Shown: in pieces, positions 1 to 64,000 of the stretch
Position numbering within the stretch: position 1 is the stretch's first letter
Layout of the letters: each line of letters starts with the position of its first letter
Origin: Rivularia sp. MS3
Lineage (GTDB): Bacteria; Cyanobacteriota; Cyanobacteriia; Cyanobacteriales; Nostocaceae
NCBI GenBank assembly: GCA_019192545.1
Contig: JAHCMI010000004.1
Span: forward strand, 62,001-126,000
DNA length: 64,000 bases
Direction of reading: 5' to 3'
The notes under the pieces: model-generated
The model's database searches: none
What the model saw: the letters and a program-made list of their open reading frames with translations, nothing else
What the model was told of the DNA's origin: nothing
Translations under genes and position numbers: made by a program

Positions 1-1068
1 TTTATGGATAACAAGGGAATTAATATTCCCAAAGCCAAAGAAAAGAAAATCGAAGGCGCATATTTCAAAGAGGATATGCGACGAGCGCAAATTCATGAAA
101 TTGGTAATGTTGCTTATCCGGCACAGTTAGTAGATCGTTATTGCAGCGCTTTTGAAAATCTCTTAAACATTGACACCATTCGTCACAGTCGAGCCAAAGT
201 GGTGATTGATTATGTTTATGGAGTATCTGGTGCTGTATTACCGCAGATGTTAGATAAGTTTGGTGCTGATGCGGTGGTACTAAATGCCAGTTTAAATAAA
301 ATCGCTGTATCAGAAACCGATCGCGAAGCTTTATTAACTCAGTTAGGTCATGTGGTAGAAGCACTAAAAGCTAACTTTGGCGTGCAGGTAACGGCAAATG
401 GCGAGCAAATGATACTGGTTGATGAATCCGGTATTCCCATTCGCGGGGAAACGCTTACCGCTTTGATGGTGGATATGATGCTAACTGCTAATCCTAGAGG
501 AAGTGTGGTAGTACCAGTTCATACTTCTAGCGCTGTAGAACAAATTGCTCGTCGTCATGATGGTAAGGTGATTCGCACCAAAGCAAATCCCACAGCATTA
601 ATGGAAGCTTGTCAAAAGAATCCGAATGTGGTTCTAGGTGGAAGTGGCGATACCGGTTTTATCGTCCCAGAGCTACATCCTGGATTTGACTCCATGTTTT
701 GTATTGCCAAGCTAATTGAAATGCTGACAATTCAAGAGCGTTCTCTTACTACAGTACGTTCCGAATTACCCCGCGTGATTCACAAAACTTATACTACCCG
801 CTGTCCTTGGACGGTAAAAGGTGCATTGATGCGTCACTTAGTAGAAACTCATCCCCAAGAACAATTAGAATTGATCGACGGAGTCAAAATTTGTCAACCC
901 TACGAAGACAGTTGGGTATTAGTTCTACCAGATGCAAGCGAACCATTAGTACATCTATACGTCAATAGCAACGATCGCGATTGGGTAGACGAATCCCTAA
1001 GAAAATACCGTGCCCGCGTTCAAGAATTTGTGGAAACAGAGCAGGAGCAGGTTGTAGTGGAAGTGTAG
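1..1068 (+). CDS. C-terminal part of nucleotidyltransferase/phosphomannomutase fusion (5' truncated by window)
   Basis: The reading frame is open from the first base, so the gene starts upstream of the window and about 355 C-terminal residues are visible. They resemble the phosphohexomutase (PGM/PMM) half of the roughly 840-residue cyanobacterial proteins that join an N-terminal sugar-nucleotide transferase and hexapeptide repeats to a phosphomutase domain. Seen: the alpha/beta domain II-III region, a GGSGDTGFIVPE segment in the place of the sugar-binding loop, and a C-terminal domain with PDASEPLVHLY. Such proteins are annotated as mannose-1-phosphate guanylyltransferases feeding GDP-sugar and exopolysaccharide synthesis. 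The catalytic phosphoserine region lies outside the window, so activity cannot be judged. Confidence 0.8.
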   Translation, partial: FMDNKGINIPKAKEKKIEGAYFKEDMRRAQIHEIGNVAYPAQLVDRYCSAFENLLNIDTIRHSRAKVVIDYVYGVSGAVLPQMLDKFGADAVVLNASLNKIAVSETDREALLTQLGHVVEALKANFGVQVTANGEQMILVDESGIPIRGETLTALMVDMMLTANPRGSVVVPVHTSSAVEQIARRHDGKVIRTKANPTALMEACQKNPNVVLGGSGDTGFIVPELHPGFDSMFCIAKLIEMLTIQERSLTTVRSELPRVIHKTYTTRCPWTVKGALMRHLVETHPQEQLELIDGVKICQPYEDSWVLVLPDASEPLVHLYVNSNDRDWVDESLRKYRARVQEFVETEQEQVVVEV

Positions 1069-1207
1069 AAAAATGGGCGGGAATGGGGGTAGGAGTTACT
1101 CCCTTCCCGGCAGAAGATTACCGTTTGGGGTTGAGTGAGAGAGTGAGAGAGGGAGGGAGTGAGGGAGAAATTTTCATCGGAAATCTTAGAGCGGAATGGG
1201 AGTAGGA

Positions 1208-1241
1208 GTAAGTAGTAAGTAGTAAGTAGTAAGTAGTAAGT
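1208..1241. repeat. Heptanucleotide tandem repeat AGTAAGT
   Basis: About five consecutive copies of the 7-mer AGTAAGT lie between the phosphomutase and the ABC ATPase, which converge here. It is preceded by a GAGAGAG/GGGAG purine-rich stretch. This is a short tandemly repeated repetitive (STRR) element of the kind known from heterocystous cyanobacteria. Confidence 0.85.
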
Positions 1242-1264
1242 CCTGATTATTTCTCCGTCTTAAT

Positions 1265-1353
1265 TGCTCGCTGCTCACTGTTAACTGTTGACTGCTCACT
1301 GCTCACTGTTAACTGCTCACTGCTCACTGTTCACTGCTCGCTGTTAACTGTTC
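1265..1353. repeat. Heptanucleotide STRR (TGCTCAC/TGTTAAC variants) overlapping the 3' end of the ABC gene
   Basis: About twelve 7-mers alternate between TGCTCAC, TGTTAAC, TGTTCAC and TGCTCGC. The repeat runs into the 3' end of the minus-strand ABC ATPase gene, whose TAA stop and last residues (FENS) are made from repeat sequence. The same repeat family recurs across the window. Confidence 0.9.
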
Positions 1354-2732
1354 TCGAAAGGTAAGGAGGGAGAATTGCTTTTAGGAAATATTGCTAGTTC
1401 GGTTTCTGGATCGAAGAAATGAATTTTCTCAGGGTTTAAAGATAACCATACTTTTTCTCCCTCATTTACCAATTTTTCTGGCGAAACTCTCACCTGTAAG
1501 TCATCTGTTACTAGGTAATCTTTTTCAAATTTTGTCTCAATCAGTTTGACTGCAAGATAACTATCGTTGCCAAGGTTTTCCGTCCACTCAACTTGTGCTG
1601 GTAAATTCTTAGTAGCAGGCAAACTCAAATTCCAGTTTTCCGGACGAACTCCTAATATTAAAGTTCGTCCATTATATTTTTTTAAAGCGCTACTCCAGTT
1701 TTCTGGCAAAGTTAAACGGAAATCACCCTTAGTTATTAGACAAGGTGATTGGAACTTTACCTCAATAAAATTCATTGGTGGAGAACCGATAAACTCGGCA
1801 ACAAAACGGTTTGCAGGACGATTATAAATTTCTAATGGAGCAGCAATCTGCATTATTTGACCGCGATTTAAAACCGCTACCCTATCCCCCATTGTCATTG
1901 CTTCTGTTCGATCGTGAGTAACGTAAATTGTTGTTATACCCAACTGACGTTGTAGCCTGACAATTTCTGCACGGGTTTGCGATCGCAGTTTTGCATCTAA
2001 ATTAGAAAGGGGTTCATCCATCAGAAATACCTGCGGGTTGCGAGCAATAGCACGTCCTAATGCAACTCGCTGTCTTTGCCCTCCCGATAATTCTTTGGGA
2101 TACCTATTTAACAACTTTTCTATTTGCAGCAATTTAGCTACATTAACTACTCTTTCGTTGACGATTCTTTCTTTATCGGAAACGTAACGCAAACCTTTGG
2201 GTAACTTCTTTGCTGAGGCAACTAATAAATCTTCTGCTATTTTTAAGGATTTATTCAAGAATTGATTTAATAATTTCTCCCCATCTCCCCCTCTCCCCAT
2301 CTCTCCCTCTCCCCCTCTCCCCATCTCTCCCTCTCTCCCTCTCTCCTTCTCTTCCTCTCGTTGTATTCTCCCCGCTTGCAATCTTAATCCGAAAGCAATA
2401 TTTTCATAAACGCTCATGTGAGGGTAAAGGGCATAATTCTGAAACACCATTGCAATATTTCTTTGAGAAGGCTGAAGCTGGTTTACAGCACGGTTTCCTA
2501 CCCAGATGTTACCTCCGGTAACATCCTCTAAACCTGCAATCAACCTCAGTAAGGTACTTTTGCCACAACCTGAAGGCCCCACCAACACCATAAATTCGCC
2601 ATCTTCGACGGTGAGACTGATTCGCCGCAATACATTCACGCTTTCATTGCGATGTGCGCCCTGATAAATAACACCTTCGCTTTTACGGGGAGGAAAACTC
2701 TTGTAAATGTCTTCTAAAACAACTTGCGCCAC
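1344..2732 (-). CDS. Sugar-type ABC transporter ATP-binding protein (MalK/UgpC-like) with STRR insertion
   Basis: 462 residues; cytoplasmic ATPase of a carbohydrate-type importer. Seen: Walker A GPSGCGKST (52-60), Q-loop VFQN (97-100), signature LSGGQ (215-219), Walker B FLMDE (236-240), D-loop SNLDAK, switch His273, and a MalK-type C-terminal regulatory (TOBE/OB) domain from about 315. Between Q-loop and signature, residues about 126-152 are a Glu/Gly/Arg/Met low-complexity run coded by a purine-rich STRR; the following 155-190 segment resembles an insertion I recall in cyanobacterial homologues. The C-terminus ends inside another STRR. No permease or binding-protein gene is adjacent, so the ATPase may serve distant permeases. 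The ATPase motifs are intact. Confidence 0.92.
   Translation of the reverse strand: MAQVVLEDIYKSFPPRKSEGVIYQGAHRNESVNVLRRISLTVEDGEFMVLVGPSGCGKSTLLRLIAGLEDVTGGNIWVGNRAVNQLQPSQRNIAMVFQNYALYPHMSVYENIAFGLRLQAGRIQREEEKERGREGEMGRGGEGEMGRGGDGEKLLNQFLNKSLKIAEDLLVASAKKLPKGLRYVSDKERIVNERVVNVAKLLQIEKLLNRYPKELSGGQRQRVALGRAIARNPQVFLMDEPLSNLDAKLRSQTRAEIVRLQRQLGITTIYVTHDRTEAMTMGDRVAVLNRGQIMQIAAPLEIYNRPANRFVAEFIGSPPMNFIEVKFQSPCLITKGDFRLTLPENWSSALKKYNGRTLILGVRPENWNLSLPATKNLPAQVEWTENLGNDSYLAVKLIETKFEKDYLVTDDLQVRVSPEKLVNEGEKVWLSLNPEKIHFFDPETELAIFPKSNSPSLPFENS
2277..2352. repeat. Intragenic STRR (CTCCCCAT/CTCTCCCT type) inside the ABC ATPase
   Basis: A run of CCCTCTCC, CCATCTCC and CCCTCTCT units lies within the coding region and keeps the frame open, adding about 25 residues rich in Glu, Gly and Arg between the Q-loop and the signature motif. 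Similar purine/pyrimidine-rich runs occur between genes at 1135-1165, 14965-14985 and 46091-46110. Confidence 0.85.
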
Positions 2733-3099
2733 AAATCTTTACCGACAGCGATACGAAATTGACTATCAACACACATCCCGCTCAAGCAGAACGTTTGCGC
2801 TAATAATACAGCTTTGATTTGCTAAAAGAAAGTAAATAAACCTATTTTGTCTCACCGAATCAATTAATACTTACAAAAACGCAGTAATAATACTGTTGCC
2901 AATTACTTAACTACTATGATAAGCAATAATTTTTTTTTGATTTGTACTTCTAAAAGCTTTCTTTATCTGCCTTTTACATTCAAAATATAAATGTAAAGTT
3001 TTTTTACAGTGCAGTATCGTGCATTGTATTTTTCAATGTCGCTTTATTGGGATTCAGGGGTGCCCGCGCAGACAAATATATTTGTGAAGGCACTATTTT
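2733..3099. other. Intergenic region between divergent ABC ATPase and small ORF
   Basis: AT-rich and without a convincing ORF. It must hold the promoter of the minus-strand ABC gene. The last part contains a near-palindromic AAATATATTT just before the small gene at 3100. No RNA gene was recognised. Confidence 0.5.
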
Positions 3100-3300
3100 A
3101 TGTATAGCACCAAAGAACTAACGAAGTATAAAGATTACGTTATACAGCCGTATTATCATTCTCATCAAGCCCCAGACAAGCGGTGGGGATATCGAATATG
3201 GAAAGGCTATGAATTAATGTGCGTAAATGAAAATGGAAGTGAATCTTCCAAAAAGGCTGTTATCGCTGCAATAAAAGAAATTGATAAGGGCTTTTTGTAG
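3100..3300 (+). CDS. Small hypothetical protein (66 aa)
   Basis: 66 residues with mixed, globular-looking composition (DYVIQPYYHSH, RWGYRIWKGYEL, then a Lys-rich helix ending KEIDKGFL). No family recognised. The pattern of a short beta-rich start followed by a C-terminal helix is common in small cyanobacterial proteins. A weak GAAGG lies 10 bases before the ATG. The next gene, ssb, is 311 bases downstream on the same strand and probably separate. Real coding is likely but not proven. Confidence 0.5.
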   Translation: MYSTKELTKYKDYVIQPYYHSHQAPDKRWGYRIWKGYELMCVNENGSESSKKAVIAAIKEIDKGFL

Positions 3301-3611
3301 TTAGGTATTACAGAATCTGTTCGCAAAACTCACAAAGTTAGTTTAAAACTGCACTCAATGGTACTATAGTACTATAAATGCAGAATCATCAGTCAAGGAA
3401 AGTTGCCGAACGTTTTAGAATAACTGTTCGTAGCTTTCGCTTGGCTTTTATCATTAAAATAGCTTGATGTGAAGATTATCTTCTTTATTTATGTGAATAA
3501 AGTTTGAGAAACCGATTAGATATATGTATTGATGATAATCGTGCGTTCAAGCGTAATTTGATTTTTATTTCTCAGTAGCTAATAAGCGAAATACCAAAAT
3601 CAGGAGATTTT
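3301..3611. other. Intergenic region upstream of ssb
   Basis: AT-rich spacer. At 3365-3376 there is a perfect 12-bp palindrome TATAGTACTATA, which could be an operator or chance. The ssb ribosome site CAGGAG sits at the end of the spacer. No gene seen. Confidence 0.5.
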
Positions 3612-4160
3612 ATGAACAGTTGCGTATTAATGGCAGAAATAATAAAACAACCCGAACTGCGATACAAGGCAGATAATCAGCTAGAAATTACCGAAATGCT
3701 GGTACAGTTTCCTGGGCCGCGAGAAAACGATCCTCCAGCAAACCTTAAGGTAGTGGGCTTTGGTAATTTAGCAAAAGAAATTCAACAAAATTATCATCAA
3801 GGCGATCGCGTCATACTAATTGGACGATTGAGTATGAATACAATCGAACGTCCGGAAGGATTCAAGGAGAAGCGGGCTGAGATGACGGTACAGCAAATTC
3901 ATCATTTAGATTCAGCTAGTGACAATAGTTCTATGCAGTGGCAAGCAAATCAAACAATTCCCGTTGCCACACCTCAGGCACAGAGTGTAAATACCGTACC
4001 CCCCGTAGCTGCAAATACACCGAAAACAAATAAAGTCAACGCTGCACCTGTTGAGAATGTACCCCAACCGGAACCCGTATCTCAAGCCACGAGTTACGAA
4101 CCAAGCACTTACCCGGCAATGGTTGAAGAAGACATTCCGGAAGATGACATTCCATTTTAA
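3612..4160 (+). CDS. ssb: Single-stranded DNA-binding protein (SSB)
   Basis: 182 residues. An OB-fold N-terminal domain (about 1-105) starts MNSCVLMAEI and contains the GDRVILIGRLS strand typical of SSB. A Pro/Gln/Asn/Thr-rich flexible linker (about 115-165) follows. It ends in an acidic tail finishing DDIPF, the partner-binding tip of bacterial SSBs. It binds single-stranded DNA in replication, repair and recombination. Start supported by AGGAG 7 bases upstream. Length fits the family. No rpsF or rpsR is adjacent, so this is a stand-alone copy and possibly one of several SSB paralogues. Confidence 0.93.
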   Translation: MNSCVLMAEIIKQPELRYKADNQLEITEMLVQFPGPRENDPPANLKVVGFGNLAKEIQQNYHQGDRVILIGRLSMNTIERPEGFKEKRAEMTVQQIHHLDSASDNSSMQWQANQTIPVATPQAQSVNTVPPVAANTPKTNKVNAAPVENVPQPEPVSQATSYEPSTYPAMVEEDIPEDDIPF

Positions 4161-4176
4161 ATTTTTTTGTCAATTT

Positions 4177-4201
4177 AGAGACGTTGTAATGCAACGTCTC
4201 T
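4177..4201 (+). terminator. Hairpin downstream of ssb
   Basis: Perfect 10-bp inverted repeat AGAGACGTTG / CAACGTCTCT with a 5-base loop, 17 bases after the ssb stop. The T-run precedes rather than follows the hairpin, so it may be a dispersed cyanobacterial hairpin repeat acting as mRNA end or stabiliser rather than a classical terminator. Confidence 0.55.
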
Positions 4202-4713
4202 TGAATGTATGTGGCGAAGAAAAATGTATCCTTTATAGTCTATATAGTAATAGTGAGAATACAAAATAATTTTTCTATTTCACGTTTTTTTCAAAATAAT
4301 TATAGATAGTATATTTTACAAAAGTTTAACAATACAAATATTCGTTACATTATATACGTATCGGTTGCAACATTTGCTATAACGTATCTATAATGATTGG
4401 TTTTCAAAGTAAATCAAATTTACTTTAAAAGTTAATATTTTCTAGTTACCTAGGAATGGTCGCAATTATCACAAAATCTGCTTGATGCCGTATACTTACT
4501 GCCCATTGTTTGGTTAAAAATTAGTCTGCGTACAAGCATCCTACAAAAAAATGTGTCGGTTGCGTAAATTTTAGTTACCTTTGAATGTAAATTTTCCAGT
4601 TCTAGATATAAAAACTAAAAAAATTACTTTCAGATACCGTTCAAACTAAATCTGCTGTTAGAATCCAGTTAAATTAAAGTTAATTTCTACTTAAGAATCT
4701 ACCCCCGACTTCC
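4202..4713. other. Long AT-rich intergenic region upstream of peptide ABC gene
   Basis: About 510 bases with many stops in all frames. It contains several TATAAT-like stretches. It probably holds the promoter of the double ABC protein. No RNA structure or repeat recognised. Confidence 0.5.
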
Positions 4714-6582
4714 ATGAGAGAAACAGTCCTAGACGTTCGCAACCTGCAAGTTGAATTTTCCGATGATGGCAATGTTGTCAAAGCAGTAAACGGAATCTCT
4801 TTTGAATTACACAGAGGAGAGACATTAGGAATAGTAGGAGAATCGGGGAGCGGCAAGTCTGTTACATCTCTTGCGGTGATGCGATTGTTGCAGAATCCGG
4901 GAAAAATTAGTAATGGTGAAATTTTGTTTCGTCCGCAGAAAAATGGCGAAGCATTGAACTTAGTCGATTTACCACCAAACCAAATTCAGCTTTACCGAGG
5001 TGGTGATATTGCTATGATTTTTCAGGAGCCAATGACTTCCTTAAACCCGGTTTATAACATTGGTTTTCAGTTAACAGAAGCAATTTTAAGACATCAAAAT
5101 ATTAATAGCGGGCAAGCACGTCAAAAAGCAATTGATAGTTTGCAGGAAGTTAAACTTCTTCCCAGCGACGAGCAAATTCGTGAAAATTTAATTGAAACTT
5201 CGCCACAACCTTTAAATGAAGCAGAACTTCCGCAGCTAGTACAAAAACATAAAGAAGCAATATTAGAACGCTTTCCCCATCAACTTTCGGGGGGGCAGTT
5301 ACAAAGGGTAATGATTGCAATGGCTATTTCTTGCAATCCGCTGCTATTAATTGCTGACGAACCTACAACCGCTTTAGATGTAACGGTACAAGCAACAATT
5401 ATAGATTTGCTGGGAGAATTGCAGCAGAAACGCGATATGGCGATGATTTTTATTACCCATGATTTGGGATTAATCGCTGAAATCGCCGATAAAGTAGCGG
5501 TAATGTACAAAGGAAGAGTCGTCGAACAAGGTGATGCAGCGCAAATATTCACAAATCCCCAGCATCCTTACACTAAAGGTTTGCTTGCTTGTCGTCCGAC
5601 TTTAGATAGTCATCCCCAAAAGCTACTGACGGTTTCCGACTACATGAACGTAGAAACAACAGCTACCGGAGATGTAGAAATTACGGCAAAAGAACCAGCA
5701 GAACCCATACAAGTCACTTCTGATGAAATTGCTCAAAGATTGGCAACATTAGAACAGCAACAACCGCTTTTACAAATTCGCAATTTGCAAGTTGGTTATC
5801 CAGTCAAAGGAATGTTCGGTGGAACAAAACGTCATTTTATGGCCGTTAATAACGTTTCTTTCGATGTCAAAAAAGGTGAAACCTTGGGATTGGTGGGGGA
5901 ATCGGGTTGCGGTAAAACAACTCTTGGTAGAAGTTTGCTGCGATTGGTTGAACCTTTAAGCGGTGAAATACTTTTTGAAGGAAGAGATATTACCAAACTT
6001 AAGGGGAAACCATTACAAAAACTGCGTCGAGAAATGCAAATCGTCTTCCAAAATCCCTTTAGTGCTTTAGACTCGCGGATGAAGGTTGGTGATGCGGTAA
6101 TGGAACCTTTGGTAATTCACTCTATTGGTAAGAATAAAAAAGAAAAACAGCAACGTGCGGCTTATTTATTAGAAAGAGTCGGATTAAGTGCCGATGCAAT
6201 GAATCGCTATCCGCATCAGTTTTCCGGAGGGCAGCGTCAGCGGATTTGTATTGCACGTTCTTTAGCTTTAAATCCTAAATTTATTATTTGTGATGAGTCG
6301 GTTTCGGCTTTAGATGTATCCGTACAAGCACAAGTATTGAATCTTCTCAAAGAATTACAAGAAGAATTTGAATTAACTTATATCTTTATTTCTCACGATT
6401 TAAGTGTGGTCAAATTTATCAGCGACAGAATTTTAGTTATGAATCGCGGTGAAATTGTAGAACAAGGTAATGCAGAACAAATTTACCGCGAACCAAAAGA
6501 AGAATATACTCAAAAATTAATTGCATCTATTCCAACAGGTAGTCCCGAACGAATGAGGAATCAGCAATCAGTTAGCAGCTAA
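4714..6582 (+). CDS. Dipeptide/oligopeptide-type ABC transporter, fused double ATPase (DppD-DppF/GsiA-like)
   Basis: 622 residues with two complete ABC domains. Domain 1 has Walker A GESGSGKS (42-49), a HQLSGGQ signature and Walker B LLIADEP. Domain 2 (from about 355) has GESGCGKTT, HQFSGGQRQR and Walker B FIICDES. Each domain ends with the peptide-importer extension (NPQHPYTKGLL and EPKEEYTQKLI). It energises a peptide/glutathione/nickel-type importer whose permease and binding genes are not in the window. Domain 1 has an insertion of about 40 residues before its signature. The C-terminus (NQQSVSS) lies at the start of repeat-like sequence. Confidence 0.93.
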   Translation: MRETVLDVRNLQVEFSDDGNVVKAVNGISFELHRGETLGIVGESGSGKSVTSLAVMRLLQNPGKISNGEILFRPQKNGEALNLVDLPPNQIQLYRGGDIAMIFQEPMTSLNPVYNIGFQLTEAILRHQNINSGQARQKAIDSLQEVKLLPSDEQIRENLIETSPQPLNEAELPQLVQKHKEAILERFPHQLSGGQLQRVMIAMAISCNPLLLIADEPTTALDVTVQATIIDLLGELQQKRDMAMIFITHDLGLIAEIADKVAVMYKGRVVEQGDAAQIFTNPQHPYTKGLLACRPTLDSHPQKLLTVSDYMNVETTATGDVEITAKEPAEPIQVTSDEIAQRLATLEQQQPLLQIRNLQVGYPVKGMFGGTKRHFMAVNNVSFDVKKGETLGLVGESGCGKTTLGRSLLRLVEPLSGEILFEGRDITKLKGKPLQKLRREMQIVFQNPFSALDSRMKVGDAVMEPLVIHSIGKNKKEKQQRAAYLLERVGLSADAMNRYPHQFSGGQRQRICIARSLALNPKFIICDESVSALDVSVQAQVLNLLKELQEEFELTYIFISHDLSVVKFISDRILVMNRGEIVEQGNAEQIYREPKEEYTQKLIASIPTGSPERMRNQQSVSS

Positions 6583-6666
6583 TAGCCAACAGCGAACAGC
6601 GAGCAAACAATTAGGAGTTATTTAACCTTTAACCTTTGACCTTTGACCTCTAACCTCTAACCTTGA
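6577..6666. repeat. STRR cluster after double ABC gene
   Basis: CAGCGAA/CAGCGAG units adjoin the stop codon, followed by heptamers AACCTTT, GACCTTT, GACCTCT and AACCTCT (6624-6666). The rest of the spacer to 7004 is AT-rich with no gene, apart from the GAGGAG ribosome site before the next CDS. Confidence 0.85.
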
Positions 6667-7004
6667 TATAACCCTTCTTTTGGCAGATAAAAATATTGAA
6701 AATGTAAACCCAAGGGCTGATGAATCCTCAAATGAAATGCGAGAAACTGTAAACAGCAAATCAGTGAAAAACCTGTCGAATTAATCTGCAATTTGTAGTT
6801 AATCATAACCCTTTATATAAATCTCGGGTTATAAACAATATTTTAGATTTTCAACCAGCAATTCAGCATTGTTTGGCGCATTTTTATGGCGCATTTTTAA
6901 AGATTTACTAATTGCTGAATTACTTTGATGGAAACAGTTTCGACGCAAAGCATTACTGTAAATACTGATTTGAGCGAATAGATTCTTTCATACGAGGAGT
7001 AAAC

Positions 7005-7709
7005 ATGGTAGATAGAAAATACAAACGTGCAGTTGGTACATTTGCAAGCCGTGGAGATGCGGAGAAAGCACTCTATAAGCTTAGAGATGATGGCTACTCA
7101 ATGGATAAAGTATCTCTGTTGGCGAAGAATGCTGATGGTGATAACATCGCCGGTGCTGATGTAAAGAACGAACGTGGTGAAACAGAGGCTCAAGAAGGTG
7201 CTGGAATTGGTGCTACCACCGGTACAGTTTTAGGTGGTTTGGGCGGTTTACTTCTAGGTTTGGAAGAATTATTAATTCCTGGAATTGGACCTTTCTTAGC
7301 AGCAGGTACTATCGCTACTACTTTGGCTGGTGCTGGATTGGGCGCGGCAACTGGTGGTATCATCGGTGCATTAACCGGCATGGCTATTCCTGAAGAAGAT
7401 GCCAAAATGTACGAAGATAGAATTAATAACGGTTACTATTTGTTGATAGTAGAAGGTTATGAAGATGAAATCGACCGTATCGGTTCTACTTTAAGTGGTT
7501 ATAAAGTTAGTAACTGGAAAGTTTTTGACGCACCTGCACCTGAAGTTGAGACAGAAGTCAAAGAAGTTCCTGTTGCTCAACCAGTTCCTGTTGTTGAAAA
7601 AGAAGTTGATGTTGATGTAGTCAATCGTAAAGAAGTTGTTGACAGAAAAACTGTAATTGACCGCGATATAGTAGAAGTAGTTGATAAAAGAGACGATACT
7701 ATTCGCTAA
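7005..7709 (+). CDS. General-stress-type protein with glycine-zipper hydrophobic core
   Basis: 234 residues. The N-terminus (RAVGTFASRGDAEKALYKL) matches the general stress protein 17M/YflT-like domain that begins many cyanobacterial stress proteins. Residues about 65-125 form a Gly/Ala-rich double hydrophobic segment (GATTGTVLGGLGG, GLGAATGGIIGAL) that could insert in membranes. A second alpha/beta half (YYLLIVEGYEDEIDRI) follows, then a charged Val/Glu/Lys-rich tail. Good RBS (GAGGAG, 8 bases before ATG) and a strong terminator suggest a single-gene transcript. Function is not established. The protein at 33697-34212 has a similar layout. Confidence 0.75.
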   Translation: MVDRKYKRAVGTFASRGDAEKALYKLRDDGYSMDKVSLLAKNADGDNIAGADVKNERGETEAQEGAGIGATTGTVLGGLGGLLLGLEELLIPGIGPFLAAGTIATTLAGAGLGAATGGIIGALTGMAIPEEDAKMYEDRINNGYYLLIVEGYEDEIDRIGSTLSGYKVSNWKVFDAPAPEVETEVKEVPVAQPVPVVEKEVDVDVVNRKEVVDRKTVIDRDIVEVVDKRDDTIR

Positions 7710-7739
7710 GATTTAATTAAATAATTGCATAAGTTCTTG

Positions 7740-7767
7740 AACCCGGTTTTAATGCAGCCGGGTTTTT
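7740..7767 (+). terminator. Rho-independent terminator
   Basis: Stem AACCCGG / CCGGGTT with an 11-base loop followed by a T-run, 30 bases after the stress-protein stop codon. Confidence 0.85.
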
Positions 7768-7840
7768 GTAATCTTTCAGGTTAATTTCCGTAATAGAAGC
7801 CAGATGCTCTTACTAACTGCATAGCTTTTTCGCAGTAATC

Positions 7841-7976
7841 ACTATAGCGGTTTTCACTTGAATGAAATACAGCCTGAACCTCACCCCTTCCCCTCTCCTT
7901 ACTAAGGAGAGGGGTGTCCAAAGGACGAGGTGAGTTCATTCTTTGTATTCTACTCAACAGAAAACTGCTATATAGT
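7841..7976. mobile_element. 136-bp foldback MITE-like element
   Basis: Imperfect inverted repeats run from ACTATAGCGGTTTTC at the left to GAAAACTGCTATATAGT at the right, and the two arms match over nearly the whole length. The centre is the palindrome CTCTCCTTACTAAGGAGAG. There is no coding capacity. The outer arms and centre resemble the element at 58792-59066, where the centre is interrupted by another insertion. Confidence 0.8.
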
Positions 7977-8320
7977 TGAAATTTCGCTTCTTTGGATTAC
8001 TTTAGTTACTTATAAAAATTACTTTTTTTTCTTTACTCTTCCTAATATTCCTATTCTTTATCTCTTCTAAATATAGGTAATTTTGTAATGAAAGAAAAGT
8101 AGAGTAATTTAATTTGATTAATGATTAATTTTACCTATCTGAAAACTAGTAATATAAATTCTCTCAATATTTACTAACCAGTCATGTTATTAGAATTAAA
8201 ACTTGGTATTTCTTAAAATAACTTATAAAAAAATCAAGAAAATTAATTTTATAACTGTATTTCAAAAGTAATGATATAGCAAAAATTTGTTAAACTAACG
8301 CTACTAATAAATATAAATGA
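7977..8320. other. AT-rich leader upstream of cheB
   Basis: About 340 bases, very AT-rich, no ORF. It presumably carries the promoter for the cheB-cheB-cheR-kinase set. No repeat or hairpin stands out. Confidence 0.5.
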
Positions 8321-8890
8321 ATGTCACCTGAAAACTATATAGTAGTAATTACAGCATCAGCTGGAGGACTTAACGCAATTAGCACAATTTTATCAAAATT
8401 ACCATCAAATTTTCCGGCACCGATCGCTATAGCGCAACATTTAGATCCCAAGCGTCCTAGCATGATGGCAGAAATTTTAGATAACAAAAGTCCTTTATCT
8501 GTCAAGCAAGCTAAAGCAGGAGACAAACTATACCCTGGTAAGGTTTATATTGCTCCACCTGACTTACATCTTTTAGTAAATCCAGATGGTTCTTTATCTT
8601 TATCTCGCTCGGAAAAAGTGCATTTTGTTCGTCCTGCTGGTGATGTACTATTTAAATCGGTTGCAGCTAGCTTCAAAGAAAAATGTATTGCCGTTGTTTT
8701 AACTGGTATGGATGGAGATGGTGCTGCGGGAGTACAAGAGATAAAAAAGATGGGTGGCATAGTTATTGCTCAAGAAAAAAGTACTTGCAAATATTCTAGT
8801 ATGCCAGATTCTGCAATTCAAACTGGAGATGTAGATTTTGTTGTACCTCTTGAATCTATTGCCCGTTCTTTGATGTATTTAATACTTTAG
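8321..8890 (+). CDS. cheB: CheB-type protein-glutamate methylesterase, stand-alone catalytic domain
   Basis: 189 residues forming only the CheB catalytic domain, with no receiver in front. The triad is visible: Ser13 in TASAGG, His40 in AIAQHL, and Asp133 in the LTGMDGDG motif. VYIAPPDLHLLV is also typical. CheB removes methyl groups from (or deamidates) glutamates of receptor proteins. It is first in a co-oriented set with another cheB, a cheR and a PAS histidine kinase, but no MCP, cheA, cheW or cheY is near. It may therefore act on another sensory protein rather than in motility. The start ATG lies after an AT-rich stretch with a poor RBS. Confidence 0.88.
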   Translation: MSPENYIVVITASAGGLNAISTILSKLPSNFPAPIAIAQHLDPKRPSMMAEILDNKSPLSVKQAKAGDKLYPGKVYIAPPDLHLLVNPDGSLSLSRSEKVHFVRPAGDVLFKSVAASFKEKCIAVVLTGMDGDGAAGVQEIKKMGGIVIAQEKSTCKYSSMPDSAIQTGDVDFVVPLESIARSLMYLIL

Positions 8891-9057
8891 TTAAAATTGC
8901 TAATTGCTAATTATTTATTTGCTTTTTAAAACTGATTAATTGTTACTTATTAAGCTATAGTTCTCCTAAACTAAAATTCTGTTAGCGAAAATCTAGGATT
9001 TAATAACCGTTAATAACTGATAGCCTTGTATAAGCTTCGTCGTTAGAGAGGAAGAAT

Positions 9058-10092
9058 ATGTCTTCACAGGATATTATGGTTATCGGGGCTTCTGCTGGTG
9101 GAGTCGAAGCATTAATTTATTTAGTTAAGCATTTGCCAACGGAATTCAATATTCCTATAGTAATCGTCTTACATTTACCCAAGCACGGAACTGAAGTACT
9201 GTCAAGTCTCCTCAATCGTAACTCAAAACTACCAGTATCTGTAGTCATAAATAATCAAGCAATTGAGACAGGAAAAATCTACGTAGCTCCCCCCGATCGC
9301 CATGTATTGGTAAAAGAGAATTATTTGCAATTAACTCTAGGACCAAGAGAAAATAATCACCGTCCTGCTATCGATCCGCTTTTCCGATCTGCATCGCGTG
9401 CTTTTAATAATCGAGTTATAGCTGTCTTACTTACTGGTACTTTAGATGACGGTACAGCAGGACTTAAAGCTGTCAAAATGCGCGATGGTGTAGCTGTTGT
9501 GCAAAAGCCGGAAGATGCTATGTATCCAGGAATGCCGCGCAATGCTATCGAAAATGTGGAAAATATTGATTATATATTACCACTATCAGAAATTCCTGCG
9601 ATTTTAATCGAACTTGCAAATAGACCTGTTGAATCTTTAGAAAATTCTCAAGATAATTCTAGGAAGTCAGATTTAGTTGAATTAGATTTAAACGAATTAT
9701 CACAAGATGATAGACCAAATAAAACCTCGGTGTTTATCTGTCCCGACTGCGGTGGTCCTTTGTGGGAAATGCAGCAGCAAGGATTATTGCGCTATCGATG
9801 TCGTATCGGTCACGCTTATTCTATGGAAAGTCTTTTAGCTAGAAAATCAGATGATTTAGAAGATGCATTATGGTTAGCAATGCGCGTACTTGAAGAGAAA
9901 GCTTCTTTGAGCCGTAAAATTGCAACTAGAATGCGTTCGCAAAATCAAGTTTCTGCTGCTATCAGATTGGAAGAACAAGAAAAAGACGCTATCGACCGCG
10001 CTAAAGTAATTCAAAAAGTAATTTACCAAAATAATCAAAATATTGGAGAAAATACTGAGACATTTTTTTTGCAAGGCGGTACAGAAGTTTAG
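9058..10092 (+). CDS. cheB: CheB-type methylesterase with C-terminal Cys/His (zinc-ribbon-like) domain
   Basis: 344 residues. The N-terminal CheB catalytic domain (1-190) has Ser12 (GASAGG), His39 (VLHL) and Asp131 (LTGTLDDG). An acidic linker (about 190-222) leads to a C-terminal domain with Cys228, Cys231, Cys248 and His252 (CPDC...CRIGHAYS), suggesting zinc binding, then a helix ending near RLEEQEKDAIDRAKVI. The same C-terminal extension is known on CheB homologues outside classical chemotaxis. Good RBS (GAGAGGAAG). It lies between cheB1 and cheR and likely acts with them. Confidence 0.9.
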   Translation: MSSQDIMVIGASAGGVEALIYLVKHLPTEFNIPIVIVLHLPKHGTEVLSSLLNRNSKLPVSVVINNQAIETGKIYVAPPDRHVLVKENYLQLTLGPRENNHRPAIDPLFRSASRAFNNRVIAVLLTGTLDDGTAGLKAVKMRDGVAVVQKPEDAMYPGMPRNAIENVENIDYILPLSEIPAILIELANRPVESLENSQDNSRKSDLVELDLNELSQDDRPNKTSVFICPDCGGPLWEMQQQGLLRYRCRIGHAYSMESLLARKSDDLEDALWLAMRVLEEKASLSRKIATRMRSQNQVSAAIRLEEQEKDAIDRAKVIQKVIYQNNQNIGENTETFFLQGGTEV

Positions 10093-10271
10093 TTACATAA
10101 GCTTCCACTATTTTTGCTTGTCAAATTAACCTAAATTTACAATTACTTTTTTCCTTATCAGTAAAAACCTCTCCTTTGTTGCTTTTGTTAGATTAAAAGC
10201 ATTAAATTAGAAATTCATAAATTTGCCAAGATTCTAATAGAATGAGAACATTTTTAATATAGACATAAATA

Positions 10272-12134
10272 TTGGAAAATATAAAATTGAATAGAGTTCC
10301 GGAAAGCCCTGAATTAGAAAGCTTATTAGAATATATTAAACGCAACCGTGGGTTTGATTTTAGTGGCTATAAGCGTACAAGTTTGAGTCGTCGCGTTCGC
10401 AAGCGGATGCAGCTAGTTAATGTAGATAATTACAGCGAATATCTTGATTATTTAGAAGTACATCCGGATGAATTTGTTGAATTATTCAATACAATATTGA
10501 TTAATGTAACGACTTTCTTTCGCGAACCAGCAGCTTGGGAGTATATTGTCAGCGAAATTATTCCGCAAATCATTAATAACAGACAGTTTAATAAACCAAT
10601 TCGGGTATGGAGTGCTGGATGTGCTTCCGGAGAAGAAACATACAGTTTAGCAATTCTGCTTGCTGAAGCGCTAGGAATGGAAGAATATTCCCGCAGTGTA
10701 AAAGTCTTTGCTACAGATGTAGATATGGACGCTCTCAACTACGCTCGCTATGCAAACTACACTTCCAAAGAAGTTAATAACATTTCTCCAGAACTTTTGG
10801 ATAAATATTTTGAACGCACAAATAATCGTTATAGCGTTCAAAAAGAATTGCGTCGTGGAGTTATTTTCGGTCGTCACGATTTAGTTCAAGATGCACCAAT
10901 ATCGCGAATAGATTTGATTGTATGTCGCAATACTTTAATGTATTTTAACAGCGAAACCCAAAGCAAAATCCTTGACCGGTTCCATTTTGCTTTAAACAAC
11001 GGTGGCTATTTGTTTTTAGGTAAAGCTGAAATGTTATTCAGCCGCAACCATTTATTTTCCCTGCTCGATTTACACCACCGAGTATTTACTAAAGTTCCAT
11101 CGCAAAACTTTCGACAAATGCTTATGGGCATGGGTTTTTCACATAAACAACAAATGCTACCTCAAGCTGTAGATCGAAACCGCGTTCATGAAGCAATATT
11201 TGAAATCGATCCAGTTGCACAAATAGTGGTAGACATCAACAGTACGGTGCTTCTAGTTAATTCCCAAGCCCGGAAAATGTTTAATATCAATCCTAAAGAT
11301 ATTGGTCGTCCTTTACAAGATTTAGAAATTTCTTATCGTCCCGTTGAACTGCGATCGCGACTGGATCAAGTTTATAACAATCGTCGTAATATCTCTTTAA
11401 AAGACATTGAATGGTCGAATTCCGAACGTGAAACTTATTTTTTAGATATTGAGGTTATGCCTTTAATCAATAATAGTACAAATGAGCTATTAGGAGCGAA
11501 GATTATTTTTAGTAATGTTACTCGGTTTAAACAATTACAGCAAGATTTAGTTAATACTAATCAAGAATTAGAAACAGCTTATGAAGAACTTCAGTCTACT
11601 AATGAGGAATTAGAAACCACTAACGAAGAACTTCAATCAACGGTGGAAGAGTTAGAAACCACTAACGAAGAACTACAGTCTACTAATGAAGAATTAGAAA
11701 CAATGAACGAGGAACTGCAATCGAGTAACGATGAGTTGCAGACAATGAACGAAGAAATGCATCAAAGTAGCGATGAACTCAACAGAGTTAATAGTTTTTT
11801 AGAATCTATTTTAACTAGTTTACGTTCTGGAGTAGTAGTTGTAAATCGGGAATTACATATTTTAATTTGGAATTATAAAGCAGAAGATATGTGGGGATTG
11901 CGATTTGATGAAGTTTTTTCTCAACACTTTATGAGCTTAGATATCGGTTTACCCATCGAACAACTTAGACAGCCATTGAGAGCAGTTCTCAGCGGAGAAA
12001 CGGAAAACTATGAATTGACATTGAATGCAAGAAATCGTTTGGGCAGAACAATTAAATGTGAAATTATCTTAAATCCACTTAACAATTCAACATCAAATAT
12101 GCAAGGAGTAATCCTATTAATGGAAGAACGATAG
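10272..12134 (+). CDS. cheR: CheR-type methyltransferase with coiled coil and PAS domains
   Basis: 620 residues. CheR N-terminal helical domain (about 10-80) with FREPAAWEYI, then the SAM-binding domain with VWSAGCASGEETYSL (112-126) and FATDVDMDAL. A PAS-like segment (about 305-420) follows, then a long coiled coil of near-repeats (ELQSTNEELETTNEEL, about 420-505), and a C-terminal PAS. This is the CheR-coiled coil-PAS part of the large CheB/CheR fusion proteins, here a separate gene. It would methylate glutamates on a sensory partner using SAM. The start is TTG: the frame is closed by TAG at 10260 upstream and family homology begins at once. The coiled coil may mediate pairing with the following kinase, which has a similar start. 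Confidence 0.9.
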   Translation: MENIKLNRVPESPELESLLEYIKRNRGFDFSGYKRTSLSRRVRKRMQLVNVDNYSEYLDYLEVHPDEFVELFNTILINVTTFFREPAAWEYIVSEIIPQIINNRQFNKPIRVWSAGCASGEETYSLAILLAEALGMEEYSRSVKVFATDVDMDALNYARYANYTSKEVNNISPELLDKYFERTNNRYSVQKELRRGVIFGRHDLVQDAPISRIDLIVCRNTLMYFNSETQSKILDRFHFALNNGGYLFLGKAEMLFSRNHLFSLLDLHHRVFTKVPSQNFRQMLMGMGFSHKQQMLPQAVDRNRVHEAIFEIDPVAQIVVDINSTVLLVNSQARKMFNINPKDIGRPLQDLEISYRPVELRSRLDQVYNNRRNISLKDIEWSNSERETYFLDIEVMPLINNSTNELLGAKIIFSNVTRFKQLQQDLVNTNQELETAYEELQSTNEELETTNEELQSTVEELETTNEELQSTNEELETMNEELQSSNDELQTMNEEMHQSSDELNRVNSFLESILTSLRSGVVVVNRELHILIWNYKAEDMWGLRFDEVFSQHFMSLDIGLPIEQLRQPLRAVLSGETENYELTLNARNRLGRTIKCEIILNPLNNSTSNMQGVILLMEER

Positions 12135-12399
12135 CATTTTGTTATAAATTATTAATGATTGATTTTGTATGATACTTATAATAGTATAGAAAAATCCTGT
12201 TGGCTAACCATATATTTCTAAATAAGTAGTAGAAATATATTACTCTTATTTCACTCTAAAATTACTTACCTATTTTTACTTCTTTCTGGTGCGCTCTGTG
12301 CGTCTATAAGGATTTTTAAAAAATAATCTTCTGCCGGGTAGAAAGTAAATCAGCATTGAGATAGATATAAAATTTTATCGGAACATTTTAGATTAATAT
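12135..12399. other. Spacer between cheR and the histidine kinase
   Basis: AT-rich, 265 bases, no gene. A GCGCTCTGTGCGTCT stretch near 12290-12305 resembles a degenerate copy of the repeat seen at 19507-19551 and 23580-23625. Confidence 0.4.
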
Positions 12400-13767
12400 G
12401 TGACTTTTGCATATGAAAAAATAACTAAGAGGTACTTCGTGAACTTTGATAAATTTGTCGATCAAATAGAGGAAGTTCGTCAACAGACATATTCACTACA
12501 GCAACGTATTACAGAAGCACCTCATCGTGAAGATTTGCTAATGCAAACTTTCGAGCAGTTAAATACCAGCTTAGAAGAACTTCATGTAGTAGAAGAAGAA
12601 TTATTTCAACAAAATGAAGAATTATTTATTGCTCAAGAAAAACTACAAAAAGAAAGTCAACGCTATCAAGAATTATTTGATTTTGCACCTGATGGCTATT
12701 TAATAACAGATGTAAACGGTAAAATTTTAGAAGCTAATCAAGTCGCTTCACAGTTGCTTACGATAGATAAAAATTTAATTATCGGAAAACTGCTAATTAT
12801 ATTTGTTCCTCAAGAAACACGTCGTGAGTTTCGCAATAAAATAAGCTGTTTAAAAGAACAAACACAACTCAAATATTGGGAAACTAATCTAAATAATTAT
12901 CAAGGAAATTCGTTTGATTGTGAAATTAGTGCCAGTATAATCAAGGATAATCAAGATAACTCTATAGGTATACGTTGGATATTGCGCGATATTAGCGCTC
13001 GCAAGCAAGCAGAAGCAAAAATACGTTTAATGGAACTGCAAAATTATCAATTGCAAGAAACATCAAAAATCAAGTCAAAAATTTTAGCAGTTCTATCTCA
13101 CGAGCTACGTACACCTTTAAATGCAGTTTTGGGCTTTTCAGATTTACTTTTACGTTTAAATAGAAATTTATTTAATTCTCAATCGATTAATATAGTAGAA
13201 ACAATTATTAGAAACGGTAAGCAGTTGTTAACTTTAATTAATGATATGCTTGATTTTGCGAAGTTAGAGCAAGGTGAAATTGTTCTCAAACTGCAAAAAT
13301 TTAATATAGAAGAGTTAATAAATACAATTGTGGAAGACTTGCGTTTTTTTGCTAATCGGAAGAATATTACTATAGATATTCATATAAATGTCCATGATAT
13401 TAGAGTAAGTAATGACCCGATACGAGTACAGCAATTATTAACTAACTTAATTTCTAACGCTATAAAATTTACAAAATCTGGTAGTATATCAATTCAATTA
13501 CAAGAATTAAACGAAGATAAAATTATCATCACAGTAAAAGATACAGGTATTGGTATTTCCGAAATAGATTTATTACATATTTTTCAAGCATTCAGACAAG
13601 TAAATCAAACCATGAATCGTACTTCTCAAGGAACGGGATTGGGATTAGCAATAGTCAAAAGTTTATTAGATTTAATGGGAGGAAATATTACAGTTGAAAG
13701 CGTACTTGGTGAAGGTTCGACTTTTCGAGTAGAGTTACCGAGAATAGTCAACAGCGAGCAGTGTTAG
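12400..13767 (+). CDS. PAS-domain sensor histidine kinase (cytoplasmic)
   Basis: 455 residues, no membrane segment. Coiled coil (about 20-90: LEELHVVEEELFQQNEELF), PAS domain (about 90-205: FDFAPDGYLITDVNGKILEAN), then the kinase core. The H-box SHELRTPLNAV has His234, the N-box contains NLISNAIKFT, and DTGIGIS and GTGLGLAI nucleotide-binding boxes are present. There is no receiver domain and no response regulator next door. The annotated start is a GTG. It follows cheR, and the two share glutamate-rich coiled coils, so a signalling complex is plausible (inference). The last residues NSEQC come from STRR-like sequence. Confidence 0.92.
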   Translation: MTFAYEKITKRYFVNFDKFVDQIEEVRQQTYSLQQRITEAPHREDLLMQTFEQLNTSLEELHVVEEELFQQNEELFIAQEKLQKESQRYQELFDFAPDGYLITDVNGKILEANQVASQLLTIDKNLIIGKLLIIFVPQETRREFRNKISCLKEQTQLKYWETNLNNYQGNSFDCEISASIIKDNQDNSIGIRWILRDISARKQAEAKIRLMELQNYQLQETSKIKSKILAVLSHELRTPLNAVLGFSDLLLRLNRNLFNSQSINIVETIIRNGKQLLTLINDMLDFAKLEQGEIVLKLQKFNIEELINTIVEDLRFFANRKNITIDIHINVHDIRVSNDPIRVQQLLTNLISNAIKFTKSGSISIQLQELNEDKIIITVKDTGIGISEIDLLHIFQAFRQVNQTMNRTSQGTGLGLAIVKSLLDLMGGNITVESVLGEGSTFRVELPRIVNSEQC

Positions 13768-13901
13768 GGGAGGTGTCTCGGAGGGAAATACAGTGAATAG
13801 TTACTCTTAAGTTGGTAGTTAGTGATTTACCGCTGATAAAATACTTTTAATAATTTAATTAAGAAAATATCTATAAATATAAAACCGATTGTATAACTCT
13901 T

Positions 13902-13926
13902 ACTCATTACTCATTACTCATTACTG
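13902..13926. repeat. Heptamer STRR ACTCATT at the rsmH 3' end
   Basis: Three to four ACTCATT units overlap the end of rsmH; on the minus strand they code its last residues and stop (MSNE*). Confidence 0.85.
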
Positions 13927-14812
13927 ACTCTGCGATTCTTAATTTAGCAGAACGAGAGCGGGGATTATTTGAAATTTCTTCTTTTTGAGCGGTAATTGGT
14001 TTTTTGGTTAATACTTTTAACAATTGCGATTCTTTAAAACTATGTTTGACAATTCTATCTTCCAAACTATGGAAACTAATGATTGCAATCTTTCCACCTT
14101 CAACAAGTGCTAAAGGTGCTTTTTCTAACAGAGCTTCTAAAGATTTTAATTCGTTGTTAACCGCAATTCTTAGACCTTGAAAAGCTCTAGTTGCAGGATG
14201 AATTCTTCCATAACGATACTTTTTAGGTACAGAATAAGATATCGCTTCAGCTAATTGAGTTGTAGTATGGAACGGACGATTTTCAACAATTCGCTTGGCA
14301 ATCCGTCGTGATAATCTTTCCTCACCATACTTAAAGAAAATGTCCGCTAATTCCACCTCATCCCAATGATTAATTATCTCAGCAGCATTTAAAGATTGTC
14401 TTCTATCCATTCGCATATCTAATTCAGCTTCGTAGCGAAAGCTAAAACCCCTTTCTGGATTATCTAAATGGTAAGAACTTACTCCTAAGTCGGCAATAAT
14501 ACCATCAAAAGTGTTGCGAGGAAAATTATATTCAGCGAAATTACTACGAACAAAATCTACACGATTTTCAAACTCTGCTAAATTATCTTTTGCAGCTATC
14601 AAAGCATCTTCATCTTGGTCAAGGGCGGTAATATGCGTATCCGATGCAGCTTCTAAGATTAATCGAGAATGTCCACCACCACCAACCGTTACATCTAAAT
14701 AATGTCCGTTTTCTTTTATATTTAAACCTGTAATTATTTCCTTTCCTAAAACAGGTATATGTAAAAAATCAGGTGTTTCTAAATTAGATTCTTGTGATGA
14801 TTGGTTAATCAT
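13907..14812 (-). CDS. rsmH: 16S rRNA (cytosine1402-N4)-methyltransferase RsmH (MraW)
   Basis: 301 residues, the usual length. It uses SAM to methylate N4 of C1402 in the P-site region of 16S rRNA. Seen: [10 protein letters not shown] near the start, the SAM motif [57 protein letters not shown], and [10 protein letters not shown], all RsmH signatures. It stands alone, without the mra/dcw cluster, as usual in cyanobacteria. The C-terminal residues are coded by an ACTCATT heptamer STRR that also supplies the stop codon. Confidence 0.96.
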
Positions 14813-15299
14813 AGTAAATTATTAAAGTAATTTTGAACTTATAGGGACAGTTATTCCACAAGAATTATAATAATTTTTTTAACTTCTAAGTATCGCTTGC
14901 ATTCTCCACTTTCATACGGTGTCAGAATTGCGTTAGGTATTATACTCCATTGCAATTCGGGTCTTCTTCCCTCTTCCCTCTGACTTAAAGGTCGAAGACC
15001 TTCGGTTAATGGTGTTATGTCTAAACAGTATCACGGACATCCGGCCAAAATTTTTTGATTGGAAAAAATTCCGCTCTACCCTTTACAATTGCTGTAGAAT
15101 GCCGCCCTGTAAGGGCAGAGCTTGAATGCTTTTATTTTTGGTCACCGTTACTCCGCCGTGCAACGACGGAGCCTGCGGTAACCGGCGTTCCCCGGTCAAA
15201 GTTCATAAATGCTGTAAAATCTAACTTTAAAAATAATTCTTGTTTCGATAATATTAGGCTTGCAAGTTTATTGAATAAATTCGAGCATTTTCGCAAACT
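14813..15299. other. Intergenic region with dispersed repeats
   Basis: Contains a small inverted repeat GAATTGC/GCAATTC (14925-14958), a pyrimidine-rich CTTCTTCCCTCTTCCCTCT run, a CGCCCTGTAAGGGCAG hairpin (about 15102-15118) and the dispersed repeat at 15139-15198. An 83-codon open frame here (15055-15306) is formed from these repeats and is not considered a gene. Confidence 0.6.
15139..15198. repeat. Dispersed ~60-bp repeat, copy 1
   Basis: GTCACCGTTACTCCGCCGTG followed by CAACGACGGAGCCTGCGGT and a GGTCACC/CCCCGGTC closure. A near-identical copy lies at 45921-45984. The CTCCGCCG/CGACGGAG arms can form an imperfect hairpin. Confidence 0.8.
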
Positions 15300-15689
15300 A
15301 TGCTAACTGACATATTTCCTTTCAGATTCGAGTTAGACACAATAGCCATTGCTGGAGCAACTTTATGGTCTTTGGCATTGTATCTGGGTTTTTCCCCGGT
15401 TGGTGAATGGGTAACAATACAGTTAAATCGCTGGTTTAATTTTGCCGAACGATTTATGTATACCAGTAAAATTGAATTTGAAAAAACCCGTCAAGTAAGA
15501 GAATCGCAAAATGCTTTTTATGCATCAGTTTTCAGCATCATTCCGTTTTTAATTGTCGGTGCTTTGTCTAACTGGATTATAGAACTGAGTTTAGGAGGAA
15601 GTTGGGGTATAAGTACCGGAATTCTCGCTTGTATGGGTTGTGGAGTTTACGAATTAGGAAGAAGAGATGGGGAAAACAGCGAACAGTGA
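15300..15689 (+). CDS. Conserved-type membrane protein (129 aa), unknown function
   Basis: 129 residues with hydrophobic segments at about 13-33 (IAIAGATLWSLALYLGF) and about 72-110 (VFSIIPFLIVGALSNWII, then GGSWGISTGILACMGCG), separated by an amphipathic charged stretch. Likely an inner-membrane or thylakoid protein. The coding pattern is consistent, but no named family is recognised. The tail DGENSEQ and the stop are formed by a CAGTGAA STRR. It is followed 116 bases later by the inositol-phosphatase-family gene on the same strand. Confidence 0.65.
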   Translation: MLTDIFPFRFELDTIAIAGATLWSLALYLGFSPVGEWVTIQLNRWFNFAERFMYTSKIEFEKTRQVRESQNAFYASVFSIIPFLIVGALSNWIIELSLGGSWGISTGILACMGCGVYELGRRDGENSEQ

Positions 15690-15802
15690 ACAGTGAACAG
15701 TGAACAGTTGAGAGTTTATATTTTCAAGCGATCGCTTGTCATATTTAACCCATTACCAATTACCTTTGAACTTTGACCTTTAACCTTTAACCTTTAACCT
15801 TA
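15674..15802. repeat. STRRs between the membrane protein and the phosphatase gene
   Basis: CAGTGAA heptamers (15674-15711) overlap the preceding stop codon. TTTGAAC, TTTGACC and TTTAACC heptamers (15765-15802) end 3 bases before the next ATG, occupying its ribosome-binding position. A HIP1 site GCGATCGC lies at about 15728. Confidence 0.85.
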
Positions 15803-15804
15803 AT

Positions 15805-16662
15805 ATGTCCTCACCTCGGATTATTTTAGAAACTTTACTGCCGCATTTAAAAGCAGCAGCAGGTTATGCTCGTTTTCTGCAACCAAAAATTGCTGCACTC
15901 CCAGATAAAGATGGTGGAGACAGCTTTTTTTCTGCTGCTTTGACTGAAGCTGATTTAGCAATTCAAAATTTTGTCGAAGTTGCTTTATTAGGTCATTTCC
16001 CAAATATCAGATTTTATGGAGAAGAATATAAAAGTTCTCCCAATACAAAATATTTCCGAGCCGTAGAATTTGGCGAGAAAGATGATTATTTAGTAACCCT
16101 CGATCCCATTGACGGCACAAAATACTATATTGATGGACATTCCAACTATCAAATTATTCTTAGCATCTTAAATACAGATGATTACGAAGCGGTAATTGCA
16201 ATTTCTCCCAGCGAAGATACTTATTTCTATGCCCTCAGAGGAAATGGTGCTTTTACCGGTAATCTAAATATGGATTTATCACAATGCACTTCTTTAAAAG
16301 TAGACTCTACTGCAAAACCTACTATATTGCTGGGCACGGCTATGAGTTCTTTAACACCTACATTAGAAGATAAATACAATATTATTAATGCTGTAGAAGA
16401 TTATTCTAGTTCGGTTCAAATGCCCAATCTTAATTCTATTTTGACCGGTGGAATCAGTGGTGCTGTCAAAAGATTCGGTCAATTTATCGATGGTGCTGCT
16501 TTAGCTTTTCTCGCCAAAGAAGCTGGTTGTATTGTTACGAGTTTGGATGGTTCTAACTTACCTGCCCTTTCCGAATGCCAAGATTACAAATTACCAGGAT
16601 TAATTATTGCAACTTCCGAATCCATCCACCAAGACTTATTAGCAGCTATTAGCAAGATTTAA
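15805..16662 (+). CDS. Inositol monophosphatase-family phosphatase
   Basis: 285 residues. Seen: metal-binding residues of the IMPase/FBPase fold, with FYGEEY (Glu73/74) and LDPIDGTKYYIDG (Asp100, Asp103), plus a C-terminal FIDGAALAFLAKEAGC motif supplying the third acidic ligand. The family includes inositol-1-phosphatases, PAP phosphatases (CysQ) and cyanobacterial FBPase-like enzymes; the exact substrate cannot be told. Soluble, Mg-dependent and Li-sensitive in characterised members. The start is fixed by an STRR that ends 3 bases upstream, so there is no classical Shine-Dalgarno. Confidence 0.85.
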   Translation: MSSPRIILETLLPHLKAAAGYARFLQPKIAALPDKDGGDSFFSAALTEADLAIQNFVEVALLGHFPNIRFYGEEYKSSPNTKYFRAVEFGEKDDYLVTLDPIDGTKYYIDGHSNYQIILSILNTDDYEAVIAISPSEDTYFYALRGNGAFTGNLNMDLSQCTSLKVDSTAKPTILLGTAMSSLTPTLEDKYNIINAVEDYSSSVQMPNLNSILTGGISGAVKRFGQFIDGAALAFLAKEAGCIVTSLDGSNLPALSECQDYKLPGLIIATSESIHQDLLAAISKI

Positions 16663-17100
16663 ACAAAAAATTGATTATCTCAATAAACGCGATCGCAACT
16701 TATTTTTCTTTTGTATACCTTATACGCAATATGTCAACCGTAATAAAAATCATCAAAATAGTTTATGTTAAGTTGACTGTAATATCGCCGTTTCGCCTTC
16801 ACTAAATCAACGATTCAACAAGGGTTTCAAACTCGTATAAATTTACAGATATACGTCGCCAGTGATTATTAATTTACACCTACCTCAAACCCCTGTCAAT
16901 TCGTTAACCCATTTTTTAAATGTCAGAGAAGCTTAACCAAATTTACATTTAAAACTTTAATTATTCTAATGATTTACAAAAATCATATTTACAGTGTCAA
17001 TCATTTCGACTATTTGTTTGCATAAAGATGATAATAACTATATGAATAGAATTTTAAGGTTAATTTCGATTAACCCGAATAAACGAAATATTGAGAATGA
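16663..17100. other. AT-rich intergenic region
   Basis: No ORF. It contains one HIP1 site (about 16690). It leads into the 152-bp tandem repeat. No RNA gene recognised. Confidence 0.5.
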
Positions 17101-17104
17101 AATG

Positions 17105-17442
17105 CGAATAGATTTTCAAAATTGTTTGAAACAACTTTTTTATATAAGGTGGAAGACTATTTAAACAAAGCTGCATTTTACCAAAAATATAGAAGGTATA
17201 ATCTGAATATCTAGATTTCGATTATACGAGAATATCGAACGAAAGACGGTCGAATATGAAGGATTTTTCAAAGTTGTTTCAAACAGCTTTTATATATAAG
17301 GTGGAAGATTGTTTAAACAAAGCTGCATTTTACCAAAAATATAGAAGGTATAATCTGAATATCTAGATTTCGATTATACGGGAATATCGAAATAACGATG
17401 ATCGAATATGAAGAGATTTTCAAAGTTGTTTGAGACAGGTTT
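17105..17442. repeat. 152-bp tandem direct repeat, about 2.2 copies
   Basis: The segment GGTGGAAGA...TTTAAACAAAGCTGC...GGTATAATCTGAAT...CGATTATACG recurs with an exact 152-bp period (TTAAACAAAG at 17161 and 17313). A third partial start lies at 17404 (GAATATGAAGAGATTTTC, compare 17252). Copies are nearly identical over about 100 bp. Each full copy holds a TATAAT. There is no open frame. It lies just downstream of the helical-repeat protein gene. Confidence 0.9.
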
Positions 17443-17498
17443 GAGAAAATTAGCTTGTAGAAGATATATATCATTGCTAATTAAATTCTTTAAAAAGG

Positions 17499-19379
17499 CT
17501 ATTCAATAAAGATTGATCCTCGCTGCTTTAACTCACACTTCATATCCTCTGAAATTCCTTGGTTTCGTCCAAATTTGGCATTTTCTACATCAGCCTTATT
17601 TAAGTTAGCATCAGTTAAATTAGCTCCTATTAGATTCGCATCAGTTAAATTGGCACTTATGAATGTAGCGTTTACAAGCTTTGCATCTCTTAAGTTGGCA
17701 TATTTCAAGTTAGTATTAACCAGCTTTGCTTGACTTAAATCGGCATGAGTTAGAAAAGCACCATTCAGATTCGCATTATTAAAATTGGCTTTTCTCAAAT
17801 TACCGCGTCTCAAATCAACTTTACTCAAATTGGCATTAATCAAAGTTGCACCTTGTAAATTAGCAAAACTTGGACTAATTTTATTTGAGCTATCATGCGG
17901 TAATAGTTTCTCTACCAAAGTTTTTAGTAAATATTTACGGTCGTAATTATTAGAAGTAGGAATTTCTCTAATGGTAGCTGCGGCTTCTGGTAATAATTCT
18001 GGGAGTTTATCAGCTACAGAAATTAGGACTATAGCGCGGAGTGCCTCTTCCTCCATCTTCCTAGCAACAGCCAAAACTTCACTTAATAATTCTGGTGGCA
18101 GTTTGGGAGCTAAATAACCAAGGGCATAGGAGCGATAATATTCATCCTCAATTCCCTTAGCTACATCCAAAGCTTGACTTAACAATTCTGGTGGCAATTC
18201 GTCTGCTAAGTAAACTAAAGCTTCCCCACGATATTTTTCCTCTTCAATTTCCCAGAGGTTGGTGAGAGCTTCACTTAGTAATTCTGGTGATAGTTTTTCT
18301 GCTAGAGCAATTAAAGCGAACGCATGAAAACAATCATCGTCAATGTTTTTAGCAATAGCTAGAGCTTCTGGAATTAATTCTGGCATAGTGGGACTTAAAT
18401 AACTTAGAATTAGCACCCGACTCAGCTCGTCATCAATCTCCTTAGTAGCAGCAAGAGCTTCATTTAATAATTCCGGTGGTAATTTATCTGCTAAAAGCTG
18501 TATTGCATTAGCGCGATCGTTCTCGTTTTGAATCTCTTTAGCAGCAGCGAAAGCTTCACTAATTAATTCTGATGGCAATTTGTCTGATAAAGAATTTAGG
18601 ACTCGTTGGCGATATTGCTCGTTCTGAATTTCCATAGCAGCAGCAAAAGCTTCTGGTATTAAATCAGGTAGCTGGTTTGTTAAAGAGGTTAAGACAGAAG
18701 CACGAGAATAATCATCTTTAATTTCCCTAGCTATTGCCAAAACTTCAGTTAGCAATTCTGGTGACGATGTAGGAGCTATAGAGTCTAGGACAGAAGCGCG
18801 GTATTCTTCTGAATGAATCTCTTTAGCAGCAGCTACGATTTGGGTTGATAATTCCGGTTGTTTTTCTGCTAAAGCAGTTAAAGCAAAAGCGCGACAATAC
18901 TCATCACTAATATCTTTAGCTATTGCCAGCGTTTCAGTTAATAATTCTGGCGGTAATCTCTCTGCTAAATCAAACCTTAAGATATGGGCACGATGCTGCT
19001 CGTTTTCAATCTCCCTAGTAGCGGCGAGTGCTTCAGTTAGCAATTCCGGTATTTTGTCTGCTAGAGAACTTAATGCTTTAGGAAGATAATACTCTTTCTC
19101 AATCTCCCTAGCAGCAGCAAGTGCTTCAGCTAACAATTCCGGCATTCTGTCTGCCAAAGAAGTTAGGACATAAGCACGAGAGTATTTATCGTTAATTTCT
19201 CTAGCAGCAGCGAGTACTTCACTCAAATATTCTGGTGGTAGTTTAGCAACTAAAGAAGATAGTGCATAAATGCGAGCTGATTCATCTTGATTCTCCCTGG
19301 CAATTACTAAAGCTTCGAGTAAGTTAATTAAATTTGTATCACCAAAGAAAGTACCGCTTAAATCTCGATTTTCAGCCAT
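17499..19379 (-). CDS. Helical-repeat (ELLxEALAxAxEI) plus pentapeptide-repeat protein
   Basis: 626 residues. Residues about 15-490 are roughly 13-14 repeats of about 34-36 residues with the pattern LPPELLxEALAxAxEIxDExxRAxALxxLA, predicted as paired helices like HEAT/ARM repeats. Residues about 505-600 are A(D/N)LxxA pentapeptide repeats (right-handed beta helix). There is no catalytic motif, signal peptide or membrane segment. Such repeats are scaffolds for protein binding; related repeats occur in cyanobacterial STAND- or caspase-associated proteins, but no effector domain is present here. The high mutual similarity of repeats suggests expansion by duplication. Function unknown. Confidence 0.85.
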   Translation of the reverse strand: MAENRDLSGTFFGDTNLINLLEALVIARENQDESARIYALSSLVAKLPPEYLSEVLAAAREINDKYSRAYVLTSLADRMPELLAEALAAAREIEKEYYLPKALSSLADKIPELLTEALAATREIENEQHRAHILRFDLAERLPPELLTETLAIAKDISDEYCRAFALTALAEKQPELSTQIVAAAKEIHSEEYRASVLDSIAPTSSPELLTEVLAIAREIKDDYSRASVLTSLTNQLPDLIPEAFAAAMEIQNEQYRQRVLNSLSDKLPSELISEAFAAAKEIQNENDRANAIQLLADKLPPELLNEALAATKEIDDELSRVLILSYLSPTMPELIPEALAIAKNIDDDCFHAFALIALAEKLSPELLSEALTNLWEIEEEKYRGEALVYLADELPPELLSQALDVAKGIEDEYYRSYALGYLAPKLPPELLSEVLAVARKMEEEALRAIVLISVADKLPELLPEAAATIREIPTSNNYDRKYLLKTLVEKLLPHDSSNKISPSFANLQGATLINANLSKVDLRRGNLRKANFNNANLNGAFLTHADLSQAKLVNTNLKYANLRDAKLVNATFISANLTDANLIGANLTDANLNKADVENAKFGRNQGISEDMKCELKQRGSIFIE

Positions 19380-19506
19380 AAAGCAATATAGAGCGATCGC
19401 ATTGTTTTGCTCGCAGTAAAATATTTTAACTTATAAACTGCAATCAAATATTTCGTTTGTACGGTAATATCGAATTAAAATTCGATATTTGTGATATTAC
19501 TTGTAA

Positions 19507-19551
19507 AAATAAACCGCAGAGAGCGCGAAGAGCGCAGAGTGAAGAGGTTTT
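19507..19551. repeat. Dispersed repeat AACCGCAGAGAGCGC, copy 1
   Basis: AAACCGCAGAGAGCGCGAAG then AGCGCAGAGTGAAGAGGTTT. The reverse complement is found at 23580-23625 with few differences. It lies between two minus-strand genes. Confidence 0.75.
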
Positions 19552-19640
19552 ATAGAAATAGTCGATGATAGAGCGAAATTTTGTATGTATTAGTAGATTA
19601 TTTATGAGAGAGCTTTGCTTAAATAGAAAACTAGAATTTA

Positions 19641-20894
19641 TCAAACTTGTTTATTTAACTCTTCAACCACTAACTGAGTTAATTTATCGGCAGCACCGGC
19701 TTCACCTCTAGCGTTTCTCAACTGAGCGCGCATATCGGCTAACTTCTCAGGATTTTGTAAATAATCGATTATAAAATCCCCAATTTCTTGAGGTTGTAAT
19801 TTTCCTACTAATTCTGGGACAATTTCTTTCTGTGCCCATATATTCGGCCATGCAAGTAAACCCTTACGTTTAAGAAAATAGGAATTTATCAACTTTGCGA
19901 AACTGGTACCGACAAAAGGTAAATTAGCGAGTAATCCAGGAATACCATCCCAAGAGCGCATTGCATCCAATTGCTGAGTAGGAAGTAAAACAATCATTGG
20001 TACGGCTAAAGAACCAAGTTCGGCAGTGTTAGCACCGACAGTAGTTATACAGATACTGCATTTGGATAGGATATCATAAGCGGGGTGTTCTAAAGATAAT
20101 TTTATTTGTAAACCTGTTGTTGTTTGTAAATAAGGCTTATCTGAATCAATATTGATCAACTTTGCCGAAGCGCCACCGAAGTATTGCGACATCGGATTTT
20201 TATCGGCATCGGCGAAGCTAGCCAAAGTTTGTAAATCCAAAGTTGGAGCTACGGGGATGAAGAATTTTGTTTGCGGTAGTTGAGTGTTAATATGTTGAGC
20301 GATCGCCAAACTCAAAGGTACACCCTGAGCAAGTTTAGCAGCTTTTGAACCAGGTAAAATTCCAATTAAATCTACCCCCTCTTCCCCCTCTTCCCTTTCT
20401 ACCCCCTCTATAAAAGAAACTTCTGCCATCAAATCACCAACGGCGGTAAATTTATCAGCGTATTGAGGTTTAACATTCTTGATGACTTGGGGTTTCATCA
20501 CACCGAATCTATTAATTAAAGAATGCCATCTTGCATCCCATTCGGCATAGACAACAGTACGATAATTTAACCTTTTGCCAATGACGACGGGAAAGAATTG
20601 ATCTCCACCCAAGAATAATACAACACCTTTTTCTCTCCAATCCCAATTATCAAAGGTTTTTCCGGTGAGTAGAAAGGGGAAGAAATGTTTTGCTGATTGA
20701 ACTCTATCAACTTCTGGATAAGAAAGAGCAATATCGGCTTCCTTACCGCTAGCATTAGAGCAAGGGGATAAAACAACAGAAATTCTTACCTTGTCTCGGT
20801 TATTACCAAGCTTTTCTCTTAATGATTTTACAACAGGACGTACCCAAGTTGTGATTTCTCCAGGGCCGTTGGAAAGAATAAGGATATCAAACAT
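19641..20894 (-). CDS. Lipid-A-disaccharide synthase-related (LpxB-like) protein
   Basis: 417 residues from the preferred start MFDILILSNGPGEITTWV. The open frame extends 11 codons further to 20927, but those (IIDNCSLFTE) are made of STRR sequence. It has a GT-B-like two-domain layout: N-terminal SNGPGE loop, LFLGGDQFFP, GILPGSKAAK, ITTVGANTAELGSL and a C-terminal helix ending KLTQLVVEELNKQV. Family members are annotated as LpxB-like glycosyltransferases; cyanobacteria generally lack classical lipid A, so the substrate is uncertain. A short EREEGEEG run (DNA about 20377-20410) is a purine-rich STRR inserted in frame just before the GILPGS strand. Confidence 0.82.
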   Translation of the reverse strand: MFDILILSNGPGEITTWVRPVVKSLREKLGNNRDKVRISVVLSPCSNASGKEADIALSYPEVDRVQSAKHFFPFLLTGKTFDNWDWREKGVVLFLGGDQFFPVVIGKRLNYRTVVYAEWDARWHSLINRFGVMKPQVIKNVKPQYADKFTAVGDLMAEVSFIEGVEREEGEEGVDLIGILPGSKAAKLAQGVPLSLAIAQHINTQLPQTKFFIPVAPTLDLQTLASFADADKNPMSQYFGGASAKLINIDSDKPYLQTTTGLQIKLSLEHPAYDILSKCSICITTVGANTAELGSLAVPMIVLLPTQQLDAMRSWDGIPGLLANLPFVGTSFAKLINSYFLKRKGLLAWPNIWAQKEIVPELVGKLQPQEIGDFIIDYLQNPEKLADMRAQLRNARGEAGAADKLTQLVVEELNKQV

Positions 20895-20941
20895 TTCAGT
20901 GAACAGTGAACAGTTATCAATTATCAATTATCAATTATCAG
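20895..20941. repeat. STRRs upstream of the LpxB-like gene
   Basis: CAGTGAA units followed by AATTATC units abut the preferred start codon of the minus-strand gene and provide the false N-terminal extension of its open frame. Confidence 0.85.
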
Positions 20942-20965
20942 TAAAAAGATATTCTTGTAGTAGTA

Positions 20966-21032
20966 GTAGGGTGTGTGACGGTTTGAATAAATTTGAACCT
21001 GGTTATTAATGAGAAAATACCGTCACGCACCA
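20966..21032. repeat. Half copy of the GTGACGGT foldback (REP-like) element
   Basis: GTAGGGTGTGTGACGGTTTG at the left and ATACCGTCACGCACC at the right form an inverted pair, equal to one arm of the larger elements at 27.9-32.7 kb. The rest of the spacer to 21126 ends in ATTCCCT heptamers (21090-21120), which stop 6 bases before the next ATG. Confidence 0.8.
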
Positions 21033-21126
21033 ACCGGAAGTATTAATAACCATGTAAGGATAAAAATAAAAGTTATTAAATTTGTCTTCTATTCCCTATT
21101 CCCTATTCCCTATTCCCTAATCTACA

Positions 21127-21729
21127 ATGCCCTATAGTAATTTCTCACTTTCAAGAGTCAAACGCGAATTTAATTTACAAACCGTTGAAAACCAAAGTTT
21201 TTTCCCAAATATTCCACCAATCGAACCCAGCTTTTATCTAAAAGAAGCTTTGAGTGAAGGATTACCGCTAGCAATTGCTACTGGCTCGGAAAAAGCGCGA
21301 TCGGAATTAATTATTAGTCCAATTCTTGTAGAAGTGCGAAAAATTCTAGAAAGAAAAATCAGCTTTTTTTCAGGAGAAGATTTTACCGTTGCTCCGGAGT
21401 TGGATTTAACTGGAGTATGCGATTTTTTAATTAGTCGCTCTGCCGAACAAGTATTTATAGAAGCTCCGGCAATAGTAATTATAGAAGCGAAAAAAGGAGA
21501 TTTAAAACCGGGATTGGGACAATGTGCTGCCGAGATGGTAGCAGCACAGATTTTTAATCAACAAAATCAAATTCCGATTACTACTATATATGGAAGCGTG
21601 ACTAGTGGTACAGCTTGGAGATTTTTGAAATTGGAAGGAAATATATTAACTATTGATTTACAGGATTATGCGGTACCTCCGGTGGAGATGATTTTAGGAA
21701 TGTTGGTTTGGATGGTGAGGGAAGGGTAG
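21127..21729 (+). CDS. PD-(D/E)XK nuclease-like cyanobacterial protein
   Basis: 200 residues. The segment LTGVCDFLI followed by IVIIEAKKGDLKPGLGQCAAEMVAA fits a PD-(D/E)XK nuclease core: Asp in GVCDF, Glu-x-Lys in IEAKK, and a following Gln-containing helix. This fold is widespread in short cyanobacterial proteins whose role is not established; they may be degenerate restriction-type nucleases or domesticated transposon proteins. There is no methyltransferase partner. It converges with the NuiA-like pseudogene downstream. Its start is preceded by an ATTCCCT STRR and has no clear RBS. Confidence 0.65.
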   Translation: MPYSNFSLSRVKREFNLQTVENQSFFPNIPPIEPSFYLKEALSEGLPLAIATGSEKARSELIISPILVEVRKILERKISFFSGEDFTVAPELDLTGVCDFLISRSAEQVFIEAPAIVIIEAKKGDLKPGLGQCAAEMVAAQIFNQQNQIPITTIYGSVTSGTAWRFLKLEGNILTIDLQDYAVPPVEMILGMLVWMVREG

Positions 21730-21755
21730 ATTAGATGGTGTTGATAGTATCACCC

Positions 21756-21857
21756 GGCGGTTGAAACCGCGTCTACACAGGTAAAATCCACCTGCGTGGA
21801 CTAATATTAAACCCACGGAGGTGGGTTTCGTTTGTGTAGCCGTGATTTCCAATCGCC
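21756..21857. repeat. Foldback repeat A (GGCGGTTGAAACCGCG)
   Basis: GGCGGTTGAAACC...TCTACACA pairs imperfectly with TGTGTAGCC...TTTCCAATCGCC. The interior holds the inverted pair AAATCCACCTGCGTGGA / CCCACGGAGGTGGGTTT. A partial direct repeat (ACACAAGCAAAATCCACCTG) follows at 21869-21899. Confidence 0.75.
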
Positions 21858-21939
21858 AGGTACATTGCTACACAAGCAAAATCCACCTGCGTGGATTAAT
21901 AAAAAACCAAATAGCGGTAAATTGGCTCGTTGGTATCGG

Positions 21940-22066
21940 GAATTGAACTACCGCTGCGCTTTCTTCTATTGCTTCCGAGAGGGGCTATATAATTAACTCA
22001 TTACAACCTTAAATCTTTTTTGCCCCCCTCGGAAGCCGCTTCGCTAATAGAAGAATAGTTCAATTC
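21940..22066. mobile_element. Foldback repeat B, MITE-like (GAATTGAACTA ... TAGTTCAATTC)
   Basis: Left arm GAATTGAACTACCGCTGCGC with TTCTTCTATTGCTTCCGAG pairs imperfectly with the right arm CCTCGGAAGCCGCTTCGCTA with ATAGAAGAATAGTTCAATTC. About 127 bp, no coding capacity. Confidence 0.7.
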
Positions 22067-22153
22067 TGAAGTTAAAAAAATTCTATCATATAATTATTAG
22101 ATATCTTGAAAAATCTTGGTGGTTGGGTTTCGATTATCTGGTTAAGAAATTAA

Positions 22154-23365
22154 TCAGGTATGACACAATCTACTACGAATACCAATCCAATCCCCAGTTT
22201 CAATCTTCCCAACTATATACACATCAATCTCACAATCACCAATCCAATAAATTTTTATATCTTTGAAATGAGTTTTAATTGTATTGGATATTTTCAGAAG
22301 AATTTCTCTATATTCTTCATAAGAAACTTCCTTGTATTCCGGACAATCTTCTCCAAAGAAACCTCCTTCCCCTGGTAAATATTCATAATCATCATAAAAA
22401 TGCATCATACTGGAAGATTTTAAAAGATTATGCAATAAATTATCTCTTGTTTCTGCAATTTCCCAAGCAATACCTCCTAAATCAAAAGTATAGTAAAGAG
22501 TTTCTTCTGAAAATATTGTTGCTGTTTCTAAATTTTCTAAAATTGATACGAATGAAGTGTATTCTATTTTCTTCGATGAGTTATCTTCAATTCTTCTTAA
22601 TTCTTCTCTACCTCCTCTACATATATTAAGAGAAGGACATATTCCAATCCAATCACCCATTTTTGTTTTTGCAATTAAAACAGATAAAATCCCTTCATCA
22701 AACTCATTTATATATCCAATACCAATTTTCAAATAATAATATTCTCGTTCTACAGTAATGTATGGTTTGATTTGCTCAACTATCAAACTAAATTCCTCAA
22801 CTGGAAATGTATTGTCTATAAAATCGATTGAATCCACTTTTACAAGAAAACCTGCTGCTTCCAAAAACTTTTCTAAAGTAAAATCACCTCTTGATGCTGT
22901 ATCCCACATAAACACATCAATCGGATACGAACATTCTGTATTATGGTTATTATGAATTCCTCGGGTTAATTTTCTAAGCTCTGTAACTAATTCCGTATTA
23001 TTATTTTTATTTTCATCTACCACAAGCAAATGTGGACTAGATACATTTATCGCTTTATCTATATTTGAACCTGTTAAATCAGCACCAATCAGTTTTGTAG
23101 ACTCTAAATTTGTATTAGTGAGAATTGCATTCCTTAAATTCGCTTCTTATAAATCAGCTTCAAATAAATTGGAACCGCTTAAATCTGCTTCCGATAAATC
23201 TGCTTCCCATAATCTTGTTTTACTCAAATTGACGTTAATTAATTTCGCTTTGTGTAATTTGATTTCATAAAAACTTCCATCGTTTAAATCTATATCTCTT
23301 AATTCAATACCCGAAAAATCCCTTTCCCCTTCGTTATACCTTCTCAAAAATTCTTCTTGATCCAT
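22154..23365 (-). pseudogene. Pentapeptide-repeat / tandem NuiA-like protein, interrupted by one in-frame TAA
   Basis: A single continuous frame of 404 codons on the minus strand is split by one TAA at 23147-23149. Part 1 (72 residues, from MDQEEFLRRYNEG) and the first 30 or so residues after the stop are pentapeptide repeats (LSEADLSGSNLFEADL * EANLRNAIL...GADLTGSNI). The rest holds two nuclease A inhibitor (NuiA)-like units: YPIDVFMWDT...KTKMGDWIGI and IKIYWIGDCEIDVYIVGKIE...GDWIGI, matching the end of Anabaena NuiA. CAA (Gln) to TAA would restore the pentapeptide pattern. Known NuiA blocks the nuclease NucA; here the target is unknown. Either a recent nonsense mutant, readthrough, or a restart at TTG (23029), which would give 291 residues. 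Confidence 0.75.
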
Positions 23366-23847
23366 ATCAATTACACCCGAATATTATCTGATATCAGTTG
23401 TAACATTTGCTTTATTTGATCCAATATTATTTAAGTGTATTTCTAAATATTTTTAATAGCGATCGCTATTTATTAAAACCTCCTAAAACCCTTACCAAAA
23501 CTAACCTCTCAATCAAAAGTAACTTCTACAACCTTCCCCAAATCCTCAAAAGCTAAATTAATCACCAACATCTCTCTTAAACCTCTTCCCTCTGCGCCCT
23601 CCGCGCTCTCTGCGGTTTAATAAATCCCAATATCCATCAACAACCAAATAACTAAATATAAATATTACAAATAATTTACATAAATTGAGTAAACACTTAA
23701 CAGAAATGTCAAGTTTTGTAAACAAAAATTTGCCTATAGTTATCGAAATGTGTCATTTGCACGACAAAACGCGCATTTGTAGCCAATATCTGATAAAAAA
23801 ATCTTAATGCCGAACCGAGAACACGCATCATAGGAGTCAGGAAAAGC
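23366..23847. other. Upstream region of bchH
   Basis: 480 bases between divergent genes. It contains a HIP1 site (about 23460), the dispersed repeat at 23580-23625 and an AT-rich stretch that must carry the bchH promoter. The bchH RBS is TAGGAG at 23832-23837. No ORF. Confidence 0.55.
23580..23625. repeat. Dispersed repeat CTCTGCGGTTTA, copy 2
   Basis: CCTCTTCCCTCTGCGCCCTC then CGCGCTCTCTGCGGTTTAAT. It is the inverted counterpart of the repeat at 19507-19551. Confidence 0.75.
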
Positions 23848-26800
23848 ATGTTCACCCACGTCAAGTCCACCATTAGACACATCAAACCGGAAAATCTCGC
23901 TGGCCGACATTTGATAAAGGTGGTCTATGTCGTGTTAGAGTCCCAGTATCAAAGTGCTTTATCACAAGCGGTACGGACTATAAACGATAATCACCCTAAC
24001 ATTGCCATTGAGATTAGCGGTTATTTAATTGAAGAACTCCGAAGTGAAGAAAATTATCAGGAGTTTAAGAAAGATTTAGCAACTACAAATGTTTTTATTG
24101 CTTCACTTATTTTTATTGAAGAGTTAGCGCAGAAGGTTGTTGCAGCTGTCGAACCAAATCGCGACAATTTTGACGTTGCTGTATGTTTCCCTTCCATGCC
24201 GGAAGTTATGCGTCTGAATAAGATGGGTAGCTTTTCTTTGGCGAATTTGGGACAGTCAAAGAGTGCGATCGCCCAGTTTATGAAGAAGCGTAAGGAAAAA
24301 TCCGGTTCTTCTTTCCAAGATGGAATGTTGAAGCTGCTGCGGACTTTGCCTTCTGTATTAAAGTATTTACCTGTAGAAAAGGCTCAAGATGCTCGCAATT
24401 TCATGTTGAGTTTTCAGTATTGGTTGGGAGGCTCTTCTGAGAATTTAGAAAACTTCCTGTTAATGCTGGCTGATAAATACGTTTTAAAAGATGTTGATAA
24501 AAGTAATTTTGTCTTTGTAAAGGAGTATCAACCGCCAGTCGTTTATCCCGACATGGGAATTTGGCATCCTTTAGCCACAACAATGTTTGAAGATGTCAAA
24601 GAATATCTCAACTGGTATAGCAGCCGTAAGGATATTTCTGATGATTTAAAAGATCCCTTAGCGCCTTGTGTTGGTTTAGTGTTGCAGCGCACGCATTTGG
24701 TAACTGGTGATGATGCACATTATGTCGCTTTGGTACAAGAATTGGAAGCGATGGGAGCTAAGGTAATTCCCGTTTTTGCTGGTGGTTTGGATTTTTCAAA
24801 GCCGGTAGATGCTTATTTTTACGAAACTTCTGCTTTAGCAAAAAATAATAAGGAAGGCACTCCCTTAGTAGATGCTGTAGTATCTTTGACAGGATTTGCG
24901 TTAGTTGGTGGACCCGCCAGACAAGACCACCCAAAGGCGATTGACTCGTTAAAGCGGTTAAATCGTCCGTATATGGTTGCTTTACCTTTGGTATTCCAAA
25001 CTACCGAAGAGTGGATGGATAGCGATTTGGGATTGCACCCGATTCAAGTTGCTTTGCAAATTGCGATTCCGGAATTAGATGGTGCAATTGAGCCGATAAT
25101 TTTATCTGGTAAAGATGGCGCAACTGGAAAGGCGATCGCGCTGCAAGATAGAGTAGAAGCCATAGCGCAAAGAGCAATCAAATGGGCTAGTTTACGACTT
25201 AAGCCCAAGTTAGATAAAAAGATTGCCATTACCGTATTTAGTTTTCCCCCAGATAAAGGTAACGTCGGAACCGCAGCATATTTAGACGTATTCGGTTCCA
25301 TATACGAGGTAATGAAAGCCTTACGAAGCAATGGCTACGATTTACCTGAATTACCAGGAAGTGCAAAAGAGTTGATGGAAGAAGTCATCCACGATGCACA
25401 AGCACAATATGCAAGCCCCGAGCTAAATATTGCTTATCGGATGTCAGTTCCCGAATACGAAGAATTAACACCATATTCCCAACGCTTGGAAGAAAATTGG
25501 GGGGCACCTCCAGGTGAGTTAAATAGCGACGGACAAAATTTATTAGTATACGGAAAACAGTTTGGTAATGTATTTATAGGAGTACAGCCAACCTTCGGAT
25601 ATGAAGGAGATCCGATGCGGTTGTTATTCTCACGCTCGGCAAGCCCCCATCACGGTTTTGCTGCTTACTACACTTACCTAGAAAAAATTTGGGGTGCCGA
25701 TGCAGTACTTCACTTCGGTACTCACGGCTCCTTGGAATTCATGCCAGGAAAACAAATGGGAATGTCTGGTGAATGCTATCCCGATAGTTTAATTGGTACA
25801 ATTCCCAACTTATATTATTACGCTGCCAACAACCCCAGCGAAGCCACAATCGCCAAACGTCGCAGCTACGCCGAAACCATTTCTTATTTAACCCCTCCCG
25901 CAGAAAACGCCGGTTTGTATAAAGGGTTGAAAGAATTAAGCGAATTAATTGGTTCATATCAAACCTTGAAAGATACTGGCAGGGGAGTTCCCATTGTCGA
26001 TACCATCATGGATAAAGCCAGGATGGTGAATCTTGATAAAGATATCGACTTACCGGAAATTAGTTCTAAAGAAATGTCCGCAGAAGAGCGGGATAATATC
26101 GTTGGTAGCGTCTACCGTCGGTTGATGGAGATAGAATCGCGACTATTACCATGTGGATTACACGTAGTTGGAAAACCTCCTACGGCAGAGGAAGCGGTTG
26201 CCACACTTGTTAATATAGCTGGGTTAGATAGAGAAGAAGAAGGAATAATTAGTTTACAGCGGATTATCGGTAATAGTATTAATCGGGACATCGAAGAAAT
26301 TTATCGGAATAGCGATAAAGGTGTTTTAGCCGATGTCGAATTGCTGCAAAATATTACTTTGACAACAAGAGATGCAGTAGCAGCATTAGTTAAAGAGAAA
26401 ACCGACGCAGAAGGAAGAGTATCCCGAGTTTCCAAATTGAATTTCTTCAATATGGGTAAAAAAGAACCTTGGGTAGAAGCTTTACATCAAGCTGGTTATG
26501 CCAATGTTGACAAAGAAGCAATCAAACCGTTATTTGAATACTTAGAATTCTGCTTGCAACAAGTATGTGCCGATAACGAATTAGGTGCATTACTCAAAGG
26601 TTTAGAAGGAGAATACGTTTTACCTGGCCCTGGAGGAGATCCAATTCGTAACCCCGACGTACTCCCCACCGGTAAAAACATCCACGCTTTAGATCCCCAA
26701 GCAATCCCCACCATGGCGGCGGTGAAATCTGCCAAAGTCGTCGTAGATAGATTGTTAGATAGACAAATGCGGGAAAACGGCGGCGAATATCCCGAAACCA

Positions 26801-27858
26801 TCGCCTGTGTATTATGGGGCACCGACAATATCAAAACCTACGGGGAATCACTAGCACAGATAATGTGGATGGTAGGCGTGCGACCGGTTCCAGATGCATT
26901 GGGTAGAGTCAATAAGTTAGAATTAGTACCTTTAGAGGAATTGGGAAGACCGAGAATTGATGTTGTAATTAACTGCTCCGGCGTATTCCGCGACTTGTTT
27001 GTCAACCAAATGAATTTATTAGATAGGGGCGTAAAAATGGCTGCGGAAGCAGATGAACCCTTAGAAATGAACTTTGTTCGCAAACACGCAATCAAGCAAG
27101 CGGAAGACATGGGAATTAACATCCGTCAAGCTGCTACAAGGGTATTTTCAAATGCTAGTGGTTCATATTCTTCTAATATCAACTTAGCAGTAGAAAATAG
27201 TAGCTGGGATAGCGAAGCAGAATTACAGGAAATGTACCTCAAACGTAAATCCTTTGCATTTACAGAAGATAATCCTGGAATGATGGAGAATTCCCGAGAG
27301 ATATTTGAGAGTACATTGAAGACAGCAGAAGTCACCTTTCAAAATTTAGATTCTTCGGAAATTAGTTTAACCGACGTTTCCCATTATTACGATTCCGATC
27401 CCACCAAAGTAGTAGCAGGGTTGCGGAAAGATGGTAAAAAGCCAGTTGCCTACATGGCAGATACCACCACAGCAAACGCACAAGTTAGAACATTATCTGA
27501 AACCGTGCGCTTGGATTCTCGAACTAAATTATTGAATCCTAAATGGTATGAAGGGATGTTGTCTCACGGTTATGAAGGTGTGAGGGAATTATCTAAAAGA
27601 TTGGTAAATACAGTTGGTTGGAGTGCTACCGCTGATGCTGTAGATAACTGGGTTTACGAAGATACGAATGAAACCTTTATGAAAGATAAGGAGATGCAGG
27701 AAAGGTTGCTTAACTTAAATCCGCATTCCTTTAGGAAGATGGTGACGACTTTGTTGGAAGCGAATGGTAGAGGTTATTGGGATACAGATGAAAGTAATCT
27801 CGATAGATTGCGGGAACTGTATCAGCAGGTTGAAGATAAGATTGAAGGGATTGAGTAG
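23848..27858 (+). CDS. bchH: Magnesium chelatase subunit H (ChlH/BchH)
   Basis: 1336 residues, the normal full length. It is the porphyrin-binding, catalytic subunit of the ChlH-ChlI-ChlD chelatase that inserts Mg2+ into protoporphyrin IX with ATP, the first committed step of chlorophyll synthesis. Family landmarks: an N-terminal [12 protein letters not shown]...LVVLES-like start ([14 protein letters not shown]), [55 protein letters not shown], and a C-terminal [17 protein letters not shown]. No frameshift seen. Start supported by TAGGAG 11 bases upstream. Single gene with its own terminator; chlI and chlD are not in the window. Confidence 0.98.
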
Positions 27859-27892
27859 GTAAATTTTCGTATTTGAATTGTAATTATTGAAG

Positions 27893-27916
27893 CCCGTACA
27901 TTGTGCGGGTTTTTTG
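27893..27916 (+). terminator. bchH terminator
   Basis: CCCGTAC / GTGCGGG hairpin (one G-T pair) with a short loop followed by TTTTTTG, 34 bases after the bchH stop. Confidence 0.85.
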
Positions 27917-27939
27917 CTTTTTTTGATAAATCAAATTAT

Positions 27940-28144
27940 TGTAGGGTGCTGTGACGGTTAAAATAATCTATCGGACATAATCGAAAAATTATCATAATAC
28001 CGTCACGCACCATTCGGGTTGATAATGATGGGTGACGGTTAATTTAAAATATTGCGTTATTTTTGATAATAATGGTGCGTGACGGTATGTTCAAATTTGT
28101 TCGTTATATGCAATCAATTGTCGTAACCGTCACAGCACCCTACA
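27940..28144. repeat. REP/BIME-like foldback element 1
   Basis: 205 bp with perfect terminal inverted repeats beginning TGTAGGGTGCTGTGACGGTT. Internal GTGACGGTA-type units alternate in orientation, with two facing pairs (GGTGCTGTGACGG / CCGTCACGCACC and its mirror) around a centre TGATAATGATGGGTGACGG. No coding capacity. It ends one base from the stop codon of the AIPR gene. Confidence 0.92.
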
Positions 28145-28145
28145 T

Positions 28146-29918
28146 TTATTTTGATTCATTTTCAACAAGTTCTTGTTCTAATTTTTGTTGAAGTTGTTTA
28201 ACAAATTCTTGACTAAATATTTTATCGCGATTACCCATATCGTAACCAAGATTATCGCAAAACTCTTCAAGTAAATGTGCTGATTTTTCAAAATATTTTT
28301 TCCATTTAGTTTTACTGCATAGAATTGAATTAATTTTTTTGCAATAACTATTTATTTCTTTATCCTTATTTATGTTTGGAGTCTTATACCCTACTACTAG
28401 ATATCTGAAAATCATTAAAAGATGATATTTGTACTTCTTAAACTTAGAATCTAATTTATTTTTTCCTCTCGAATTAAGAAGATTTTCTAATTTGTAATAT
28501 GCTAGAGAACTAGTATAATAAGCAACTGGTTGATGATTTTCATGAAAAATTTTAGTACCGATATCTTTAAAGAGATTTTGATAAATTTGACCTACTTTAT
28601 GAGGTTGCTCAAGAAACATTGCGGCAAATGTTTTAATTTGGTCTTTAACTGTAATAATCCTACTTTTAGGAACTTCTGCTCTACTATTATATTGTTTTGA
28701 GCGTCTCTCGTAGTATAATCTTCCTTCTTGAGAAGAATCAAATGAATTATAGTAATTTTCTAGTTTCTTTTGAAATTCTGATAGTGCTTCTAATTCTTCT
28801 TTCTTTACTGGAGTCTGAGAATTTGTAGCTAAGATAATATCACTTATAACTTCATCTTCTGCAACAATTATTTTAACTGGAATATGTAAGTCTTCAATAC
28901 CAGATGTATTTCTACAGTCATAAATAACATGACTAGTTTGACATCCATTAACAATTTGATAATCTCTAATCGTAAATTTATTACCGACTGTATCTAATGA
29001 TTTAGCAATGATAGTTGTTCCATTATTTAAGACTGCAAATCTGTCAATATTTCCGGATTCTATTGTATTTTTTATTTTAGTATTTACATCATTATAAGTT
29101 TGAAAAGCCCGAACATTATCATAAAAGATAGACAATCTAATATTGTCAAATTCGTCTATTATCAACTTTTTGTACTCGGGAAAAGGGAGTATGCCAATGT
29201 ATGATTCAGAAATACCTGTGATTTGAGGTAATACAATTCGTCTTTCAAAAATTATATCAGTAGCAATAGTTAATATTGTACTTTGATAAAGTTTGCGAAT
29301 TTCATTAGAGCCTAAAGGATATATATAAACTTGTTCAAAATTTTCTGTTTCTAATAGTTTAGCTTGTTTAGAATCTATACGTTTAACAAGATTTGTATCA
29401 TTATTATGCCATTTACCTGTTGTGACATAGTAAAGCTTGCAAATTGGTCTTCCTCTTGACATTAATCGAGGCAAAGAATAAATATGCTGAGCAATTTTAG
29501 CCTTATGTGAAACTTGTTTATTTCTAGATAAAGTCGGTTCTTCTTCAAAAAAGTCAAAAACTCCTTCAAAAAATTTCAACATATCTCCACTTTCAAAACG
29601 GCTTGAAGTTTTTGATTGAATAAAAATAAATTTTGCTTCTATATATCCGTTCAAAGTACTTAAGTCGTCTACTTCTTCAATAGAGTTAACTATTCTTCCA
29701 TTTACAATTATTGCGATACCATCTAACCCAGTATCATTGGAACTTCCAACAGTAACTTCATCAATCTTAAATGTTTCAGAATGTTCGTGCGAGATAATAC
29801 AATAATTAGAAAATTTTTCAAAATCACAAGCTTCTCCTTCAGATTCCAATTCATATTCTTGGAGAAAACTTTCCATTAAGTTTTTAGTAATTCTGTCCAT
29901 GCTTATATACTTACTCAT
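28146..29918 (-). CDS. AIPR-family (abortive infection phage resistance) protein
   Basis: 590 residues. The central part carries AIPR-family landmarks: FYDNVRAFQ, VLNNGTTIIAKSL, the YQIVNGCQTSHVIYD motif, then VKIIVAEDE...ATNSQTPVKKEEL. The N-terminal half has a GLDGIAI...FIFIQSKTSSRF segment that looks like a nuclease-fold (D...QxK) strand pair, giving a possible PD-(D/E)XK core. AIPR proteins are linked to phage exclusion (abortive infection). There is no modification or antitoxin partner beside it. Bounded by foldback elements 1 and 2. Full-length and apparently intact. Confidence 0.82.
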   Translation of the reverse strand: MSKYISMDRITKNLMESFLQEYELESEGEACDFEKFSNYCIISHEHSETFKIDEVTVGSSNDTGLDGIAIIVNGRIVNSIEEVDDLSTLNGYIEAKFIFIQSKTSSRFESGDMLKFFEGVFDFFEEEPTLSRNKQVSHKAKIAQHIYSLPRLMSRGRPICKLYYVTTGKWHNNDTNLVKRIDSKQAKLLETENFEQVYIYPLGSNEIRKLYQSTILTIATDIIFERRIVLPQITGISESYIGILPFPEYKKLIIDEFDNIRLSIFYDNVRAFQTYNDVNTKIKNTIESGNIDRFAVLNNGTTIIAKSLDTVGNKFTIRDYQIVNGCQTSHVIYDCRNTSGIEDLHIPVKIIVAEDEVISDIILATNSQTPVKKEELEALSEFQKKLENYYNSFDSSQEGRLYYERRSKQYNSRAEVPKSRIITVKDQIKTFAAMFLEQPHKVGQIYQNLFKDIGTKIFHENHQPVAYYTSSLAYYKLENLLNSRGKNKLDSKFKKYKYHLLMIFRYLVVGYKTPNINKDKEINSYCKKINSILCSKTKWKKYFEKSAHLLEEFCDNLGYDMGNRDKIFSQEFVKQLQQKLEQELVENESK

Positions 29919-30095
29919 TTAGAAATTTGAATAAGTATACATAGATTTAAATTACAAGTCATGTATAAATATTACATATATTTTTGTTTATGTAATATAC
30001 AAATCATGCAATAATTTTCGTAGTTTTTAGCGAAAATTAAAATGGCGATCGCCGCAGTCATTCGCCTGAATACATTCACAAGCAAAATAATCTTT
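29919..30095. other. Promoter region of the AIPR gene
   Basis: AT-rich, about 177 bases, with a HIP1 site (about 30047). No ORF. Confidence 0.45.
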
Positions 30096-30342
30096 TGTAG
30101 GGTGCTGTGACGGTTCAAATAACCTATCGGTCAAAACCAATAATTATCATAATACCGTCACGCACCACCAAATGGTTGATAATTTTGCGTGATGGTGTAT
30201 TTCAAATATTCGTTGTAAATGAAAAAATGGTGCGTGACGGTATGTTCAAATTATTCCGTTACCTTTGATAAATTTTCGTAACCGTCACAGCAACGGCAAT
30301 ATTGAGGGAGGAGAATCCACACCTCAATTTGCCTCCCCTACA
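30096..30342. repeat. REP/BIME-like foldback element 2 (variant right end)
   Basis: Left arm TGTAGGGTGCTGTGACGGTT as in element 1. The right side keeps GTAACCGTCACAGCA, then switches to CAACGGCAATATTGAGG and ends TTGCCTCCCCTACA. This alternate outer arm is shared with the left end of element 5 and with 47551-47614. From 30343 to 30475 there is AT-rich sequence with no gene. Confidence 0.88.
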
Positions 30343-30475
30343 AAGAAATAATTAAAGCAAAATTCAAAAAATGTATCGACAATATTTTGTAGTCAAATAA
30401 AAATGCAATTAATACGGATATTACATCGGAGATAGCAGTATAAATAATATCAATGCGTTTTTCAGATGGCTAAAT

Positions 30476-30994
30476 ATGGAAACATTTGTTCTGCTCCATA
30501 ACGAACTGGATAATGATATTAGAGAATGCTTAGATGAAACTAAAAACGAAATATCTAAGGGTAATCTAATAAATTGGGATTGGAGTTGTGCAACTACGAA
30601 AGGGATTAAAGTAGGAGATAAAATTTTTTTTCAAAGAGCAGGTAAACCTGGTGGTTATTTTGCTTACGGTGTTGCTGTTGCTGCTGATGAAAAAGATCAG
30701 TTACGAAAAATTAAAGATGTAAGATATCAAGATTTTAGCGAAACTTATCGAAAAGATTGTTATCGGAATGGTTTTGTTATTTGGGTAGAGATACATTCCG
30801 TTGTTGATTACGACTACCCACTAGAGAAAAAGAAGCTCAAAGCATTACCTGAATTTACAGACGTTTTTCTTGATTTTCGCCGCTCCGGTTGCAAATTACA
30901 ACCGGATGTTGCAGAAGCTTTATTTAGAGAATGGGAAAAACATTCAATGGAACTTGCAACAAAAGGTTTAGGTGAAAGGCTTATTGATTTCTAA
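30476..30994 (+). CDS. EVE/PUA-fold domain protein
   Basis: 172 residues. WDWSCATTKGIKVGDKIFFQRAG followed by GYFAYGVAVAADE fits an EVE (PUA-like) domain, a family that reads modified bases and occurs in modification-dependent restriction and toxin systems. The C-terminal part (VEIHSVVDYDYPLEKKKLKA...FRRSGCKLQPDVAEALFREW) completes the domain, with no nuclease attached. It sits between foldback elements 2 and 3, opposite the AIPR gene. A role in sensing modified DNA is inference from the family only. Alternative: a stand-alone ASCH/EVE protein of unrelated function. Confidence 0.68.
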   Translation: METFVLLHNELDNDIRECLDETKNEISKGNLINWDWSCATTKGIKVGDKIFFQRAGKPGGYFAYGVAVAADEKDQLRKIKDVRYQDFSETYRKDCYRNGFVIWVEIHSVVDYDYPLEKKKLKALPEFTDVFLDFRRSGCKLQPDVAEALFREWEKHSMELATKGLGERLIDF

Positions 30995-31022
30995 TGTGAA
31001 CAAGGGAATGAACTGAAAAAAT

Positions 31023-31121
31023 TTGGGAGAATACGAAGAAGCTATATATAGTTTTGAAATTGCACTAGAATTAGATCCTCAATACGGCAAAGCTAAAAAT
31101 GGCATGAAAATGTGTAAATAA
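31023..31121 (+). pseudogene. TPR-repeat gene remnant
   Basis: The frame reads LGEYEEAIYSFEIALELDP then QYGKAKNGMKMCK and a TAA. This is the end of a tetratricopeptide repeat, but upstream in the same frame is a TGA and no start. It lies 28 bases after the EVE gene, so it is a broken fragment of a former TPR protein or the lost C-terminus of a longer neighbour. Confidence 0.6.
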
Positions 31122-31168
31122 TCGCTAACAAGAAAATGGCGATCGCACTCACTAAAAAAATAATTTAT

Positions 31169-31369
31169 TGTAGGGTGCTGTGACGGTTCAAATAACCTAT
31201 CGAACAAAACCAATAATTATCATCATACCGTCACGCACCAATTAATTGATAATAACGAGTGATGGTAAATTTAAATATTGCGTTGTTTATGATAATAATG
31301 GTGCGTGACGGTATATTCAAATCCTTTCGTTACCTTAATAAATGTTTGTAACCGTCACAGCACCCTACA
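31169..31369. repeat. REP/BIME-like foldback element 3 (left flank of the RAYT)
   Basis: 201 bp. Perfect outer arms TGTAGGGTGCTGTGACGGTT and the inverse at the right end (ACCGTCACAGCACCCTACA). Internal ACCGTCACGCACC and GGTGCGTGACGGTA as in element 1. It starts about 130 bases before the AT-rich leader of the transposase gene. A HIP1 site lies just before it. Confidence 0.92.
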
Positions 31370-31502
31370 AAGCATCAAAGATAATTTGTAATTGTACAGT
31401 CATTTATTTATAAAAACGGGCTAATTTATTAACCTTTATTTCATATACCACCATAATTAATGGGCTATCTTTGATAAATAATAATAAAACTTTTTATCAA
31501 AA

Positions 31503-32063
31503 ATGCCTGAATATCGAAGATTAAAAATTGAGGGTGGTACTTACTTTTTTACATTAGTTACCTACAATCGTCATCCTTGGTTATGTAGTGAAATTGCTCG
31601 TTCTACTTTAAGAAAAGCAATTGAGTGGGTACGTATTAAATATCCTTTTAAAATTGATGCTTTTGTTCTTTTAGCCGAACATTTACACTGTATTTGGACT
31701 TTACCGGATGGTGATGATAATTATTCGATTCGTTGGAAATGGATAAAGACTTATGTCACAAAACGCTGTGAGGATAAACTTGCTTTAAAATACCCAATGA
31801 GTGAGTCAGGAAAAAAGCGTCAAGAAGGTAATTTATGGCAAAGAAGATTTTGGGAACATTTAATTCGCGATGAAAAGGATTTTCAAGCACATTGCGATTA
31901 TATTCATTATAATCCTGTGAAACATAGTTTATGTAGTTCTCCCCAGGATTGGCAATTTTCAAGTTTTCATCGATTTGTGAAAAACGGAATTTATTCTCAA
32001 GATTGGGGAGTAAATGAAGTTCCTAGAATATCAAAATTGATTTCAGATGAAGAGTTTGAGTAA
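31503..32063 (+). CDS. REP-associated tyrosine transposase (RAYT, TnpA_REP / Y1 family)
   Basis: 186 residues. Seen: the HUH motif HLH (60-62) within LAEHLHCIWTLP, and the segment CDYIHYNPVKHSL (131-143) that carries the catalytic tyrosine (Tyr133 or Tyr136), followed by PQDWQFSSFHRFV, all typical of RAYT proteins. These are single-copy relatives of IS200/IS605 transposases that nick single-stranded REP hairpins. The gene is flanked at 133 bases upstream and 4 bases downstream by REP-like elements 3 and 4, a typical REPtron layout. It appears intact. Confidence 0.92.
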   Translation: MPEYRRLKIEGGTYFFTLVTYNRHPWLCSEIARSTLRKAIEWVRIKYPFKIDAFVLLAEHLHCIWTLPDGDDNYSIRWKWIKTYVTKRCEDKLALKYPMSESGKKRQEGNLWQRRFWEHLIRDEKDFQAHCDYIHYNPVKHSLCSSPQDWQFSSFHRFVKNGIYSQDWGVNEVPRISKLISDEEFE

Positions 32064-32067
32064 ATTT

Positions 32068-32272
32068 TGTAGGGTTCTGTGACGGCTAAAATAACCTATC
32101 AATGATAACCTAATAATTATCATAATGCCGTCACGCACCAAATCGTTGATAATTATGCGTAACGGTAAATTTTTTCATATTGCATTGCATATGATAACAA
32201 TGGTGCGTGACGGTATGTTCAAAGTCTTTCGTTAAACATGATAAATTGTCGTAACCGTCACAGCACCCTACA
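32068..32272. repeat. REP/BIME-like foldback element 4 (right flank of the RAYT)
   Basis: 205 bp starting 4 bases after the RAYT stop codon. Same plan as element 1 with more differences at the left arm (GGGTTCTGTGACGGCT). Right arm CCGTCACAGCACCCTACA. Confidence 0.92.
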
Positions 32273-32436
32273 ATATGCAACTCTATTACAAAATAATCCT
32301 CTCAGAAAATTATAAAAGGATGTTTAGTTAGTTTGATTATATAACATACTCATTCATTATCTAAATCCTGCACGTAATTTAAGATTAGGTAAAAATAATA
32401 TTCCTATGACATTACTTCTAAAGATACATAATTTAC

Positions 32437-32687
32437 TGTAGGGGAGGCAAAATTCGGTGTAGATTAACTTCGGGCATTATTGCCGTTGCTGTGACGGTTA
32501 AAACAATTTATCGCACATAATCGAATAATTATCATAATACCGTCACGCACCATTGGGGTTGATAATAATGCGTGACGATATATTTATTGATATTGCGTTG
32601 TGTACGATCAAAAAATGGTGCGTGACGGTATGTTCAAAGTATTTCGTTACATATGATAAATTATAGTAACCGTCACAGCACCCTACA
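32437..32687. repeat. REP/BIME-like foldback element 5 (variant left end)
   Basis: Left end TGTAGGGGAGGCAAAATTCG, then ATTGCCGTTGCTGTGACGGTT, is the inverse of the variant right end of element 2. The rest matches element 1 and ends ACCGTCACAGCACCCTACA. Sequence 32273-32436 between elements 4 and 5 and 32688-32801 after it is AT-rich with no gene. Confidence 0.9.
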
Positions 32688-32801
32688 ATAATTTATCGAA
32701 CACAATAGCTGTTATCATTTTCTAAAATAGCCTTTTTCCTAAAAACGTTTAACCGTAAAATTTTACATTGACTGAAAATTGATAATTATTCCCCAAATTT
32801 T

Positions 32802-33581
32802 CTAAACAAATTTCGTCAACTGCATCCGATAGCGCTCTTTTTTAGTAACTGCTATTTCCCCAACTTCTAAACGCCCTTTTCCTCGAATCGCTATCAAGTC
32901 TCCTGTTTTGACTTGATGGGAAGCTTGTTTAATTTCTTTCCAATTAACTCGCACGTCGCCAGCATTGATAAAATCAACCATTTTACTGCGAGACATGCCG
33001 AAACCGGCAGAAGCGATCGCGTCTAACCTCAAAGAAGCTTCTACTGTTGTCAATTCTTTCTTTTTCGGTTCTCTTATCTTTAATTCGCTAAAATCTATCC
33101 TTTGAGTCTTGACAGGAACCGAACGTACTTGAGTCAAACTTGTTTCTAAAAAATCAGCCAATTCTGGAACAACAATTACCTGCGCTCCACGCTCCCCAAG
33201 TACAATAATATCGCCGGTTTTCTCTCTTACAATTCCCGTTCCTAACATCGCACCTAAAAAATCGCGATGTGTAGCGGTATCAAATAAAAAATTACCGGCT
33301 ATATTCAAAGCAACAAGCTCAACTTGCGACTCATCTAAAGGAAGTTCGCTGCGAGCAATAGCAATTCTTTTTCTTTCGGCTTGCGGATATCCACCCCAGG
33401 CTAATAACTCTACTTCAGTTAACCGAGCAAAACCCTGCTCAATTTCTGCTAATTCCGGGGGTGAAAGAAAATCGGTAAAAACAACTTCCCAAGTTCTGAT
33501 TGCTTGCTCGGCACAATCAATTACCCGAGCTACAGTATCTCTATTTTCAACGTTCTTTAAAAGTTCTTCTCTTGGCAACAT
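32802..33581 (-). CDS. Photosystem II S4 domain protein
   Basis: 259 residues, YlmH-like RNA-binding protein found in cyanobacteria and plastids. The N-terminal part (VARVIDCAEQAIRTWEVVFTDFL, ELLAWGGYPQAERKRIAIA, DFLGAMLGTGIVREKTGDI) precedes a C-terminal S4 domain (about 183-240: LRLDAIASAGFGMSRSKMVDFINAGDVRVNW). Family members are annotated 'photosystem II S4 domain protein'; their exact RNA target is not settled. Complete; preceded by a GTTAGGA STRR (33593-33625). Confidence 0.92.
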   Translation of the reverse strand: MLPREELLKNVENRDTVARVIDCAEQAIRTWEVVFTDFLSPPELAEIEQGFARLTEVELLAWGGYPQAERKRIAIARSELPLDESQVELVALNIAGNFLFDTATHRDFLGAMLGTGIVREKTGDIIVLGERGAQVIVVPELADFLETSLTQVRSVPVKTQRIDFSELKIREPKKKELTTVEASLRLDAIASAGFGMSRSKMVDFINAGDVRVNWKEIKQASHQVKTGDLIAIRGKGRLEVGEIAVTKKERYRMQLTKFV

Positions 33582-33696
33582 TTTGTCAATTTAAAAGTTA
33601 GGAGTTATAAGTTAGGAGTTAGGAATTCAGTTTAATTGTATATTTTTTTATTCATAATTTTCCTACTATATTTTCCCTTTCCTCCTAACTTCTGTT

Positions 33697-34212
33697 TTAC
33701 TCAGCAGCGTAACCTTGTAAATTCTCGGGTTCAAGCTGACGTAAAATTCTTGTAGTTTCACGATTGAGGCTTTCGGCTCCTTCAACCACAACTATGTATT
33801 TACCGGCATCTAGACGGTTGCGATAGGGTAAAGCATCACCGCTGCCAGTAACCAAACCGACTCCTCCGCCAACGAAGATAGCACCTAAAGCCCCGCTTCC
33901 AGCACCTAGCAATCCTCCGATGATAGGATTACCGATATCTCCAGCCCAGGCAAAGGTATTTAATCCAGTAATTAAATTAAAAGCAAGCCCAGCAAAAAAA
34001 CCAAATGGAACCAGCCAAAAAGACATAAACTTAGCCTGCTTTTTAGCTTGTTCTTTGGGATCGATTAAGCCAAATTCATCAGCAGATTTGTAGCCTCTAC
34101 CGAGTATGGTACTTTTAATTCCTTTTTTTTCTAAAGCGGTGAAAGCTTCTTCTGCTATCATCCTGTCTGGGAATACTGCCACTAGATAGTTCATTGAGGT
34201 TAAAGCTGTCAT
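33697..34212 (-). CDS. Conserved-type cyanobacterial glycine-zipper membrane protein
   Basis: 171 residues. The N-terminal alpha/beta part MNYLVAVFPDRMIAEEAFTAL and the C-terminal NRLDAGKYIVVVEGAE resemble two halves of a ferredoxin-like fold. Between them are hydrophobic segments (about 63-85 and 93-120) rich in Gly (GGLLGAGSGALGAIFVGGGVG). Same overall plan as the stress protein at 7005. The second Met (MNYLV, residue 7) may be the true start. Function unknown; likely membrane-associated. Confidence 0.7.
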   Translation of the reverse strand: MTALTSMNYLVAVFPDRMIAEEAFTALEKKGIKSTILGRGYKSADEFGLIDPKEQAKKQAKFMSFWLVPFGFFAGLAFNLITGLNTFAWAGDIGNPIIGGLLGAGSGALGAIFVGGGVGLVTGSGDALPYRNRLDAGKYIVVVEGAESLNRETTRILRQLEPENLQGYAAE

Positions 34213-34295
34213 ATAAAAATAATTTTGCTCTAACTAACAGCCTACCAGTACCCGATGGCATCAATTCCATTTCTTAATTACTGTTAAAGGGAATG

Positions 34296-34400
34296 GGCAT
34301 GACAGTGAGCAGTGAACAGTGAACAGTTACCAATTACCAATTACCACTAAGCAGTTAGTTAGCAATGCCCAATCCGCAATGCCCAATGCCCAATTCACAA
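34296..34400. repeat. STRR cluster
   Basis: CAGTGAG/CAGTGAA heptamers, then TTACCAA units and CAATGCC-type units between two minus-strand genes. Confidence 0.8.
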
Positions 34401-34410
34401 TTTCAACTTT

Positions 34411-34794
34411 CTAATCTTCGGTAACTAAATCTAAAGGTTCGCAAAATTCCGGTATGCCCTGCTTGAAAACGTAAAGTAAAACTGGAGTTACTAATACGGT
34501 GGGGAATGTCGGCGTTTTTTGGATTTGTTCCATAAGTTTATCTACAGAGCCTGATTGCAAATCCGCACGATATTCTTCCTGACAAATGAGCGATCGCCAT
34601 TTTTTCGCCAAACTATCTAACCATTCAGAATTAGCAATTTCTGGCTGCTGCCCAGCTTTGATAGCCAAGTTCATGGCAGCGTCTTCTAAGTCTCCGTCAC
34701 AATCGGAGATCAAATCGAGTGCTTGCAAGGCTGGGGGATAATTAGCAAATGTAGAGCGAAATTTAGCAATTTCTTGTGATGTAACTGTAGTCAT
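34411..34794 (-). CDS. Conserved-type cyanobacterial soluble protein, unknown function (127 aa)
   Basis: 127 residues, mainly helical. It begins TSQEIAKFRSTFANYPPALQALDLI with the acidic LISDCDGDLEDAAMNLAIKAG, then SEWLDSLAKKWRSLICQEEYRADL, and ends GIPEFCEPLDLVTED. No named family recognised. There is no signal peptide. Its position near clock and photosystem genes gives no firm clue. Confidence 0.65.
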   Translation of the reverse strand: MTTVTSQEIAKFRSTFANYPPALQALDLISDCDGDLEDAAMNLAIKAGQQPEIANSEWLDSLAKKWRSLICQEEYRADLQSGSVDKLMEQIQKTPTFPTVLVTPVLLYVFKQGIPEFCEPLDLVTED

Positions 34795-35032
34795 AAGATA
34801 CTATATTCTCAAATAATCCTACAGTATTTTAACTACAAAAAGTTAGGTAAAATACAAATTATATAATCACCTTCCCCATGAGATAATACAAAATTCCTTC
34901 TCCCCAAACAACTAAAGAAGACCCTAATAACTTTGAATAAATAAAATTAGTCAAAAGTTTATAGTTATAAATTAAAAGCCAGTAATTATAAGCAATAACC
35001 AATAACTAATAACTAATGACTAATAAAAAATA
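34795..35032. repeat. Intergenic spacer with TAACTAA-type STRR
   Basis: The end of the spacer (about 34993-35025) has ATAACTA/ATGACTA heptamers directly after the tolC-like gene's stop on the minus strand. The remainder is AT-rich. Confidence 0.7.
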
Positions 35033-37090
35033 TTAAGGCAATCCCCGAGCAGTAACGGCACGCTGTAAGCTAGCTAAAGCACGGTTGTATTCTAAGATTG
35101 CAGTGACTCGATTACCTTCGGCTCTTGTTAAAGCATTTTCGGCATCAAGCACCTCTAGCTGAGTTCCGACACCAGCTTGGAAACGCAAACGAGCTAACCT
35201 CAAAGATTCCCTAGCTTGATTTAAAGCAGCTTCGGAGGTTTGCACGTTCTCTAAGTTAGATCGCAGGCTCGAATAAGCTTGCTCTACTTGAAAGCGAATT
35301 TGATTGCGAGTACTAGAAAACTGGGTTTCTGCGATCTCGGTGTCGGCTTTTGCTTGTGCGGCCTGCGCTCTTGATGCACCACCATCGAATAAATTAAGGT
35401 TTGCTTGTAATGCGATGCTATAACCGTCAGTTAATCCCACGTTATCGTCAAATCCGTCAAGCAACTCGTAGTTAGCAATAAGACTTACTTGCGGACCTAA
35501 CTGGGAAAGCGCTTCTCTGCGTTGCTGTTGGCTGATATTCCGCTGTGCTAGCTGCTGCTGCAATTCCGGACGGTTTTGATAAGCCAAAACGATACTGTTT
35601 TCCAGTGTTTGCCTCCATAAACCAGCCAACTTTACCGGATCTGCTGCTGAAAGAGTGGCTGACTGTGCCAAATTCAACCTTGTCGCCAGGGCACGACGAG
35701 CAATTCGCTGTTGGGAACGAGCATTAGTCAACTGTTGCTGAGAGTTAGCTAAGTTAACTTGAGTACGCAATGAATCGAAGCGCGTACCAACACCAGCTTG
35801 TTCTAATGCTCTTGCATCTCGCAAACTAGCTTCAGCATTAACTACCGCAGCTCTGGATATGCGAACTTGTTCGTCTGCTTCTTGCAAGTTGTAATACTCG
35901 GTAGCTACGTTAAGGCGAATTTCTTCAGATAAACGTTCGACATCTAATTCTTGCAAACGCACCTGTTCTTCAGCTTGACGAATTCGCGCACCCCGCGCTC
36001 CGGAAGTAAATATATTGTAATTTAGTTGCGCTCCACCAGTGAAAGCAGTACTGGGTGAATCATCCGGAAAGTTAGGAGAATCAGGAGGAACACCAGCATC
36101 GCGGGCAGCTTCACCTTGAAGTTGTCCAGATGCAGACTGCTGACGAACGACTTGAGCGTTCAAACCCACATTAGGCAATAAAGCTGCTCGTGCTACCTTC
36201 AACCCTGCTTTTGCCCTTTCTAGCTGCAATAAACTTACCTGTAGCTCTTGGTTATTGCGTTTTGCAAATTCCAAAGCTTGTTGCAAAGTAAGTGGCTGAT
36301 TTTGCCCAACTGTGACTTCAGAGGGCTTCGTAGGATAATTCAGAGGATTAGCGCTCGGTTCTAGACCATTAGGAATTGAAGTAGGTCCCTGTAGAGATGG
36401 TCTTGTCGGCTGTACGGGAGCCGGAGCAATTGACTGGGCTAATTCTAACTTTTTATGAGAAATAGAATTAATTTTTTTACAAGTTGATGCCGCTGAAGCT
36501 GACAACAGATTGTGCAGTTTTGGATCTTGCCCTTGAGGACAACTTCCTACTTTTAACAGTTGTGCAGATCCTGGCCCAGTTGCAATTCGCTGTAATTTTT
36601 GAAATATTTTATCGTCCGGTTTTTTGATTGCTACAGCCTCAAATTTTTTGATTCCCGACGAATCATTCTTCCTGTAAGAAACTTTTCTAGAAGAGGGTTT
36701 TTTTAATGCTTGGGTTGAACTTCTATGAGAAGCTGTTTTCAAGCTTTGGTTGTCTTGATTTTGATCCTTTTTCTTTAAAGCATTAATTATAACTCCTGTT
36801 TTACTAGTTGGCTTTACTCCTGAAATCTTTCGACTGTCCGGTTTAACGCCGCCTAGCTTTACTCCTGGGGGAGTAACTGGTGCCGGATACTTTCGACCGT
36901 CCGTATCTTTCGAGAAAGTAAAAGTGTTACTTTCTACTTCGTCACTACTTACACTGGTAGCAAAGATACTCGGATAACGACCCACTTGCGAGTTATCAAC
37001 AGTTACAGTTTCAGCCCAGGTAGGCTGAGTTGTAAGTACTGCTGCTGTCACACCGGGTAAGAAACTATTTAATATTTGCTGTGCTTTCAC
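35033..37090 (-). CDS. TolC-family outer-membrane efflux protein
   Basis: 685 residues. Signal peptide MKAQQILNSFLPGVTAAVL with likely cleavage after TWA. A long Ser/Lys/Pro-rich periplasmic or linker region (about 35-265) follows. Then the TolC/OEP fold: LTLQQALEFAKRNNQELQVSLLQLERAKAGL, paired long helices with EYYNLQEADEQVRISRAAVVNAEASL, beta strands (GYSIALQANLNLFDGG), and the internal second repeat ending GNRVTAILEYNRALASLQRAV. It forms a trimeric exit duct for tripartite efflux or type I secretion; in heterocystous cyanobacteria a TolC (HgdD) exports envelope glycolipids. It lies 92 bases downstream of kaiC on the same strand. Confidence 0.9.
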   Translation of the reverse strand: MKAQQILNSFLPGVTAAVLTTQPTWAETVTVDNSQVGRYPSIFATSVSSDEVESNTFTFSKDTDGRKYPAPVTPPGVKLGGVKPDSRKISGVKPTSKTGVIINALKKKDQNQDNQSLKTASHRSSTQALKKPSSRKVSYRKNDSSGIKKFEAVAIKKPDDKIFQKLQRIATGPGSAQLLKVGSCPQGQDPKLHNLLSASAASTCKKINSISHKKLELAQSIAPAPVQPTRPSLQGPTSIPNGLEPSANPLNYPTKPSEVTVGQNQPLTLQQALEFAKRNNQELQVSLLQLERAKAGLKVARAALLPNVGLNAQVVRQQSASGQLQGEAARDAGVPPDSPNFPDDSPSTAFTGGAQLNYNIFTSGARGARIRQAEEQVRLQELDVERLSEEIRLNVATEYYNLQEADEQVRISRAAVVNAEASLRDARALEQAGVGTRFDSLRTQVNLANSQQQLTNARSQQRIARRALATRLNLAQSATLSAADPVKLAGLWRQTLENSIVLAYQNRPELQQQLAQRNISQQQRREALSQLGPQVSLIANYELLDGFDDNVGLTDGYSIALQANLNLFDGGASRAQAAQAKADTEIAETQFSSTRNQIRFQVEQAYSSLRSNLENVQTSEAALNQARESLRLARLRFQAGVGTQLEVLDAENALTRAEGNRVTAILEYNRALASLQRAVTARGLP

Positions 37091-37182
37091 CGCATTTCCT
37101 CACACTACAATCAAGCGGCAGAAACTTATTTCTAACCACAGACTATATCACGCTTAGAACCCTGACTATGTTAACTCGAATG

Positions 37183-38748
37183 CTAAGAATCAGATGTTTG
37201 CTCATCTTCAAAACTCCTAACAATACGAGATAATTCCGCCTTTTCATCGATACTAACGCGGCTCGGCACTCCACTGATAATTCTTTCGTAATCTTGGAAT
37301 GAATTTTTGATTTGTGGACCTTCACGAGTTATATTGTATTCTCTAATACCCTTATCATGCCAAGAGCCGCGCATTTTAAACACGTTAATTGCTCGGGACA
37401 TTTCTCCACGAATTTCCACATATTGCAACAGGATAATCGTGTCGGTAATAGTAGAAATATGAGAATCTGTAATTGAATTTGAGCCTAAAAAATGAGTGGT
37501 GGTATTAGTAAAAAAGCCAGTGATTTCTTCTTGTTTAGCGTAACCAGTTACACCGATAACAAATTGTCGGAATGCATTATTAGAAACCCCTCGATCCAAA
37601 GCACTAAGAGAATCTATGGCAATACGGGAAGGTTTAAACTCAGAAATTTCTGACTTAATAATTTGTAGGTGATCTTCTAAACCAGTTGATTCGGGATAAG
37701 CGCAAATTATTTTTAGCAATCCTTGGCGCTCTAGCTCCTCGAAGTCTATTCCCCAAGAGGTTGCATTTCTCGAAAGTTGAGCGCGGGATTCTTCATAAGC
37801 AAATAATATTGAGCGTTCGCCGATATTACAGCCTTCTTGCAAAAATTTGCTGACTAACAAGGTTTTACCCGTGCCCGTAGCACCAGTAGCCAAAATAATT
37901 GAATCTTTAAAAAATCCACCCCCGCACATTTTATCTAAAGACTCAACTCCTGAAGATATGCGAGCGTTTGAAGAACGTTGAGTTAAACGCATGGCACCTA
38001 ATGGGAAAATATTTATTCCTTGATTGGTAATTGTAAAAGGATATTCCCCTTTCATGTGAGTCGTACCGCGCAGTTTGAGAATTTCAATCGTCCGTCTGCG
38101 ACGTTCCCCTTCTAAGACATTACGAAAAATTATGACGTTGTCCGATACAAATTCTTCTACTCCGAATGTTGCTACGGGACCGTATTCTTCTCTGCGCTCG
38201 GTTGTCATTACCGTGGTAACGCTCAAACTCTTTAAACGTGCAACCAAGCGAAAAATTTCCCGTCTTACCAATCCTGCTGCTTCATACTGTTGAAATATTG
38301 CCGTTACCGAATCAATGGAAATACGTTTTGCTTTGTACTTTTGAATCGCGTATTGCAAGCGCTCAATCAATCCGGATAAGTCAAAATTGCCGATAACTTC
38401 TTGACCTTCAGGATCTGGAGAGGCATCAAGAATAAACAGTAGACCATCGTCAATTAACTGTTGTAAATCCCAACCAAATATATGAGCATTTCTGATAATA
38501 TCATTGGGAGCTTCTTCAAAAGTGACAAAAATTCCTGGTTCTTCTAGGTGAGTAATACCGTTATAGAGAAACTGTAGAGAAAACAATGTTTTCCCCGTAC
38601 CAGAGGTACCGCTGACCAAAGTTGTTCTACCTTTAGGCAATCCACTATGAGTAATATCATCGAAACCTTCTATCAAGGTGCGTATTTTTTCTACACCTCG
38701 ATTTACTAAAGGCATGTTACTGTGTAGCGGTTTTTCTTTCTCGCTCAT
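37183..38748 (-). CDS. kaiC: Circadian clock protein KaiC
   Basis: 521 residues with two RecA-like domains. CI: Walker A GTSGTGKT (47-54) and catalytic Glu78-Glu79. CII: Walker A GATGTGKT (289-296), Glu319-Glu320, and the autophosphorylation pair Ser432-Thr433 in TDSHISTITD, with Thr427 also kept. KaiC forms a hexamer with slow ATPase and rhythmic autokinase/phosphatase activity that drives circadian output. The acidic C-terminal tail ends DEQTSDS; the KaiA-binding A-loop region precedes it. Third gene of kaiA-kaiB-kaiC, 78 bases after kaiB. Every key residue of the oscillator is present. Confidence 0.98.
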   Translation of the reverse strand: MSEKEKPLHSNMPLVNRGVEKIRTLIEGFDDITHSGLPKGRTTLVSGTSGTGKTLFSLQFLYNGITHLEEPGIFVTFEEAPNDIIRNAHIFGWDLQQLIDDGLLFILDASPDPEGQEVIGNFDLSGLIERLQYAIQKYKAKRISIDSVTAIFQQYEAAGLVRREIFRLVARLKSLSVTTVMTTERREEYGPVATFGVEEFVSDNVIIFRNVLEGERRRRTIEILKLRGTTHMKGEYPFTITNQGINIFPLGAMRLTQRSSNARISSGVESLDKMCGGGFFKDSIILATGATGTGKTLLVSKFLQEGCNIGERSILFAYEESRAQLSRNATSWGIDFEELERQGLLKIICAYPESTGLEDHLQIIKSEISEFKPSRIAIDSLSALDRGVSNNAFRQFVIGVTGYAKQEEITGFFTNTTTHFLGSNSITDSHISTITDTIILLQYVEIRGEMSRAINVFKMRGSWHDKGIREYNITREGPQIKNSFQDYERIISGVPSRVSIDEKAELSRIVRSFEDEQTSDS

Positions 38749-38826
38749 TGTTTATTAATTACAAATAGTAAATTGGCTCCGTTTCATTAATAACTAGAGT
38801 CCTTTTCTTAACATCTATATAGTTTA

Positions 38827-39147
38827 CTATTCCCAGTTGTTTTCTTGTTCGTTTAATTGTGCATCCAATAAATTTAAACCAATTAAGACTCTTTCTTTGT
38901 CCGATAGATCCCCAATTATTTTACGAACGGGAGGTGGTAAAATTTTTGACAAAGTTGGAGTCGCCAAAATTTTGTCTTCTTCCGCTTGCTGTGGATTCTT
39001 TTGCACGTCGATAACTTTTAAAGCATAAACTCCTTTAAACTCCTGCTCTAATATTGTCTTAAGTGTTTTTAGCGCCTGTACTGAGTTTGGCGTATTACCA
39101 GATACATACAATTTCAGAACATAGGTCTGACCATCTTGATGGTTCAT
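38827..39147 (-). CDS. kaiB: Circadian clock protein KaiB
   Basis: 106 residues with a thioredoxin-like start ([22 protein letters not shown]), the fold-switching region ([43 protein letters not shown]) and an acidic C-terminus. KaiB binds phosphorylated KaiC CI and sequesters KaiA. It lies between kaiA (127 bases upstream) and kaiC (78 bases downstream), so the three are likely one locus, possibly with an internal promoter before kaiB as known in other species. Confidence 0.98.
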
Positions 39148-39274
39148 ACGAAAGTTTATGGTGAAAAATAATTCTAAGAAAAAAGGAAAGTGAATTTTTA
39201 ACAGGTTTTAGCAGGTTTTAAATAATAAATATTTATTTTTCATTTATTTATCTTCTGATAAATAACAAAAAACA

Positions 39275-39628
39275 TCAACCCTTAGAAGTACCAGAGCGTC
39301 TATAAATTTCACATAAATGAGCTAACATATCAATCAATGTTAAGCGATAATCAAGAAGTAACGAGTTATAATCGCTTCTGCCCTCTATTTTTAGCTGCTT
39401 GGCAAATTCATCAACTAATTCCATGTGAATCTCGATAATCTGAGGCACGGGGATATTAGCACGAAATATTGCATGAATTAATTTATCGATTTTTTCTTTT
39501 AAATTTATATCGTCAGTAAAATACTGAATCAGAATTTGACGGTACTCGGATTTAACCTGTTGTAAAATTTGTTTTTTCTGATTTGGATTCATTTGCTCAA
39601 AAACGAGCATAATTTCAGATTGTGACAT
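39275..39628 (-). CDS. kaiA: Circadian clock protein KaiA, short form
   Basis: 117 residues, matching only the C-terminal four-helix KaiC-binding domain of the longer unicellular KaiA (QILQQVKSEYRQILIQYF, LIHAIFRANIPVPQIIEIHMELVDEFAKQLK, LLDYRLTLIDMLAHLCEIYRRS). Short KaiA without the pseudoreceiver is the usual form in filamentous cyanobacteria and stimulates KaiC autophosphorylation. First gene of the kai locus; the hybrid kinase at 40637 is transcribed away from it. The KaiA pseudoreceiver function may be supplied by another protein (inference). Confidence 0.96.
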   Translation of the reverse strand: MSQSEIMLVFEQMNPNQKKQILQQVKSEYRQILIQYFTDDINLKEKIDKLIHAIFRANIPVPQIIEIHMELVDEFAKQLKIEGRSDYNSLLLDYRLTLIDMLAHLCEIYRRSGTSKG

Positions 39629-40339
39629 CTAACTACATATCCATTTTTTCCTTGCAGTGAATCATTTATAGCAAATAACATCAAGTCTAATTATATTCTT
39701 ATCTAACCAAAGATAGAAGTAATTTGAGACTAAGTAATTTATCTAAAAAAAAGCGAGTTAATTTATTGACTGGCATAATCTCAATAGTTTTTGCACAAAA
39801 ACGATGACATTAAATCTTTCGTACAAGTCGGCGTAAATAAGGCAACCATTAAAAATGCTGGAAAAGCCTAAAAAATCTTACTTTTTGCTTTTTACTGACG
39901 CGAAGCAGTACTAGTACCTATCGCAGACCGATTTTTTGAATTCATTTAATTCATAAAGTTGTATTTACAGATTGATAGTAATGCCTTGTTGATTTTATAA
40001 ACTGAGAATTTAAATCCAGAACAGATACATTTTTCATTTCCATTGCTTTAATCTAATTTAGTTAACTTCTGAAACATCGGCGACATCCTTTAAAATATTT
40101 TTTAACTATCCGAAAATTTAATTAGTCTCAATCTTCATCAAATGCCAAGTTATTTCTATTGCACTTTTCTGACGAAAGTCTTATGCTTAAAAAAAATAAA
40201 AATCACTATCTATCGATATATTTTTAAAATAAATTATAAAATAATAAGTTTGATTAAGTAAGATTAAAAAATGTCGTAATTTAAATCATTATAATTCCTA
40301 AAGATTTTTCGGGTAATTTTAGAGTAATAATTGTTTTAA
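39629..40339. other. Divergent intergenic region between kaiA and the hybrid kinase
   Basis: About 710 AT-rich bases with no ORF. It must contain the kaiA promoter (minus) and the promoter for the structured leader (plus). No repeat recognised. Confidence 0.5.
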
Positions 40340-40575
40340 CAGCTGCTGTCGATGTAAGGAGTATCAGCTCCGCCCACGGACACTTTTAAAAGTCTCCTGA
40401 GTACATCCTTAGAACAGCAAAGGGAGAAACCGCCGCACGGACAACTCTTGTAAGACAAGTAAGCTCTGGCGAAGTCAAGTTTCATCTTGAGTTAAGCATG
40501 GAGTTTCCGCTCAAAATCGTCCTGTAATGTCACGGTATTTTTCAAGTCAAGTTTCTTAAAACTTGTAAAAATACA
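40340..40575 (+). ncRNA. Candidate structured 5' leader RNA upstream of the clock-adjacent kinase
   Basis: Unlike the AT-rich flanks, this stretch has balanced base composition and several nested complementary segments. P1: TGCTGT (40344-40349) with ACAGCA (40414-40419); TAAGGA (40355-40360) with TCCTTA (40406-40411); GTA-TCAG (40361-40367) with CTGA-GTAC (40397-40404). P2: CGCC (40431) with GGCG (40468) enclosing the hairpin CTTGT-AAG-ACAAG (40447-40459). P3: GTATTTTT-CAAGT with ACTTG-T-AAAAATAC (40535-40574). GAAAC (40425) could also pair with GTTTC (40503). It ends about 60 bases before the kinase ATG. No known riboswitch consensus recognised. Confidence 0.5.
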
Positions 40576-40636
40576 AGACAAACAGTGAGTTAGTGATGCC
40601 GGATGCTTCCTAGGGAAGAATAACTCCACAAGGCAT

Positions 40637-43600
40637 ATGTCAATTAAACATTACCCGCTTTACGACTTTATTACTCAAGCTCGCAGAGTAAGCGAAACTA
40701 CTCCTCTGAGTCACGTGCTGTCAATGTTCGAGCAAGAGCAGCATTCCCAGCGGTTGGTAGTAGTGAGCGAGCAACAAGTTCCCCGTTATTTGCTCGATGC
40801 AAATAATCTGCTGGCACTTTGGATTTACAGACAACAGGACGAGTCTGGAATCACACAAAATTTTGATTGGCATCAACCAATCTCTTGTTTGGATAAACAG
40901 TTCGTCAAACCGATCCAAATCTTTAGCTCTTCTTTAAGTTTAGAGCAATTTGGTTCTAAATTGCGCTCTGAAAAACTGCCAGCAAATTTTCATAATTGGT
41001 TGCTGGTGGATGAATATGGTAAGTTTTTAGGACTTTTAGATAGTTCTAAAATATTGAAACGTTTAGCTTTGTTGGATCGAAAAAGCGAAAACTTAGCTAT
41101 AAATTTTAGCGATCGGCAAACGGAAATTTATCAAGAAGCGGGTAGTGCGATATCGGTTATTCCTAGAACTTCGGCAACCAATGTCAATTCGGATAGTGCT
41201 GAGATTATTAGTTACGCGAATGCTAAATATAAAATTAACCAACGCAAAAGTCGGGATAAAAGTCAGTTGGAGTACAAGTATGCAACCCAATTGCTTCAGG
41301 CACTTCCTTGGGCATTAATGTTAGAAACAGATACTCAAGAAGTAGTGTCACAAAACCAACTATGGTACGAACAACTTGGGGAATTAAAAGATCCACAAGG
41401 ATTAAAGGAGCTTTGGGAAAAGACAATTGAAGGGAATGCAGTTTCGCAAACGGACTTTGTCAATCCTGATTTAGGTAGAAAGGATGAAGCGACATTGAAT
41501 CGCTGTTTTATTGATAGCGAACCTGGTAGCTGCATTTGTGTTGTGGAAATGCGAGATGGAGAAGAAAGGGTATGGCGATTTACTAAAATACCGGTAAATA
41601 TTTCCAAAAATGAGTTTCGCGATTTAAGGAATCAACCAAATTGGACTCAAGAATTCAAAGTATTACCAACAGCTGATAATTTATCTTTATCTGAAGCAGG
41701 GCAATTGTGGTTAGTATTGGCTACAGATATTACCGAACAACAGCAATTAACCCAAGAGCTAGCGGCGAAAAACGCCGATTTAATTCAACTTAATCGTTTA
41801 AAAGATGAATTTTTGGCTTGTATAAGTCATGAATTGAAAACTCCTTTGACAGCAGTATTGGGATTATCCCGTTTGCTATCCGATCAGCAGTTAGGAAAAC
41901 TTAACGATCGCCAAGCAAGGTATGCTCAATTAATACATCAAAGCGGTCGTCATTTGATGAGTGTCGTCAACGATATTTTAGATTTAACTCGTATGGAAAC
42001 AGGTCAAATGAGCCTGACTCCGGCAAAAGTTAACATCAAAAAAGTTTGCGATCGCGCTTTAAAGGAAGCCAAAGAAATTCACGCTCAAACAACCAAAGCA
42101 GCGGCATCGGAGCTAGACGAAGACTATCAATTTACTCTTGATATTGAATCAGGATTAGAAGAAATTATTGCCGACGAATTGCGTTTGCGGCAAATGTTGA
42201 TTCATTTGCTTTCCAACGCCTATAAATTCACCGAAGCAGGCGGAGAAATTGGTTTACAAGTAAATAGTTGGGAAGGTTGGATTACCTTTACAGTTTGGGA
42301 TACGGGTATCGGTATTCCCGATAGCCAACAGCATTTGATATTTCAAAAGTTTCAGCAGCTAGAAAATCCTATGACTCGTCAACACGAAGGAACGGGTTTA
42401 GGATTGGTATTAACTAGAGCTTTGGCTAGACTTCATGGTGGTGATGTCAGCTTTTTATCGCGAGAAGGTTCCGGAAGTCAATTTACATTGCTTCTACCTC
42501 CGTCTCCTCCTCATAAAATAGCTAGGGAAGTCGGTTCAAACGAGACACAAAGCGGCTCGCACATTACTCAGAAAGTTATAGAAGATACGCCATTAAGGGA
42601 CTCTCCTTCTCTTAAAGAATTATCTATAGAAAATATTACTGCCTACAAAAACAATTTTAAATATTCTAAAAATCAAGATTCTATTGCCAAGCTACAGACT
42701 TTCCCTAACAGTTTAGTGATGGTTGTAGAAACAGTAGCAAGTTATATAGAAGATTTCACCAGGCATTTAAGCACTTTGGGATACCGAGTAGTAGTAGCTC
42801 GTTCCGGTTGTGAAGCATTGGAAAAAGCCCGAAGACTGCAACCTAAAGCTATTTTTATTAATCCTCTGTTACCTTTACTTTCTGGTTGGGATGTATTGAC
42901 ATTGATAAAATCGGATGCTTCAACTCGCGATATTCCGGTAATTGTAACGGCTAGCGCAGCAGAAAAAGAGCAAGCATTTAGCAACCGTGCAGATCGTTTC
43001 CTTACTTTGCCAGTCAAGTATGACGCTTTAGCAGAGTTATTGGAAAGTTTGTACGATAAGACTGCTGAAGAAAAGCCAGAAGGTGCTAGTAATTCTAGTA
43101 CATTAGAGCCAAAAACCCCATTGCGAATATTGAGATTAGTTGAACCTGAAGTCGAACCATTGAGTTACGATTTATCTTTAGGAAAACATAGAGTTATAGA
43201 AGCAGATGATTTAGCACAAGCCCAACTATTAGCTCGGGTTTGGAAGTTTGATGTGGCTTTATTAGATGTAGAAATGCCTCTGGCTCAAACTTACTTAAAT
43301 AAAATCAGTGAAAGTAAGATTTTGGCAGCTTTGCCATTGGTAACTCGTAATGTAGAAACTACCCAAGCAGCATCGAAAATTGACCAGCTATCGGTATTTC
43401 CTTGTTTAACAAAATTAGGTAAAGACAACAAAATTGATAAAGACAAAGCACCTACTTTACTATCAGTTTTACAAATAGCTGCTGGTGTCTGTTGTCCTCC
43501 GAGTATATCGGTTCTAGATTTAACTATAATACCGGATTTACCGGGAGCAATAATTGATTCTGAAACAAAGGAAACCCAAAAAAATAACCGTAAAGCAGTT

Positions 43601-44032
43601 CACTTACCCTGTAGTACAAAAATTTCTTGTCCTTTAAAAGAAGAGCAAGTAGAAACAAATTCTCGCCCAACTGAATGGTTTCAAGCTTTAGTTCAATATT
43701 TACAAACGGCAGGTTTAAAGGCTTCCATGTGTAATACTTGGGAAGAATTATTGCAGCAAATACGTCATGAAAGTGTAGATTTACTATTAATTTGTTTGGG
43801 GGAATCTACTATAGAAATCACTGTTGAGTCTGTAATAGAAACATTAGAAACTATGAGTTTAGACTTGCCCCCATTGCTATTACTCGATCAGCGATTAAAT
43901 TGCAATCAAATCGAATTAGAGAAATTTGATACTTCAGAAAACATTGTTGCCCAAGTGTTGCCTCGTTCAATTTCTATGGAAGATTTATTAAGTAGAATCA
44001 ATCAAGCATTAACAGCGAGCAGCGAGCAGTGA
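40637..44032 (+). CDS. Hybrid sensor histidine kinase with CBS-like N-terminus and degenerate receivers
   Basis: 1131 residues. The N-terminus (1-150: LSHVLSMFEQEQHSQRLVVVSEQQ...LLVDEYGKFLGLLDSSKIL) looks like a CBS-pair sensor. A PAS-like region (210-375) precedes the kinase core: His398 in SHELKTPLTAV, NAYKFTEAGG, DTGIGIPDSQ and GTGLGLVLTRAL. Three receiver-like domains follow. The first (690-805) has Asn742 (INPLLP) where phospho-Asp should be and lacks the N-terminal acidic pair. The second keeps Asp877 (LLDVEMP) but is otherwise divergent, and the third (1010-1125) is degenerate. Divergent from kaiA, so a clock input or output role is plausible (inference; compare CikA with its pseudoreceiver). 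The C-terminus ASSEQ is coded by an STRR. Confidence 0.85.
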   Translation: MSIKHYPLYDFITQARRVSETTPLSHVLSMFEQEQHSQRLVVVSEQQVPRYLLDANNLLALWIYRQQDESGITQNFDWHQPISCLDKQFVKPIQIFSSSLSLEQFGSKLRSEKLPANFHNWLLVDEYGKFLGLLDSSKILKRLALLDRKSENLAINFSDRQTEIYQEAGSAISVIPRTSATNVNSDSAEIISYANAKYKINQRKSRDKSQLEYKYATQLLQALPWALMLETDTQEVVSQNQLWYEQLGELKDPQGLKELWEKTIEGNAVSQTDFVNPDLGRKDEATLNRCFIDSEPGSCICVVEMRDGEERVWRFTKIPVNISKNEFRDLRNQPNWTQEFKVLPTADNLSLSEAGQLWLVLATDITEQQQLTQELAAKNADLIQLNRLKDEFLACISHELKTPLTAVLGLSRLLSDQQLGKLNDRQARYAQLIHQSGRHLMSVVNDILDLTRMETGQMSLTPAKVNIKKVCDRALKEAKEIHAQTTKAAASELDEDYQFTLDIESGLEEIIADELRLRQMLIHLLSNAYKFTEAGGEIGLQVNSWEGWITFTVWDTGIGIPDSQQHLIFQKFQQLENPMTRQHEGTGLGLVLTRALARLHGGDVSFLSREGSGSQFTLLLPPSPPHKIAREVGSNETQSGSHITQKVIEDTPLRDSPSLKELSIENITAYKNNFKYSKNQDSIAKLQTFPNSLVMVVETVASYIEDFTRHLSTLGYRVVVARSGCEALEKARRLQPKAIFINPLLPLLSGWDVLTLIKSDASTRDIPVIVTASAAEKEQAFSNRADRFLTLPVKYDALAELLESLYDKTAEEKPEGASNSSTLEPKTPLRILRLVEPEVEPLSYDLSLGKHRVIEADDLAQAQLLARVWKFDVALLDVEMPLAQTYLNKISESKILAALPLVTRNVETTQAASKIDQLSVFPCLTKLGKDNKIDKDKAPTLLSVLQIAAGVCCPPSISVLDLTIIPDLPGAIIDSETKETQKNNRKAVHLPCSTKISCPLKEEQVETNSRPTEWFQALVQYLQTAGLKASMCNTWEELLQQIRHESVDLLLICLGESTIEITVESVIETLETMSLDLPPLLLLDQRLNCNQIELEKFDTSENIVAQVLPRSISMEDLLSRINQALTASSEQ

Positions 44033-44062
44033 GCAGCGAACAGCGAGCATTGAGCAACTGCT
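44009..44062. repeat. CAGCGAG/CAGTGAG STRR between converging genes
   Basis: Six to seven heptamers overlap the 3' end of the hybrid kinase gene (including its stop) and reach the stop of the convergent GT39-type gene. Confidence 0.9.
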
Positions 44063-45870
44063 CACTGCTCGCCGATTTTCACGCGAATCAAACCATAAGC
44101 TTGTTTAGCATCTAAATTTTCGTAATCAGTTGGTTGTAAACCCATCTTGGGAAACCTTTTTGGTTCAGCTAAAACGATTACCGAGTCAGATTCAGTTTGG
44201 TTTTGAATATAGTCTGCGGCTTGTTGATTGCTTTTAATATAGTTAATTTTACGTTGACTATAAAAAGCGACGCTAGGCTTTTTAAAGCCAACCATAACTA
44301 TTTCTTCGCCTGGTTGTTGTACCCTTGCTGCTAACTGAGATAATTGCTTTAAAGGTAGCTGACGACTAGCATCCGATACAAATAAAGCTGGAGTCAGAAC
44401 TAATATCATGAATGCTGTAAATGCTAATAAATTGATACATATTAAATGCAAATAACGCCGACGAATCACAAAAGCAGCAATAATTACAGCAGCAGCCAAC
44501 CAAATTATGCTACCTAAAACTGGTAAATTAGACCTTTGCAGCATTTGAGGAAAATTAGGGGCTGCGGGATCGTAACCAATCAAACTGCTAACTTTAAAGA
44601 AAGCAAATCCTATAGCCGATACAAAGACTACGTTTAACCATCCGCTAGCTTGCATGAGAGGCGACGAGAGCAATACCGGAGCCAGTGAAGCGGAAGCAGA
44701 AACGCTTTTAACATTTTGCTCATCTTTATTTACTATTAAATCGCCCCATAACAAGGCAATTAGAATACCAGCCGCTGGCATTAATGGCAGTACGTAGCTT
44801 GGTAGCTTGGTAACGGCAATGGTAAAGAAACTAAAAATACCAATAAACCAACAAAAAGCAAATAAGCTAAGTTGTTGACAACGTTCTGAAGATATCCACG
44901 ATTTACGCTGCCAGAACTTTATTCTTAGCATTGTAGCGGGTAAATAAACCGAGTAAGGAGCAAAACCTAGGGCTACAACTGCAAAATAAAAATACCAAGG
45001 AGCCGAATGTCCGTTAACAACATCTGTAAAGCGCTCAACATTATGCAAACCAAAAAAGGAATCAATAAAGCTCCAGCCATTTTGCAAAGTCACTAATACA
45101 TACCAGGGGATTGCCACAGCAGCAACAACGAACATACCCCGCACTACTTTAGCTTCCTTCGCAACCTGCCAAAAATTTCCTAAATAAATTAAAAATAGAA
45201 AAATAATCAAACCTGGTAATACAATACCTACAGGTCCCTTAGTTAAAATAGCTAAACCAATTAATACATAAAAAGCAAAATACCACCGTGCTTTTACTGG
45301 TGATTCCGCAGGTTGAGAATATCCTTGAAAAAAGCATAACAAAGCAGAGGCCATGCATCCAGTCAGCAGCATATCCGACACGCCTGCTCTGCCCCAAACA
45401 ATCATTTCTGGATTAAGAGCTATGACAGCAGCACCCAGACCAGCAGTAAACCAACGCCGAAAAGGACGGTATACCCCTTGCAAATCGTCCATTTTGGCTT
45501 GATGATAGTACAAAGTATAAAACGCCAAACCAATCAAACCTAAAGCCGCGATCGCAGAAGGTAAACGCACGGCCCATTCATTTACCCCAAAAATCATGTA
45601 AGCTATGGCTTGACACCAGTAAATCAAAGCGGGTTTATCAAAACGAGTTTCACCATTAAAATAAGGCGTAATCCAGTCACCAGTGACATACATTTGCCGC
45701 GAAGCTTCCGCAAACAGTGGTTCTGTCTCATCAATTAAGCTGAAACTGCCCAAATGCCAAAAAAATGCTATCCCCGCAACCAAAAGTATCCATAAAATTG
45801 ATAACATCACAGCTAGAGTCGGACGCTTTGAATTATTCTTCCACCAATGCTTGGAAACACTTTGAATCAT
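44062..45870 (-). CDS. Glycosyltransferase family 39-type membrane protein (ArnT/PMT-like)
   Basis: 602 residues, with roughly a dozen hydrophobic segments. The first luminal loop has SLIDETEPLFAEASRQMYVTGDWITPYFNGETRFDKPALIYW, the acidic catalytic signature of ArnT/PMT glycosyltransferases (Asp-Glu early, then RFDKPAL). RLPSAIAALGLI and ILTKGPVGIVLPGL are further family motifs. The C-terminal soluble domain (SRQLPLKQLSQLAARVQQPGEEIVMVGFKKPSVAFYSQR) is also typical. It would transfer a sugar from a polyprenyl-phosphate donor to lipid or protein in the cell envelope. Complete; no partner gene nearby. Confidence 0.9.
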   Translation of the reverse strand: MIQSVSKHWWKNNSKRPTLAVMLSILWILLVAGIAFFWHLGSFSLIDETEPLFAEASRQMYVTGDWITPYFNGETRFDKPALIYWCQAIAYMIFGVNEWAVRLPSAIAALGLIGLAFYTLYYHQAKMDDLQGVYRPFRRWFTAGLGAAVIALNPEMIVWGRAGVSDMLLTGCMASALLCFFQGYSQPAESPVKARWYFAFYVLIGLAILTKGPVGIVLPGLIIFLFLIYLGNFWQVAKEAKVVRGMFVVAAVAIPWYVLVTLQNGWSFIDSFFGLHNVERFTDVVNGHSAPWYFYFAVVALGFAPYSVYLPATMLRIKFWQRKSWISSERCQQLSLFAFCWFIGIFSFFTIAVTKLPSYVLPLMPAAGILIALLWGDLIVNKDEQNVKSVSASASLAPVLLSSPLMQASGWLNVVFVSAIGFAFFKVSSLIGYDPAAPNFPQMLQRSNLPVLGSIIWLAAAVIIAAFVIRRRYLHLICINLLAFTAFMILVLTPALFVSDASRQLPLKQLSQLAARVQQPGEEIVMVGFKKPSVAFYSQRKINYIKSNQQAADYIQNQTESDSVIVLAEPKRFPKMGLQPTDYENLDAKQAYGLIRVKIGEQ

Positions 45871-45920
45871 CAGTTTATAATCAGTGAGACACTATTTATT
45901 AGTCATTAATAACCGGTTGT

Positions 45921-45984
45921 CAGTCACCGTTACTCCGCCGTGCAACGACGGAGCCTGCGGTGGGTGACCGGCATTCCCCGGTCA
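45921..45984. repeat. Dispersed ~60-bp repeat, copy 2
   Basis: AGTCACCGTTACTCCGCCGT with GCAACGACGGAGCCTGCGGT and CCCCGGTC; near-identical to 15139-15198, with a small insertion (GGGTGACC) before the closing part. Confidence 0.8.
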
Positions 45985-46116
45985 ATATCCAAAGATAACA
46001 ATACTACTCCAGGATAAAATGACTATCTCGAATATGGTCTGTTCCTTTCTCGTTGGCAGTGGAAGAGCAATTACAAAAGGTAAATGTATTAGAGGGGGTA
46101 GAGTGGGGAGAGGGGG

Positions 46117-46178
46117 AAGAACTACTAACTACTAACTCCTAACTCCTAACTCCTAACTCTTAACTCTTAACTCCTAAC
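46117..46178. repeat. Heptamer STRR (AACTCCT/AACTCTT) just upstream of the ycf20-like gene
   Basis: About eight AACTACT, AACTCCT and AACTCTT heptamers end 9 bases before the ATG. A purine-rich GGGGGTAGAGTGGGGAGAGG stretch comes just before (46091-46115). The rest of the 45871-46186 spacer is unremarkable. Confidence 0.88.
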
Positions 46179-46186
46179 TTTACTAA

Positions 46187-46519
46187 ATGCAAAATACTCG
46201 CTTAAATTCTTTATTCGATTTAATTGTACGAAACCTAGCGCTATGGTTTCTTAATCCTTGGCGAAGAATATCGCTGTTGATGATTAGTTTTCTGGTTGGC
46301 TTTTTTATGGGTACTGTAGCTGCTACTACCGCCGGACAAAGAGCAGTATTAGATGTTTTTATAGCCGCATTTTTAGTATTCTTGACAGAAGTCGGTAGTC
46401 GGATAGTTTACAGAAGACCACCCAAGGAAAGGCGAATTCTTTGGGTGGAATCACTTAATTTTTTTAAAGTTGGTTTTATTTACAGCTTGTTTGTAGAAGC
46501 CTTTAAACTCGGTTCTTAA
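46187..46519 (+). CDS. ycf20: DUF565 / Ycf20-like membrane protein
   Basis: 110 residues. Matches the Ycf20 (DUF565) family conserved in cyanobacteria and plastids: RLNSLFDLIVRNLALWFLNPWRRISLLMISFLVGFFMG, then TAGQRAVLDVFIAAFLVFLTEVGSRIVYR and LNFFKVGFIYSLFVEAFKLGS. Two to three membrane segments. In green algae and plants relatives affect non-photochemical quenching; the cyanobacterial role is not settled. Its start is preceded by a heptamer STRR instead of a normal RBS. Confidence 0.88.
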   Translation: MQNTRLNSLFDLIVRNLALWFLNPWRRISLLMISFLVGFFMGTVAATTAGQRAVLDVFIAAFLVFLTEVGSRIVYRRPPKERRILWVESLNFFKVGFIYSLFVEAFKLGS

Positions 46520-46531
46520 CAAGTAAAAACC

Positions 46532-47329
46532 TTAAAACATACCCGGTGAAATATTTTTATCAAAGGTAACTATCATGTTGGAAACCCTTACGTCTAAAGG
46601 TTTAAAATTTGGATTAGTAGAGGAGAATATGCTATCTCCGGAAACAGCAGCAAACTGCTTTTGATTTTTTGTAAATGCATTTTCACCTGGGTTGAGTCTA
46701 AGAGCAAGTTTGTCTTTGTACTTAGATAAGTTAGTACCTTCTAAATAAACAAAACCGCCGTTATCCCAAGCAAATCCGTTTAATTTAAACTCACCTAGTA
46801 TTTCACGTAATCCGCTCATAGAAGTTCCTGGCCCAAGACTACCCTCAAGCGTTTTCCATTGCCGACCAAAACCCGCAACATGACTAATTTTATTACGACT
46901 TTCATCGGTCCAAAAAATTGTTAAAGCACCTGGTGTAGTGGGATTAACTTTGGTAACAGGGAATGAAACTGTACCTTCACCTCGTAAAACTACATCATCT
47001 TTGAGATTAGTTTCGCCATGAATTTTGACTAAATCTGCGCGGGTAGTGTCAGCAGTAATCAAACCGATGCGCTTTCCTGGAATTACGAAAGTATCGTTTA
47101 CTGGTTTCAAGTAATCAACTCCACTCGTCGCAGGTTGGTTTTGAGATGAATTAACTTGTGAATTACTGGTTTGGGGCTTCTGTGCAACAGGATTTGAAGA
47201 TTGAGTTGCAGCTTGCGAAGTTTCTTGTGGTATAGAATTAACTGTTGTGGAATTTACGGAATCTTTATCCGAGCAACCTACTATTAAAGCTAAAGCTATT
47301 ACAGCAAGACTCTTGTTGATTGAAAGCAT
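46532..47329 (-). CDS. Secreted lipoprotein, paralogue of the 47659 gene
   Basis: 265 residues. Lipoprotein signal MLSINKSLAVIALALIVGC with lipobox Cys19, a low-complexity Ser/Gln/Asn linker (20-75), then a domain with VIPGKRIGLITADTTRADLVKIHGE...LKDDVVL, GTSMSGLREILGEFKLNGFAWDNGG and SSTNPNFKPLDVRVSNMIVTFD. It shares this domain, in the same order, with the neighbouring minus-strand gene, so the two are a tandem duplication separated by a 330-base repeat-filled spacer. No named family recognised. Likely outer-membrane or periplasmic anchoring. Confidence 0.8.
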   Translation of the reverse strand: MLSINKSLAVIALALIVGCSDKDSVNSTTVNSIPQETSQAATQSSNPVAQKPQTSNSQVNSSQNQPATSGVDYLKPVNDTFVIPGKRIGLITADTTRADLVKIHGETNLKDDVVLRGEGTVSFPVTKVNPTTPGALTIFWTDESRNKISHVAGFGRQWKTLEGSLGPGTSMSGLREILGEFKLNGFAWDNGGFVYLEGTNLSKYKDKLALRLNPGENAFTKNQKQFAAVSGDSIFSSTNPNFKPLDVRVSNMIVTFDKNISPGMF

Positions 47330-47433
47330 TTGTATAATTTAAATGGTAGTAACTGTAACGATAAAAATATCTGTTCTATTTTACACTTCCAAAACAATTC
47401 GGCTAATTCCTTAAAACGACGAAGTTTTTCTCA

Positions 47434-47647
47434 GAACTTACGCAAGTGTCACACAACTCTGGTGGTGCGTGACACTAAAACCCTCATTATGACGTTAAAA
47501 GTTAAATTAAGTGTCACAGGGTTCCCATTAAAAATTTTTAATGGGTTCCCGTCACAGCAACGGCACGGCAATAAAGGGGGATATTATCTACACCGCCTGA
47601 CGGGCTCCCCTACAGCATAAATAAATGTGCCAGTTACGTAAGTCCTA
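47434..47647. mobile_element. Composite foldback element between paralogous lipoprotein genes
   Basis: Outer ends ACTTACGCAAGTGTCAC and GTGCCAGTTACGTAAGT are inverted and resemble the tips of the MITE at 60326-60421. Inside are GGTGGTGCGTGACACT / AGTGTCAC, a perfect 22-bp palindrome at 47524-47545 (CCCATTAAAAA / TTTTTAATGGG), and the segment CGTCACAGCAACGGCA...CTCCCCTACA (47551-47614), which matches the variant arm of REP-like elements 2 and 5. It is apparently a patchwork of two element families. Confidence 0.7.
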
Positions 47648-47658
47648 TTTCTGTATGA

Positions 47659-48324
47659 CTATTCGTCAAAATGTACTGTCATCTGAGAAACTTTCATATT
47701 TAAAGGTTCCCAATTAGGATTAGTAGAAGATAATTCTCTGTCCCCTAAAACGGCTTCGTGTTGCTGGGGATGCTTACTAATAGCTTCTTGTTCGGGAGCA
47801 AGTTGTATAGAGATTTGTCCTTGATATTCAGATAATTTAGTAGTTTCCAAGTTAATAAAACCACCGTAATCCCAACCCAATCCAGTTAGCTTAAAATTAC
47901 CTAATTTTTGGCGCAATTCTTTAAAAGAAGTTCCGACACCAATACCTTCGGGAGTCTTCCAAGCGGAACCAAAATCTCTAACATATAATAAATTTTCCCG
48001 AGCTTCTTCTTCCCAAGCAACTGTAAAGTTTTTGTTATTACCTAAATTGACTTTAGTAACTGGAACTGAGATTGTTCCTTCATCTTCCAAAACTACGTCA
48101 TCTTTAAGCTTTGACTCACCAAACATTTTGACTAAATCGGCGCGAGTCGTTTTACTATTTACTCCACCAACACTTTTGCCAGGAATAATTACAGTATTAT
48201 TTAAGATGTCCGATTTTGATTGAAATAAATTGAAAGCTGAAAAATTTGGTGGTGAAGTATTAGGAGAACAACCAACAATTAAACTCAAGATTACAAAAGC
48301 AATAGTCTGATTAATCGGAAACAT
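47659..48324 (-). CDS. Secreted lipoprotein, paralogue of the 46532 gene
   Basis: 221 residues. Lipoprotein signal MFPINQTIAFVILSLIVGC (Cys19). The domain shares many blocks with the 265-residue neighbour (TTRADLVKMFGES, LKDDVVLEDEGTISVPVTKVN, WDYGGFINLETTKLSEYQ, LSSTNPNWEPLNMKVSQM), with a shorter linker. Function unknown; a tandem duplicate. Confidence 0.8.
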   Translation of the reverse strand: MFPINQTIAFVILSLIVGCSPNTSPPNFSAFNLFQSKSDILNNTVIIPGKSVGGVNSKTTRADLVKMFGESKLKDDVVLEDEGTISVPVTKVNLGNNKNFTVAWEEEARENLLYVRDFGSAWKTPEGIGVGTSFKELRQKLGNFKLTGLGWDYGGFINLETTKLSEYQGQISIQLAPEQEAISKHPQQHEAVLGDRELSSTNPNWEPLNMKVSQMTVHFDE

Positions 48325-48616
48325 TTTATCAACCTCAAATACAACTAAATAATGATGTAAAATGCTTTTGCAATCATTTTTGAAATAAAATGTTTTCTAT
48401 AAATCAAAAACTAAATTTTGCAGCCTTTTTTAGATCGACGCACTATTACTAATAATAAATAAGTAGTTAACAATTACTTTTACATAAAATATAATAATTC
48501 TCTGTTGAGTATATAGCAATTATCAACAGAGACAAGTATAAGGAAAATACATTTTCAATTAAGATTAAATTAATTTGACCTAATCGAATTGAATCTAAAT
48601 GTAATCTGTTTGCCAA

Positions 48617-49756
48617 TCATTTTTTCTGAGGTATCGAACCTTCTACCCCTTCAACATACCAATTCATTGCCAATTGCTCTTTGTCGCTCAATACCTTACC
48701 CTGCGGTACTCTTATCGTTCCCGATTGGTCTTTCACTGGACCATCAAAAGGGTGTGCGGTACCGTTGATAAACTCCTGACGTTTTACTTTTACTAACTGC
48801 TGTACGTCTTGGGGAATAACGGGATTTAAAGAGGAAATATCTACCATTCCAGCTTTTAAACCATCCCATACCGAATGAGATTTCCAACTACCATTAATTA
48901 CATCTTTAGTTCTTTGAGTATAATACTTTCCCCAATTGTTAATAGCTGAAGTTAAATGTGCTTTAGGGCTAAACTTGCTCATATCGGTATTGTAGCCAAA
49001 AGCATAAATTCCTTTTTCTCCTGCTATTTGAATTGGGGCTGCCGAGTCTGTATGTTGAGTTAAAATATCCGCACCCAAATTTATTAAGGCTTGTGCTGCT
49101 TCTCTTTCTTTTGCTGGTTCGTACCAGCTTTGTACCCACACTACTTTAACTTTTGCTTGGGAATTAGTTGATTTTAATCCTTGGGCAAATGCACCTATCG
49201 AGCGAATAACTTCTGGTATTGGATAAGCACCAATAAAACCGATGATATTTGATTTTGTCATCCTACCTGCAATCATACCAGTCAAATATCTAGGCTCTTC
49301 AAAACGAGCTAAATAAGTACTAACATTCTCAGAACGTTTGTATCCACTACAGTGTTCAAAAAATACATTAGGAAAATCTTTGGCAACCTTTAATGTCGGA
49401 TTCATATAGCCAAAGGAAGTTGTAAAAATCAACTGATTTCCATCTGATGCTAGCTGACGAATTACCCTTTGAGCATCAGCACCTTCATTCACGTTTTCGA
49501 CAAAGGTAGACCTAACTTTACCCACGAGGCTGGCTTCCATTTTTCTACGACCTAAATCATGGGCATAAGTCCAGCCAAAATCTGCAACTGGCCCAATATA
49601 TACAAATCCAACTTTCAGCGGTTTATTCGTCGCTACAGATGATACATTTGGTATTTCCTGACGAAATCCAGAATTACTATTATTAGAGGTACAGCTAGCA
49701 AAACTAAAGCCAGTTCCTACCTTAGCAGCATGTTTAAGAAACTCACGACGTTGCAT
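48617..49756 (-). CDS. BMP-family (basic membrane protein / nucleoside-type) ABC substrate-binding protein
   Basis: 379 residues. The start MQRREFLKHAAKVGTGFSF resembles a Tat signal (RREFLK) and is followed by ASC, a possible lipobox, so the protein is probably an exported lipoprotein. The mature part matches the BMP/Med family: KPLKVGFVYIGPVADFGWTYAHDLGR, LIFTTSFGYMNPTLKVAKDFPNVFFEHCSGYK, IGFIGAYPIPEVIRSIGAFAQGL. These proteins bind nucleosides or similar ligands for an ABC importer. No permease or ATPase gene is adjacent. The sequence 48325-48616 upstream of the lipoprotein is AT-rich and empty. Confidence 0.9.
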   Translation of the reverse strand: MQRREFLKHAAKVGTGFSFASCTSNNSNSGFRQEIPNVSSVATNKPLKVGFVYIGPVADFGWTYAHDLGRRKMEASLVGKVRSTFVENVNEGADAQRVIRQLASDGNQLIFTTSFGYMNPTLKVAKDFPNVFFEHCSGYKRSENVSTYLARFEEPRYLTGMIAGRMTKSNIIGFIGAYPIPEVIRSIGAFAQGLKSTNSQAKVKVVWVQSWYEPAKEREAAQALINLGADILTQHTDSAAPIQIAGEKGIYAFGYNTDMSKFSPKAHLTSAINNWGKYYTQRTKDVINGSWKSHSVWDGLKAGMVDISSLNPVIPQDVQQLVKVKRQEFINGTAHPFDGPVKDQSGTIRVPQGKVLSDKEQLAMNWYVEGVEGSIPQKK

Positions 49757-50130
49757 ATTTTATATTCTTTGGGCACCCATAAAAAAAACTGACTCGCAGC
49801 AAAGATAAGTTTTAAAAGGGAACTCAATACATGTGATTTCAAATAAAAATAAATGATTGATAGCAGCAGCAATAAAGCTATTAGATGCTAACAATTTTTA
49901 TTATACAAAATAAAATTTACATGTTGAGAAGCTACTGACATAAATTAGAAAAAAGTGTAATTGAAAACTCCGTGGATTTATCCTCCAAAAGTGTCAATGC
50001 ATTAACATGTGCCAGATTTAGCTTGGTTACCCAGGCAGAATACAAGTATTATTTATTCTTTTTTGAAGAATTATGATTATTTAGGGCAACGTCATTAATG
50101 GATAGTGCCCGTCTCAAATGTGGATATCAA
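49757..50130. other. Intergenic region without recognised gene
   Basis: AT-rich; holds the promoter of the BMP gene (minus). Nothing else recognised. Confidence 0.5.
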
Positions 50131-50916
50131 CTATGCTCCCCTTGCCTTCCAAAAAATATACACCGCCAAAATAGCAAGTCCAGTACGAAATGTAATACTA
50201 ACAATTTGATCGGGTAGTTTAGGTAAAAAACGGGTACTAAGCTGCGCTCCTAAAAGCCCTCCAAATCCTAGAATTAAACCTTCAGCAAATAAGATATTAC
50301 CTTCAATAGCATGTCTAGATGCAGAAGATATAGAGCTAATAACAATAACTCCCAAACTAGTTTGAATTGCTTTTTTTATCGGTTCTGCTAATAAAAGCAT
50401 TTGTAGAGGTACCATAATTACACCACCACCTACACCGAATATACCAGCAAGCATTCCAGCAAGCCCACCGGTAATAATTCGAGAAACAATAGAACCAATT
50501 TTTGATTCTTGAATTTGTCTATCCTGTGCGTTTTGTGCTTCTTCTTGCTTTTTCGATAAGTTTTTGCGTAACTCGACTAAATAAATAGTAAATAAAAGTA
50601 AAATGCCAAAAGCAATTAATTGATTGCGGGGGGGAATAAACTTTGCTATACCAGCACTCAAATAAGCGGTAACTGCCGCAGGTAATGCTAGAAAAATTAC
50701 CTTCTGGAAATTTATATATCCCATGCGCCAATTCTGGATGGTTCCAGAAGTTGCCGTAATCACAATTGCAAGACTACTAGTAGCAACCGCCTGCAATGGT
50801 GTCTTATTAAATGTTAGTAGTATAGGTACTAAAACCGTACCACCACCAATTCCCAACAATCCAGCAAGAATACCTGCAATTAATCCACTAATCAGCAGAA
50901 GCAACCAAATTTCCAT
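50131..50916 (-). CDS. Sulfite exporter TauE/SafE-family permease
   Basis: 261 residues, about eight membrane segments. Two internal repeats of the family are visible: LLISGLIAGILAGLLGIGGGTVLVPILL at the start and IITGGLAGMLAGIFGVGGGVIMVPLQMLLL in the middle (each with the GGG(T/V)xxVP motif). Members move sulfite, sulfoacetate or other organic anions; the substrate here cannot be inferred. The 5' end abuts CAGTGAG/CAGTGAA STRRs (50919-50967) which start directly before the ATG. Confidence 0.88.
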   Translation of the reverse strand: MEIWLLLLISGLIAGILAGLLGIGGGTVLVPILLTFNKTPLQAVATSSLAIVITATSGTIQNWRMGYINFQKVIFLALPAAVTAYLSAGIAKFIPPRNQLIAFGILLLFTIYLVELRKNLSKKQEEAQNAQDRQIQESKIGSIVSRIITGGLAGMLAGIFGVGGGVIMVPLQMLLLAEPIKKAIQTSLGVIVISSISSASRHAIEGNILFAEGLILGFGGLLGAQLSTRFLPKLPDQIVSITFRTGLAILAVYIFWKARGA

Positions 50917-50918
50917 GA

Positions 50919-51150
50919 GCAGTGAACAGTGAGCAGTGAACAGTGAACAGTGAGCAGTTAATAGTTAACAGTGAGAAAGATTTTATTAGTAAACCAATTT
51001 ATTTACCACTCCTAACTTTTAACTATTAACTTTTAGTTTATAGCTATAATGAACAATTAAAAATCTAAAATCTAAAATCTAAAATCTAAAATTTATTAAC
51101 TCCTAACTTCTAACTCCTAACTTCTAACTCCCAACTCCTAACTCCTATCC
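50919..51150. repeat. STRR cluster between the TauE-like and amidase genes
   Basis: Three STRR families in 230 bases: CAGTGAG/CAGTGAA (50919-50967), AAAATCT (51057-51092, about five copies) and AACTCCT/AACTTCT (51098-51147, about seven copies). The last codes the C-terminal end of the minus-strand amidase. Confidence 0.9.
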
Positions 51151-52102
51151 CTTCTGGCAAAAGAGCTTTAGAAAGCATTCCATGTACGCCTTTATGAGGT
51201 AAATTAACTACTTGAGTAATCCGAAAACTTACAGCTAAACTGCATAAAATATAAGCTTCTTCTGGGGATAACTTTGTGCAGCTTACCAGAAAATCAATCA
51301 TATTTTTTAAAGCTTTTTCTAAAGCTTCATCTAATGTGGGAGCAAAACCCATCGTGATGATATCAGTAGGAGTTTCGGCAATTGGTGTAGAGATTTGCAA
51401 ATCCTTGTGAAGCTTTAGTTTAATAGTACCGTTCATAGAAGTTTCAATTGCAGTCACATTTACTTCCCCATCTCCTTGGGCTGAATGCCCATCACCAATG
51501 GAAAATAATGCGCCGGGAACGAATACGGGTAAAAATATTTTGGAACCTGCTTGTAATTCGCGGTTGTCGATATTGCCACCATAGTTTCCTGGAGGAATAG
51601 AATTGCGAAGATTTTCAGGTGTGGCAACCCCGAGAATACCGAAAAATGGCTTGAGAGGAATTTTAATGCCGCTACCTATAGGAAATTCAGCAACGTTATT
51701 TTCTAAATCTAGGGGAATAAATCTTAATGCTGGTTGATTAAATTCTTGTGGTAGGGCACCCCAATTTTTACGAATAACATTAAAACCAACTGGCAGTCTG
51801 GGTTTAATCTGCTTTAAATTGACTTCCAAAACATCACCAGGTTGAGCGTTTTCGACGTAAATGGGGCCAGTCAATAAATGAGGTCCTGGTGCAATTTGAC
51901 GCTCTGAGGGAAGATTTTTGTATATGTCTAGTAATGCCGGTGTCACAAATTCTTGCGGTGCGCGATCGCAAACGTGAAAACCGGTGTAAGTTTCTACATC
52001 CACAGTATCGCCAGAATTTACGGTTAAAACAGGTTTTAGTAAATGCGAAAAACCGCCAAGATGCACCGTTTCCTTAGTGGCTTTAATAACGTGATGAGTC
52101 AT
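51110..52102 (-). CDS. Acetamidase/formamidase family protein
   Basis: 330 residues. FmdA/AmdA-family features: TVDVETYTGF near the N-terminus, VENAQPGDVLEVNLKQIKP, FFGILGVATPE, PPGNYGGNIDNRELQAGSKIFLPV, and GALFSIGDGHSAQGDGEVNVTAIE with the conserved GDGH metal-binding region. It hydrolyses short-chain amides to ammonia and acid, a nitrogen-acquisition role. The last dozen residues (VRSWELEVRS) are coded by an AACTCCT-type STRR and probably not structural. It stands near the TauE-like gene on the same strand, but a shared promoter is unlikely given the repeat-filled gap. Confidence 0.9.
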   Translation of the reverse strand: MTHHVIKATKETVHLGGFSHLLKPVLTVNSGDTVDVETYTGFHVCDRAPQEFVTPALLDIYKNLPSERQIAPGPHLLTGPIYVENAQPGDVLEVNLKQIKPRLPVGFNVIRKNWGALPQEFNQPALRFIPLDLENNVAEFPIGSGIKIPLKPFFGILGVATPENLRNSIPPGNYGGNIDNRELQAGSKIFLPVFVPGALFSIGDGHSAQGDGEVNVTAIETSMNGTIKLKLHKDLQISTPIAETPTDIITMGFAPTLDEALEKALKNMIDFLVSCTKLSPEEAYILCSLAVSFRITQVVNLPHKGVHGMLSKALLPEGIGVRSWELEVRS

Positions 52103-52420
52103 GAGATTTTGAATTTCAACTGGTAGTAGAGTTTTAGAAATGCATCTGTTAGAAAAAAACTAATTCGATATAGGTAAAAAAATAGCAAATAATAACTTGT
52201 TTTGAATTTAAAATACGAAATTATTTGAGTAACAACTATTCAATATTATTATTCAGATTAATGTATTTTTGTGACTTTGAGGGAATATAAAAATGCTACG
52301 CCATTGTAAGACGTAGCAAATAAGCTTAAAGAGTTAATATAACTTTTGCTGTGAGTGGAAACTTCGATCTAGGTTCTAGGCAGTCGCACTTTTTACCAAG
52401 AGGGATGTAACAGAGAATAT
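52103..52420. other. Intergenic region between the amidase and the exported-protein operon
   Basis: AT-rich, about 318 bases. It contains the terminator at 52294-52318 for the operon to its right (minus strand) and presumably the amidase promoter. No ORF. Confidence 0.55.
52294..52318 (-). terminator. Terminator of the three-gene exported-protein operon
   Basis: TGCTACG / CGTAGCA stem with an 11-base loop; on the minus strand it is followed by TTTTTAT, about 100 bases after the last stop codon. Confidence 0.75.
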
Positions 52421-53092
52421 CTATTTAGAAGTTTTATCGAGACATTCTTCATAACCACCAGCGCGGATAATGAAATCATCAAAGTCATTATCATTTTGAT
52501 TAACTCTAGGAATTTGAGAGTTGGTATCATCCCAGCGAATCATCACACCACCGTTAGCTAAAGCAGAGAAACCACCTACAAACTTTGCTTGTTGGTTACC
52601 GGCAAAATTTTTCGCGTCTGTAGAATAAACAACACCTACATTTCTTCCTTTAAATTGAGACTTTAAATAGAAGCTGTATCTATTGCCAGCCTTGAAGGTA
52701 AATTGCGCTGTTCCAGGTAGCGGTACTGCATTTCCCAAGGTTCCCTGAAAGTCATTAACATCATCTGTTAAACCGTTAGAGGGTTTATTTAAAGCTTGCT
52801 CGAATTGAGCCATGCTTAAATCACTTGGTTTAACCTCTCCAATCAAGTCTATCTCTTCTCCAGTACTTTCATTTTTAACACCGAAAACAGATTGGTAAGC
52901 ACCATGAGAGCGAACGAATTTAAACTGTACGACAGTGTTTTTTGTGAATAAAACACCGCTATTATCGAAAAATTCCTGAGATTGGACTTGAATTGGTACG
53001 GGAGTTCTAGCTTCTGCTGGTGATGAGAAAACGCTGAAGATTCCTGCAATTGCAACTCCGAGAAACAGGCTAAGACGGGTTATTTTTAACAT
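52421..53092 (-). CDS. Exported protein with DUF4114-like C-terminus
   Basis: 223 residues. Signal peptide (SLFLGVAIAGIFSVFSSPAEA). The mature part is all-beta in appearance, with a C-terminal segment MIRWDDTNSQIPRVNQNDNDFDDFIIRAGG like the Asp/Asn-rich DUF4114 end (calcium-type ligands). Cyanobacterial secreted proteins with this ending are often surface or sheath proteins; function unknown. Third gene of a co-oriented set (gaps 44 and 47 bases), so expressed with the next two entries. Confidence 0.72.
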   Translation of the reverse strand: MLKITRLSLFLGVAIAGIFSVFSSPAEARTPVPIQVQSQEFFDNSGVLFTKNTVVQFKFVRSHGAYQSVFGVKNESTGEEIDLIGEVKPSDLSMAQFEQALNKPSNGLTDDVNDFQGTLGNAVPLPGTAQFTFKAGNRYSFYLKSQFKGRNVGVVYSTDAKNFAGNQQAKFVGGFSALANGGVMIRWDDTNSQIPRVNQNDNDFDDFIIRAGGYEECLDKTSK

Positions 53093-53139
53093 GATTAATC
53101 CTCACAACACTGAATTTAGTTCGTCTCGGAAGCACAAAT

Positions 53140-53640
53140 CTACCAAGTACGATTGGCTATGCTAGCTTTCGTTGCTTCTACTTGTTGGTTCACTTCATCT
53201 AAAAGAGTTCTAGATTCACCCAGTAAAGTGTTTAGTTTTTCGCACTTTTGTGGGTTATAAGAAGTCTGATTTGGTTTAGATTGAGTTGAACGTTGACCAA
53301 GTAAAAAACCCCTCAACTCACATGTATTGTTGCTACAACCGCAAGAATTACAAGCAACATAAGCATCTGTAAGTTGGTCAGCTAATTGTTGCCCACTTTC
53401 AATAAGTTGAGGATTCAGCCCACCAGTGTTGATAAAGATAGGTGCCCCATCAAATACATTGGTTCCACTAATATTAGATAGATTACTACCGCTAATATTG
53501 GATAAATTACTACCGCTAATATTAGATAGATTACTACCAGAGGTATTAGAACCATTGGATTGAGCTTTAGCAGAACCAGCTAATCCACCAAAAACTAATG
53601 ATGTACCTAAAATTAGACCTATTAATTTGCTTGTACGCAT
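53140..53640 (-). CDS. Exported protein with octapeptide repeats SGSNLSNI and Cys motif
   Basis: 166 residues from the preferred ATG (MRTSKLIGLILGTSL); the open frame extends 4 codons to a TTG at 53652. Signal peptide with cleavage near SAKA. Three exact octapeptide repeats SGSNLSNI follow (DNA period 24 bp). A Cys cluster CNSCGCSNNTC suggests disulfides or metal binding, and the C-terminus is helical. No family recognised. Middle gene of the exported-protein operon. Confidence 0.68.
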   Translation of the reverse strand: MRTSKLIGLILGTSLVFGGLAGSAKAQSNGSNTSGSNLSNISGSNLSNISGSNLSNISGTNVFDGAPIFINTGGLNPQLIESGQQLADQLTDAYVACNSCGCSNNTCELRGFLLGQRSTQSKPNQTSYNPQKCEKLNTLLGESRTLLDEVNQQVEATKASIANRTW

Positions 53641-53696
53641 AATTTTCACCAATTAAATATCCTCTTTAAGTGCTAATAATTAGACATATGATTTGC

Positions 53697-54890
53697 CTAA
53701 AAATCGAATCCAAATCCAGCCCCAATAACGAATCTGGCTCCGTCACTTGCTCCACGACCAGGACCTGTTATATCGCGCACTGCGGGAGTAATTACTAGAG
53801 GGATATTTTTGAAAGGTGCAATCGAAGCTCCTATGGCTAAGTCTTGTCCCGTCCATTCTGTAATAAAGCTAGCTTGAGGATGAACGCGAACGGCAACATT
53901 ACCAAAAGCATTGAAGTTGTCTTTATCGTTGTTTATCGAATTTTCAGTGCGGAACTGTCCGTTACCAATACCAGCGGTCACAGCAACGCGGCTGAAAGGT
54001 TTATTGATATCCTTTTTGGTACGAATAACTTTAGTTACAACTCCGTATAGAGAATTTTCAAAGTCATTAGCTCCAGGAATTCCTGAGTAGTTGCCTATAT
54101 TTAGAAAACCGTTCATACCAACAGCAACAGCCAAATCATCCTTAATTTGACGGTGGATTTTAACGTTGAAACCGCCAATTCCAAAATCACTGTTATATCT
54201 ATCGCTGACGCTGGCTAAAGTATAGGACAGTACGACACCTACAGATTTTTTCGCATCACCTAAGCCGACACCAAATACCATTTCACCATCTTCAGAGTTG
54301 CCAAATCTGGTACGTTCTTGATAATCAGCCGCAACAAAACCCGTATTTTTATCAGCACCGTATCCTACAGGAATATAAACGCTCATACTAGGAGATGAAT
54401 AGTATGAGTCAAGCTTAATTTTGTCTAAATCGCGTAGCTGTCTCTGTATTTTCTTAATTCTCTCGAAGGATGGTTTAGCAGGAGTGAATGCAATAACTGG
54501 CTGCTGAGCTAAAACAAAATTATCTTGCTGTGTTAAAGACTCGTCTATTTTTGCGACATCATCAGTTTCAGAAGCAAATTGATCCCAAAAAGCTACTGTA
54601 GCTTCGGTTTCAGAAGAGAACATTTGTTGTCTTACTGCTTCCGAGGGAGTAGCAGAGTTGATTGCAACCTTTTCCTTTGACTCATGAAATACAGAACTTT
54701 CATCCACTAAAGTCGCTGTATCAGACTTCAAAAGAGTTGCTTGCACAGAAAGTTCGGAAATATCTAACTGATTGCGATCGGATTTCTCTGTACCTTCGGT
54801 AGCGAATGTAGAATCAACTATGCCAGTCATAGCTAACAGAAAAGAGGTTGCTAGGACATTAGCTAATAATCCTAGAACTGAACTGTTCAT
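53697..54890 (-). CDS. Exported beta-barrel-type outer membrane protein
   Basis: 397 residues. Signal peptide (LANVLATSFLLAMTGIVDSTFA), an acidic Ser/Thr-rich region to about 150, a short coiled segment (FERIKKIQRQLRDLDKI), then alternating hydrophobic strands (GFVAADYQERTRF, MVFGVGLGDAKKSVGVVLSYTLA, LAVAVGMNGFLNIG) ending in FGFDF, the terminal aromatic pattern of barrel proteins. First gene of the three-gene set. No family named; an outer-membrane pore or export channel is an inference. Confidence 0.68.
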   Translation of the reverse strand: MNSSVLGLLANVLATSFLLAMTGIVDSTFATEGTEKSDRNQLDISELSVQATLLKSDTATLVDESSVFHESKEKVAINSATPSEAVRQQMFSSETEATVAFWDQFASETDDVAKIDESLTQQDNFVLAQQPVIAFTPAKPSFERIKKIQRQLRDLDKIKLDSYYSSPSMSVYIPVGYGADKNTGFVAADYQERTRFGNSEDGEMVFGVGLGDAKKSVGVVLSYTLASVSDRYNSDFGIGGFNVKIHRQIKDDLAVAVGMNGFLNIGNYSGIPGANDFENSLYGVVTKVIRTKKDINKPFSRVAVTAGIGNGQFRTENSINNDKDNFNAFGNVAVRVHPQASFITEWTGQDLAIGASIAPFKNIPLVITPAVRDITGPGRGASDGARFVIGAGFGFDF

Positions 54891-55562
54891 AAGCTTGAGC
54901 TTTTTGTATTTAAATTAAGTGAGTTTAGACTTATGTCTAGTAATTTTTAAAATATTCGCAGCTATAAAGATAGCTACAGTTAATACAATTAACCAGAAAT
55001 AATTGTTCAAACAATTGATTGAAGCAAAGCACAAAACTGTGGCAAGTCTTTATATATTAGGTTTTCTACGGAAGAAGATATATAAAAATATATTTAAAAA
55101 ATATCAATATGTAATTGTCAATCAAAAGTTAGCTTTGACATTACTTTTATAAAGCTATTAGTTAAAGAAAATTGAATGTATTTTGTGACACAAAAAAGCT
55201 TGAATAAAGTTAATAGTATAATTAAAAATGATATGTTAATTTTAATACTTGTCTCAATGTATAAATAGACTATAATCTTTTTGATTATATAGGGTGTATT
55301 AATTAAAAATACTGCTTTGAATATCCCAACAAAGTAAATTTATGATATCTCGGTGCATCTATTCCCAATTTATTCAAGAGTTACGTATTTGGATTATTTT
55401 CAAAATATTCGTCTTTATCTATAAATTAATTTATTAATTTTATACAGATAGCTTTTTGTAATTGTCCATTTTACTTTAACTAACAATTATTTTGGCAAAT
55501 TAAATAATCCTGACAGGATTTCTTGCTTAAAAACTTTTTTTTAATATACAAAATTGATAAAT
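54891..55562. other. Divergent promoter region between exported-protein genes
   Basis: About 670 bases, very AT-rich, no ORF and no clear hairpin. It must drive the minus-strand operon and the plus-strand gene at 55563. Confidence 0.5.
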
Positions 55563-57350
55563 ATGTATTCTTCACTTATAGCTGCTTGCACCGTATTCGC
55601 TTTATCGATTCCTACAATTGCTTTTGCGAGTGAAGATAATTTAAATAAAGAGACTAATCTAAAATCTAAAGATTTAATTACTAAGCTAAAAGAAGCTAAA
55701 AAAAACTCTATTAATGAACCGGAGTTTGACGCAAATTATAAAGTAGAATTCTCGCAAATTAGCAATCAAGCTAAAGATTTACAAATAGAGCAAATAGACA
55801 AAGAACCAAAACTTTCTCCTTTACAAAAATCTCCGACAAGACTTTTTAATTTAGAAACAGCGAATCAACTACCTAAAGGTTCCGTACAGTTTGAAGCGGG
55901 AACTCATCAAGCTGAACCAGGAGATAATCGTCAGGGAAACACTGGTTATCAAAATTACTACACTTCTTTGGGTTGGGGTATTTCCGATAAATTACAGCTA
56001 AGCTTAGCAGCACAATTTTTTGACGATCCAACCAAAAGTCAAATCAACGGAAACTTCCCCGATTTAAAATTTGTATCTTTTGCACCAAGCATTAAATATC
56101 AATTATTAAAGAACGAAAAATTAAAAGTAGCAGTTAGCGGTACTGCTGAGTTATTACAACTTGCTTCCGACCCCGGATTATTTAATAATACTAATAAAAA
56201 AACAACAGAATCTTATGCTATTGGAAAAGTAGAAGTTCCAGTTACTTATAATGCTAACGATAAACTTCAATTACACTTTACTCCCGGAGTCGTATTCTAT
56301 CCCGACAAAGTAAAGCAAGCAGAATTTTACGGAACTTTTATTAATCTTGGTGCGGGTATAAGCTTACAAGCTTCGGAAAAATTGAATTTGTTTGCTAATG
56401 TTAATTTACCATTAGGGCCTGGAGGTAATGCGTTAAATTCGCAGGATAACTCTATTTTCCGCAAATTACTATGGGCTGCTGGTAGCCGATATGCAATAAA
56501 TCCTCGTGCTGGCGTAGAAGTTTATGGTACGAATGCATTTGGAGCAACTCCAACTACCAATATTTTAGCTTTTATCCCCGATGGAAATGAAGTTATATTC
56601 GGTGCAAAGGTTAAATATATCTTTGATTTCCATCAAAACTACGCTTCTAATTTTGGCAATAAACCCGACATTCCTTTATCTCAACGCGACAAACAATTAT
56701 TGTTAGATGGCTTAACCCTTAGCAACAGCAGCACTTTACCACCAGATAAAATCCGATTAACTACAGGTATGACTTCTGGAGGAAACGCTAAATTCAATTT
56801 AATCTACGGTTTAGCGAATGATTTACAGTTGGAAATTCCTATCGAGCAATTTGGTAATGATGATAGTCTTCCCCGTGGAGAGACTTTCGGAAATGCCATC
56901 AAATTCGGTGCTGGTGCAAAATTAAGATTTCTCAACCAAGCGCAAGGCAACCCTTTTTCTTTAAGCGTAAAAGTTAAAGGCGTTAGAGATAGCAAGCGCC
57001 CTCGGGTGGGAACTATATTTGCGGAAATACCTATTGTTTATCAAAGTAGCGATAAAACAGCTTTATTTTTTAACCCTAAAGCAGCATTCTATCGAAAACA
57101 AGAACGCTTCGGTTTAGGATTAGGAATAAATCAAGTTTTATCCGAAAAATTGCAGTTAATTGCAGAATTAACCCCAGTTTCCGCACATAATTTAGTTTGG
57201 AGTACTGGTTTGCGCTACTTTGATAATACAGCAGATTTAGGAATCGATGTTTACTTAAGTAATACCAGTGGGCAGAATAGCATCGGGGGATTAGTTGCCG
57301 ATACTAGTACTAACATTGGTTTTAATATCCACTGGTTATTTAGTTTATAA
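55563..57350 (+). CDS. Exported beta-barrel-type protein, divergent from the operon
   Basis: 595 residues from the ATG at 55563 (MYSSLIAACTVFALSIPTIAFA, a signal peptide cleaving near AFA); an in-frame TTG 3 codons upstream is less likely. After a Lys/Asn-rich linker (about 25-80), long runs of alternating strands follow (GWGISDKLQLSLAAQFF, LQLHFTPGVVFYP, LNLFANVNLPLGPGGN; then a second set beginning DLQLEIPIEQF). This suggests a large outer-membrane barrel, possibly of two similar halves. Ends in HWLFSL. No family recognised. Confidence 0.68.
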   Translation: MYSSLIAACTVFALSIPTIAFASEDNLNKETNLKSKDLITKLKEAKKNSINEPEFDANYKVEFSQISNQAKDLQIEQIDKEPKLSPLQKSPTRLFNLETANQLPKGSVQFEAGTHQAEPGDNRQGNTGYQNYYTSLGWGISDKLQLSLAAQFFDDPTKSQINGNFPDLKFVSFAPSIKYQLLKNEKLKVAVSGTAELLQLASDPGLFNNTNKKTTESYAIGKVEVPVTYNANDKLQLHFTPGVVFYPDKVKQAEFYGTFINLGAGISLQASEKLNLFANVNLPLGPGGNALNSQDNSIFRKLLWAAGSRYAINPRAGVEVYGTNAFGATPTTNILAFIPDGNEVIFGAKVKYIFDFHQNYASNFGNKPDIPLSQRDKQLLLDGLTLSNSSTLPPDKIRLTTGMTSGGNAKFNLIYGLANDLQLEIPIEQFGNDDSLPRGETFGNAIKFGAGAKLRFLNQAQGNPFSLSVKVKGVRDSKRPRVGTIFAEIPIVYQSSDKTALFFNPKAAFYRKQERFGLGLGINQVLSEKLQLIAELTPVSAHNLVWSTGLRYFDNTADLGIDVYLSNTSGQNSIGGLVADTSTNIGFNIHWLFSL

Positions 57351-57378
57351 AACAGTCTTCGTCTAGCATAAAGCAGCA

Positions 57379-57771
57379 TTATTTAGATACAGACTTTTTA
57401 CTAGTTCGCAATTTTGGGATTGTACTAAATACTACAATTATCCCAGTAAATCCAGTATCTAAACTAGTTTCACTAAGTAATTCGGCTATCTCTACCTGAG
57501 AAATATCCTCTATTAAGGACTTTAATTTCAACTTAATTGACTGTTGTAAATTGACGCGAAATTTTTGCGCTAATTCTTTTTTACCTACCTCTATAAGAGC
57601 TTTTTCTGCTGCGGTGACAGAATCTTCAGCTAATACTACTAACTTATTTGCAAACAGGTGACAACTGACTTTAATTGGAGTATTTCCTAATAGATTACGA
57701 TAGAAAGACTGAATTTGTTGAGACAATTCTCTTTCTAATTGTCCTACAGTAAGAACATCTGTTTTAGTCAT
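57379..57771 (-). CDS. DUF2294-family protein
   Basis: 130 residues. Typical DUF2294 pattern: LTVGQLERELSQQIQSFYRNLLGNTPIKVSCHLFANKLVVLAEDSVTAAEKALIE, then KFRVNLQQSIKLKLKSLIEDI. The family is widespread in Firmicutes and cyanobacteria; its biochemical role is not settled. Soluble, no signal. Convergent with the barrel gene. Confidence 0.82.
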   Translation of the reverse strand: MTKTDVLTVGQLERELSQQIQSFYRNLLGNTPIKVSCHLFANKLVVLAEDSVTAAEKALIEVGKKELAQKFRVNLQQSIKLKLKSLIEDISQVEIAELLSETSLDTGFTGIIVVFSTIPKLRTSKKSVSK

Positions 57772-58170
57772 TTTTCAAGCAGAATAACCCTTCGAGAAAA
57801 TAAGTTTGCAGTGTTAAAAAATCCCACCAGATAAAACATTGATAATATTCAATCTATTTTTTAATTGCACTTACTCATCTTTAACGCTATGCCTTTAACT
57901 TGTTTTCTATATTTATATTATAACATTTTGTTAAGAAAGTCTAAAAAAATATAAGATTATGCTATGGGGATAACCGTACATTAGCTCGTTTAGTGAGTTA
58001 GGAAACAGCAACCTTTCATTTTCCTGCACAAGGTCAGCAAATTTACTGAAACTAGTATCTAAAACTCGTTATATAGGTATATTGTTTTATATAGTTTGTT
58101 TATGAAAAAATGTAAGCGCAGCAATCTCTGCGAGTAGCGCAACTACGAACCTTTATACAGCCCATTATTT
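57772..58170. other. Intergenic region between the DUF2294 gene and ureG
   Basis: AT-rich, 399 bases. No ORF above 40 codons of good quality and no RNA gene recognised. It holds the DUF2294 promoter and the end of the urease accessory transcript. Confidence 0.45.
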
Positions 58171-58764
58171 TTAACAGATATTTGCCGAAATAAATTCAAT
58201 AATTTTTGTCAAACCTACTTGCTTTTTCAAGTTGGTAAATATAAAAGGCTTATCGCCGCGCATTTTGCGAGCATCCCTTTCCATCACCTGTAAGTCTGCA
58301 CCAACGTAGGGGGCCAAGTCAATTTTATTGATCGCAAGTAAATCTGATTTGGTAATACCAGGGCCACCTTTACGGGGAATTTTATCTCCGGCTGCAACAT
58401 CAATCACGTAAATTGTTAAATCAACCAATTCTGGACTAAAAGTAGCAGCTAAATTATCGCCGCCGCTTTCCAAAAACACTAAATTCAAATCGGGAAAAAG
58501 TAATTCTAACTGTTCAATTGCACCCAAATTAATTGAAGCATCTTCTCGAATAGCAGTATGAGGACAGCCACCAGTTTCTACACCTAAAATTCTTTCTTTT
58601 GCTAAAGCTTGAGACTTAGTTAAGAACTGAGCATCTTCTTGAGTGTAAATATCATTAGTAACAACCGCAATTTGATAATCATCGCGCATTGATTTACATA
58701 AAGCTTCAACCAAAGCAGTCTTCCCCGAACCGACTGGACCAGCAACACCAACTCTAAAAGTCAT
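58171..58764 (-). CDS. ureG: Urease accessory GTPase UreG
   Basis: 197 residues, the normal length. SIMIBI-class GTPase that delivers nickel with UreF and UreD to urease. P-loop [15 protein letters not shown] near the start, [12 protein letters not shown], the nickel-binding CPH motif in [41 protein letters not shown], and [10 protein letters not shown] (base specificity). Separated from ureF by a 275-bp nested MITE. Confidence 0.97.
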
Positions 58765-58791
58765 AATTTATTAGTTGTTAGTTGTTAGTTG

Positions 58792-59066
58792 TTATAGCGT
58801 TCCTACAGCAACTGAGGTATAGCTTTACCTCACCCCCAACCCCTCTCCTTATTAAGGATACTGTTGGCGAATAGTAGGTCAGACCCCTCATCCCAACGAA
58901 TTAATAGGGATTTTAAGTTATCAGCAGGAGTGCGATCGCACTCCTCAAACCCTCATTTTTTTGGTTATTCAGGGGTGTCACCCCTGAATAACCAGCAGTA
59001 TCCTTATTAAGGAGAGGGGAGATAAGTTTTGAGTTGTACCGAGTGGAGACTGGGAAACGCTATAGT
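58792..59066. mobile_element. Outer MITE between ureF and ureG (interrupted)
   Basis: Ends TTATAGCGTTCC and GGGAAACGCTATA are inverted. The arms continue inwards (TACCTCACCCCC, CCCCTCTCC at the left; GGAGAGGGG at the right). The central palindrome CTCCTTATTAAGGAG has been split by the inner element at 58859-59000. The undisrupted relative is at 7841-7976. It lies in TTGTTAG-type repeat sequence on both sides. Confidence 0.8.
58859..59000. mobile_element. Inner MITE nested in the outer one, with 13-bp target duplication
   Basis: 142 bp between two identical TCCTTATTAAGGA copies (58846-58858 and 59001-59013). Tips TACTGTTGG and CCAGCAGTA are inverted. It contains GGAGTGCGATCGCACTCC (58927-58944, HIP1 core) and a perfect hairpin GGTTATTCAGGGGTG / CACCCCTGAATAACC with a 1-base centre (58963-58993). 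No coding capacity. Confidence 0.82.
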
Positions 59067-59082
59067 TGTTAGTTGTTCACTG

Positions 59083-59766
59083 TTAACTGCGAAACAACCT
59101 AGTATACTGCTGTTCGTGATTCATACTCGCTAAAGATAAACCCCAACTACAACAGCTTAATTCATCATCATCCAAATTGATAATTTCTGCCGCGACGGTA
59201 CTAATTAATTCTTGTAAATTTATTAATAATAATTGCCCTGCGGTTTGCCCCAAGGGAATCAACTTTACCCCAGCAGTAATTAAATTGCTTAACCAACTAT
59301 GCAAATATCCCAGTATGACTGCTTCGGAATTAATTTCCCAAATACTAGCAGCAACACCAAAGGCGATCGCATAATTGCAAGGATTACCCACAACCGTAAT
59401 GATAGGCTTTACCTGTGGCTGTAATTCTTTGAGCAAACGAATTAAAGCGCTTCCCATTTGTAGAGATTGGTTACGCAATTCTTCAGTTTCCCTCGTAGCT
59501 GATAACCAATTATTCCAATAAGCAACAGTAGCAAAATCTTTTGCTTTGACTGCACGATAACTTCTCAACATGACTGCTGCTTCCAGCCGGATTGCTCCAT
59601 AACGTAATTCTTGAATCAACCAGTGCTTAAAACTTTCAACATTACAAACTACTTTGGTTTCGACTAAAGTTTCCAACCCTTCAGAATAACTATACGCTCC
59701 CACGGGTAAAGCAGGACTAACAAGCTGTAAAAGATAAAGAAGATTTGGGCATGAGGCATGGGGCAT
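59083..59766 (-). CDS. ureF: Urease accessory protein UreF
   Basis: 227 residues. UreF features: LLYLLQLVSPALPVGAYSYSEGLETLVE at the N-terminus, RETEELRNQSLQMGSALIRLL, and the C-terminal LSSMNHEQQYTRLFRS. All-helical chaperone that links UreD with UreG in urease activation. The stop TAA and the end of the last Ser codon lie in CAGTTAACAGTGAAC STRR-type sequence. Between ureE and ureG; the 318-base gap before ureG is filled by a MITE pair. Confidence 0.95.
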   Translation of the reverse strand: MPHASCPNLLYLLQLVSPALPVGAYSYSEGLETLVETKVVCNVESFKHWLIQELRYGAIRLEAAVMLRSYRAVKAKDFATVAYWNNWLSATRETEELRNQSLQMGSALIRLLKELQPQVKPIITVVGNPCNYAIAFGVAASIWEINSEAVILGYLHSWLSNLITAGVKLIPLGQTAGQLLLINLQELISTVAAEIINLDDDELSCCSWGLSLASMNHEQQYTRLFRS

Positions 59767-59769
59767 TGG

Positions 59770-59799
59770 GAATAGTTTAAAGGTTAAAGGTTAAAGGTT
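59770..59799. repeat. AAAGGTT heptamer STRR between ureE and ureF
   Basis: Three to four heptamers TTAAAGG in the 59-base spacer, directly before the ureF start on the minus strand. Confidence 0.85.
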
Positions 59800-59825
59800 T
59801 TCTGGCTGTTTCTCCCTGCTTATAT

Positions 59826-60266
59826 TTAATGAAAATGCTGAGTGTAAGCACCTGTCTCGGGATGAAAGGGTGAAATTTCTTGTTTAACTATTAAACCAAG
59901 CTTTTCTAACATCTTATGTAATACAGAATCGGGTGATAAACGTAGATAATCTGCTGTAATTTGCAGCTGTACGTGACGGTTGCCTAAGTGATATGCAGCT
60001 TTGATTAGATCGAGTTGATTTTGAGCAGTTACGGTTAAAACTGGTTCGGGTTTAGCAATTATTTGAATTAAAGTATTATTGGTTTCATCTTCTAAAATAT
60101 CGCCATCTTTTAAGATAGTTCCTCTGGGTAAACGCAAGCAAACCATTTGTTTATCCGAAGCTTGAAAGCGATGCCTCGAACGGGTTCTTTCTTCAGCGGT
60201 TAGTGAAAGAGTTAAATTAACTGCTGAATTATAGTTTGATGTTTTGCGGTAAGTGAAAGTTAGCAA
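59826..60266 (-). CDS. ureE: Urease accessory metallochaperone UreE
   Basis: 146 residues. N-terminal domain [41 protein letters not shown]-terminal nickel-binding domain with [13 protein letters not shown] (conserved HLGNRH) and a short His-containing tail (YTQHFH). It brings nickel to UreG. Transcribed ureE-ureF-ureG; structural ureABC and ureD are outside the window. Confidence 0.95.
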
Positions 60267-60325
60267 TTTAATTTTTTTATTACTTTACCTTAGTTTCTTC
60301 TTCATTCTTTTCTTCGGTTTGCTTC

Positions 60326-60421
60326 ATAGGACTTACGCACTAATAACGTCAATAAGAGTGTTCCAGACATTTTCGATCCCCCCAACCCCCCGATGCATTG
60401 GGGAACTTGCGTAAGTCCTAT
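60326..60421. mobile_element. 96-bp MITE with 14-bp perfect terminal inverted repeats
   Basis: ATAGGACTTACGCA at the left and TGCGTAAGTCCTAT at the right, no coding capacity; the centre contains a CCCCCCAACCCCCC / GGGGAACT segment. GGACTTACGC tips are common in cyanobacterial MITEs and related IS ends. It sits between the symporter gene and ureE. Similar tips bound the element at 47434-47647. Confidence 0.88.
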
Positions 60422-60439
60422 TTTTATCTCTTCACTCTT

Positions 60440-61873
60440 CTACTCTCCCCTCGCTGCTTTCATATCATCACGAATGAAAAATTGCCCAATCAAATAAACG
60501 AATGTTCCCGCAGCCATTCCAGGAAGTACTGAGTAAATCAGCTTTGATAATTCGGGGGTTGTTGTCCATATCAAAGCAGCCACAATTCCAACCGTCATCA
60601 TTACAATAGCGACTATTGCATTAATAGGCTTTTGCAATACCCTAACTACAAACAAAGGACCTAACGCTGACGCTAAAGCTGACCATGCAAAGGTAACTAG
60701 AAAAAATACGCTTTTATCGCCAAATAAGGCAATTACAAGCACTATTGCCGTAACTGTTAGAGTTCCTAATTTTACAATCTTATAGGAATGAGCAAACTGA
60801 GGAAATATATCTTGGGTTAGGGCTGCCGAACAAGACAATATCTGTGAATCTGCGGTGGACATAGTTGCAGAGAATACACCGGCTAACATCAGTCCTACTA
60901 ATGCCGCTGGTAATAAGTTTAAAGCTAATGAAGGCAATACTAATTCTGGATCGTTATTAACTAATGCTTCGGGCGATAGTAAAACTCTTCCTGTCAAACC
61001 GATGCCGAGAGAAGCGAAGGATGTAATTAAACCGGCAAGTATTTTGATATTTCGGGCTTTAGCAACATTTTGTGCGTTGTTAATAGCCATTGCACGAACT
61101 ATAATATGGGGTTGACCTACTACGCCAAATCCCGCTGCCATCCAACCAATAAAGAAAGGAATAAAACCTAACGGCAAATTTGCTGGACTTAAGTTTACCA
61201 AAGCTGGATCGATTTGGGTTAATTGCGTCCAAAGGCTAGTTATACCGCCACATTCAATTAATGAAATAATTAACAACAGCAGCAACGAACCAATCATAAT
61301 TATTGCTTGTATTGTATCCGTCCAAATTGAAGCGCGGATACCCCCAGAAAAGCAGTAAATAACAACAATTATGGTTCCAATAATAATACCTATGCTGTAA
61401 TTCCAGTCAAAAATTGCACTGAGTGCTTTGCTTCCTGCTACTAATTGTGCGGCTGCATAAGCACCAAGAAAAGCAATGGTTATTAAAGCCGAAATAATCG
61501 TAATGACTCGGACTCCATTGGTATTTTGCCCTAAAAAACCAGATACTGTTTCCGTATCAGTTTCTTCAGAAATTTCTCTTAATCTTTTGAAGAATAGCCA
61601 CCAAGCAATATAGTCACCTAATGCCCAACCAATAAGTAGCCAAATAGAAGATATCCCGGAATTATATGCAAAACCGACTTGCCCAATAAATAGCAAACCG
61701 CTTTGTCCTGTTGACATTGCTGAAAGTGCCGTAAACCAAGGATTTACGCTTCTACCAGCTAAAAGATAATCAGCTGTGTTGTTTTGCTTTTGAGTTGCCG
61801 AATAGATGCCGACACCAGTAAACAAAAGCATAAAACTAATGAAAGTAATTGCAATCCAAATTTGATTTGTCAT
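60440..61873 (-). CDS. Sodium:solute symporter family protein (SSS, PutP-like)
   Basis: 477 residues, about 13 membrane segments. Family motifs: NTADYLLAGRSVNPWFTALSAMSTGQSGLLFIGQVG at the start, GSKALSAIFDWNYSIGIIIGTIIVVIYCFSGGIRASIWTDTIQAIIM, GFGVVGQPHIIVRAMA, and MLAGVFSATMSTADSQILSCSAAL. It takes up proline, or another small solute, with Na+. The gene is 173 bases upstream of ureE on the same strand, interrupted by a MITE; a urea-related role is possible but unsupported. Confidence 0.92.
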   Translation of the reverse strand: MTNQIWIAITFISFMLLFTGVGIYSATQKQNNTADYLLAGRSVNPWFTALSAMSTGQSGLLFIGQVGFAYNSGISSIWLLIGWALGDYIAWWLFFKRLREISEETDTETVSGFLGQNTNGVRVITIISALITIAFLGAYAAAQLVAGSKALSAIFDWNYSIGIIIGTIIVVIYCFSGGIRASIWTDTIQAIIMIGSLLLLLIISLIECGGITSLWTQLTQIDPALVNLSPANLPLGFIPFFIGWMAAGFGVVGQPHIIVRAMAINNAQNVAKARNIKILAGLITSFASLGIGLTGRVLLSPEALVNNDPELVLPSLALNLLPAALVGLMLAGVFSATMSTADSQILSCSAALTQDIFPQFAHSYKIVKLGTLTVTAIVLVIALFGDKSVFFLVTFAWSALASALGPLFVVRVLQKPINAIVAIVMMTVGIVAALIWTTTPELSKLIYSVLPGMAAGTFVYLIGQFFIRDDMKAARGE

Positions 61874-62716
61874 TATGGTTGGTATGTAGTTAAAATTTAT
61901 TGGATTTTTTCATGATTTGATTTTTTAGAGGGGGAAAGATATTCATGGTTCATATTTTACCTTTCACTTTTCGCTTTAGTTAGGAACAATAATCAATCAT
62001 CAAATGTCTTTTGATGTTGAACCAACAATATATTTGATTCAATTTTGTATTCATGTAAATAAATGTTTATTTTTCCCAACGGAACAGATTATACAAAATT
62101 AATATTGAAAGTAAATATAAAATAATAAAATAAAATTTATTTACATAATTGATAACGAATAATTAATTAATAAATTTAAAAATATGGGGGTTTTCTTCAT
62201 GTTAACTATATGACATATAATCGGCAAAGCCAGATATAATATATTCATTAAATATCAAGCTCTAAATAAAAGTAGGTCAAAAATGGTTGTTAAAAATATT
62301 ACCATCGTCTTGCAGATAATCTCGCAATAGGTATACATAAATATATAATACGAAATACTTTATAACTGAATCATACAATTGTTATAACCTAGAGACTACC
62401 GAGTTTATCTTGTACTACTAGAGTCTTGAAATCACAAAATAAAGATTTTAGATACTAATTTTGGCGTTGTCGATCAAAAGTAGGATTTGCCTCCAGCCTC
62501 CGAATTTTGGGGGAGAAAATAATTTCAATTCCTGCAATTTTAGGGGATTTAGCGGGCATCTTAGATATAAGAAAAATAATTTCATATTTCAATTGTGCAA
62601 TGCCCTAATTTTTACTTTCCATTACTCAACCACCAGATTGATTAGTAAAGTCAATCCAAAATCTATTTATTTTATTTTTCTAATTTTCTAAAAGTAATTT
62701 TCGGAGACGGACAAAA
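61874..62716. other. Long AT-rich intergenic region
   Basis: About 840 bases, divergent between the symporter (minus) and the GAF-TPR gene (plus). Many stops in all frames; a 76-codon frame at 62461-62691 is not protein-like. No RNA gene recognised. Likely promoters at each end. Confidence 0.5.
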
Positions 62717-64000
62717 ATGAACTCACAGGCACCACTACCAAGCAATGAATTAGCCAGATTAGAGGCACTCCGACAATATCAAATACTCGATACTGCTCCA
62801 GAAAAAGTATTCGATGATTTTACTTTTTTAGCCGCACAGATTTGTCGTACTCCCATTGCGCTGATTAGTTTTGTTGATGGCGATCGCCAGTGGTTTAAAT
62901 CTAAGGTTGGTGTAGATGTAGACTGTACTCCGAGGGATGTAGCTTTCTGTGCTTATACCATCATGCAACAGCAACCATTAGTTGTACCAAATGCTTTAAA
63001 AGATTCTAGATTTGCGGATAACCCCTTAGTTGCAAATGCTCCCGATATTCGGTTTTATGCTGGCGCACCTTTAATTACACCAGAAGGATATGGTATCGGC
63101 ACATTATGCGTAGTTGATACGGTACCACGGGATTTAAGTTTAGAGCAACAGGAGGGATTAAGAGCATTAAGCAATCAGGTAATAGCGCAGTTAGAAATGC
63201 GGCGGAACGTAATTACCCTATCGCGCAATGTTATACAACGGCAGCAGCGAGAAGCCCAAATGCTTCGCGAGCAGGAGTTTATCGAAGTTATCTATCGTCG
63301 GGGCTTAGATAAAGCTCGCAAAGGCGATTATGAAGCAGCAATAGTAGATTTTAGCCAGTATTTACAGCTAAAACCCAACGGAGTTAAAGCCCATTATCAA
63401 AGAGGATTAGCTCTTCATAAACTTGGAGATAGACAAGGCGCAATTGCTGATTTAGACAGGTATCTAACAGATAATCCCAATGACGCAGAAGCTAGATACA
63501 GTCGTGGACTAATACGTTCGGAAATAGGGGATTATAATGGAGCCACAGCGGATTATACAAAGGCTATGAGCATCAATCCCGACTATATCAATAACAATAG
63601 TTCGGGATTGCTACTTCCTCAAAGTCAAGATAATCATCAAAGAATAACTTTAGATTCTGCTATAACTACATCAATCCAATCTGACTACCAAGTTACTATT
63701 GATTCAAATATTGTTGCTTCTGAACTTAAGTACGAATACCATCGAGCAACTTCAAAATCTACAGAAGCCTTAACGTCTCATCCTCAAAGTGCAGAAGATT
63801 ATATAAATTTAGCTAATAATTTTTATAAAAATGAAGACTTTAGTCAAGCTGTGGAAAACTATACCCGTGCTTTGGAACTTAATGGCAGTAATTCCCGAAT
63901 TTATTTAAATCGAGGTAACGCCAATTATAAATTGAAGAAGTATGGCGAAGCAATTGAAGATTACACTCAAACCCTAAGAATGAATCCTGACAGCGACAAG
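62717..64000 (+). CDS. GAF-domain plus TPR-repeat protein (3' end outside window)
   Basis: The frame is open from ATG at 62717 to the window edge, giving 428 residues. It begins MNSQAPLPSNELARLEALRQ, then a GAF domain (about 15-165: FDDFTFLAAQICRTPIALISFVD, FCAYTIMQQQPLVVPNA, FYAGAPLITPEGYGIGTLCVVD), a helical linker, and two runs of TPR repeats (about 190-300 and from 370: GDYEAAIVDFSQYLQLKPNGVKAHY, YNGATADYTKAMSINPDY, EDFSQAVENYTRALELNG). Sensory or scaffold protein; GAF of the type found in front of kinases. RBS-like GGAGACGG lies upstream. The C-terminal end is unknown. Confidence 0.85.
   Translation, partial: MNSQAPLPSNELARLEALRQYQILDTAPEKVFDDFTFLAAQICRTPIALISFVDGDRQWFKSKVGVDVDCTPRDVAFCAYTIMQQQPLVVPNALKDSRFADNPLVANAPDIRFYAGAPLITPEGYGIGTLCVVDTVPRDLSLEQQEGLRALSNQVIAQLEMRRNVITLSRNVIQRQQREAQMLREQEFIEVIYRRGLDKARKGDYEAAIVDFSQYLQLKPNGVKAHYQRGLALHKLGDRQGAIADLDRYLTDNPNDAEARYSRGLIRSEIGDYNGATADYTKAMSINPDYINNNSSGLLLPQSQDNHQRITLDSAITTSIQSDYQVTIDSNIVASELKYEYHRATSKSTEALTSHPQSAEDYINLANNFYKNEDFSQAVENYTRALELNGSNSRIYLNRGNANYKLKKYGEAIEDYTQTLRMNPDSDK

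Follow-up and report, generated by a model that had tools for sequence, protein, structure and literature searches.

A REP/RAYT locus downstream of chlH in Rivularia sp. MS3 with large-loop GTAG repeats arranged as head-to-head composites

A known kind of system, a domesticated single-strand transposase with its hairpin repeats, was found downstream of chlH in a 64,000-nt stretch of Rivularia sp. MS3 DNA (the window; its genome is denoted G000). Sequence comparison indicates that the locus is very probably a REPtron, in which one REP-associated tyrosine transposase (RAYT, TnpAREP) is accompanied by a cognate family of GTAG-tagged REPs. The REP/RAYT reading proposed in a first-pass annotation is well supported by the NF047646 and 4ER8 matches of the transposase, by the GTAG foot on 59 of the 66 units listed from the window and 20 other loci (mismatches were allowed in collecting them), and by the presence of a separate REP family at each RAYT locus. 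Feature positions are given in Table 1.

Table 1. Repeats and genes of the chlH–RAYT region, in window coordinates
Feature	Position	Strand	Remarks
Lone unit, same family as composites	20966..21032	+	Orthologous site in G006
Composite element 1	27940..28144	+	Between chlH and AbiU-like gene
Element 1, unit A	27940..28012	+	
Element 1, truncated unit	28013..28072		
Element 1, unit B	28073..28144	-	
AbiU-like / AIPR-domain gene	28146..29918	-	Strain-specific cassette gene; Pfam AIPR 164.7 bits; PADLOC AbiU 426 bits
Composite element 2	30096..30342	+	Right end lengthened by extra hairpin ending CCCCTACA
172-aa ORF (ORFan)	30476..30994	+	Strain-specific cassette gene
Composite element 3	31169..31369	+	Upstream of RAYT
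RAYT (TnpAREP)	31503..32063	+	NF047646, 4ER8, conservation in 106 rows
Composite element 4	32068..32272	+	Directly downstream of RAYT stop codon
Composite element 5	32437..32687	+	Left end lengthened by extra hairpin beginning TGTAGGGG

The transposase matched NF047646 at 186.7 bits (cut-off 80), and 4ER8 (TnpAREP) was its sole PDB sequence match at E ≤ 0.01 (E 5.8e-42). The Pfam Y1_Tnp match remained below cut-off (19.8 vs 23 bits). The HUH motif HLH previously assigned to residues 60–62 was present, and H60, H62 and Y133 were invariant across all 106 aligned rows, including that of the window. Tyrosines 133 and 136 had both been put forward; Y133, which aligned to Y115 of 4ER8, is most likely the catalytic residue, whereas Y136 was not among the conserved positions. 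The five residues named as contacting GTAG in E. coli TnpAREP in the accessible text of PMC6006769 (W94, Q95, E100, H101 and R104 of 4ER8) aligned to W112, Q113, E118, H119 and R122, with identity at all five. The first four were kept in 98–100% of the 106 rows; R122 is present here but did not exceed 90%. Within the RAYT subclasses tabulated in the accessible part of the same paper, the Y motif YIHYNP fits row 2.2, whereas WQ and EHLH as found here do not.

All five elements that had been described around the RAYT within 27940–32687 were recovered, each lying between genes. In each, an A-type unit faces a B-type unit head to head, and a truncated B-type unit lies between the two. Alignment bore out the partial third unit noted earlier: its score against the right-hand unit was reached by 0, 1, 4, 2 and 0 of 500 shuffles (elements 1–5), with a weaker match to the left-hand unit (5, 12, 36, 127 and 1 of 500). 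The inverted ends TGTAGGG...CCCTACA ascribed to every copy were seen in elements 1, 3 and 4 but not at the right of element 2 or the left of element 5, where there is instead an extra hairpin of ~43 nt that likewise begins TGTAGGGG. Folded as single-stranded DNA, element 3 gave a z-score of −7.86 (0/200 shuffles as good), and six units taken singly from composites gave −3.3 to −5.5. The "~205 bp multi-arm structure" of the first-pass annotation is more aptly described as two long-loop REPs joined head to head, a dimer of BIME/REPIN type: all five composites contain two inverted REPs with feet outwards, from which one large hairpin is possible. The arm 8-mer GTGACGGT/ACCGTCAC occurred 22 times in the window vs ~2 expected from length alone.

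Each unit is one REP of ~72 nt, with a GTAG foot, a 13-bp stem carrying a bulged T and an open loop of ~39 nt. The stem runs from 5' GTAG into GGTGC, the bulged T and GTGACGGT, pairing with ACCGTCAC-GCACC. With GTAG at the stem-loop foot, multiple copies and a RAYT nearby, these are GTAG REPs. Covariation was assessed on related sites gathered on the 5' foot alone, of which 136 of 138 closed; since the closing side was located by means of the outer 3' arm, only the inner pairs count as a test. Inner stem pairs 1, 2 and 3 were paired in 132, 134 and 130 of the 136 sites, with exchanges from G-C to A-T (5), G-C to C-G (13) and T-A to C-G (15). Pairing then stopped sharply: the fourth inner position was paired in 21/136 sites vs 22.6 expected, and the unpaired loop measured 36–41 nt at 129 of 136 sites. 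The large loop is real because the position beyond the three covarying pairs stays unpaired. When 15 A-type and 58 B-type units, out of 126 aligned, were folded jointly with RNAalifold, only the stem was paired, with no consistent pairing inside the loop; single folds gave weak, inconsistent loop pairs. The lone unit, folded without its foot (20973–21034), reached a z-score of only −2.0 (8/200 shuffles as good), and its orthologous site in G006 showed a two-sided G-C to C-G stem change.

The system shares with the E. coli TnpAREP REPtron (4ER8) an HUH-Y1 transposase, a GTAG foot, a stem with an unpaired base, REPs that adjoin the gene and are also scattered over the genome, and head-to-head pairs (BIME/REPIN). 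It differs in the loop (short there, ~39 nt here), in the truncated third unit within the pair and in having composites that bracket accessory genes. Cyanobacterial GTAG-12, GTAG-15 and GTAG-16 REPs, in the accessible text of PMC3733652, are likewise GTAG-tagged and from filamentous cyanobacteria, and the 9–15 bp loops of GTAG-15 are there termed large. Table 1 of that paper gives GTAG-family loops of 2–20 bp, plus one Bradyrhizobium loop type whose interior is self-complementary over as much as 27 bp. Compared by loop length, the 36–41 unpaired nt found here fall outside 2–20 bp, which is a reported range and not a family rule. Marinomonas REPMa elements, as described in the accessible part of PMC8266576, are Group 2 REPs that combine irregular stems with "large loops"; the whole REPs measure 42 and 38 nt, in contrast to the ~72-nt unit here. 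The REP recognition work in the same accessible text covers short-loop REPs and REPs of ≤42 nt.

Across G000, 93 feet were counted (18-mer, ≤1 mismatch, both strands) and none with the reversed pattern. Some units stood alone, others in tandem clusters or in head-to-head pairs. The 66 listed units yielded the five composites and four further head-to-head pairs with spacers of 12–149 nt; singles and clusters, not composites, formed most of them, and the pair is not the main dispersed form. Among the candidates scored (up to eight per genome; 40 of 313 in G000), A-mid-B composites were confined to the chlH locus, with at least five in G000, at least three each in G004 and G005 and at least one remnant in G006. 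In G000, G004 and G005, all members of this genus, the RAYT is found downstream of chlH. Foot counts in the eight genus members (G000–G007) ranged from 93 down to 1, with 54 in G006, 24 in G003 (assembly 84% complete) and 11 in G004, which has the RAYT yet few feet; a sister arm type with the ending GACGCT is counted too, and it is the sole type in G001 and G002. Abundance of the elements in relatives lacking a RAYT of this clade had been named as evidence against the transposase as their mobilizer. The outcome was mixed: the unit was absent outside the genus save for one stray match each in 2 of 92 genomes, but G006 and G003, neither of which has an intact RAYT from this clade, are unit-rich. 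The composite remnant kept in the same chlH–S4 interval suggests that G006 lost its RAYT.

The three RAYT loci of G000 (on contigs C98, C1 and C109) were each flanked by their own, different GTAG REP family. In a sister clade, the foot GTAGGGTGCGTCACAGC was found 28 times in G037, flanking the RAYT of that genome, and 0 times in G000–G007. Loop lengths around 112 RAYT loci were mainly 3–12 and 30–40 nt, in a histogram that still includes five duplicates and four later relabelled loci (L176, L188, L193 and L224). On a tree of 106 RAYT proteins, the long-loop label required at least three changes. For this tree the four relabelled loci were switched from long to short, their "long" hairpins being pairs of shorter REPs; L038 was set to long by hand; and L033 (a short match) and the five duplicates were dropped from the 112. 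The rule used (net stem 9 bp) misses shorter stems and left 42 of the 106 loci without a REP. A substrate class with 30–40-nt open loops at separate places on the RAYT tree would make the role of the loop in binding and nicking directly testable.

By analogy with the family, exposure of a single strand at a replication fork or in an extruded cruciform would let the RAYT bind the bulged stem and its GTAG foot. Nicking and rejoining beside the foot, again as known for relatives, would then allow repeats to spread or rearrange. In E. coli the cleavage dinucleotide beside the foot is CT. For at least six unit sites the flanks could be matched between two or all three of the genomes G000, G005 and G006; since these sites are shared between species, many unit copies are old. 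This age would also suit passive repeats produced by replication slippage, unequal crossing-over or gene conversion, with the neighbouring RAYT kept for another role, as would the tandem clusters with their own spacers (C34, C97 and C134), the persistence of units where the RAYT is gone and an altered arm common to composites of G004. We nevertheless consider passive repeats unlikely, as they leave it hard to explain how units that share one GTAG end (59/66) reached many contigs, why each RAYT has a separate REP family beside it, and why stem pairing is kept. Among the sites inspected along ~120 kb of alignment of G000 contig C98 with G006, the unit at C98:177520 included, none was a clean empty site; one unit was common to both genomes and two others faced unrelated spacer DNA. 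Opposite the unit cluster L141 of G006, G000 carries ~2.1 kb of different DNA.

Strong intergenic hairpins at the locus, some at sites conserved between species, could alternatively be RNA or DNA regulatory hairpins (terminators or mRNA ends) that dispersed in the distant past and persist today because they regulate genes. This is improbable given the GTAG tags and RAYT link, a ~39-nt loop that is not terminator-like, and an Rfam search of the window that gave no match at gathering score.

Integron attC sites, which fold as single strands and face one direction, separate gene cassettes. The composites are alike in folding, single direction and lying between cassettes, but the sites differ and a RAYT takes the place of an integrase. 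That they are integron-like sites recombined by an integrase is very improbable and already largely refuted: although at least 11 full composites in three genomes share one direction and sit between strain-variable genes, the cassette genes face both directions, the unit is a GTAG REP adjoining a RAYT with dozens of copies elsewhere as singles or clusters, and TIGR02249 gave 11 matches in the genome, none over cut-off and none on contig C98, with similar weak matches in 14/14 control genomes. The integron reading was rejected, with no IntI integrase over cut-off.

Within the REPtron reading, strain comparison points to a possible further role for the composites at chlH, which all run in the same direction and bracket strain-variable genes: the AbiU-like gene and the ORFan in G000, and a PspA-like gene in G004. 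They may act as direct repeats via which these neighbouring genes would be gained or lost, whether by homologous recombination or with help from the RAYT. A role of the composites in cassette turnover is speculative. A wider proposal is doubtful: long-loop REPs might be a distinct, repeatedly evolved RAYT substrate class, and in Calothrix-type cyanobacteria their head-to-head composites with a resident RAYT might form a gene-cassette exchange site at chlH that swaps defence and accessory genes via direct repeats. Should composites also drive defence-gene turnover, this would connect the exchange of accessory genes to a domesticated transposase; a literature search, with most subscription papers outside its coverage, found no report tying the two. 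The AbiU-like gene is of anti-phage type, with a GC content of 28% vs 37% for the window, and had no match at E ≤ 1e-20 in the seven congeners (the threshold for the PspA-like gene was 1e-10). The 172-aa ORF was without a Pfam, NCBIfam or PADLOC match; at E ≤ 1e-5 it had one counterpart, at 29% identity, in 1 of 59 other genomes.

Five copies of one foldback element around an HUH transposase had been reported in the first-pass annotation, and this arrangement was confirmed at 27940-32687 of the window, within the 9.19 Mb, 174-contig genome of Rivularia sp. MS3. Between a gene identified from its sequence as probable chlH and a photosystem II S4-domain gene lie, in order, composite 1, an AbiU-like gene, composite 2, a 172-aa ORF, composite 3, the RAYT, composite 4 and composite 5. 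The 186-aa RAYT scored 186.7 bits against NF047646 (cut-off 80) and slightly below cut-off for Pfam Y1_Tnp. TnpAREP 4ER8 was the sole match in a PDB sequence search (E 5.8e-42). The proposed HUH residues at 60-62 and Tyr133 held up, with H60, H62 and Y133 found in 106/106 aligned RAYT rows; Y115 of 4ER8 is the catalytic tyrosine. GTAG is held in E. coli TnpAREP by W94, Q95, E100, H101 and R104, according to PMC6006769. The aligned RAYT positions (W112, Q113, E118, H119 and R122) were identical to 4ER8 in 5/5 cases. The system is a REPtron (a RAYT with its cognate REPs), a known kind, and its long-loop REP is a new variation on REPs.

Features of the locus and of compared loci
Feature	Location	Remark
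chlH	window 23848-27858	
Composite 1	window 27940-28144	
Composite 2	window 30096-30342	
Composite 3	window 31169-31369	
RAYT	window 31503-32063 (+)	
Composite 4	window 32068-32272	
Composite 5	window 32437-32687	
S4-domain gene	window 32802-33581	TIGR03069 match
Orthologous unit site	window 20966-21032	compared with G006
Second hairpin module	window 32437-32485	
Second hairpin module	window 30290-30342	
Second hairpin module	window, near 47551 (- strand)	
Second hairpin module	L017, L023, L092, L144	fetched loci
G004 composites	L067 12414-14662	altered arm
Tandem array	L013 750-1900	MS3 contig C134
G006 RAYT match	L105, around 7100-7600	two pieces

Each composite comprises two head-to-head units of 71-73 nt, feet outwards and 58-63 nt apart. 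The unit layout is TGTAG, GGTGC, T, GTGACGGT, loop and ACCGTCACGCACCA, with GTAG at the foot of 59 of 66 listed units. The closing arm is preceded by AATTATCATAAT or a near-match in left (A-type) units, and by TTTGAACAT or a near-match in right (B-type) units. A central partial third unit, also claimed earlier, was recovered: the middle piece aligned with the right-hand unit in 5/5 composites, the foot-side arm being missing. Its score against this unit was reached by 0, 1, 4, 2 and 0 of 500 shuffles for elements 1-5; the corresponding counts for the left-hand unit were 5, 12, 36, 127 and 1.

Stem pairing was assessed on sites gathered by the 5' foot alone (GTAGGGTGCTGTGAC, ≤1 mismatch) across the window plus 72 retrieved loci. 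This gave 138 foot sites, of which 136 had a closing GTCACGCACC-like arm. The three innermost stem pairs, which played no part in site collection, were paired at 132, 134 and 130 of the 136 sites, compared with 127.3, 105.8 and 117.7 expected under independence of the two sides; because the sequences are related, these figures count sites and not events. Pairing at the next position was 21/136 against 22.6 expected. The inner pairs showed two-sided exchanges, and one orthologous site reads GACGGT/ACCGTC in the window and GACGCT/AGCGTC in congener G006, the rest of the DNA being 86% identical. Loops measured 36-41 nt at 129/136 sites (39 nt at 80). Together, the pair counts, two-sided exchanges and orthologous exchange show that pairing of the stem is maintained and stops sharply before the 36-41-nt loop.

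Long loops extend beyond this family. Around 112 RAYT loci, GTAG-foot hairpins numbered 113 with loops of 3-12 nt, 14 with 13-29 nt, 75 with 30-40 nt and 32 with 41-62 nt, against means of 3.8, 5.5, 5.7 and 7.3 for 12 other tetranucleotide feet; some longer-loop hairpins consist of two short REPs. For a tree of 106 RAYTs, four loci were relabelled from long to short and one was set to long by hand; its 15 long-loop rows, all cyanobacterial by title or kinship, required three changes, also when starred branches alone were counted. Shuffled labels required a mean of 14.3, with 0/500 as low as three. Repeated origin of long-loop REPs is likely but not proven, because three changes may equal one gain and two losses. 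Loops of GTAG families are given as 2-20 bp in PMC3733652, and PMC8266576 describes large loops where the whole REP measures 38-42 nt. No description of 30-40-nt REP loops was found among the titles listed by the literature searches.

MS3 carries three RAYT loci above cut-off. The flanks of the RAYT on contig C1 carry GTAGGTTGGGTTAGACGCA-type units with loops of 32-34 nt; those of the C109 RAYT, which is in two pieces, carry short-loop GTAGGGTGCGTTGTCGC-type REPs. No GTGACGG units lay within the flanking stretches examined at either. Outside the genus, the closest relative (G037, 69% identity) has GTAGGGTGCGTCACAGC units on its flanks, their loops measuring 34-35 nt. The foot of these units was counted 28 times in G037, 12 in G065 (also outside the genus), 2-4 in each of five other genomes and 0 in the eight genus members. 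Each RAYT, as judged from its flanks, has its own REPs. The G006 RAYT match is in two pieces, like that on C109, and several short-loop GTAG REP pairs come next.

Within the genus, the 18-nt foot (≤1 mismatch) occurs 93 times in MS3, 66 in G005, 54 in G006, 24 in G003, 11 in G004, 2 each in G001 and G007, and once in G002. Outside it, one stray match was found in each of 2/92 genomes; the reversed pattern gave 0 matches. The RAYT clade (≥89% identity) was confined to MS3, G005 and G004 among 100 genomes. The expectation that unit abundance tracks RAYT presence thus stood outside the genus but only in part within it, because G006 and G003 are unit-rich without the RAYT and G004 is unit-poor with it. 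The full A-middle-B composite was seen at this locus only, in at least five copies in MS3 and at least three each in G004 and G005; in G006 one remnant adjoins the S4 gene within the chlH-S4 interval, a pattern that loss of the RAYT from this genome would produce. Flanks that match between two or three of MS3, G005 and G006 surround six or more unit sites, and many copies are therefore old. Elsewhere in MS3, a tandem array with a period of roughly 190 nt repeats units along with about 120 nt of adjoining sequence; local duplication therefore copies neighbours together with the unit.

After chlH, G005 has a composite, the RAYT, a second composite, small genes (one HicB-like), a third composite and Uma2. 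In G004, chlH is followed by a composite, the PspA-like gene, a second composite, the RAYT, a third composite, HicA/HicB and a gene resembling the G005 Uma2 gene. The single chlH-RAYT composite of G005 matches composite 1 of MS3 in its chlH-side flank and composite 3 in its RAYT-side flank; in its place MS3 has the AbiU-like gene (PADLOC AbiU, 426 bits), the 172-aa ORF and two more composites. The AbiU-like gene had no match in the seven congeners of MS3, and the PspA-like gene had none in the seven genus members besides G004. For the ORF, 58/59 other genomes gave no match and one gave a weak match. All 11 composites share a direction relative to chlH and RAYT, by best alignment. Direct repeats of about 205 bp suffice for homologous gain and loss. 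We infer, beyond anatomy and comparison, that composites acting as direct repeats would let genes be gained and lost by homologous recombination, in which the RAYT may or may not take part; the cassettes bounded by composites offer a testable lead.

Gene content downstream of chlH varies among strains of the genus (L066 in G005, L067 in G004, L075 in G006), with HicA/HicB, ParD-like (toxin-antitoxin type), Uma2, DndB-like, AbiU-like and PspA-like types. Across three G004 composites, GTACTG replaces GTGACGG in left as well as right arms, and this common alteration points to exchange between arms. An extra hairpin lies between foot and stem in element 2 (right), element 5 (left) and a few units elsewhere. 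At seven places this position holds a second short hairpin module, starting with TGTAGGGGAGGC or similar, which possibly represents another REP type joined to the long-loop unit. Its loop often carries GTGTAGATT, and its stem varies on both sides (TGAGG/CCTCA, TGCGG/CCGCA and AGCAG/CTGCT).
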